Source of the DNA: Cliona cf. orientalis
Taxonomy: Eukaryota; Porifera; Demospongiae; Clionaida; Clionaidae
DNA: 64,000 nucleotides
Assembly (NCBI GenBank): GCA_963930775.1
Contig: OZ005700.1
Span: 8,256,609-8,320,608, forward strand
Direction: 5' to 3'
Made by a program: the position numbers and the translations under genes. Position 1 is the first letter of the stretch. Every line of letters starts with the position of its first letter. The notes beneath the pieces are model-generated. The model searched no databases. It was not told the DNA's origin and saw nothing but the letters and a program-made list of their open reading frames with translations. Shown here in pieces: positions 1 to 64,000 of this stretch.

Positions 1-700
1 CTATTTTATCAAGTATAGAAAATAGAGCTACTGTAGCTAGAAAGCCCTGTATCTCACAATCTGTGCAGGCCCTTAAATAATCCTTACCTTCCTCCTTCCC
101 TCTCACCTCCCTTCTTCTAAATATCATCCCTCCCTCCCTCCCTCTTCCTTTCAGGCTGCTGGACCTATATATGCTAGCTAGGACTATGTGTCTCTCTATA
201 TCCCATCAGCCAGTTTGCTGTGAATAACTCAGTTGTTAAGTACATCACCCTGTAGTGTAGGAGGGGTGGGTACCTTGTCTTTGTAAGGGTGAGGTACTAG
301 CAATTCATGTTCCATGGCTTGTAGTTGAACAGTTAGTTGTAGTTTCAGTGCTGGGCTGAGTCTTATGACTGGAAGTGGTACATACTCTAAGTAGCCACAT
401 TAGCTTCTTGGCATAGTTCCTGGAGACAGGTCCACTATACAAGGCTAGGAGTGTGTGTGTGAGTACCTAGGGTACCAGGATTCATAATTAGATTCATAGA
501 CTTGGGTGGCACCTTTCCCTGGGCCACTGTTTATACCAAGCCTATCTACAAGTAGGGATAAATTAACTTGTGAGCATCCTGCTGTGTGCTTTCCCTCTCT
601 CTCTCTCTCTCTCCATGTGCTACATCATTCAATTATCCATATCTTTACATGTATACAGGTTTGCTCTAGCATAGAGGATAGTGGCCCGCAGTTATCAGTG
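1..700. other. 5' flank of TAPP-like gene, no gene seen
   Basis: No coding exon was recognised. The stretch holds short pyrimidine-rich tracts, including TCCC repeats near 126-150 and CT repeats near 595-613. An acceptor-like TATACAG ends at about 658, so the first coding exon may lie in an exon preceded by a 5'UTR intron. No promoter motif stands out. Confidence 0.4.
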
Positions 701-2692
701 ATGCCACTGTTGGACGGTGATGACCGTGTGGTGGGGTACGCCTTAATGGAGTCTCGGGAGACGGGTAACTATATGCGATGCTACCTTGTCTGTGACTTCA
801 GCACACATAAGCTACGCATGTACCCAGAGGAGGCGGAGTTTGACCCCGACCTCTCTAAATACGCCCCGTTTGCAGAAGTCAACTCCCAATACATCACTAA
901 GGTGAGTACATGTATTGATGTCTACGAGACTCCCTGTCATTCATGGTGCTTGGCTAGTAAGCAGTAGCCTTACTATATGTCTAAACATCAATTGTTCATT
1001 ACTGCACAGGTTGGCGCGGCTTCGGCAAGACCAAGAGTACTCAATTGTCTAGGTGAGTTGTATGGCTACATAATGTGCATACAGGCATATAGCTATAGCT
1101 GCTTGTCTAGGCTTTGTGGACACATAGGTCTGGGCCAGAGTGGGCTCATTCCCGAATCTAGACCTAGCAGTATGCATGTGTGTACGTACAAAAGAACTGG
1201 GAATGGGGTATGGGAATGAGATCTGGACTAGTATGCTAGTACTGATCCAAATTATTGTATTTTCAGAGATTGTGACAACCACTGGATCATATTTCGTGTC
1301 ATTTGACTCGGCAGAAGAGAGGGACGGCTGGATAGAGTCCATAAGAAAAGCATCGGTGAGATAAATGAACCACCTAGTTGAGGAAATACTATTCACTGCA
1401 TACTGTACTACCACATGCTGTGGTTTCAATTTGCATGCATGTGTGTGTGTGTGTATGTGAGAGAGAGAGATTTAGGAGGGAGGTAGGGAGGGGAGAGAGA
1501 GAGAGAGAGAGAGAGATTCATTCTCTGTTCCTCCTCCCCTTTCAGATGAGACAGGCAACAGCAAAGCAGGTTGCATCGGTTCAGAAACAGCAGCAGGACG
1601 TAGGATACAAGACCAAAGTTGTCGGTGGAGTGGTGCACAGAGTACCCATAAAGGGGGTAAGGTGCCACCCATACTGATCTTATTGGAATGACTGACTTTT
1701 CTCTCTCCCTCTCTCTCCCCTCCCTCTTTCTCTCCCTCCCTCTCTCTCCCCCTCTCTCTCTTCTCCCTCTCCTGTTTCTCTCTCCTCCTTCCTCTCTCCA
1801 CCCAGTTAACTGATGGTACAGAGAATGGTGATGGTAAGGTTCATGGTGGTGGGGAGGATGGAGCCGCAGGTGGCGCTGCTGGAGCAGGCATTCCCGACGG
1901 CTATCGAAGAAAAACCAGAGGATTCCCAAGAATTTTCAAAGCAGGCTGGGGAATCAAGCTTGGAGCTGTGGTGAGTAGGATAATAAGACAGATGATCGCT
2001 GTGCATTATAATTTTTATCTTTTCTCCATGATTTTGTTTCAATGTCTCTAATAGATGAAGAACTGGAAGAGAAGATTCTTTGTGCTAACAGAAATCTCTC
2101 TCGGCTACTATAAGACAATAGAGGTGGGCATTAATTTTATTACATATTAGTCATGCATTGTAGAAGCTAAGGAGTGGGAGGAGGAGGGGAAGATTATGCA
2201 GATCATATCACTAGTCATAGCTGGTAGTGATGATAAGTCAGGCCATAGATTATAGAGCTAAGTTAAGCCACCATCCTGCAGTCCAGTGTGTATTAGATTA
2301 GGTAAAGTATCATTTCGATTCTGAGCTCTACTGGTAGCTTTGTACGATGTCATGCACATACCATTGTCGCACAGGAGGCGGAGCCTATCAAGGCTATCCC
2401 AGTATCAGAGATCACAGGTGTATCAGTGAGTAGTGGAGGTGGTGGCAACAAAGAGTAAGTACAGCCATTATACAGTGTTGTGGCCCTTGACTTATGTAAT
2501 TTTACTTGTGCAGAGCCACTGGACGTGATAATCTCTTTGAAGTGGTGACTCCCAGCAGAACGTTCTTTGTCCAGGTGGACACCAAGGACGACATGAAGGA
2601 CTGGGTGGCCATCTTCCAACAACTGCTCCACACAGTAAAACCACTCAGCTCACCTCCAGCTGTTGTAAGTGGCAATAATATTAATGATTATG

Positions 2693-2769
<77 letters not shown>

Positions 2770-2898
2770 AGGGAGGGAGGGAGGGAGAGACTGATATCAG
2801 TGAGGCAGTGTATGTAAATACGCTTGATGTACCCAATCTTTTTCCCTTCTCAGCTCTCCTCAGACAGTGACGATGATCTGAAGGCAACTCGAGTCTGA
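701..2898 (+). CDS. TAPP/PLEKHA1-2-like tandem PH-domain adaptor
   Basis: Predicted 317-residue protein from nine coding exons: 701-901, 1010-1052, 1267-1355, 1546-1656, 1806-1970, 2055-2123, 2375-2454, 2514-2664 and 2854-2898. All junctions have GT..AG ends and keep phase. The N-terminal PH domain starts MPLLDGDDRVVGY, like the vertebrate TAPP start, which decides the ATG. The second PH domain carries the lipid-binding stretch GAVMKNWKRRFF, followed by RDNLFEVVTPSRTFFVQ, very close to TAPP1. In that family the C-terminal PH domain binds PI(3,4)P2 at the plasma membrane downstream of PI3-kinase. A Gly/Ala-rich linker separates the domains. The protein ends in ATRV, which fits a class I PDZ ligand; TAPP proteins are known to bind PDZ proteins by their C terminus. 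Lipid specificity is inferred. Confidence 0.88.
2694..2787. repeat. (GA)n then (GGGA)n microsatellite in TAPP intron
   Basis: An almost pure GA run with one GAAAGA interruption is followed by GGGA units. It lies in the last intron of the tandem-PH gene. Confidence 0.95.
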
Positions 2899-3105
2899 GC
2901 TGATTAATTTCTTTATTGCACTTTTATCTCTTTCAATTTTCCAATGGTGATTTTATTGTTATTGTTAATCGCTTATTCCAAAACAGTTATACTAGCCACA
3001 AGCAAGCCAGCTAGAGCACCAGCAACAGCAAAACACTTCACAACAGCAGCCATTTTTGATTTCTTTTTTGTTGTCAATACATTGTTGTCACTATAGCACA
3101 TTTTC

Positions 3106-3111
3106 AATAAA
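3106..3111 (+). promoter_or_regulatory. Probable polyadenylation signal of TAPP-like gene
   Basis: AATAAA lies about 208 bp after the stop codon of the tandem-PH gene, in an AT-rich 3' flank. Assignment is by position only. Confidence 0.5.
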
Positions 3112-3647
3112 AAATTTTAGCCTTGATCTCTTTCATCCCTCACTCACTCTCAATCTCTTTTTTGGTGATCTCTGTTTCGATCTGATTATATATTGTGCAC
3201 ATCTTTAACCTCTGATCTCATCAAAGTTATAATGATCAATAGTATTATTATAACATTAACCTAGCTATAATTGGGGCGAGCCTGAGTGAGCCCCACATAA
3301 ACGGGTATGAACTGCGTGAATGAGATAGATACAAGTATAAAAATTTAAGGATGAAGTATATAGGGATGGCGGGATCAAAAAGTACATAAACAAGATTTGT
3401 AGGGATAATTACATCCACTATACATCCCTATGCTTGCTTTTTCTTGATTGCTTCATATTTATAATATACTATGTTTATAATAATTATAGTTGGAATGTGA
3501 ACTGTAGTTACGAGCACATGTATTAATTAAAATGTGCATTTTCCGAAAAACAAATTATTTATAATATACCTGAGTGCATAAAAAATGGTCATAACTCCAC
3601 TTGTGATCAATATGAAACTTGTATTCAGCACACATAGGGATATGATA

Positions 3648-3760
3648 CTTGTAATGGAAGGGAAAAAATAGTCCCAATCATCCCTCAGTGTCACCCCAGG
3701 CCGAGTCACTGCAGCTTCGGTGATCTGTACTGAGTGACACTGCGGACATGACCCCTAAGT
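3648..3760. repeat. Dispersed repeat, copy A
   Basis: Begins TGTAATGGAAG followed by an A-rich run, then TAGTCCCAATCATCCCTC, a CCGAGTC..GCAGCTTCGGTGAT core and a GAGTGACACTGCGG segment. The same order recurs about 265 bp further on. No terminal inverted repeats or tRNA-like promoter boxes were recognised. Confidence 0.6.
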
Positions 3761-3915
3761 CATTCACCCCTGGCTGATCTGATGTATAAGCATGCCTTTG
3801 AAAGAAATCTTATGACTTTCGCAGAGGCTTGCCTTGCACAGATGATTTTCTACTAGTCAGTAAGAGTGCTTGCTGTCTTACATGTATGCCATAGAGGAAA
3901 AAAAAACAACAAAAA

Positions 3916-4080
3916 TGTAATGGAAGAAAAAAAAAATAGTCCCAATCATCCCTCCCCTCGGGCCGAGTCGCCGCAGCTTCGGTGATCCGTTTTGGAGTGA
4001 CACTGCGGGCATTACCGCAGGCATGCTTCCAGGGATGGGGGATATTCAAGGGAGGAACCTGGGCGACCCCTAAGCCATAT
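3916..4080. repeat. Dispersed repeat, copy B
   Basis: Second copy in direct orientation. It shares TAGTCCCAATCATCCCTC, the CCGAGTC..GCAGCTTCGGTGAT core and GAGTGACACTGCGG with copy A. It has about 75 extra bases before a shared GACCCCTAAG segment. Class unknown. Confidence 0.6.
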
Positions 4081-4782
4081 ATGCCCAGGACCATGTGCAG
4101 TTTTCAGCTGCAGCGCAGGTGCCAGAGGGGGTACCCCTGACACCGTCTAGCCCCTCCCGGAAAATGCTATTTATTGAGCTGGGACTGGGGGTAGCAAAAT
4201 GCGTATGGTTTTCACGTTGGAATGTATAACGTAATTAAGAGCTATGAATATCATTAACTCTGTTTACTTGTTTAACTCTTGACCTTCTGGTCCTATGTAC
4301 ACATTGTGCTGTATGTTCGGCTTCGTACTTGTAAAGTATTTTTGTGCTTGACTGCGTCTACATTGTATTCACTATTATTGTTATTATTATTAAAAAAAAA
4401 AAAAAATTAACTCTACACCGCGGCGCGCGCCAAAGTGTATCTCAGCAACGGAAAGAGCTATGGAGCTGGAACAAAAACCAAAATGTAACTCTTGAGCAGA
4501 TGAATGGTTCTGAACAATATAATAAATACATACCAAACTTCTTCAAAGCATGTTATAATATATTATACCAATAATTATTAACTTTTAATGCATAATAGTT
4601 GGAGCAGTGTAGAAATTATTATTACACAAAATTTGTTTCATTACTCAATTTCAGCAGTAATGAATAAGCCATCATAAAATTCATTATGATGGATGTGGTT
4701 AATTAAATTTTAATGATAATAAGTCCAGTTTAAGTTATAATAATATCCCAAGAGTTTCTAAATTTTAGTGCAAACTTTTTAA

Positions 4783-10456
<5,674 letters not shown>

Positions 10457-10749
10457 GGTAGTTTAAAACACCGCCACCACCTAGTCTCTCTCTCGTCTTC
10501 TTACTGTGTATTTTTTACTACGGTAGTCTTTCCAGGGATAAAACTTGCATTGGTGTTGATCGATTGCAAGCTCTGCAAATAATTAAAATGTGGGCGGCCG
10601 AGCCCGCCGCGCGCGCGCCACCGGAATTTATAGTCATGCGATTGATCACGTGTGAAGCATGTGATTTTTTTTAATATGTCGCCTAGGGGATTCCCCAATT
10701 TCCACTTTTATCAGGATCACACCCATCTGTCTGATCATAGCAATCCAAG
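10457..10749. promoter_or_regulatory. Putative bidirectional promoter (J/TPR/RRM gene and DUSP11-like)
   Basis: Only 293 bp separate two divergent start codons. The middle (about 10590-10625) is unusually GC-rich for this window, with GGGCGGCCGAGCCCGCC followed by CGCGCGCGCC. No TATA box was seen. Shared use is inferred. Confidence 0.55.
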
Positions 10750-12727
10750 ATGCACGTTCCCGAGGGGTGAGTTGCCAGCGCAGCTTGAAAGTTTATTATC
10801 TTACTCTGATGTTCTATGACAGTTGGTTCAAATATTCTCGGTATGGTACTCCCATTGGGGAGACGAGGATCATCGCTGTCAAGACTCCGCTGAAGCAGGT
10901 ATAGCTACCCATCTGTTCTCTGCTCCTAAGACCTAGATCCCTGTGATCAACTAATCTAACTAGGAGTCGTTGTTATAATTAATTTTGTGTAGGCCTTCAA
11001 CAATGGTAGATCTCGAGGGAAAGTGCTGTCTCAGCATTTGGATGAGAGGGGAGGAGTCCCCACAGAAGAGGAGTGAGTCAAAGCACGAGCATGGTGCCAG
11101 CAATTTCCAGCAATATTAAATTTTAATAAATAACCAGGTTCACTCCAACTCAGCTGGTGGAGCAGTTGAAGGCAGGTGGTTGGAACTTGAGAGCTGTGAT
11201 TGATCTGACATTCACCTCAAGATACTATAACCCCAAGGTAAACAGGATATTACATAGCAAATTTTATACAATATTATGCATGACTGCTCTATAACAGGAG
11301 CTTGAGGATCTAGGGGTACAGTATTCAAAAGTATTCTGTCCGGGACGTGAAATACCTAATGATGAAGTCTATTTGGAGTAAGTTGTCACAGTGACATGAC
11401 ATAGTCACGTTATTGCTGTGTCAACTATTCCCTTGTGTTATTGTAGCTTTGCCACATCACTGTCCAAGTACCTCGAGTCCTGTTGTGAAAACGGTGATGT
11501 AGTGGCTGTCCACTGTACTCATGGGCTCAATAGGACTGGCTACCTAGTGTGTAGGTAAGTCACATAATATCAGACTATTATAGTGCTATATACAATGTCA
11601 GTTTGTCTCATCTCACATACCTGACAGATATCTAATTGATAAACAGCAATTCTCGGCAGAAGATGCAATACAAGGTAGAGTAGGGGCATTATAATTATTA
11701 TGAGTATGATAGTGACTTATTGTAATGCTGTTTTTATCCAGCTTTCAATAGAGCACGAGGTTATGATATTGAGAGAGAGAACTATCTTCAGCATCTGAGA
11801 GATGGGTAAGCAAACTTTTGACAAAATCTATGATATATCTATCTCAGGCGCTACAGTAACTATTGTTATTAGTTCACAGTTAATTACCCAAGTCAGTCTA
11901 ATCTCTGCTGCAGGTGTCCCCCTCTTCCTCCTCCACAGAATCCCCCTCGTCAATTCCAGAGAAGGGGAGACCAACAACAGCAGCAACATTATCATCACAG
12001 GGACATCCCTCACTCCAGCAGACAACCACGACACTATGATCAGTATAGACCGCCACCACCTCACCGTCAGTTCCAGAGAGGAAGATGGAGGCAGGATTGG
12101 CAAGAACAAGGACAATCAGAAGATCAGTCCTCTGAGACGAGAGGTCGTAAAAGAAAGAAAAAAGACCATCGTGGGAAGAGACGGTCTTCTCGCGAACCCC
12201 AACCAAGTCCAGGCCCTGTTCCACTTTTCCCTGAACATAATGGTCAGTGCCCTTCTGCTCAGGGTCCAACTCCCATTCCCCTATTCCCAGGTCGAGATCC
12301 GATACCACCTTCGTATGATCAGGGCAGTGATTATCATGGACAGGATTCCTCTAGAAGGAGTGAAAGAGCAAATTCAAAGCATCGAAGGAAAGATAAGGGA
12401 CGTCACAAGAGAAAGCAACGTCCGTATGAATCCTCTACATCCTTACCATCCAGGACAGGATCAGGCTCGAGGGAAAAAGACCCGGGTAGCTTCACAAATG
12501 ATGCCAGCCATCGACCTAGCTATGAAAGTGACTGTATGGAACCAGAAGGGTTAAGTAGTGGAAGTCCTTGGGTGCAAGCTCACAGCAGAGGGAGAGGTCG
12601 ATGGGAAGGAGAGGAAGGACATCATTCGACGATGGAAATGGATCAATCACCAGGTGATTGGAGTCATCATGATCCTTGGAGTGGTTGGGGGAATGATGGT
12701 GGATCATACTGTGGTGGTTCTCATTAA
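10750..12727 (+). CDS. DUSP11/PIR1-like RNA 5'-triphosphatase
   Basis: Cys-based phosphatase of the DUSP11 (PIR1) family, which removes phosphates from RNA 5' ends. The signature HCTHGLNRTGYLVCRYLID matches DUSP11, with catalytic Cys and P-loop Arg present (H-C-x5-R). Upstream exons give RYGTPIGETRIIAVKTPL and AVIDLTFTSRYYNPK, also typical. Eight or more exons join in phase. The first is 10750-10766 and the last starts at 11914. The head is about 190 residues, followed by a long tail of about 270 residues rich in Arg, Pro, Gln and Ser, with a basic GRKRKKKDHRGKRR run that could be a nuclear signal. The tail ends in a Gly/Trp/Ser-rich stretch. The start ATG is the first in frame and gives the short exon MHVPEG. 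Nuclear RNA processing is inferred from the family. Confidence 0.87.
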
Positions 12728-12943
12728 TTTTAAGAGCTGATACATACCATTGGCATCCTAAATAGTTTGACGACATTAACAGACATGCAGGCATCGAATC
12801 TTATGGTTATTTTGTATTCTATTTCACCTTTTTTGCATCTTATTCCACTATTATTGCACTCAGTAATGTTCATTTTTGTGACTAGTTAACTAATTATCAC
12901 CTATGTTAAGCAAATTATTCATGTATAATAGGAAAAGGTCGTC

Positions 12944-15197
12944 TCATGTCACTTGTCTATCTGCATGGGATTTTGTATCCAGCAATCCTTGTATTAGTTG
13001 CATAATATCTCTAATATACTCCTGCTTGTTTCTCTCAATCAGCAGCTCCTCCATGCAGTCCATGACAGTGTGATCTTCAGCCATGCTGTACTTGTTATGG
13101 AACAGCGGAGGTCTAATAGAGCGGCCCAGTGGATCAGTGCTGTACTTGAGGCGGTGGAGATCTCCACTGGAAACAATGCACACACGGTGAATGTTTGACC
13201 CACTGCAGTGTGCCTTTGATCCCTTCCCTATCTCCTCCCATGATAGCCAGATAGTGTCTGATATATATACTCGGGCATAATCAGATTCTGTTCCTGTATT
13301 CATATTTTTGACACAGTGCACATTAATTTTCGTCTATGACATCATAGCTTACAATTCCAAGACTAGAACACTGGACTATTGGAATTGATCCTTACTTATA
13401 ATATTCCGATAGACATATTTTTGCGAGGCATATATATATTATTATTATGTGATCTGTTATGAGAAAAGACCATTAATAATTATTTGTAATGTAGTAGTGG
13501 TAATAATAATATTATGTGACCAGCTATGAGGGACCATTTGGGAGTTTTTTTTGTTTTGTTTTTTTTGTTCATAGTATATAGCTTGTTGCATGTATGGTTT
13601 TCATGTAGACAATCTGCTCTGTTTGTGCCGGTACAACCATAGGCTGTAGCTAATACATGTGGACATGCAGGTTTTTTAAACATACCGGTACCTAGTATAT
13701 ATAGCATTACTAACATACCACCTGCCAGAACTACAAGATTTGTAATTTATAGTATGAATGGCATTAATTTTGTGGCTGTCTGTAGGCTGGCTACAACCAT
13801 AGGCTAGCTAGTCTTCATGTACATGTACTGTAAAGCTATCCTATAGTCCAACCAAAATTAATACAGCTGAAGTTACAATAGGAAATTTATTTGGAAATTC
13901 TACGGTCTGAGCAAATTTCTGATGACCAACATGCAGATCTAGACTAGCGTCAACTAGGTAGGGCCTAAGCCTTAGCACCCGTTATGTATAATATAAGATG
14001 TGTAGATGTGTGTTGTAGCCACCCCCTTCCTTCAGGCTCAGACTTACTATTGATCCATGTGTGTAGCAGTGTGCCATAGAATGCCTCCTCTGGACTTCTG
14101 ATGGGCTTCACAAACTCATACAGTGCTCGGGCTTCAGTACTGTGTGTAACAAATTCAGTAAACTCTGGGGTCAGGGAAAAGTAAGCCATCGTCTTAAACA
14201 ACTTCATTCCATGTGGAACAGGTTTGCTCTGAAATCCACCAGTAAACTTACACACGTCTTTCGTTGAATCAATGCTTGTAAGATGGAGTTTTTGTGCGTA
14301 GTCTTGAGAGCTAAATTTACTTGTATAAACAACGGGACGCCCCTCCATTCCCTTGAGGAAACGAACCATCTCCCTGTTGGTACGTAGTGGAAGCTCTTTT
14401 CCACACAGGGTTGTCACATATTTCCATCGAAATGTTCTTTGTAATTTCAAGAGTGCTGACATACAGCTCAGTTGAGCATCAAGTATGGGGTAACAGCCAT
14501 AAACCACGTTCACAGTCTTCTCAGGAATGATCACATTCCGTAGACATTTGGCTAAAGTATTGATCACCTTCTTAACCTCATTATTTGATTTCTGATCGTA
14601 GTGGATACAGTAGACGTTGTGAGATCGATAGATATACTTCAGAAAGCGAACGATCTGTTGAGGATCAGAGTGAATATTGATGGAGAAGGCTAAAGGAAAG
14701 GAACGCTCTTCGTCAGAAGTATAAAAATTTCCCTCAAATTCTGTTCTGATCTCTTCACAATCCTCAGAATTAAGAAACAGGTTTGCAAATTTCTGATCAT
14801 ATTCAGAGGAGTTCCAATTCCGATTTGCTTCGGTGACCCTACTGATTTCAGTCTGATTAATACCAGTGAACAAGGCTGCACAATTTCTAGAAATTTCAGG
14901 CTCTAAAAGTGTTACCACTCCCTGCTTCCACGACTTGAACACCTGTAAGTCAATACTGTACATATAATTTTCAGTAGACTGTAATTCTTGGTCAGTGTTT
15001 GCGGAGGCATTAATTATTGTCGAGGTTGCCAGGGTCAGTCCCCGTGTTGTGCCTTCAATCGGTTCATTTGCTGTCGTCGAGTGAGTCGAATAGCTTCGCT
15101 GTACAAACCAATAAACTAAAGAGATCAAGGATACGGCTGAAAATGCCTGAAACAGCAGGAATAGTGAGAACAATGAGCGAAATCCTATCTTTTCCAT
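12944..15197 (-). CDS. Core-2/I-branching beta-1,6-GlcNAc-transferase-like, copy A
   Basis: Two exons (14048-15197 and 12944-13293) with a phase-1 intron give 499 residues. It is a type II membrane protein with an N-terminal hydrophobic anchor (SLFSLFLLFQAFSAVSLISL) and a Golgi-lumen catalytic domain. Glycosyltransferase family 14 features: FPLAFSINIH, VYCIHYDQKS, WKYVTTLCGKELPL, AYFSLTPEF and RSPEEAFYGTL; the Glu in the last fits the catalytic Glu of GCNT1. The second exon carries WLSWEEIGKGSKAHC and VCIVSSGDLHRL, matching the GCNT1 C-terminal part. Family members add branching GlcNAc to O-glycans. If translation read through the first exon's donor it would add about 25 unrelated residues. 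A paralogue lies just upstream on the same strand. Confidence 0.85.
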
Positions 15198-15834
15198 CGA
15201 AAACTATTGCCGAGGACGGTCCACGAAACATATAGAAATATGTATAAACTTGAGCAGGATAGTTTAATACGATAGCATATCACCAAGAGCAGACGTACTG
15301 CACCGCAAAAGAAATTTAAATCGCAGCAATAGTGAGAAAATCACACTTTTACATTTATAACACCATGGCCCATGGCCACTGCCTATCTGGTGCTGGATCT
15401 GCGCATGCGCCAACTCACCCACACAACCGAACTTCACTAAGGTAATGTCCCTATCACTAGATAAAAACTCAAATTTCATGCATGTAGGAAATACGTAGGA
15501 TAGGGCAAAATTTTCTACACATTTCATTTATTTAAAAAAAAACTCTGCCCTATCCTGTGCCAAACATGTGTTGGAAAGCTCGAGTTTTGGTAAGCATGAC
15601 ATAAAGGAAATCTTACTTTTGGTCCAGTGTATTATGAGTCACTTAAGCAAGTGATATGCCACATATGTAATAGGGAGGTTATTTTTTGTGGTTAAATTTT
15701 TTATGGACTTCCCAATGTGTCTATTACATCGGGTACGAATGAGATCTCCCCTATTAAAAGATGTGATTTTTAAAAAATTATCTTGTCAGCACTATTACTG
15801 GAGGTATTAAGCTTACTCCAATTATTAAAGGTCA
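15198..15834. other. Spacer between the two GlcNAc-transferase genes
   Basis: Holds the upstream region of copy A and the 3' flank of copy B. It is AT-rich, with no credible exon or TATA box recognised. Confidence 0.4.
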
Positions 15835-17664
15835 TTAAAACCTAGTAGTTCTATCCAGCAACTCTTTCCTAGCAACTAAATTCTGCGTGTCTCTATCTCT
15901 AATATACTCCTGCTTGTTTCTCTCAATCAGCAGCTCCTCCATGCAATCCATGACAGTGTGGTCTTCAGCCATATTGTACTTGTTATGGAACAGCGGAGGT
16001 CTAACGGAGCCCAGTGGATCAGTGCTGTACTTGAGGCGGTGGAGATCTCCACTGGAAATGATGCACACACGGTGAATGTTTGACCCACTGCAGTGTGCCT
16101 TTGATCCCTTCCATATCTCCCCCCATGATAGCCAGATGGTGCCCGATACAGTAACATTAAGGCGATCCTGCATCTGTGACAGGCTTGCATTGTCAGATTC
16201 TGTTCCTGTATGCAATAATAATAATGAATAAGAGGGGGATCTCCCCTTCTTCCCCTTTCTCCCTAGCCCTTTTCCCTCTTTCTCTCACTTTACCTGGCAA
16301 ACTTCTGTTTGCTATCACATGGAAGCTTATGAGATGCTGAAACTGAAAATTTTCTATATTTTAGTAAACAGCAACTGCTGCATGTTCTATCGGGTATATA
16401 ACAGGTGCCTCGTATACACTACCGATGCAAAGGGGCTATTCCTTCCATTCACGGTTATCTTTATAACATTCATTGATATAATATATCCACAGAGAGAGGG
16501 AGAGGAGTTTTTGTACACACTAATTATGTTAAATAAAGAAAGGAGAGCCTAGAGAGAGCGTGGGTAACTCCGATCAGCAGGCTCAGACTTACTATTGATC
16601 CATGCATGCAGTAGTGTGCCGTAGAATGCCTCCTCTGGACTTCTGATGGGCTTCACAAACTCATACAGTGCTCTGGCTTTAGTACTGTGTGTAACAAAGT
16701 CAGTAAACTCTGGGGTCAGGGAAAAGTAAGCCATCGTCTTAAGCAATTTCATGCCATAAGGAACAGGAGCGGTCTGAAGTTCATTAGTAGATTTGCAACT
16801 GTTTGTTTTTGGATCGATTCTTGTCCTATGAAACTTGTATGAGTAGTCTTCAGAGCTAAATTCGCTAGTATGGATAACAGGATGCCCCTCCATTCCCTTG
16901 AAGAAACTAACCATCTCCCTGTTGGTACGTAGTGGAAGCTCTTTTCCACATAGAGTGGTCACATATTTCCATCGGAATTTTCTTCGTAATTTCAACAGGG
17001 CTGACATACAGCTCAGTTGAGCATCCAATATTGGATGACAGCCCCATGATATGCTCAGGAGCCTCCTAGGAATGAACACATTATGTAGACATTTGTTTAA
17101 AGTGCTGAACACTCTCTTGACCTCACTGCTTGATTTCTGATCGTAGTGGATACAATAGACATTATGAGGTCGGTAGATGGCTTTTAGAAAGCGAACAATC
17201 TGTTGTGGACCAGAGTGAATATTGATGGAGAAGGCTAAAGGAAAGGAAAGTTCTTCGTCAGAAGTATAAAAATTTCTATCAAACTCTGTTCTGATTTCTT
17301 CGCAGCCTTCAGAATCAAGAAATAGATTTGCAAATTTCAGATCATACTCAGAGGAATTCCAATTCCGATTTGCTTCGGTGACCCTACTGATTTCAGTCTG
17401 ATTAGTACCAGTGAACAAGGCTGCACAATTTCTAGGAATTTCAGGCTCTAAACGTGTTACCACTCCCTGCTTCCACGACTTGAAGAGCTGTAAGTCAATT
17501 TCTGAATGAGGGGGGCGGGTCTGTTGCAGTACTGTCTTTTGAAATAGATCACTTACTTGTGTTGAACGAAATGAACAGCTTTGCTGTATAAACCAACAAA
17601 TTGCGATTAATAAAAATAAGGTTGAAATTATCTCGAACAGCAGAAACAACGAACGAGGTTTCAT
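15835..17664 (-). CDS. Core-2/I-branching beta-1,6-GlcNAc-transferase-like, copy B
   Basis: Tandem paralogue of copy A with the same two-exon plan (16593-17664 and 15835-16205) and the same phase-1 intron position, giving 480 residues. The frame is open to an ATG at 17736, but alignment to copy A's anchor (RSLF.LLF) favours the ATG at 17664 (MKPRSLFLLFEI). Motifs retained: FPLAFSINIH, VYCIHYDQKS, WKYVTTLCGKELPL and RSPEEAFYGTL with the candidate catalytic Glu; exon 2 has WLSWGEIWKGSKAHC and CIISSGDLHRL. It differs most from copy A in the stem, in the segment after KELPL, and at the C terminus. Expected to be a Golgi type II enzyme; acceptor specificity cannot be told from sequence. Confidence 0.84.
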
Positions 17665-18017
17665 CTCTGATCGGCATGTCAGGGCAGCATCCATACGGTA
17701 AAGGGTCGTCAACGTTTGTTTGGCAATAACGTGCATAGTAACCGTAATGAATTCATTATGATTCTGTGTAAATAATTATGTATACACTACAACATAAAGT
17801 AATTATAACACAAAAACAATAATTATTATTATGGCAACGTTAAAATTATATTATGGCTGAGAGATGAATACTGCAATGATGTTCTTGAATGACAAAAAAT
17901 TAATGTGCATACACAAAAATTTCAGAATAAATTTACAATAGTAACAATAATAATGATTATAATGACAATGGTGAGCACCCTGTAATAATGATAGTTAATG
18001 ACTAGAGAGAGTTGAGT

Positions 18018-21000
18018 TTACTGGACCTGCAGAGAGTGTGGTGTGATGACCAGGCTGGAGATATGACCTAGCTGCTTGATGTAGCAGTTTGAGCAGACAC
18101 GGACGGCTTTGTTGATGCCAAACTGGGGCAGGGGGAGATTATTGGGGGAGCATCTGGCACACACAACCTGTGCAACCAAACAAAAGGACAACATAATTAA
18201 TATAGTTAATACGTGAAAGGATGCAGTGATTAAGGTCACTTCCTGTGCATTAATACATCAAAGGGTTTTGGCATCCTGCCTCATGACATTAAGTAGCATG
18301 CACACAAAGAAGCTCCATGTGTATGTAGTGTTGTACAGGTACTTGTACTTGGAAGAGTTTTGTTGAAATCTCAATACTTGGCAGTTCATGCATTACTCCT
18401 TTTGTGCATGTGTGAACTATGTGTATGGGTATGCTTCATTTCCTGGACCCTTGTGTTGCACCCTGCAAACTGAATAAGGGTATTAAGGGTGCAGCAGTAC
18501 AGTGCATGTAGCTATCCTACACTTTAAGATTATTGATCCCTATAAATTAGTACTCACTACGTGTAATCATGTGTACACACACTCAATGGCACACATCACG
18601 CTACTTACGTTGCCACAGCTCCTGCAGTGGTGTCTTCTTTTCTTCCAGGAGAATCTCTCCTTGCAGTTGGAGCAGCTTGGAGAATCGGCATCTGGCACCC
18701 AGTTGGGTTGGTGCTCTGATGCCAAAGTCACAGTTGCAAAGCTAAACCCTACAGTGAACGAAAAACCAAACGAATGTAAAACATCTGTCTTATTCCAAGT
18801 TTCAAAACTAAGCATGTATTTTTTTCACTTTGCGGTTCATTATAATACTATACGTACTTTGTGAGTCTGCTATGAGTGGTGACTGGGGCTCGGGCGTGCA
18901 TGGCTCCAGGCTGTTATTCTCCTCATACCCAGCTCCACTGCCGCTACCACAGAGAACTGCTGACAGTGGCATATCAGGCTCACTCTGGCACACAGTGAAG
19001 ACGTGCTTCAAGATGACCCTCAGCTCCTTGGCGTGATTGCTCTGAAGTTGGTCAGCTACTCCGGATATGCCCAGAAAGAGCCTGTGCATCAGATCCTCCG
19101 CACTAGGAAATCCAGCTGGTCCCTTGTATTTGGTTCTCCTATGCTTCGATGGACTGCTGCCACTGCCTACCTTCTTGGCAGGGCTCAGGCTGAGGGAGAC
19201 TGTACTCGAGGTAGTAGCTGTTCCAGCTCCAAGCGTGTTGTTGGTAGCAGGTGAGGAAGATGAAGTGATCGTGCCATCATGATTAGCGTCTTGTTGATTA
19301 GTCGACTGTGCGCCTCCTCCTCTCTCTCTCCTGGACGGTAGCTCGTTCACGACGGGTTGATCGACACCGAGTCGTGGGAACTCGGGCTCTTCAATCGTCA
19401 CTACTGCACCATCCCTTCCCTCTGCACCTCCTCCGTTGACAGTACTGACAACACCACCACTGTTTATCGACACGGAACCTTGCCCCCGCTGCACTGAAAT
19501 TGGCCTAGGAATTGGCTCAAAAACGGTACTACTGTTATCTCTCGAGTCCAGGTCATACGATCGACTCCTAGGCAGCTGCTGGCCATTAGTAGGAGATACA
19601 GCCACAGGAGACACAGCTCCAGTGCCGCTACGTGTAGGCGAGAGAGCGAGTGCAGCAGAATTTGGTCTTTGGTGGTGCACGTGGTGATGTTCGACAGGAA
19701 CGGTGAGGGTCTGGCTGTTGCCATTGGAGGGTGATTGGGATCTTGTCGGGGAGCGGGGTGGGAGGGCCGGAGGGAGGTCAGAGTTCGAAGAGTCAGAAGA
19801 CGAAGCTGATAGAGAGGTAGAAGTGGAAGAATTATTTGTAGGAGGAGGAAGCAAAGATTGCTGTCGTTGTTGAGCGTCGTGTTTCTTTCTGGCTGCAGCC
19901 GCAGCTTTGTTTTTATTTCGTTCGAGCGTGCTGAGACCCTCGGCGCTGCAAAGTGCCTGCTCGAGTGTTATCAGTTGTTCTTTGTTCAGATGAGCAAGCA
20001 ATTCCCTATGGTAATACAAACAAATGTGGCGAGGTCACACACACACTATAATAGCGGAAACACATGAATATGGTCATAGCCATAGGAACATACATATGAG
20101 CTGGGCAGTGAATCATGTTATAACTATCTGGGTCATGAAGGCGACTGAGTGAGTCATACAGTACATTGTGATGGTCATAAGCATGCATAACAATGAGTTA
20201 ATCTGCAGTACCTAGAAATGTTTAAATACGGACACAGCTAGCTAGAACTAAGTCAATCACACGCATGAACGGAATTACATAATCAATCCCTCAGTAGTAG
20301 CATTATATATAATACACACACACACACACACACACACAAAAGCTTTCATATCCATAAAGCCAAGTTTGATGAAAAGAGTTTCGCTGGAATATCTGAACGC
20401 AACAATACATCAGTAATAGACGTAGATGAATGAAACTACAAGCCTAACAGCCAAGTACGTTCATAGGTAGGCAAGAGGCGTCGGTATACACACAAAGGGA
20501 TAGGTACATGTAATTGTATTTCTTGGTACACGCCTCATTCTGAAGTACAACGGACGATCGTTACAAGCGTTCACTCCCTAAAACCACACTACAGCTATAT
20601 TCACTTCCCACCCACTACAGTACACTTTCTGCTTGAATATAAAAAAGATTGTGCAATCTGACATCGTGTGAACATCTCACACCTATAGTCCAGGATGTTG
20701 TACAGTATTAGATCAGACAAATGCACAGTCGATGACAGATCGACTTACTTGATTCTGGCCAAGAGCTGTCTGTATGCTCTGAAACAAGGTGGCATTTCTT
20801 TGTGTGGGCGAGCTGGGTTGATGGGACCATCAGGGTAAACCACAAGACCACTGCAGGCACAAACGAAGAAATACATCACATCCCGGCCACTCAAACACTA
20901 TGGGATGCCCCACAATAATTAACGTAAGTATGTCCCAATCAGTGAGGAATTCTAAAGTCATATATAGGTAATGGTTCTAGGAAAGGAATATCACTCCCTC

Positions 21001-24000
21001 CGATAATAACTGCTTGTACGGAGTCTGGGACATGCTATATATAGCTATAGGGGAAACTGCCTCATGCTTTTGTTGTAGCTACTAATTCAATAGTCAGGAA
21101 AGAATTTGAAAAGAAGGGATAGTACCTATAGTCATTAGTACTGTGATTACAGCTAGGGATATAGTGGTGTGTCTGTAGGCATACCAGAAAATGGCGAGTC
21201 TAGGAATGGCAAACATGACACTGGGATCCATCATCTCAATCATATCTTCTGTAAGATACTCGAGTCGGATAGCTCTGTGGAGAGAAGGGGGGAGGAGAGA
21301 GAGAATTAACACATGAAATTCCAAATAACCACAATCATCACTCCATTTTTAGATTCACAATCGCACCTAGTGATCACTTCAAAAAAGCGTGAATCCGCTA
21401 ACTATGCCAACACACTGTCCACATCAAAGGCATTCCAATGTAGCATTTGCAAACAAAACTACTCTCAGATTTCTTGTACGCTTTCGTACCTCAGCGTTGA
21501 CTCGCAGAAGAGCACCACAACATCTTGCTGATGGTAGTACTGTTCCTCAGACTTCACATTACACATCAGTCCCACATATCTATTGGACATGACAAATTAC
21601 ATACATATGGTAGTAATGTACTCCTGATATGGTACATGTAATTCAGCGCTTATGGATGGGGGTATTAATATTCTTTCATGATAGCAGCCAAACAGTATTA
21701 TCTAGAGTGCCACACAAGTACTATTATTCTGCAATTGTGCAAGACAACAGATGGCCAGACTTCAATGCTTACTATATTATAATACCAGCAGTGCTGCTTT
21801 TGAACAAGATCTCTGTACACTAGGCTAGACTTTACTCTTTTGTATTGGCAGCTGGCAGTACCCACACTTAGTATTTGGAATAATTAATGTTGGCTCAAAT
21901 TAGTCGACTAGCAACAGCATGCTGATCTTGTAAGGAGCAAGGATTGAGCCATGCAGCACTGACTCCCACCTTCCCACCAAAAGGTGTCAATAGTGTGGGG
22001 GTACTCTTTTGAAACATTTCCTCTCTAGCTGGCTGGCTCTCACAAGATACTCAGATTGCCCCACTTCCCACAAAACTTTTGCCTTTCCTAGCCAAGCATG
22101 ACTGACTAAATACCATTATAGAACATAGGCCTTTAGGGTGTTTCTGATTCACTAGGAGAATTCTAGTTCCAAGCAGGTGACTGCCACATGTTTATAATAC
22201 AGTCTGCTGAGCATGTTTTTGTGTGGTTTTCTAATCACTGAGCATGCAATACCCACTGGGATATTGTGCCCATTATGTCATCATGGGACCACATTTTAAC
22301 AATACAAAACATAAATGCAGCCTTCAAAAGAAACCCCTCAAGCTGTCCACAGAATCCTGATGGATTTCCTGGAGGAGGGGGGGGGGGGGAGGGAGGGGGG
22401 TTGAGGGAGGAGGTCCGCACAGCTACAGGCAGAGTTAATTGGAATTCCAGACTGAATCAGAAAGGAATGCTAATTATTGGAGGTACGCCCACTCGAGCAT
22501 GAAGCTCCAGGCCACAGTGGGACATCCTACAACTCATGCACACTCAGCCAGTGGCCAGTCTCAGACCACAACGACCACAACTGGGATATCTGTGTGTAAT
22601 CAGAGTTGGCATGCGAGTCCATGGTCACTCACCTGAATTCAAAATCTGCCCACAGTTCATCAAATGTTTGAAGGAGATCCTTGATCTACGAGTGCATGCA
22701 TGGGGGAGGGAGGAAAGAGGGAGGAGGAGGGGGAGAGAGAGACCATTAGAGCGTTAGAGCACTAGAAACTGGCCACACAAACATAAATTGGTACGAGTAT
22801 TTACTATGAGTGCAGGAAGGAGAACGGAAAATTTAAATACACTCATAGCAGGACTTCTGCAAGTGATCTCAACTATTTAGAGGAAGTGGTCCAAGTATCT
22901 ATAATCATAGCTTTTTCATTAAGACTACACTGTGTAGCCAAGGATAATTGTTATGCTAACGAAGGATAATTGCATTTCAGGTGAGAGGAAGGAAAGACCA
23001 TACTGGGTCAAGTCTGTGTGCATACACTGAACACCAAGATGGCAATAGTGTCCAGTGTGTGTGTGTTAGAGCATGAGAACTGCAGCAGTCTCCAAATCTA
23101 TTACCACCACTATACAACAGCAACCACTGTAGCTAGCCAGGAATATTATCGTACCATCATAAATGGCCATGCACAATTTCTTGGCAAGGCTATAATAAAC
23201 ATGTATAGACTAGCCATCCATCTCACTACCTTCAATAAGGAATTACTACTCAGCCACGCTGGGTGCAAGTGATCGAAGGTGACTGCACAGGTGGATGCAT
23301 CAAGCTAGCGGAAGTTCACTAAATAGCAGGTACTATTCCATGTAGACAGTCTGTGTATAAGTACTAGTATATGTGTTACTGGCTTTGACAGCGTAGCACA
23401 ACATACATACTGAGGGTGAACTCCTTGATAGGCCTGTAGGTAAACAACAAAACTACGCGTGCACAGAGTGGGTGCAGTAGCGTAACACAGATGAACCTAC
23501 ATGCACCGCCGCCCCCTCCTAGTCTGGTGATAACACTGCTTACTGCTTCTGAAATTTCCCACCCACTCCTATATCTCTTGTGACAGTAACATAGTTAGTG
23601 CTTCTGCCTTCAGGTGAACTGTTATTGCGAATTGCCTGTTGTACCCACGCGAACATGCCATGCAGGTAGGCAGGTCCTGGGCGGCCCTGGGCTGGTGCAT
23701 GTGTGTGGGTATGGGGGTGAGTCACAATGCTTTACAGGAAGGATTGGCTTACATAAGCCCTTGGGTTCACCGTGTACACTAGACAGGGGTCGGCGATCTG
23801 ATCATACACAAACTATTAGGAGATCAAGGACGAGCCACTCTGCTTGCATGGAACTACGCTAACACACTCCTCTCTCAGTATGAAATCACACATCCCTTTG
23901 AGCATTAACATAATCTCAACAGGGGCTCTGGGGAAATCTCCACACGAGCATGCAAGTTAAACAATTCCAAAGAAGTAAGGATGATTAAATAAGCTACCCC

Positions 24001-27000
24001 TACCAGTAACTAGTCATTGAAGAATAATGTGTGTAATCGAGCAATAAATTGGCACTGCAATATTGTGCTTGGCTAAGCATCAACCATAATTATTATAAAT
24101 TATCAACACATAAATGCATCATACCACATTAAGATATCCATACGCATAATTATTATACTGAAGTGCTGGTATTACCTTCTGAGGGTAAGCTCCTGTCTTG
24201 TTAGTGAAGCACTCTTCCCTGAGGGCCTGCCTCACTTTGGTGACCATCTTTGAGACCTGGATGGCGTAGGGACGCAGCTCTGCCGACTCCAACTCATGGT
24301 TCGCAATATGAGAACCAGCAGCAATACACTGAGGAAACAAAAAAAAATAAAGTTTATGAATAGTATCTCTCATAATCTTATCTAGCTACATATATAGGCA
24401 TAGGGGATCGTCCAAATCCATGTTTTATTATTATAATAATATTGTGTTGCATATCTTATGATTTACATGTAAACATGACATCACATATTATTACGTTGAG
24501 TGAGGGGCTGTTTCATAATAAAAATAATGATATAATAGAAAATGCAAGCTTTTGTGTGTTTATTTATGTCCAAGAAATATCCTCACATGATGGAAGGGAC
24601 CACCCATAGTCAGTGAAAACCACAAGCAATTTCCCATAATGCTACACTATCGAAATGTTTGTTGCCAATCATTCAATCACCACAAACCAACAATGAATAA
24701 GATTACTGAATTCCTGCCAGCCCCGCTACACCAAAGAAACACTGCACTATGACCACTGAGCTATGACATCACTTCCTGTAATGATTGATCCAGATCTGTG
24801 AAGCTATGGTAACTTTTGATACCATGACCACCCCTGAGGTCATAGAGCATGTGGGACGCTAGGATCGCGGAACTAAGGTATGAGGGTACAACTATGCCAC
24901 ATACATGTATACATAATATGTACACAGCTATGAAGTTATGCTGTCGACCTTTACAACAATAGCAAGCAAGGCCAAGGGACATCAAAGCTGTAGTGTGGGC
25001 GTGGATTGATTAATTGGCTGGATCATGTCTCCCCGTTCACGCAAACTGAAGACTAAGAGGTGGGCTTCCATACCATTCACCCTCCTAGCATCCATTACAG
25101 TTCACTAGCACTATAGCGGTGGATCAACCCTCTCTCTCTGTCACAAACATCAACCCTCTCCTTATTGGAAATGTGTGTACTACTTACAGAATTGTATTCC
25201 CCTCATTTCTTGGGCAGAGTGAGTTCCCCTATAGAAGACAATATCACTATCACTGACACACTGTAGGCTTGAGGCAGTGTAGAGTTGAAAATTTCCTCAT
25301 TTTCTGGTGAAAAACATTCAATCAAGGGAGTACAAGGTCACAAAGCTTAAGTGAGGTACCCTATCAAGTGTCACTGCCACTCATGTCATACTACTACCAA
25401 TACATGCTGTGGTCAGCTGAAGGAACAAATTTCCCTGCATTCATTGCCCAGGAAGAGAAATACATCAAAAGTTCAATGCTGTCTTTCCTGGTACCCCACG
25501 TAGTGGACTCCCTATAATGTAGCCAAGGACAGTACCTGCCCAGCGAATTTCCTACTAGTCTACTGGGCCACAACTACCTGCTACACTTGGGTCTAGTTCT
25601 GATAATTATCATCCCTCTCAATCATATCAGCACCATCATTAACGGTTTGGAGCACTAGTAAGCCCTTGGCTGTGAGGAAGCTAGAACCAAAATGGTCTGA
25701 GGGAGAATAGCTACCTGCCTTACTGACATCTAGTTCTGGATCTCTCATCGTTTCTTGTGGAACTGTGTCCCATTGATGCAGCGGGAAGCCACTGCTAGTG
25801 TTCCTCCCACAATCTACCAGCAGTGAACGATGAAAGGTCAAGCCACAGCATAGTATAGTATAGTATACTACAACAGCTAGTGCCTCAAAGTTGCTTGCCT
25901 GCATTTCAATAATCACCATAGCCTTATCCCAAGGCCATCCCAGCCTTTCAATATTAGAGTACATAGTAGAGATGGCCTGGGGATAAGGAATTTTTTTCAC
26001 AGATCTCGAGCTCCACTATTATAATGTACATGTATAGACCAAAATTTTTGCAGTCACAAGTTAAAACTTGCCAGTCTACTTGGAGCCTGCAACACACAAT
26101 GCTACTTCATTACCACCAGATTAACCTTCAATTCAACCCTCTCACCCTAACCCACTGAGAAATCTACAGCATGCATACCAACACAGCGTGATGGTATTCA
26201 CCCCAGGAGACGACGAGCCGCTTGCATGACTGTCCCATGCACCCAGCGTCACGTCATGCAAATAATTATGCACACCATTAATCATAACATATCACTCTAT
26301 GCAGGTTACATTTGCATGTGATGTTTACCAAATAATTAAGTTATGACCAAGAGGTCAGGCCGACATTAATTTTTATCTTGTCAGACGAGTGCTGCTTGGT
26401 GTTACTCAATGGCTGGAAACAGGCGACTGATACACGCTTGAATAGGCAAACAATCTTGTCAGACGTGTGTGTGGCTATTATTAGCCTGCTCAGAATGGAT
26501 CATATGCCATGGATGGATCAATTCACAAATCACCCAATGCCAGACAAAAGCGTGGCATGTAAGTGATACCACAGCTCTGGGAATAGCAACAATGGGCCTT
26601 CAATGCTTATAATATAATATACAGTGGGCATTGTTTAAGTCTGATACAGTGAGCTATACACGTGAATCTTTTGATGTCTTCTCGTGCATTTTCCGCCGAG
26701 AGGCTGAACAAATGAGCCCCGGGAAAATATTCAAAACTTACAGTTGTACACTATTTGTACGTACATGTACATGTAGCTGCATAGTGGCACACATACTTGT
26801 ACGAGTATTATAATAATTGGCAACCCCCACCCAAATTACGACACTGCATATCCAAGTTCAAATGCAATCCTGTGGCTAACAGCCAGGCATCAGCGTGAGA
26901 CCAGACAACATAGTCGGCGAAATTTGTCCACCACTGCTAAGCCAGCCTGGCATAGATAAGGCTACACCTGTGTATTACAGCACTCCTGCTGGTCTATTAA

Positions 27001-29781
27001 ACCTCCATACATGGTCAAGCAGTGGACACCAATGCTGCCAGAAATGTGTAGAAAACTATGCCATATGTACAAACTACAACAAAATTACATTACTGTTACT
27101 ATAATTATGATTACTGTTACTATAATTATGATGCAATTATTAATTTGTGACTGGCTCCTGGAATATGTAGTCGAGTTTCATCACAGACAGTGACACTTAA
27201 ATGCTTCATTAACCAAAACTCATAATGGAGAACTCCTTGACTTTTTCCAAACAATAATATTACACAGAGGATACACTACTGTAGGATGCAGGGTACAGGT
27301 ATTTTAACAATTTACTCACTCACCTCTGCACCAAACCAAATAGGTCCTGCAAAGAGAGAGAGAGAGAAAGAGAGAGAGACAGAGACAGAGACAGAGATGA
27401 GGGGGAGGGAGAGAGAGAGAGATGAGGGGGTGGGAGGAAGAGGAAAACTCAGTTTAAATCGGGAATGTATACAAATACATACACACATGAATGAGGTTGT
27501 GGGTGCGAGTATGTGCACAGGGCACAACAGTGAGAGAGGAATGGACCTCTCCTTCCTCTGGGGGCAAGACAATAGTCTAGCAATACAAAAGGATGATGGT
27601 TCTAGTGAGGGGAGAGAGAGAGACTGGGGTCTTGGGCTATTTAGGAGAAAATTAACTGGTGCCTACAAGTTATTGTACACTGTTGCTATCCACAAAGGAA
27701 ATTTATGCAAACAATATAATAAATATTATGGTGAAGGTTACAGTTGTATTACATTTTCACTATTTCAGTTTGAAGTTTATACTGAGACACTGTGAAAGGA
27801 CTTTCACCAGTCACTATACAACATGCCCCCCCCCTCCCTTCTCTTTCCAACTAATGTGAAAATTGATGGAGTTTATTTTGGAGCATTTTCAGTTGATCTG
27901 AACCAGCAGCAGTTTACAGTACTGCCTTGACCACAATGTAAGCTCTGCTGCCTGGAGAGTTTAGTGTTTAGATTGGTAGCCTGTTGTGTTTAGAATGTGG
28001 TGGACCTTATCCCTATAAGATAGTTGATAGTGATAGCACTGGCCAACACAGCCAACCGCAACCAAGTCCATAACTATAAGCAAGAGCTGACCGCATCAAA
28101 CTCCCAACTCCCAATGCAGCGAATGCTTGATCGATAATGGAGAAAGGATAGCATCAACGATAGCAGCGGTGGTGGGGAAACAAAGATGTACTAACAAAAA
28201 ACAGAAAGTGAGTTGTGGTCACTCTATATTTCACTGATTAACAGTTTTGTTGTATAAATTTTGATCCACTGATACATAATATTATGCACAGCACTCAAGC
28301 CTAGGAAATTCTGATAGTACTAAGAGTTCAATAAAAATTAGATGCCTTCAATATTATTAACTCTTTGTTAAATAGTAACCTTTCCCGGTATCCCAAGGTT
28401 CTTATTACAGTAATTTTTTTCTTGTTAAGTCTTACCGTTGATTTGATCTAGGAGAACGTCATCGGGGTACTTTGCTCTGAAGTCCCTGGAAGCTCTGTTT
28501 TGGGGTATGGCATGGCTGGTGATGCTCATAATGATATTCATGAGGTTGTGCTGGGCCTCCTTCAACTGACGAATCAGAACAGCTCTGCAAAATAACAATA
28601 AATACATTAAATACATGCTATGTACAGCTGCTTGTACGCAATGTACATAACCACAAACTTACATAGTGCATGCAAATACATATACATACAGAATGTAGAT
28701 AGAAAAATAATTACATAAGTTCTGATTACATGTATGTATACCTACATGTGCAGGTGCACTATCATTATACAAACAATCCATATATCCATCTAATAATATT
28801 ATTCTTGAAACTAATGTAAAGTTGTAGCAAAACATCCTCGACACACTAAACTCCTTGTGAGAAATACCACACTATAATCCACACTTTTGTTGGCAACTGT
28901 GGGCTTTCATAGCCAGCAATGTAAAGCCTTTTCAGGCGGCAAAACCATATTTAAACAGGGTATGTTGTGAAAAGCCATACGCATATAGTTCCACATGCAT
29001 ACCAACGCTATTCACCAGCAACACGTCCACAGCAATAGTATGCACTGAAAATATCAGCGAGTAAAAAACAAGAAATTTAACTCGAGCAGTACACAGTGAC
29101 AAGTCATAATAATGACTATAATAAAATTATCGTACTTCAGGAACTAATAAAAATTATGCTGTTGGGCAACTACGCTAGCAATAACTATATTAATTTTATA
29201 ATGTACATGTGGATACATGTACATGGAGATACGATAGATAGGTAGGAGGAGTAAGGTAAAATTATTTAACGTGTGATTGTGGTCAAATTGTTGGTACTCA
29301 GTAGCTGGGTAGACCAAACGTTTCTGTGGAAAGTTTAATTAATTACTGCGACTCTTTGCACAATCCATTGCACTACATACACACACCGTGTCATAATACA
29401 GTAGCTACCATGCAGGACCACTCCTCTATAGAAAAAGATTGTCTATATACCTTCTGTCGAGGTTATCCGGGTTGCTTCGCATGAGGTGGTTTAGTTCCTC
29501 CATCTGGCAGTTGACCGCTATGTCGCAGTAGTAGAACAGCGAGTAGAGGTTGCCATCTTCCAGCTGCACAGGAACGAATAAATATCAGTGAAGGAAGGCG
29601 CCGTGCTCGAGGTATGGCGCTATGTAGCTAACAATATCTTAGAGAGAGGGAGGTAGGTACCGAGAGGCTCAGGAGCTACTTACAAACGAGCAGCTGACTG
29701 AAAGCCACTACTCCCCGACCATTACCACTACAGTATTCAATTTACCTTGGGCTTGTGGAGAAGCTTTCTTAGAGCTAGCAT
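18018..29781 (-). CDS. LST2 / ZFYVE28-like FYVE-domain protein
   Basis: Homologue of lateral signalling target 2 (ZFYVE28), an endosomal negative regulator of EGF-receptor signalling in animals. N-terminal exons give MLALRKLLHKPK, then LEDGNLYSLFYYCD, IPQNRASRDFRAKYPDD, PIWFGAE, ELESAELRPYA, EEQYYHQQDVVVLFCES, YLTEDMIEMMDPSVMFAIPR and LVVYPDGPINPARP, in the LST2 order. A long Ser/Pro/Thr-rich middle (about 18858-20010) ends in DLMHRLFLGISGVADQLQ, a strong LST2 match. The C terminus is a FYVE finger with NWVPD, RRHHCRSCG and RVCSNC, expected to bind PI3P; an intron splits it. One exon is only 23 nt (27324-27346). The ATG at 29781 fits the family start; upstream in-frame ATGs reach 29982. This is the longest gene in the window, with introns over 1 kb. 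Confidence 0.87.
24400..27300. other. Long LST2 intron, no nested gene recognised
   Basis: Nothing on either strand resembles a known protein, structural RNA or transposon. A 136-codon open frame at 25593-26000 (-) has no recognisable family. A 21-bp tandem duplication lies near the end. Confidence 0.4.
27090..27131. repeat. Perfect 21-bp tandem duplication
   Basis: Two adjacent copies of a 21-base unit starting TTACTGTTACTATAAT lie in the LST2 intron, just downstream of the 23-nt exon in window coordinates' reverse direction. Confidence 0.85.
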
Positions 29782-30099
29782 CTTTCTTGAGGACGTAAAT
29801 TTTGAAGAGTGAGTCAGTAGCTTTTTTTTTTTTACTGAAGTTTTCAATCTTTCCTCACTCGTGACAAATGAACCAATCTTCCTCTGCACTCGAGCTTCAT
29901 GCTTTTTGAGGGACGCGCTCCGAGTCATAATAGAAGTTTGAGGAAGTTTGTGGTTTTGCGGTAGTGAACGCTTCCGGGTCACACATTCCCGCCAAATTTG
30001 TGCAAGCGCTCAAACCAGCCACGCCCCCACTTTGCTTGGAGAAGCAAGGTTTATATAACGAGCCGTGCGGATAACTTTGAGAGTATTAAACTTAAAAGG
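29782..30099. promoter_or_regulatory. Putative bidirectional promoter (LST2-like and adducin-like)
   Basis: 318 bp separate the two inferred divergent start codons. Open frames extend into it from both sides, so the true starts could lie within it. No TATA box is obvious. Shared use is inferred. Confidence 0.5.
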
Positions 30100-33000
30100 A
30101 TGCATGCCCGCAGACCAGCAGCACCGCCCCCCGTTCCTGCGTGGATGGACGCAATCTCCTCCTCGAAGCCAACAAAGACGCACTCCTATGTGCTGCAACG
30201 TGATTTCAAGCTGCTGGAGAGGGAACAGAAGGTCACAACACTCCTTGGCAGCGAGGCCTTCCGCTCAGAGTTAGAGAATATCTTGTGGGGACAGCTCGAG
30301 GGAACGGGGGAACCGAAGAAAACAAAACCTCAATCTCCAGGGGCCACAAGTCCCGGAAGATTTGAGATGGGTCATAAATCTCGACATCCCTCCACCGTGG
30401 TTGCCTCGGTGATGGGAGGAGGGGTAGGTGGAGAGCCTGTAATTCCTATCAATGATCTGAGGGGTACAGCTGCTTCGAAGTACACCATCGCTGAACGTGA
30501 CCAGAGGTGCAAATTGGCTTCTGTTTACCGTCTCGTACACATGTTTGGGTGGTCTCAACTCATTTATAACCACATCACTGTGAGTCACAGCTTCACTTGC
30601 ACAAAAATTTAATTATCTGCATCCTCCCAATAGAGAACACAGATCCTTTACTATATAATTGCATGGCTGGCTACAGAAGCCTTTTGCTATTGTTTTTTTT
30701 TTTTTTTCAATTTCCTCAACAGCTACCGATAGCTTAAAATCCTGATGTTAGCATTATTAGCCGTCTCTCATTTCCAGGCGCATGCACCAGGTGATGATGA
30801 TACATACCTAGTCAATGCATTTGGCTTGCTGTATCATGAGGTCACAGCATCAAATCTGGTGAGAGTGAATTTGGAAGGAGAAGTTATCGATCCCGGCAGT
30901 ACACGGTTTGGCATCAATAAAGATGGATTTGTGCTCCACTCGGCCATCCATGAAGCAAGAAGGGACATTGGATGTGTTTTACACTTGCATACCAATACTG
31001 GAATTGCAGTAAGCCAGAAACTAATGCTATAGAATTCATTATAAAACTTTCTTCCGGTAAAAGGTATCATCTATGAACTGTGGTCTCTTACCAATATCTG
31101 GAGAAGCTGTCGGGGTATGTTATATTATTATGATGCATCCTTTTAATTAAGTATTTATCTCCCATATCTACTTATAGCTAGGAGGAATTTCTTATCATGA
31201 TTTCAATGGCTATCTGGATGAAGAAGATGACTATGAAGGTCACCAAGCATGGAGAGAGAAATTAGCTAATGACCTTGGACCAAGCAATAAAGTAAGCAAA
31301 GCCAGCAGCTATACATCAGTATGCATATTTCCAATTTTTAAAAATGAGTTAATTAATTTTTATGAAGGTACTCATTCTTCGCAACCATGGTCTGGTTGCC
31401 ATGGGAGGCAGTATTGAGGAGACATTCCACATCACCCAAAAATTAGTCAAAGCATGTGAAATACAGGTATAGTATATTATATTTTCATCAGCAAGTTTAT
31501 GCATAACTATTAATGCAGGTTGCTGTGATGTCTGCTGGGCTGGGAAGTATTCACCAGTGCTCGCCGCAAGGGGTGTGGTCTAGTGTAGGTGTAGGTGTGG
31601 CTTGCATGGGAGGAGTGGGAGGAGCCTGTAGTGGATCAATTGGTTCCAGTCCCAGAAAATGGAGAATCGGAGAATTGGAATTTGAAGCACTCATGCGAAT
31701 GCTTGACAACAAAGTAAGAAACAATGTTAGCCTTATCCTCAGTGCATGCAACATTGAAATGCTGGGGGGGGGGGGGGGGGGGGGTAAGGAGGCTATAATA
31801 TGAAAATTAATTCAAATAACTTTATTGAAAATTCAGCAATAATTATTGAGTTTTCTACTAGCATACTACACTTAAAAATTGATGATAGCAAGTTCAATTT
31901 TGTTCTGGACAGCAGCTCAGTTAACGGTTAAAATAATCTTTCCACGAGCCCCTGATCCACTCTTAAGGAGAACTTGAGCATCGGCTGCTTTCTCGAGGGG
32001 GAACTCCTTCCAGATGTAGGGGTTCAGCCATCCTGCCTTTGCTCCAGCATAGAGGGCCTCCCTGGTCTCAAACAGCTCATCATTGGTGATGTTGTAAATC
32101 ATTACTCCCTTAATGACCACCTCATGGACAAACACGTCTAAAGGATTGATTGCAATATCAGTAACCCCTCCAACCACAACGATTCGGCCTTTATCGCGAA
32201 TAAGACTGATGTCCTTCTTTAAATTTTTGTCTGCGATACTTTCTACGATCAAATCGATTCCTCTTCCACCAGCAGCCTCCTTGACTTTCTCAAGGTAGTC
32301 TTCCTCGTAGTGGTTGAAAATGAAGTGGGCTCCAGCTTTCTTTGCGAGTTCTTGGCCTTCTGGGGTGCTGGCTGTTCCGATCACAGTCAGCCCAAGACCA
32401 CTGGCAATCTGGACAACTGCAATACCTACACCTCCACTGGCTCCATGAACAAATACGGTCTCACCAGGCTTGGCTTGAGCAATATGGTAGAGAGCCCTGT
32501 ATGCAGTGAAGTAGGGGATAGGAAGGCTAGCTCCTTGTGAGAAGGTGAGGTTGTCATGAAGAGGGTGAACAAGATTATGCTTGATGGCAATGAACTGAGC
32601 ATAGGCTTTCATTCCATCTGGAGCAGTAAGGTCCGATCCATAGACTCGCTGTCCCACTTTCAAATCAGTCACATTGCTTCCAAGCTCTTCAACAATGCCA
32701 GCGAAATCAGCTCCTGGAATGTAGGGAAACTTCTGTGGGCCGAAGCTTCCAGTGCGAATGAGCACATCAACTGGGTTGACTCCAACAGCCTTGATTCGAA
32801 CAAGCACGTCATCTGGCCCTGGCTTGGGACGGGGTACATTGGTGCTGTACTCCAGCACCTCTGGTCCTCCAAATTTGCGCACCTGGACTGCATTCATCGT
32901 AGCCATTTCTTTAATAGCAGTTGAAAGGTAGTAATATTCCTTGGAGATGAGAGGTTTATTATTGCTTCTTGATTGTTGTAGTTCAATCTTTCTTTCTCTG

Positions 33001-34542
33001 AACGATGAGGGGCCTGATAGCTGCTTTTATAGATTGCCATCATCTTGACATAGCTACAACGCAGCATTAAATTTTGTGCGACGTGACTACGGGCCTCCAG
33101 AGAAGAAGAAAGGGTGTAACCCTCACGCTGTCAATAATCCAACAGGGAGCTGTATAAAAATCAATTTGCTGTATAGTAGAAGGCATGATCGTCACGCCCC
33201 CTCCAGCATGAGTACATGACCGTCACGCCCCCTAATGTTACATAACCGCGGATGAGGCGTGATGGTTACACCCAGCATGCAGGTCATTGGAATGTGCACA
33301 ATCCTGAGCATGCGTAATGCCTCATCTGCAGGGATACAATACTGGATACAGGTACAAAGGCCTTGGCCTGCTGGAGCCTGGAACTGGCACACCCACCATC
33401 AACAGGAGGGACAGAATCAAACCTAGTGGAGAAAACAGAACAGAGGTGCTGCTGAAAAAACTATTGTGCAGTTTTATTATCAATATAATACTGTGTGTAT
33501 GTATGTAATGCAGCACGGTTAATTTTTTATTGCAATAATTCATAGGATCACTGGGACTTTCTGGATGATAAGAAACTGGCTCCTGATGAGCCGTTAACAA
33601 AGGCAAAGTACCTCAGACAAGCCGCCACACATGCAGCTGCAAAACTTGATGAATCGAAGAATGCCACTGCAAGTAGCCCCAGAGACTCTTCAAGAAAGGT
33701 AGCTATTAAAATAATAGCATATTACTTGATTTAATAATTTGGCAATCAATGATGGCCTGCAGGTACTGAGCAAAACATTCAAATCGTCCCTCTCTGATGA
33801 AGAACCCCAGAGCCTCACTCCACTGGAACATATACAACAAACAGCAAAGCGGGTGGCTCAGTCTACAGGAGAAGCAGTGGAGAGACTTCAGTCTAAGAGA
33901 GCACTACCTAAGCCGCCGGGTCACTTGGCAAATCATGATGATCTGGAAGATGAGACACTCACCCCTTTACAACGTGCTCAGCTAACAGCAGAGAGGGTGG
34001 CTCGCTCTACGGGAGAAGCTGTAGAGAGGCTACAGGGATCCAAACTAGATCAAAGTCCACACCAGGCCACAACTGGAGAACGGCCAAAATTACTGGGGAG
34101 CAAAAACAATACTATGAGATCTCATCATCACACCACTCCAAAGAGGCATGTCGCTCCCGACACACGTAAGCTTGAGAATATGCGTGACGTGGAGCACAAA
34201 TCTGGCCTCAGTCCGCTAGAAAGAGCGGAAATTACAGCAAAAAGAGTGGCCTTGTCTACAGGAAAATCTCTGGAGAGATTGAGCAAATCACAAACTGAAA
34301 GTGGACTGCAACATTCTCCACCTCTATTCGAAAGTACTGAGTCAGGATCGGACACAAGTACTAGTGGTTCAGAATGCTCTAGATCTACTAATTCTGAAAC
34401 CAGATTAGCTTCAGCTGATCGTTTGGCTGATCTTGATCACTTGAGCTCACTAGAGAGAGTGAGACGTACAGCAGAGATGGTTGCCGATTCTACAGGTGCA
34501 GCAGTTCAGAAGCTATCAAGCTCTCTTTCAGACAGCATTTAG
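30100..34542 (+). CDS. Adducin-like protein with a four-repeat tail
   Basis: Nine phase-consistent exons give 738 residues: 30100-30579, 30778-31008, 31064-31114, 31178-31291, 31368-31466, 31519-31713, 33332-33445, 33546-33698 and 33763-34542. The head is the class II aldolase-like domain of adducin: [90 protein letters not shown] and [10 protein letters not shown] match the adducin neck. Adducins cap actin filaments and link them to spectrin under the membrane. Instead of the Lys-rich MARCKS-like end of vertebrate adducins, the tail has four copies of a 26-residue repeat. The ATG at 30100 is chosen because upstream in-frame sequence does not look coding. The 1,618 bp sixth intron contains an antisense oxidoreductase gene. 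Confidence 0.88.
31764..31784. repeat. Poly-G run of 21 in adducin intron
   Basis: Twenty-one consecutive G about 50 bp after the donor of the sixth adducin intron. It could form G-quadruplex in the transcript; assembly length is uncertain. Confidence 0.9.
31821..31826 (-). promoter_or_regulatory. Probable polyadenylation signal of oxidoreductase copy 1
   Basis: AATAAA on the minus strand, about 90 bp after the stop of the nested oxidoreductase gene. Confidence 0.5.
31917..32906 (-). CDS. Quinone oxidoreductase, zeta-crystallin (CRYZ)-like, copy 1, nested in adducin intron
   Basis: Intronless 329-residue medium-chain reductase. It starts [20 protein letters not shown] and has [29 protein letters not shown] and the nucleotide-binding loop [11 protein letters not shown], ending [11 protein letters not shown], all as in CRYZ. 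The family reduces quinones with NADPH as a one-electron, zinc-free enzyme; the zinc-binding Cys pattern of alcohol dehydrogenases is absent. It lies wholly inside the sixth intron of adducin on the opposite strand. A TATA-like box is 118 bp upstream and a polyadenylation signal 90 bp downstream, so it looks like a complete independent gene. It is closest to copy 2. Activity is inferred from intact motifs. Confidence 0.9.
   Translation of the reverse strand: MATMNAVQVRKFGGPEVLEYSTNVPRPKPGPDDVLVRIKAVGVNPVDVLIRTGSFGPQKFPYIPGADFAGIVEELGSNVTDLKVGQRVYGSDLTAPDGMKAYAQFIAIKHNLVHPLHDNLTFSQGASLPIPYFTAYRALYHIAQAKPGETVFVHGASGGVGIAVVQIASGLGLTVIGTASTPEGQELAKKAGAHFIFNHYEEDYLEKVKEAAGGRGIDLIVESIADKNLKKDISLIRDKGRIVVVGGVTDIAINPLDVFVHEVVIKGVMIYNITNDELFETREALYAGAKAGWLNPYIWKEFPLEKAADAQVLLKSGSGARGKIILTVN
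33024..33032 (-). promoter_or_regulatory. TATA box, oxidoreductase copy 1
   Basis: CTATAAAAG on the minus strand, 118 bp before the ATG. Boxes in similar positions occur upstream of the other three copies. Confidence 0.65.
33814..34518 (+). repeat. Four coding 78-bp repeats in adducin tail
   Basis: Copies at 33814-33891, 33958-34035, 34207-34284 and 34441-34518, each encoding 26 residues. Key positions: Leu-[Ser/Thr]-x-Leu at 1-4, Thr-Ala at 10-11, Val-Ala at 14-15, Ser-Thr-Gly at 17-19 and Leu at 25. Spacers are of unequal length (66, 171 and 156 bp) and rich in Ser, Asp and Pro. The heptad-like spacing of Leu, Ala and Val suggests an amphipathic helix. I do not recognise the repeat. Confidence 0.9.
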
Positions 34543-34914
34543 TTTTTTGTTGTGTGAATTATCCTTACTCAAAGATAAGTAACAGACCACATATTATGCA
34601 TGGGGCTACATTAATTTTAGTGAATTGTGGGCGTGTGGTTACTATCAAGGCATGTATTAAAGAATGAGATTATAATAGTTGTAACAAAAGAGTCAAAAGA
34701 CTACAGACACAATAGTGAATCGATCAATTCCAATTATTGCAAGAAAAGAATAGGAATTTAAAGCACCCAATTGAATGCTTGACAACAAGATAATATAACT
34801 ACACTTCAAATTTTCAACTAAGTAATTGCAGTTCCAACTATATAGCTATATACAAGGTTTACTGTCAGCCTACACACGACATTCTATATACCTAATAATT
34901 AGAATTCCATTAGT
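34543..34914. other. Spacer between adducin stop and oxidoreductase copy 2 stop
   Basis: AT-rich convergent 3' flanks. No further exon or element recognised. Confidence 0.45.
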
Positions 34915-35904
34915 TTAGTTAGCGGTTAGAATAATCTTTCCACGAGCTCCTGCTCCACTTTTGAGGAGAGTGTGAGCATCGGCTGCTTTCTCGAGGGGGA
35001 ACTCCTTCCAGATGTAGGGGCTCAGCCATCCTGCCTTTGCTCCAGCATAGAGGGCCTCCCTGGTCTCAAATAGCTGATCGTCATTGATGTTGTAGATGAA
35101 CACTCCCTTCACGGTAACCTCATTGGCGAATATATTCACAGGATTGAGTGGAATTTCAGTAGCACCTCCAACAATAACGATTCGACCTTGTTTGCGAATG
35201 AGACCGAGGTCCTTCACCAAATTTTTATCAGCGATGCCTTCAATGATTACGTCAATTCCTTTTTTACCAGCAGCCTCTTTCACTTTCTCTAGGTAGCCCT
35301 CCTCGTAGTGGTTGAAAATAAAGTGAGCTCCAGCTTTCTTGGCAAGCTCCTGGCCTTCTGGGGTGCTGGCTGTTCCGATCACAGTCAGCCCAAGACCACT
35401 GGCAATCTGGACAACTGCAATACCTACACCTCCACTGGCTCCGTGAACGAATACGGTCTCACCAGGCTTGGCTTGAGCAAGGGTAAAGAGAGCTCTGTAT
35501 GCAGTGAAGTAGGGGATAGGAAGGCTAGCTCCTTGTGAGAAGGTGAGTTTATCGTGAAGAGGGTGAACAAGGTTGTGCTTGACAGCAATGAATTCAGCGT
35601 AGGCTTTCATTGCATTCGGAGCAGTCAGGTCCGATCCATAGATTCGCTGTCCCACCTTCAAATCAGTCACATTGCTTCCAACTTCTTCAATTACACCAGC
35701 AAAATCAGCTCCTGGGATGTAGGGAAATTGCTGTGGGCCGAATGCTCCAATTCGTATGACTACATCGACTGGGTTGACTCCAACAGCCTTGATTCGAACA
35801 AGCACATCATCTGGCCCTGGCTTGGGACGGGGTACATTGGTGCTGTATTCCAGCACCTCTGGTCCTCCAAACTTGTGCACTTGGATAGCGTTCATGGTAG
35901 CCAT
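34915..35904 (-). CDS. Quinone oxidoreductase, CRYZ-like, copy 2
   Basis: Intronless, 329 residues, same length as copy 1 and its closest paralogue here. Starts [20 protein letters not shown]; has [19 protein letters not shown] and the NADPH loop [11 protein letters not shown]; ends [11 protein letters not shown]. Start chosen to match its paralogues. The frame is open upstream to 36042 and would add 46 residues (beginning MYRVQGDVACTVWRLYST), more likely 5'UTR because the TATA-like box at 35993 falls inside that extension. Expected to reduce quinones or similar enones with NADPH in the cytosol. Confidence 0.9.
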   Translation of the reverse strand: MATMNAIQVHKFGGPEVLEYSTNVPRPKPGPDDVLVRIKAVGVNPVDVVIRIGAFGPQQFPYIPGADFAGVIEEVGSNVTDLKVGQRIYGSDLTAPNAMKAYAEFIAVKHNLVHPLHDKLTFSQGASLPIPYFTAYRALFTLAQAKPGETVFVHGASGGVGIAVVQIASGLGLTVIGTASTPEGQELAKKAGAHFIFNHYEEGYLEKVKEAAGKKGIDVIIEGIADKNLVKDLGLIRKQGRIVIVGGATEIPLNPVNIFANEVTVKGVFIYNINDDQLFETREALYAGAKAGWLSPYIWKEFPLEKAADAHTLLKSGAGARGKIILTAN

Positions 35905-35992
35905 TTCAGTCTGCCGCCAGCTGTCCTGTGGAAGAAGTATCGATTCCTTGGAGATGAGACTCAGAGAGGTCGATATTGGCTTCTTGCTCGTG

Positions 35993-36001
35993 CTATATAA
36001 C
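35993..36001 (-). promoter_or_regulatory. TATA-like box, oxidoreductase copy 2
   Basis: GTTATATAG on the minus strand, about 89 bp before the ATG. Confidence 0.55.
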
Positions 36002-36311
36002 CGCCACACCGTGCAAGCCACATCCCCTTGCACGCGATACAAGGGAGCAACCTCACGTTTTCAGGCCTGACCATTTACGTCATACTGGGTACTTGGTCGT
36101 GCCTGTGGTATAGGCATCAAATTGCACGTCTCCTATTCCCAGCGCGTGCATGAAGGGGGCTGGGCACGAGACTAGTGCCAGTGATGTGGTTTAATAGCTG
36201 TGATAATTATAGCTAGCTACAAGCTTCATAGCGCATCAAATTCGTATGCATGCAGGCCTAGGTATAATATTATTACAAGACTTGCATTAGCTAGAGCTCT
36301 TGATTGGCAGC

Positions 36312-38312
36312 TTAGTTCACGGTCAAGATAATCTTTCCACGAGCTCCTGCTCCACTTTTAAGGTAGCATCAAAGTGCGTGGGCGTGAGCGTCAGGATTGG
36401 CTAATTTAATTAGCGAATCGTGAAGGGGCGTGGCCGAAGAGCCCATACGAGTGCTTTTGGTCGAAGGTGGGCGTGTCCAGAATCGGCCAGGGATGATTAT
36501 GCGCGTGTAATTAGCGACCGGAAGTGGCCCCTGAAGAAAACACCGGTAATTGCCCACTTCAAAGCAAGATCAAAGCATTCTTTCTTAACTATTAACCGCA
36601 ACGACAAAAAAAAAAAAAAAGAAAAAAAAAGGTTAATTAGGCCTAATTAAGCATGTGGGCGTGTTCCTGGCACTGTGTGGAGTGTGTGCGTGTGCGTTAA
36701 TGCAGGTTTTATTGCTTCCGATTGGGCGTGGCTTCACGGGCCAGTGCTTGGACATCGGGGCCGGGGACTTGGCTGCGGCGATAGGTGGGCGTGTCCCGGA
36801 TGCGGTGGTGACCTTTGAACCCGGCCAGGAGGCTTTGGGGGCGTGGCAGGAGGTCAAAGGTGAGGCCATGTCAGTTAATGAGGCACTGTACGGCGGTGCG
36901 ATCGAGGGGCCTGTACGGCTGGACGGAAGCTGACGATGGTTTGAAGCGGATGTGGTTGCGATGACGTGTTGTTACTCCGCCCACACAGGAAATGAGGTGA
37001 GCTCTTGCGTGGGCGGTGTGGCAGAACGGCCTCCAAGTGTTTGTGTGTGTTTTGGCCTTGAGGAAGCTGTGTGTTTTAATTGGGATTGATTGTGGGCTTC
37101 CGGTGGACATCCGGTGGTTAGTAGGCACTTGATTGAGAATGGTGGTCCTTGGGGAACAGGGTGGGGCTGTTTTGGGCGTGGCCTGGCCCCTCCCTTCCGG
37201 CTCGGCTTCCGGTCCATGGAGGATATTAAATGAACACTTCCGGCTCTAGCAGCCACACCCCTGAGACCTGTGCAATTAAAAGGGCGTGGTTACACAACAT
37301 GCACCTCACTAATGACTTTGATGTGGTTTAGGTGTCATATCCCCCACCTCACGCCCACGCACTTTAATGCTACCTTAAGGAGAGTGTGAGCATCGGCTGC
37401 TTTCTCGAGGGGGAACTCCTTCCAGATGTAGGGGCTCAGCCATCCTGCCTTTGCTCCAGCATAGAGGGCCTCCCTGGTCTCAAATACCTCTTTATCATCA
37501 ATTCTGTGGAGGGATACTCCTTTCACGGTAATCTCACGAGCAAATATGTCCACCGGATTGATGGTAACGTCAGTAGCTCCACCAATGATAATGATTTTGC
37601 CTGTATCTCTCACAAGGCCAATATCTTTTTTTAGATTCTTGTCGGCAACATTTTCAAGAATCACATGGATTCCTTTTTTACCAGCAGCTTCTTTTACTTT
37701 CTCAAGGTAGCCTTCCTTGTAGTGGTTGAAAATAAAGTGGGCTCCAGCTTTCTTTACGAGTTCCTGACCTTCTGGGGTGCTGGCTGTTCCGATCACAGTC
37801 AGCCCAAGACCACTGGCAATCTGGACAGCTGCAATACCTACACCTCCACTGGCTCCGTGAATGAAGATAGTCTCACCAGGCTTGGCTTGAGCAAGGTGGT
37901 AGAGAGCCCTGTATGCAGTGAAGTAGGGCACAAAAATGCTGGCTCCTTGTGAAAACGTCAGCTTCTCGTGAAGTGGATGGATGAAATTGTGTCTTACTGC
38001 AATAAATTGAGCATAGGAGCTTATTCCAAAAAGATTCGATCCATAGACTCGCTGTTCCACCTTCACAGTAGTCACATTGCTTCCAATTTCTTCAACAATA
38101 CCAGCAAAATCAATACCCAGGATAATGGGAAAAGGTGGATAGAAAGGAAACTGTCCTGATCGTATGACTACATCGACTGGGTTGACTCCCACAGCCTTGA
38201 TTTGAACGAGCACGTCATCTGGCCCTGGCTTGGGACGGGGTACATTGGTGCTGTACTCCAGCACCTCTGGTCCTCCAAATTTGTGTATCTGGACAGCATT
38301 CATCGTAGCCAT
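36312..38312 (-). pseudogene. Quinone oxidoreductase, CRYZ-like, copy 3, split by a transposable element
   Basis: Single-exon reading frame from [20 protein letters not shown] at 38312 down to ..AHTLLK at 37375. The last 14 codons ([14 protein letters not shown] and stop) lie at 36312-36361, on the other side of a 1,013 bp inserted element. Removing the element plus one TTAA restores the frame exactly. Read-through makes a 325-residue protein whose native end is replaced by about a dozen residues encoded by the element (VALKCVGVRWGI). The NADPH loop [11 protein letters not shown] and the rest of the enzyme are intact. It may be inactive, truncated, or partly rescued by splicing; the insertion looks young because its ends are almost identical. 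Confidence 0.85.
36362..37374. mobile_element. 1,013-bp non-autonomous DNA transposon with TTAA target duplication
   Basis: Terminal inverted repeats of about 27 bp beginning GGTAGCATYAAAGTGCGTGG, with one mismatch (C/T at position 9). Flanked by TTAA at 36358-36361 and 37375-37378, duplicated against the uninterrupted paralogues. The interior is GC-rich compared with its surroundings and studded with GGGCGTG motifs. Its open frames do not resemble a transposase, so it would have to be mobilised in trans. TTAA duplication is typical of piggyBac elements, but the tips do not begin with the usual CC. Confidence 0.88.
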
Positions 38313-38686
38313 TTAGTCTTTGGATCTGCACTGAATCCGCTGGCAATGATTTTGAATGACAGCTGAGGACCCTGACTTGTCACAAGTTCTCTAGACTGGA
38401 ACAGGCTTGCTTTATGTGACCCTGAGGAAAAACCACCCAGACATGCGCTGTAATTAGCTCTTGGCCCTGTGGGTGGATATTACATAATAGTGATTGATAT
38501 TCCAAAACATAAACTGGGTAACATGTATACAATTCAGCATACAAATTCGTACTCATTTTAAGCCAAAATTACTCCTTACGGTAAAACTTTTTCTCTAGTA
38601 ATAATTACTATTATCTGCTGCTGATAATCATGTTTGCATGGTAGCTAGAGTGTTCTACAACAAAGGCTATACTGCAGACTAGCTTC
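38313..38686. other. Spacer between oxidoreductase copies 3 and 4
   Basis: Upstream region of copy 3 and 3' flank of copy 4. No additional gene seen. Confidence 0.45.
38409..38416 (-). promoter_or_regulatory. TATA-like box, oxidoreductase copy 3
   Basis: CATAAAGC on the minus strand, about 97 bp before the ATG. Weaker than at copies 1 and 4. Confidence 0.4.
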
Positions 38687-39670
38687 TTAATTAACAGTCA
38701 GGATAACTTTTCCACGAGCTCCTGATCCACTCTTGAGGAGAGCAAGAGCATCGGCTATCTTCTCGAGAGGAAATTCCTTCCAGATGTAGGGGTTCAGCCA
38801 TCCTACCTTTGCTCCAGCAGAGAGGGCCTCCCTGGTCTCAAACAGCTGATTGTCAGTGATTTTGAAGAGGGACAGACCTTTCACAAGAATCTCGTGCAAA
38901 AGTGTGTCTATCACATTGACGGCTGCATCAGGAGCTCTTGATCCTATGAGAATGATTCTGCCTTGGTCTCGTACAAGGCCAATATCTTTCCTCAGATTCT
39001 TGTCTCCACTATTTTCAAGAATTAAGTCAATTCCTCTTTCATCAGCAGCCTCCTTTATTTTCTCAAGGTAGCCTTCCTCATAGTGGTTGAAAACAAAGTG
39101 GGCTCCAGCTTTCTTTACGAGTTCCTGGCCTTCTGGGGTGCTGGCTGTTCCAATCACAGTCAGCCCAAGACCACTGGCAATCTGGACAGCTGCAATACCT
39201 ACACCTCCACTGGCTCCGTGAACTAATACAGTCTCACCAGGCTTGGCTTGACCGAGATGGCAAAGAGCTCTGTATGCAGTGAAATAGGGCACAAAAATGC
39301 TGGCTCCTTGTGAAAATGTCAGTTGGTCATGAAGTGGATGGACGCAGTTTTGTCTTATTGCAACATATTGAGCATAGGAACCCATTTTTTGAAGATCTCC
39401 TCCATAAACTCGCTGTCCCACCTTCAAAGTAGTCACATTGCTTCCAATCTCTTCAATAATGCCAGAAAATTCCATTCCAGGGATATAAGGAAGCGGTGGT
39501 GGTACAAAAGTTCCAGTCGCAATAAACTCATCGACTGGGTTGACTCCAGCAGCCTTGATTCGGACGAGTACATCATCTGGCCCTGGCTTGGGATGGGGTA
39601 CATTGGTGCTGTACTCCAGCACCTCTGGTCCTCCAAACTTGTGCACCTGGACAGCATTCATCGTAGCCAT
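38687..39670 (-). CDS. Quinone oxidoreductase, CRYZ-like, copy 4
   Basis: Intronless, 327 residues, starting [20 protein letters not shown] by analogy with its paralogues; the frame is open upstream to 39694. It has [19 protein letters not shown] and the NADPH loop [11 protein letters not shown], and ends GARGKVILTVN. It is the most diverged in the substrate-side segment (DEFIATGTFVPPPLP) and near GLSLFKITDNQ, so substrate choice may differ. It heads the array and is divergent from the copine gene. Confidence 0.89.
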   Translation of the reverse strand: MATMNAVQVHKFGGPEVLEYSTNVPHPKPGPDDVLVRIKAAGVNPVDEFIATGTFVPPPLPYIPGMEFSGIIEEIGSNVTTLKVGQRVYGGDLQKMGSYAQYVAIRQNCVHPLHDQLTFSQGASIFVPYFTAYRALCHLGQAKPGETVLVHGASGGVGIAAVQIASGLGLTVIGTASTPEGQELVKKAGAHFVFNHYEEGYLEKIKEAADERGIDLILENSGDKNLRKDIGLVRDQGRIILIGSRAPDAAVNVIDTLLHEILVKGLSLFKITDNQLFETREALSAGAKVGWLNPYIWKEFPLEKIADALALLKSGSGARGKVILTVN

Positions 39671-40109
39671 AATTTTCAGAAGATTCCCCGTCAAAGTTTT
39701 ATTATTATTATTATTATTATACTAGCAGCAGCAGCAGTGTTGTGGTATCTTGAACTTCTCAGTGGCTGATGAGCCCTACTGGTTGGTTTTATAGCCACTG
39801 GGATAGCTCCTTGCTGGGTGTAGCATACAGTGTACTGCTTACAATACCACGCCACAGGGTGTGGTAGGTATTGTCAGCATCTTTTACTAATAATTATAAC
39901 CACAATGATATTATTTTTATGGCAAGACTAGACTCTGGAATGTGCAGAATGTATACGCGGCATACATAACGCAAGGCACGGATGAAGTGGGTGGGGCTGA
40001 TTCTATGACGCCATTGCTCATGACACGATATGACATCAACATGACCCTCGACCCGCGCCGGTACCACGTACGTACCCGTACCCGTACCCGACGCGACGCG
40101 AGCAGAGCG
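39671..40109. promoter_or_regulatory. Intergenic region between divergent oxidoreductase copy 4 and copine
   Basis: 439 bp between start codons. Includes ATT and GCA trinucleotide runs near 39705-39735, the copy 4 TATA box, and a short CGTACC hexamer repeat near 40063-40088 just before the copine ATG. Confidence 0.55.
39786..39794 (-). promoter_or_regulatory. TATA box, oxidoreductase copy 4
   Basis: CTATAAAAC on the minus strand, about 116 bp before the ATG. Confidence 0.6.
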
Positions 40110-43581
<3,472 letters not shown>

Positions 43582-44288
43582 ATGCAAAATGGGGACAACT
43601 TGTTCGCTATTATAATATTATATAGTCTATAGACTATGTGTATTGCTAAACTGAAAGTTATAGTGTGTGTTACATTAGTTGCAGATTAGCGAGAATTTAT
43701 CACTGTTTTTATAACAGCAGCTATAACAAGCAATGCAGTATTTTTGTATAAATATTATTATCTTGCAATCATGATCGATTTGTTTGCCCTCTTGCCTCAC
43801 TGTTTATGCAAATGAAGTCGATTTCAAAAGGCACGTAACCCCTCCCTGCACCAACAGCTCTATAATAGGTGGATGTTTTGGATAAAGTTGGGGTGAAAGT
43901 TGTGTATGTTAATAGCATTACTAGAGCCTCCACCTATAGTTATAGCACTTCACGACATGTGTCAGATACCCCCCGGTATGCCATGCCATACACATAACCG
44001 GATTGTTGATAGCACATAGTGTGTTGAAATAGTCACAACACTGATAACTTTTAACAGCTAGGTTCTTTGTTATAGAGAAAGCCTTTTGGATACAGCCACT
44101 AGTCAGTGGGGGACTTATTGGCTTCTAATAGTAAACAGTGAAGGTGATATTTTATAAGAATTGTGGAGCAAATCGACAGCCATACGGCACCTTCACTTAA
44201 TCAAAAGAGCACTTGATCGAAAGTTATTCCAGTAAACTACAGACTAGAACAGTAGCTACGTAGCTAGCTATCTGCTGCAGTCTCAGCA
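43582..44288. other. Spacer between copine and first collagen gene
   Basis: 3' flank of copine and upstream region of the collagen gene. No coding exon or TATA box was identified with confidence. Confidence 0.4.
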
Positions 44289-46026
44289 ATGAAGGCAGAG
44301 TATATCGTCCTGGCTACTGCAGTAGCAATTGTCATCATTGCTGCCAGCTGTGATGGTCAGTTCTGACTCAAATAGAGCATTATTGCATTGATTACTATAA
44401 TGCTTCACTGCACTATATAGCCACCTATTATTCTGAATCATCATCAGGAAGAAGACAATGGTCATCATATGGATATCGATGTGGCAAATGTAATAATGAG
44501 AGAAAAGAACGTTTGAAGGATGACTCTTAAGTTGTACTGGCTTTTTCTACCTTGCAGGTAAAGGAGCAAGAGGTGATAGAGGTCATATAGGCTACCCAGG
44601 AAGAACTGGAACTAAAGGAGAGCCAGGTCCTCCTGGGCCACCAGGAAAAAATGGCCAACCAGGTAGCTACAACTGAGATGTGCACGATCACTATCTTAAA
44701 ATTTAATGATCTCTGCATCTGCCATTTCTCTTTTTCACAGGATACTCTGGAAGACATGGTCAGAAAGGAGAAAAGGGAAGCCCGGGAAGACGTAAGTGAG
44801 CAACAGCAGCTATTGCCTATGCAAATCTCTAGTGCCAGTGGTAATCTTAGCATATTATGTCTTTTTGCATGAGCAGCAATTTTCATCAAAGGACTCAAGG
44901 GGTGCAAAGGAGAGGTAGGGGATCATGGACCTCAAGGTTTTCCCGGAGATAAAGGCCCTCAGGGGCCGAAAGGCACTCCTGGACGCAAAGGACCACCAGG
45001 ACTGACAGGTTAATTAATGTACCTCTAATGTAAAAGGTACTATTATTGAGTACAACCATTCTCATGCACTGCAGGAGCCAAAGGAGACCGAGGTAATAGG
45101 GGATTTCCAGGAGAGCCAGGAGAGCCAGGCCCACAAGGCCTCAGAGGTGATGATGGAACTCCAGGAAGACAAGGGCTAAAGGGTGACAGTGGAGCACCAG
45201 GAATGAAGGGAGAGAGAGGAAACCCAGGACCACAAGCACCGACCGTTCAAGGTCAGATTTGATCACTGTAACAGTACTGCTTCATTGTACTGTCAGTTTT
45301 AAGCTTGCACTGTAACAAAAATCAATATGCTGCATATACACACACTCACAGGAGAAAAAGGAGAGAAGGGAGCCAGTGGTAAGTACACAGTAGTTATACA
45401 TCCAGCTAGTACAGTCATATTATCACTGATTCTCTGTCATATTCATAGGTCTCTCTCGTGGTGGTAGCACCTACATTCGCTGGGGAAGAAACACATGTGA
45501 TAAAGGAGAAATTGTTTACAATGGGGTGGCGGTGGCAAGACAAGGCTCCAATCCAATCTGCCTGCCAAACTACGATCAGAGCAACGATGACATCAGCATG
45601 CAAAACGTCCCTCCTGTGTTTGATTTCGATCCAGCCGATCGTGCGAGCATTGAAGGAGAGAGCCAAGAACTCACCCCAGTCGGTGTCAGACACGACAACA
45701 ACATCCAATCTCGACTACTCTGTGCTTTGTGCTTTCTCCCGAGCCTACCAGTGCCCACCGTGATAGTAGGCACACAACTCTGCCCAAAGATTGGTGAGTG
45801 GAGGCTGGAATACTACGGGCAACTAGTGACTACTGCTAGCGACTACATCTGTGTGGATCTCGAGAGGGGTATAGCTATGCAGCTTCCCGAGGGGGACTTC
45901 ACGGCACCAAGCTTTGCTTATCTACTACAATCTGTGAATACTGACTGCCAAGGATCGATGCTTAGCTGTGCAGCTGGGAGGCGGTTTGAGGAAGTACCAT
46001 GTGCAGTCTGTACACGTGTCAGCTAA
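44289..46026 (+). CDS. Short-chain (spongin-type) collagen 1
   Basis: Secreted matrix protein. It starts with a signal peptide ([20 protein letters not shown]), then a Ser/Tyr-rich segment with a Cys pair, then about 40 Gly-X-Y triplets over several exons, broken by short imperfections such as [14 protein letters not shown]. The C-terminal non-collagenous domain begins [10 protein letters not shown] and has further Cys at [24 protein letters not shown] and VPCAVC. This matches the short-chain collagen C4 family of freshwater sponges and other invertebrates, which has been related to the type IV collagen NC1 domain. Introns in the collagenous part fall after the first base of a codon, nearly always Gly. 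A second such gene follows 0.9 kb downstream on the same strand, suggesting duplication. Confidence 0.87.
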
Positions 46027-46916
46027 AACAACCAATCAAAATTAATGATAATAAGTGACAACCTGAAATTGAAATCTAATAGCACCATTAGGAACTATAA
46101 TAGTTATGACAGCACATTCCGCTACCCTATAATATAATAATTCAATACAAGAAGGATCACAGTATTAACGTATAATAATTATTATGTGCCTGTATTTCAA
46201 TGAGAGTTTGCAGCCTCATACACACTTATTCGTCATAATAATATTATTATTATCATTGGTAATAAATATTGTCTATCATTTCTGGACACAAACGTCCCTT
46301 TTTTGGCCTTCATAGAACTATCTCTATGCTATATGCATGCTGGAACTTCCTGCATGTGCACGGGCACTTGAGTGCTGGTGCATGTTCATGCAATGCACAT
46401 AGACTACACAATCACAAAAGCTACTAGTAGGACTGCTACATGGCATGGCTGCATAATATAGAAGCTATACAAAGAGGCATAATGAAACGAACAATGACAT
46501 GCACTATAAACAAAATATTTATGTTTACAAAAGTACAGCTAAGGCTTAGACAAGATGCACGATAGCTACAATGTCCTGCATGACTATAATATTATTAGAA
46601 CTATGATAATTTACTACTGATGGTGCAAAGCTTTCCCCATGGCACATCCTGTTTTGGCCCGCAGCTCTTGGTCTGTTCTGATAGGTGCATTTTTAGCAAA
46701 AGACGAAGCAAATTGTGTCAAAATATGTGGGCTTTTATAGACTAAAGTGTTGTAACTAGAATCATACTGGACTCCACCGAAAACTTTGCACTACTGACTC
46801 ATGGTCAATCGCTATAACATATAAACACAGCACAAAGTTGGTCATTACAATTATTAGTGAGGTAGCCAGCTATAGGTGTAGTAGTGTTAATTAAGAATCA
46901 GTCTCACAGTTGCTAT
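46027..46916. other. Spacer between the two collagen genes
   Basis: AT-rich, with no exon or repeat element recognised. It must carry the terminator of the first collagen and the promoter of the second, but no clear motif was seen. Confidence 0.4.
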
Positions 46917-48619
46917 ATGACAGTGATGGATCTCATCTCAAGCTTATTGCTATGCTTATTTGTGGTGCTAAACGTGTATATCACTCCCATTCAACCAGTT
47001 CCAAGCCACACTGGTGAGTCTGAGATACCTAACCTTGCTTGATACAGATGTCATGTGGTGACATCTGATCTGGAGACTCAGCTGTCTCAGCATTCATTCA
47101 CATTTGCACTTTTTTATGCATTGATCCATGCAGGTAGATGTTGTCGAGATGGAGAACCAGGTATTGACAGCCCAAAATTATAAATTTAAACTATTTTTGA
47201 TGTGATTGCTGTGTATTATAATGTAGGTATTAGAGGTCAAAAGGGCAGCCGAGGGGAGAAAGGAGACCGCGGCCTCCCCGGAACGTGCACCCAACAAATG
47301 GTAGATAGAATGAACTTGACATCAGATCTTAGAATCAGAAGTCGTGGAGACAGAAGAAGTGACCGAAGCGACGGAAGAGGGGAGGAGGAGGAGGAGGGTG
47401 TAAAAAATATGCTAACTACATTATTCGAGACTTGTGTCGATGACGTATTATCGGGTGATGAAGAAGAATCATTGGCATTCAGAAATAGAAGTGAGCAGTC
47501 TAGCAATTATCAATTAACACATTCGTTTATAATTATTATTAATACCTTTCACAGTTTCTATTGTTAAGGGTGAGAAGGGAGAAAAGGGAGATAGAGGAGA
47601 GTCTATTATTGGTGAGACTGGACTACCAGGACCAATAGGTCCAATAGGTAAATCATGCAATGAACTAGCTATAGCTGGATAGATCATTCCAGTACGATGA
47701 TATTATTATGATAATAATTATAACAGGACCCCGGGGAATGAAGGGAGAGCGGGGGGAGATGGGAGACGTGGGAAGCAAGAGAGAGCAGGGAGTCAAAGGA
47801 GAGAAGGGCTGTGAGGGACCCATGGGTCCGATGGGAGTCAAAGGAGCTCGAGGATCAGAGGGCCCAGCTGGACCAGCAGGACTCCCAGGACCTCAAGGTA
47901 AATAATAATTATTATCTGCTTCATTAAATACCCAATTAGCTATGCAATTTCCATAATATCCATGCTGCAGGAGAGAGAGGACAAACTGCACAAACAGGTA
48001 TATTATATATAATGTCATAATCATTTCTATGTATCCATACAAAAGGAGTATGCAAGTTACGTAGAAATTATCTCCGTTTGTGCTTATAGGTTTGGTGTAT
48101 ACACGATGGGCGGAGTGCACATGCCCATCAGACACAACCTTACTCTATGATGGGATTATCGTCCAGGCAGCCAACATGCTGACCAACCTACTTTGCATCC
48201 CTAAAGACTCGACCACCACCACCACCACCACCACCACCACCACACCCTCTTCCCACATCACGAGAATGGAGCCACTTCTCTACACAAACAGAATGGGAGT
48301 GACTGATGCAATCCCCTGTGCCCTGTGCCATGCCAGTAACCAGTCAACCATCTTTACCTTCTCTGGAAGGAGGACTTGCCCTGGGGATTGGATCAGGCAG
48401 TATAGTGGATACCTCACAACCTCCTATGAGCTTAGCACGGCTGATGTACTGTGTGCAGATGAGTGGTTGAGCAGAGAGATAAGATGGAGGGACCCCAGCA
48501 CTGGAGCTGTGATTAGTAACGGAGTGAATATGCTCGAGACCGTTTGTGGAGAGGGTGTGGCTTCGTGTCAAGGATACGGGGCCAGACAACTGATGCCATG
48601 TGTTGTCTGCTCTAATTAA
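46917..48619 (+). CDS. Short-chain (spongin-type) collagen 2
   Basis: Signal peptide (MTVMDLISSLLLCLFVVLNV), two adjacent Cys, a short Gly-X-Y run, then a long non-collagenous insert with acidic and Arg/Asp-rich stretches and two Cys (after LPGT and in LFETC), then three exons of Gly-X-Y repeats. The C-terminal domain starts VYTRWAECTCPS and has LLCIP, IPCALC, RTCPGDW, DVLCADEW, LETVCGE and LMPCVVC, the short-chain collagen pattern. A run of 11 Thr from an ACC repeat (about 48211-48243) sits in this domain. All collagenous introns interrupt a Gly codon after its first base. It differs enough from its neighbour that the duplication, if real, is old. Confidence 0.86.
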
Positions 48620-48792
48620 TAATCGAAATACTTTGCAATTTGAAAGCTGGCGAGTATTTAATGTCAACAACTTAAATAATGCAGCAAACAGGAAGCATGA
48701 CATTGTATTGAATTTCATAATAATTATTAATATGAGTCAGTTAATTAGACATAATAATAGTCTGAATGATAACCATAGTGATTGTATTTTCT

Positions 48793-51090
48793 TTACTTCT
48801 TATCCTCATCCTGAATGAAGATAAAGATATACAATATCCACGGTTAGTGAGTCAAGGTAACAGGTCACATGACTTGCTATCTTGAATTTCTACATCATTA
48901 TAGCAAGATGGACGTGATTTTCACTTATGCCTACCTTTTTGTTGTCTTTCTGCTGTTGCTGGTCCTTCATCTGCTCCAGGTTCTGCAGTGCCTCCTCTGG
49001 GTTGACCCCAGGGAGGGAGCTGAGGACTGAGTGGAGAAACTCTGGGTTCTGCATCAGTTCATCCATCCCCTCCTCATCGTCTTCATCCTCATCATCCATC
49101 ACCTCACCATAGCCCTGCAGAGGAATCAACGAATAAGACAAGTGCACACGTGTAGTTCAGACCCAGAGTGGTTCAGACCACACCCTTTTCTCCTGATGAA
49201 CTTTTCCTACTCAAACTCAGTGATGAGTAGGTAAAGATCGTCAGGAGAAAGGGTCAACGCAATAGCATGTACACTACCACAATAACAAATCTCTTGTTTG
49301 CTGACCTGATCCGTGGCAGTGGGTCCCTCAGTCTCCATAGGCTGCATGTCCCCCTCCTCCATCAGGCCAGACATGGACATCTGCAGGGCCAGGGCAAGCT
49401 GCTCTTCTTCTGTCATCGCCGACACATCCTAAAACGAATAACATTAATTCTGTAACAACCACTCCCTGTGCAGAGGTTTCTAGCCATAACACATGTATGA
49501 CTACAGCATAGTCCTATCCACACATGTTGTAGTATACTTACTGGGACTCCACCTCCTGAAGGCATTCCCTGCACAGCGAATGTGGTGACATAATTTCATG
49601 GATAAAATCAGACAAATCGTTACAATCATAGGGAGTAAAACTCACGGGGTTGTAAGGGAGCTCAGCGGACTCAGCCTGGGCCATTATACCACCAGCCTCA
49701 CCACTGCCACCAACAACCTCTCCTGGATTGAGTATGCACAAGACAGCAAAATTATAATCATCACGGAGGTATAAGAATCAATTTTTAGAGCTGGTATAAC
49801 TGCCCACCTTGAGTGCCCTCCTGAATGGACTCCTGCTGGACCCTCCTGGCTTCATCCTCCTGTCTCTGACGCTGCTCCTCCATCGACACACGAAGAGCCT
49901 ACGATCACGCAAAGAGAAAGAAGAAAGATGAATACACACACAACGGAATGGCCAAAAAGTCTAGAAAAGGATACTCTTGTAAGTGTGAATATGTACCATA
50001 GCTAGCTCAGGGTCCTCTGCTGGGTCAATGCCAAACTCAAAGCCCTGTCCCATGCCAGCCAGAGGGGCGCCGTCTTCACCAGCCATGATTGGAGAGGACA
50101 TGATCACCTCAGAGAGAAGGGGACCAGGGTGAGCCGTCACAAGGTGACTGCCAGAGGGAGGGAGGGGAGAGAGGACAGGAACTTATCAATAACTTGAGAA
50201 AAAACATTTTTTTGGTTGTTTTACCTTGTGATGTCTTTCCCTTCTTTTCCGTTCAGAGTGTCGATGAATGTTGTCAGTTTCTGTGCATTCTCCTCCTTTA
50301 GATCAGCAAAACATTACATCAACAGTATTGGATCACCTTGGTAACCAACCTCCTCTCCAAAATTAACAATGTCTACCGTCACTTTCTCCTTTTTCAACCT
50401 CTTGGCTAGTCTGATCATCTACAGGTGTAATTATAGTCATGTCAAGGACAGAGCAGAGACAATGTTATGCGTTTTACTTACATCTCTCTCTCCATCTTGA
50501 ATTGGGCTCCCCACGAACACAATGATCTTCATTTTTTGGTTACGATTTTGACGATGCTTCAGAGCAAGCTACATCAAGAAACGTACATAATATAATTATC
50601 ACATCAAGAGCTCAAGGTACTAACAGAGAGAAATGGCCAAAATAAAAACTCACATGAGCAATCCTGAGACCAGTTATGAACTTGACAGCTCCCTTTGGCT
50701 CCAGACCTTGTAGAGCCTTAAAGATCTTGTTGGTGTCATTGGTAAGGGTAACATGCACCTGGGTACTGTGATAATATTATGTAGACATACAGCATATAAA
50801 TAATTTTATGGGGGTAGAGAAATTATAGGATTGTGGGGAACGTACTCTGCCATGGAAAGCAGTCCAACTGTGTTCTCAACGTTCTGCCTTGTTTTCATGT
50901 GGCAGACAGTGTTGACTGCATCCTGCTGGGACTGAAGCCTGGTTGGAATGAAGTCGCCATTACGCATCCACTCACTGTTGTCAATACTGGGGAGAGAGAG
51001 AGAGAATATTAAAAATGTATTATACACTCACAAAGTATTATACATACACAAATAAATCACTAACCAAACGACAGTCGCTTCTAGCCCCAT
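48793..51090 (-). CDS. PSMD4: 26S proteasome regulatory subunit RPN10/PSMD4
   Basis: Ubiquitin receptor of the proteasome regulatory particle. The N-terminal VWA domain has [53 protein letters not shown] and [17 protein letters not shown]. Two ubiquitin-interacting motifs follow: [15 protein letters not shown] and [33 protein letters not shown] segment near the end matches the family. The first exon is 26 nt, ending at a GTTAGT donor, and joins in phase to IDNSE. The exon ending DNKK at 48935 has a GTAGGC donor; splicing to an 18-nt exon at 48793-48810 gives DEDKK and stop, like the KKEEDKK end of human PSMD4. Without that splice the frame runs on to 48890 with an atypical end. Convergent with the second collagen gene, 173 bp apart. 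Confidence 0.92.
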
Positions 51091-51316
51091 AGCGAAGATG
51101 GTTACCAAGTTTCTAAATAGAGCTCATTACGTGTCAGCAACACGCATGTACTTTGAACTCTGAGGATTGCGTGCGTGCGCATGCGCGTTGGAGGTGTGGC
51201 AAGTCGCTGCCACTGCTCAATTGAAAAAATTAATCATGAAAAATTGGCATTAAAAATGTCATAATACAACTAACAGCAGCGTATTGTAAAATTAATTCTA
51301 CTCTATAGTTATTCCA

Positions 51317-54300
51317 CTACAGTCCTTCCACCTGTTTATTGGTGGGGAACTCCACTGTGTACTGGACAGTGATGGAGCGAGTCTCCTCTGGCTTCAGCTC
51401 CAGTCTCCACTCGATATTATTCTGAGCATTCAGCTTGGGGTTGGGAGGAGGGGCATTCTGCTTCTGCTTAGCTATCACTGGATCTGTTAGTACCACCTAT
51501 ATAAAGCAAATAACTCATAGCTCACAAAGAAACATGCCAGGGAGCTCGAGGGAGGGAGGGAGGGAGGGAGGGGAGAATCAAAATTGCATGGAGCGGTGGC
51601 TGTGTGGTTGATGTTTGTATAACAACCTTAAATGATTGCATATAAGGACTTTTAGACTACCCTGGTCATTGTGTTGTGAATATTCAGTCACAATTTCATA
51701 AAATTAATGCTTATGCATACATGACAATGTCCACACCTTGAGTTTCTCGTCCTGACTCTTTGGTAGCTGGTCGACAAAGGTGATGATCGCTGGCTCTTTC
51801 CGAGTGTTGTTGACCTCTGTGACCTGCTTGTAGGTGTAGGTGACCGTCTTGGAGATGAGACCACTCTCCTCACGGAAACGACGAACTGGCTTGTACACCA
51901 CCTTCACCGAAGAGTCAACACCTATGGGGCCGGGTGGGGGTCACATACACTAGTGAGTGAGTTACTTATTTGAGATATTTACTGGTAGCTAGATTAAGTT
52001 TTTGGTAAGTGAAATTGAAATGTATGAGAAAGTTGACAAAAAATCGGCCAATCTAGTTTGATTTGAGCCTACATATGAACAATTAAGTCCCAAGTTTATA
52101 AACAAATTTTGAAAACTCTAGATTACCAGCACCCCCACCCTGGCCACTATAAATTTTGTTCCCAATTTACCCCCTTGGAGTCATGTGTCACTGAGTTAGC
52201 TCCGCTCACTCTCACCTAGGGAGCAGCTGAACTCCTCATTGGGAGAGACGGAGTCGAGCGTAGTCTCGGTGACGTAAGACTGATCCAGGAAGACGTTGGC
52301 AGGGCCGGCCAGGAAGGGATAGCGGGAGTTGTTGGTGACGATGGCTCGAAGGAAGGCATGCTGGGCAAGCTTGGGCACTGTGTCGTACTCAAACGTTGGC
52401 TTCAGGTCAACAGTGGCTACGTGCACCTATAGAATGAACAAAATTTAATATTAATACAGAGCTTAATGATGATAATTAAAACTCAATAGACTCATTTCCA
52501 GACCTTCCATCACTGATATAATACATAATTATATAGAAATAAGGTTAAATATCATTTCATTTTTTCAGTTAACATGCAGAGTTTGCTGATGTGGGTGAAT
52601 GTCGTAGTGAATAATTGAGAAATGTCCCACCTTGTGTCCAGAGTTGTCCGCTGGTATGTTAGCTGGTGATGTAATATTAAAGACAGAGCTGGAGAGGCCC
52701 TCAGAGACTTGAGCTTGTGCAGCCTCAATCTGCTTCGCTTCTTCACCAAAACCATAGGAGTATCTGCTCTTCTTCCTACGAAATCATCAGTGAAGAATAG
52801 TCTTATTAATTTTCTGCTGAGCAGCAATTAAGATGGAACTTAAATTGTTTTGCCAGATCAATAAAATTAAAAAATATCCTTGCCTACATGTAAGCTTCCT
52901 GCTACACTGTATGCAAGGAGATGCATGACACTGACTTACTTGAAGGAGCCACTCCTTCTTCTGTCCGGGTAGACATTGGGGATGAGGCTGAGTCGACATG
53001 TCTCCAGAGTTGGAGCAGAACCCCCAATGCTCGGTGTGGCAGTGGAGAGGGCCAGGGAGGCATTCATCCTGAAAATATATTTGGAAGTGGGGAAGCAATA
53101 TTTAATTATAAGCTAGAGAAAAGATTAATAGACTGTTGAATTAGGATGAGGTTAGAGAATTGAGGCATTTATCCAGAAATTTGAGTGGGGATAGAGAGAA
53201 AAGAAAAATAAATTTATGAAGCTTCTAAAAAATTTTAATATGCTATTTGTACATGGGGTGAGAAATAAGGGGGGGGGGGATGTCCCATGTAATCAACTTA
53301 CCAGTCTTCTCCAGTGTTCTGCTGAACGATTCCAAAGTAGCTGACCTGCATGGTTCTCTCGCTGCTAGACACCCTCAGGTCGTACTTTGGCGACCAGCTG
53401 GCATTGGACACCACGTAGGAGACTAGCAGCTGAATTTCGGCTGACTCCTGCACATTCAATAAGATCCCAATCACTTGCTGTTTGATAGGTTCGGAGGGTT
53501 TGTCCAGAGTCGGCTCGAGCTCTCTCAGACGCTTGGTAGTCTAGGAAACGAGAGAATAATGAAACGTGAATTATTTGTAAACTACTTTGTTATTTATCAG
53601 GTTTGCTTTCAATCAAGCTGTGAATGTACAACTACACAACAGCACCTTACAGCTCCATACAGTAGTTCTCGTCACTAAAAACAGCCTTTCTGTACTCTAC
53701 TGACCTCTTCGAGACTCTTCTCCAGCTTCTGCTTCTCCTCCCCAGCCTCATGGTCCAACACCTTCAACTTGAGCGACCTCTCCTCAAACGTGTCCAGGAA
53801 GTTGAAAACACCATCTGATTAAACAACAGTCCCACACCAATCATTAACAAATCACATTAATTTTTTTTTTTTTTTTTTACTGATTGGTGTATAGTTATTC
53901 TTTTGTGGTTACTCCTCAAAAGATTTGTTGTTATTATCCTACCAATGGTTGTTTGGTCGAGGAGGTCAGAGGTTGTGGCATCTTTCCCGGCCGAGAAGAG
54001 ACCAGAGGAATACTGAGTCAGCAAAGTGTCCTGTGACTTGAGCCTCTCGATGTGCTGCTCCGTGTTCTTGATGGAGTTCTGCAGCTCTGTGCGTTTCTCC
54101 TTCAGCTCGGCGACTTCGGCGCTGGCGTTCTCCTTGGTGTCCTCCTCCGGGGTAATCACTATCTCCTGCAAAGCAGTGACATGTCATTGTGCATCGTGTA
54201 TATATATATGAGCAGCAACCAATGATGGATAATTATTATTAATATTGCATAGTGTCATGATACTTTGAGAGTACCATAGTGTCCCGGGCAAGCACCCATG

Positions 54301-55137
54301 TACCTCATTTCAAGGGGTCAATGTAACAGCTTCTATACAAACGTATGGAAATTATGTCCTGGGTAAGCACCCATGCGGGCCAAAATCGCGATGTATGCTT
54401 TACCCGGGACACTATGGTACATACAGTATTAATTTATGCAGGCCCTTACTCCTGGCTTCTTAACAGGGGGAAACAAGGACTAATAGTGACATATACGTGT
54501 GTGTATGTGTGACTGAATAATTATATTATACAACATCATGTATTTGTATATATACCTGGAATGAGACCTCGGTGACGCTGGCTGGTCCAATTCCATCGAC
54601 ACGAACGGAGTCCTTGTCGAGGGACTTTGAGAGTTTCTTGAGGACCACCTCAGCCCCACCCTCCTTCAGCTCCACCTTCACAAGCCGAGTCACCTGATGA
54701 TAGTGCAATGAAACTAAAGTCATTGATATTGAAGTGGTTCAAATTTGCAATACTGCACTCTATGACGTGCTTAGGTATTTAGATGAAGAGCTATATAGTT
54801 GGAAGTAATTATCCAAGGAAGTTTTTATTATCCACTACAGAATCAGATAACGATGTGCATGCTTGAATGATTTTTCAGAATTATCCCAATTAATTATCCA
54901 GCTCAACAGCAGGCTAGCAGCGCAACTCTTTTTTTTTTTTTACAAGCCACAATACAATTCACCAACCTCAGCTCTATCGGGGTAAACCACGACCGAGTGC
55001 ACGGGGCAGTCGGGAATTTCCACTTCCTTTTTCTCGGTGGTCTCCGCCTCTCCCGGAGGAGCGGGCAGCTTGACGTCCACCTCTTCCTCCTCCTCTGGAG
55101 GCAAGCTTGTCTTCTCTTTTTGCTCCTCGCTCGCCAT
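51317..55137 (-). CDS. DUF4139 (F37C4.5-type) protein
   Basis: About 575 residues from around ten exons. An acidic, Pro-rich N terminus (MASEEQKEKTSLPPEEEEE) is followed by VHSVVVYPDRAEVTRLVKVEL, the typical start of the N-terminal DUF4140 region. Next comes a Glu/Lys-rich coiled coil, then the DUF4139 beta-rich part with ESAEIQLLVSYVVSNASWSPKYDLRV (shown in the genomic frame near 53300-53450), AFLRAIVTNNSRYPFLAGPANVF, YVTETTLDSVSPNEEF and FVDQLPKSQDEKLKV. The family is widespread from bacteria to animals but poorly understood; no enzymatic role can be assigned. No signal peptide or membrane segment is seen, so it is probably cytosolic. It is divergent from the acyltransferase gene, and an intron contains a MITE. 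Confidence 0.85.
54271..54420. mobile_element. 150-bp MITE in an intron of the DUF4139 gene
   Basis: Inverted ends GTACCATAGTGTCCCGGG match perfectly at both sides, then diverge slightly (CAAGCAC versus TAAAGCA). If the element proper starts at CCATAG, it is flanked by TA on each side. It lacks any coding capacity and could fold into a hairpin. Confidence 0.78.
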
Positions 55138-55432
55138 CTCTTCGTTTGCAAAAAGCAGCCCTTGTATTTGCTGCTATATAGCTAGCTAGCGCTCAGCGCT
55201 TATGGAAATGGGCGCGGCTGGTAAGGGGTTAATAAGGTCGGTTCTAATTACGCGAAATGTGAAAATTTAGAATTGGTAGGGGTGTGGCTTGTGCTAATCA
55301 ATGATTAATTAGATTAATTCCAGATGCTCCACGTGGAGTCAGTCAAGTTGATCAGGAATCTGATCGGAGGTCGGAGTACTATTAAAGCCGTGCTGGGTTG
55401 AAGCATCGATTGACAAAGCCAGGGGAGGAGAG
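55138..55432. promoter_or_regulatory. Putative bidirectional promoter (DUF4139 gene and acyltransferase)
   Basis: 295 bp separate the divergent start codons. A GGGCGCGG motif lies near 55210. No TATA box is obvious. Shared use is inferred. Confidence 0.5.
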
Positions 55433-61803
<6,371 letters not shown>

Positions 61804-62033
61804 CTGAACTAAAAATTTAATACAAAACACTCACCACTGATCACATCCATTGTAATAATCATTTTTTTTTGTGTATCACAATTTTTTCGTTCCAAGACTC
61901 CAGCGGTGCATCGTGCAATGCACTGACCTTGATCCTCACAGCATTGTGCAAATAATATCTCATTTTATGGTAATCATTGTTTGGTAAAGGTCATCAGTAA
62001 CTGATGTTGAAAATTCAATCATTGCAGTGCCTA

Positions 62034-64000
62034 TTATTGTAAGAGTCTGTCTACTGCTTGTTCTAAGTTGTCTACAATCCAGTCTGGTTTCACAGTGGGG
62101 TGGCTCTCGTCCTGTGGCCTAATAATAATTAATTTAATTAATGTATTATAATCACCTTTGTATGTAAGGATGCTGGAGTTGCATGCATGGGCTTACTGAT
62201 ATTTCCCCGTCCTGACGAGCACTCCGGCAAGGCCACACCGCTGGGCTCCACCCACATCGTTAACAACATCATCTCCAACCATCAGTGCCTGCAAAAATAA
62301 CACAGTGACGTGGCGTGAAAAAAGAAAAAAGATTTACAATATTATGATTAATATAGCTAGTGCATAGAAGGTGGATCAACTGAGTGCCTGGTTATTATAA
62401 TAGCCGATTGTATAATAAAAATAATTATTATACAGTTACCATAATAATAATATTATACCCGGTACGGATGATCAGAATATCGATACTTACATTCTGTGGC
62501 TCGACACCCAACTCCTTCAGAGCACTGGTGAAGAAGGCAGCTGAAGGTTTGCCAATCACATTGGCAGTCAGTCCTGTGGCATACTGTTGAATTTATAAGA
62601 AGGAAGAGTGACTAGGATTAATGATTCTAAAGCTTACTTCCATTGCCTTCATGAACGGCCCAACATCCAATGTCAGTTCAGAACCATCTTTGTAATAACG
62701 GCTATAGCAAACCATATACATAATATATGAGGGAGTCTATTATAATATAGTTGATTGGAAAGACCCTTCTCCCTCTCTCTTTGAAACTCAGGAGTATTAC
62801 TATAATTTATAGCTAGCTACATATAAAAGGTTGAGTGAGGCAACAGTAGCTGCAGTGCTCTCACCCTTGGCCTAGAGAGATGAGGGTGCCCTTTTCTTTC
62901 AGACCGATGAGGAGTCTGAAGGCCTGGTTGAGAGTGTCGTAGGTGAAGCTATCTGCTGCATCTGCCATCACCACAGCATTGGGGTTGCTGGTGTCCACAC
63001 CTTCATAGTCAGGCAGGGCATCTGGATGCACTGCACAAGCAAACATAATAGGCGTTATATAGACCTTGCTATCCATTATATAATTATTCTTGCATGTTCA
63101 GTGCAAATAATTATTGCAGGTGCAAGATCCAGCTGCCATTCATGATAGTATAGAGCTTAGAGGTACCCTGTATACATTATACCCTTTGTTCTCAATCTCA
63201 GGCCCAGCTTTTTATTGCTCAGTGCCTGTAACAAAACCTCACTGTGGCTTTGTTGTGGCTACTGTGATCTTGGAATTGCTTTTTAGTGCTCTGCAGAGTC
63301 AGTCACATAACTTACATTATTATTACAAGAAGTTACATGGTGAAGTGAAGCGCATGCATGCAGTGGGACTTGACACATGTGTATCATGCACCCATTTGGA
63401 GATAGTCCTTGCAAAACAGTTGACCTCACGAGAAGGACTGCTGAAACCAGAACTTCTGAAAATTTTTTATCTCAGTACCCACTGTATATTGTCATGTATA
63501 TGCATTGGACATTCCTGAACTGTAGTGTCTATAATAATCATTTCAAGCATGATCATACAGAAGGTGGATCTGGCTAGACTCGGATGAGGACAGTAGTCTA
63601 CAAGCCTCAAAAATAGTCCCCAGACCAGATTATATGACTTATACTAGTAAGGTCATACCAACGAGGAAGGGTCTCAGATTTCTCTCTTTGAGGAACTGGA
63701 GGCAGGCCGGAGCAGGTGAGTGCACCTCGTCCTCTCTCAGGGAGAAGCCATGTCTCTGCAGCTTCTCCACCAGCACTCTCCTGGTTGTCAGCGTCTCGTT
63801 GGTACAGAACTTCAATTTCACTCCCGCCTGACGCAACCTAGACCCCGCAAATCATTCCAAATTTAAAAAAAAATTATACTATTTTGATACCTACTTCTCC
63901 ACTGCTTCTGGGGATCCCTTGATCACTGTGCCACCGCCCTCTCCACTCTCATACAGCACACCTGTCACATCTAGCAGCACTGCAGATATCTGCCTACCGC
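62034..64000 (-). CDS. LHPP: LHPP-like HAD phosphatase, 5' end outside window
   Basis: Partial gene; the reading frame enters at the right edge. Exons give ISAVLLDVTGVLYESGEGGG (HAD motif I, D-x-T-G), LRQAGVKLKFCTNETLTTRR (motif II Thr-Asn), APACLQFLKERNLRPFLV, VDTSNPNAVVMADAADSFTY, RYYKDGSELTLDVGPFMKAME, NVIGKPSAAFF (motif III Lys) and ALMVGDDVVNDVGGAQRCG (motif IV), ending ESHPTVKPDWIVDNLEQAVD. This order matches LHPP, phospholysine/phosphohistidine inorganic pyrophosphate phosphatase, an enzyme of the HAD superfamily. The last exon is best entered at TAG|GCCACAGG, which keeps phase (KYQPQDESHP). The catalytic nucleophile and acid are both visible, so it should be active. HDHD2 is the closest alternative. 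Confidence 0.86.

Follow-up and report, generated by a model that had tools for sequence, protein, structure and literature searches.

The adducin gene described here has a real, selected and unusual end, in which the usual head of adducin, an actin-filament-capping protein of the submembrane cortex, is joined to a tail carrying four copies of a 26-residue unit. We modelled it with nine exons between positions 30100 and 34542 on the + strand of the 64-kb window (the whole stretch of sponge DNA that was analysed), encoding a spliced protein of 738 residues (Table 1). The model is a prediction from splice signals and reading frames. All eight exon joints are GT-AG and in phase 0, those linking exons 7, 8 and 9 being drawn only from splice signals and open phase-0 frames.

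Table 1. Exons of the adducin gene and repeat units of its last exon, in window coordinates.
Feature	Position	Strand	Basis or place in the protein
Exon 1 (start codon; N-terminal part of head)	30100..30579	+	splice signal, frame; aligned to pig adducin 8iah
Exon 2 (aldolase-II fold)	30778..31008	+	Pfam PF00596 E 4.5e-18 on ORF; gene model
Exon 3	31064..31114	+	gene model; pig adducin alignment
Exon 4	31178..31291	+	gene model; pig adducin alignment
Exon 5	31368..31466	+	gene model; pig adducin alignment; PF00596 positions 149-183
Exon 6 (end of head)	31519..31713	+	gene model; pig adducin alignment
Exon 7 (GYNTGYRY; last stretch alignable to pig adducin)	33332..33445	+	gene model; pig adducin alignment
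Exon 8 (without detectable vertebrate neck similarity)	33546..33698	+	gene model; neck comparison
Exon 9 (last; whole repeat-bearing tail, 259 residues + stop)	33763..34542	+	phase-0 GT-AG joint; five predicted helices
Unit 1	33814..33891	+	protein residues 497-522; exon 9 residues 18-43; predicted helix 20-44
Unit 2	33958..34035	+	protein residues 545-570; exon 9 residues 66-91; predicted helix 68-91
Unit 3	34207..34284	+	protein residues 628-653; exon 9 residues 149-174; predicted helix 151-180
Unit 4	34441..34518	+	protein residues 706-731; exon 9 residues 227-252; within predicted helix 210-258

An adducin head without a recognisable neck or MARCKS-like end

The identification as an adducin, first made by a sequence-only reading of this DNA, was confirmed by the head. 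Of aldolase-II type and matched by PF00596, the head was closest to adducins among the PDB chains: residues 14-405 aligned with pig adducin 1 (PDB 8iah, E 1.2e-88) and residues 7-399 with pig beta-adducin (PDB 8iah, E 8e-69), while the best bacterial enzyme, 3ocr, gave E 3.2e-49 over a shorter aligned stretch. In adducins, a glycine replaces the Arg/Lys that the enzymes carry after the first helix, some enzymes also having a glycine at this place (PMC12599920). The sponge protein exhibits this adducin-type glycine (FGW), as in pig adducin (LFGWSHLIYNH) and in contrast to the KRW of the enzyme 3ocr (LKRWTDHIYTH), the column having been equated to the published residue by our reading of the alignment.

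We searched the genome (216.8 million bases in 149 contigs) for further copies. PF00596 was found in three places, two of which were exons of this adducin gene. The third was rejected as a second adducin since by eye its motifs read like those of a methylthioribulose-phosphate dehydratase. All genome matches of the middle part of the protein (six of six) fell on this gene, and this locus is the single adducin gene that we found in the genome.

Several other features were observed around the gene and in the genome. Intron 6 contains a run of 21 G (31764-31784) and encloses entirely, on the opposite strand, a quinone-oxidoreductase-like ORF (31917-33026, -). This ORF belongs to a series of four such uninterrupted ORFs of the zinc-binding dehydrogenase family, the others lying at 34915-36060 (-), 37335-38312 (-) and 38687-39721 (-). 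Two similar neighbouring ORFs were present at 13965-15203 (-) and 16549-17775 (-), the former matching the core-2/I-branching glycosyltransferases (PF02485, E 2.6e-26) and the latter being judged alike by eye. The ORFs 45430-46026 (+) and 48065-48619 (+) had no Pfam match at E 0.001 and share a Y-x-R-W-G/A-x-x-x-C start, a motif known from the C-terminal domains of sponge short-chain collagens. The mitochondrial contig C149 (19.6 kb) carries a cox1 with an in-frame TGA, an ORF read as atp9, and 26 tRNA genes (ARAGORN), all on one strand, a combination that points to a demosponge; mitochondrial cox1 was found with equal score on C149 and C111, the latter of which may be a second mitochondrial assembly or a nuclear copy.

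Beyond exon 7 the resemblance to vertebrate adducins was lost. A human neck query (EVQEMRNKIREQN region, 141 residues, confirmed against PDB 8iah) recovered zero genome matches at E up to 10 and chance matches only in the window and in the spliced protein, in searches that a far-diverged neck could still escape. As a positive control, 127 residues of the pig head, used with the same tools, found the head exons, both in the genome (E 3.8e-7 and 2.8e-6) and in the window (E 8e-16). The MARCKS-like segment, whose absence had been proposed from the sequence, was indeed not recognisable in the modelled protein, the densest 22-residue stretch of which holds six K/R. Since the neck is undetectable as well, the sponge protein differs from vertebrate adducin in more than its MARCKS end.

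It seems unlikely that the gene has several alternative ends, with a MARCKS-like or other tail in a further isoform. In the fly, some adducin isoforms have the MARCKS end and others lack it (PMC4265757), and of the two K/R-rich frames that we found downstream of the gene on the + strand, the lysine-rich one at about 36555-36647 is a candidate exon. However, this frame overlaps an A tract (36606-36630) and lies past an oppositely oriented oxidoreductase gene, the other (39461-39529) runs antisense to an oxidoreductase gene, and a MARCKS-type pattern had no match in the three + frames of 29968-41000.

Four old copies of a 26-residue unit

The four units share one open frame in the last exon, at the positions where the sequence-only reading had placed them. 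The best set of four windows reached 50 of 78 identities, whereas 300 shuffled exons averaged 21.6 (s.d. 1.1) and went no higher than 25; the four-copy repeat is real and far above chance. Ten of the 26 columns are invariant (L1, L4, T10, A11, V14, A15, S17, T18, G19 and L25), the first codon of unit 4 being TTG, and pairwise identity between units ranges from 13 to 20 of 26. Tandem Repeats Finder did not report the array, for which the unequal spacers may be the cause. A fifth unit in exon 8 was considered and rejected, the four-unit profile at full sensitivity finding only four units in the spliced protein.

Units 1 to 4 contain 3, 4, 5 and 4 K+R, rather than the two or three basic residues per copy counted previously, together with three acidic residues each, the net charge of whole units being 0 to +2. 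The spacers had been described as unequal, with Ser/Asp-rich stretches. They are unequal (22, 57 and 52 residues), but only the third is S/T-rich with an acid excess (19 S/T, 9 D/E and 4 K/R); the first is acidic with only 2 S/T and the second is basic (11 K/R vs 6 D/E). By motif reading, a Ser/Thr-Pro at the helix N-cap opens units 1-3. The protein terminates in SSLSDSI (34519-34539), the final D-S-I of which presumably fits the class III PDZ ligand motif.

Between units, dS was 0.99-1.62 in four of the six pairs and saturated in the other two, and dN was 0.14-0.48 over all six, these estimates being rough with 26 codons per pair. The units thus differ at many synonymous sites with a low dN, indicating that they are not fresh duplications and that their protein sequence has been held. 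They are old copies kept by purifying selection between units.

The structure of exon 9 was predicted with AlphaFold2 from this exon alone, as one sequence without alignment. The best of the five models had a mean pLDDT of 62.3 and a pTM of 0.19, the other four having mean pLDDT values of 48.0-58.2. It displayed five helices, those bearing the units (Table 1) and a short one (residues 134-143) within the second spacer; the helices of units 3 and 4 extend well beyond their units. Per ten-residue block, pLDDT was 83-89 inside units vs mostly 40-52 in linkers, and each unit is predicted to form a separate helix between flexible linkers. The nine invariant core residues fall on the same side of the helix (R 0.53, p 0.014), which agrees with the amphipathic helices anticipated from the sequence, and the four separate predicted helices support the multivalent arrangement suggested with them. 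The hydrophobic moment peaked at 99-102 degrees in three of the four units, whereas unit 3 peaked at 62 degrees and lacks a helical-period peak. Likewise, the core moment stood out from shuffles in units 1, 2 and 4 (0 of 5000, p 0.0100 and p 0.0046, respectively) but not in unit 3 (p 0.11).

Among genome matches, the unit was located only in this exon (2 of 2 in one search and 4 of 4 in another). A unit profile gave best PDB matches at E 0.38-0.39, neither the unit nor exon 9 matched a Pfam family above cut-off, and the unit fits no known ligand motif. The PDB matches of exon 9, HeliScrew4 (E 0.14) and a quorum-sensing regulator (E 0.28), were taken as chance. Prokaryote genomes and viral contigs, screened first by short patterns for the unit or the whole exon, yielded 38, 42, 125 and 6 pattern matches, none of which was confirmed by tblastn. 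Two Pfam candidates were rejected because they fell under their cut-offs, the PF24410 winged helix (E 1.3e-4, 22.7 bits for a cut-off of 23) and the histidine phosphatase His_Phos_1 (E 0.0012, 19 bits for a cut-off of 21.7), their best stretches of 24 and 29 residues matching one helix; a phosphatase of NCBIfam gave one match (E 0.022). We judged these phosphatase and winged-helix matches to be convergence on an N-capped helix. An A-kinase-anchor pattern, matched once in exon 8 and never in the units, was also discarded.

Possible functions of the tail

On balance, with confidence slightly above even, we read the tail as a flexible stretch of 259 residues with four N-capped amphipathic helices that dock one protein partner, replacing the neck and the MARCKS-like end. 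This reading builds on what was obtained by computation, i.e., the head homology, the repeats, the purifying selection, the predicted separate helices, and a neck and MARCKS end undetected in the modelled protein. As in mammals, the adducin heads would form tetramers that occupy actin barbed ends, and one actin cap might then carry up to 16 hanging helices. Each helix would offer the same residue-specific face (L4, T10-A11, V14-A15, T18 and L25) to one cortical-skeleton or adhesion protein, and many weak helix contacts could together recruit it strongly yet adjustably. Phosphorylation at the N-cap Ser/Thr-Pro in units 1-3, and within the third spacer, which is acidic and rich in Ser, might regulate this docking. 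Both spectrin- and vinculin-family genes are present in the genome.

A broader proposal, which we put forward as a doubtful one, is that sponge adducins built a tail of their own: a multivalent array of one dedicated docking helix with its own partner, linking actin cap and cell cortex with no need for a neck or for a calmodulin or PKC switch. If this were true, the MARCKS switch would either have been gained later by other animals or have been lost here.

The helices could otherwise associate with each other, tail-tail bundles within the adducin tetramer substituting for the oligomerising mammalian neck. The neck is undetectable, the small-residue faces of the units could pack, and in mammals the neck is the oligomerisation region and tail-tail contacts have been reported (PMC5976920). 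Nevertheless we consider self-association improbable, as the prediction, made for a monomer, did not place the units relative to each other with confidence (pTM 0.19).

Membrane binding, which the sequence-only reading had envisaged, was disfavoured by our results, and we give it little credence. The helices would be embedded in, or rest against, the inner leaflet of the membrane in place of the phosphoinositide-binding MARCKS end, and the MARCKS end of fly adducin has been reported to be important for interaction with PIP2 (PMC4265757). The units are indeed amphipathic, with their three to five K/R, but their net charge is 0 to +2 and an 11-residue internal period is lacking (mean BLOSUM -0.25 at lag 11, the highest of lags 3-17 being 0.31 at lag 8). 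The lipid-binding discriminant is 1.23 in unit 3, which passes the usual threshold of 0.68, but only 0.41, 0.33 and 0.34 in units 1, 2 and 4. The lack of the period and the low discriminant in three of the four units also led us to reject membrane helices of the synuclein/perilipin type. Moreover, exact residues are conserved rather than general amphipathicity. Membrane binding places looser demands on a sequence, and repeated protein docking accounts better for four separate helices that each have a residue-exact face.

Least probable is the special case of docking in which the partner is named, the four helices binding a vinculin-family head like the vinculin-binding helices of talin: vinculin-family matches exist on contigs C12 and C8 and all four units fit the LxxAAxxVAxxVxxLIxxA spacing (PMC11226457) if Thr/Ser is allowed at the core, but none satisfies the strict hydrophobic pattern, the loose one is also found in 2.5% of shuffled units and at one further place in the protein, which overlaps unit 4, an invariant Gly lies inside the helix, and Pfam scans of exon 9 and of single units gave no vinculin-binding-site family.

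Comparison with known adducins and talin

The earliest adducins have been reported from Placozoa, or possibly from Porifera, adducin-type domains being present in both, and we found no mention of a repeat tail for these domains (PMC12599920). Adducin is unmentioned in the main texts of PMC13291127 and PMC4265756. Among the matches listed in our literature search, which covered a minority of subscription journals, none of the titles and abstract starts dealt with the tails of sponge adducins. A sponge adducin that has the head but neither a recognisable neck nor a MARCKS end would point to a regulatory part that could be changed wholesale early on, and the unit is a compact, testable motif for finding a cortical partner in sponges; if only one species has the repeats, the finding is a minor one.

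The docking helices that we favour for the tail can be compared with those of talin, with which they share the spacing of non-polar positions when Thr/Ser is allowed. They differ from them in that the strict hydrophobic consensus is unmet, and in that talin vinculin-binding helices sit in helix bundles whereas the sponge units lie in a predicted flexible tail.

To our knowledge, no 26-residue repeat occurs in the Drosophila Hts isoforms ShAdd, Ovhts and Hts-PD. Like the sponge protein, these are adducins without the usual MARCKS end, but they are isoforms of one gene that exist alongside the MARCKS-bearing Add1 and Add2 (PMC4265757).

In mammals, oligomerisation is a function of the neck, and spectrin recruitment, which is under the control of PKC and calmodulin, needs the MARCKS-related tail; vertebrates have three adducin genes (PMC5976920), compared with the one found in the sponge. 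Vertebrate adducin (8iah) and the sponge protein have in common an aldolase-type head and, behind it, a C-terminal region that is extended. In contrast to the vertebrate protein, the sponge neck is unrecognisable and the modelled protein, without MARCKS-like end, carries a four-unit helical repeat instead.
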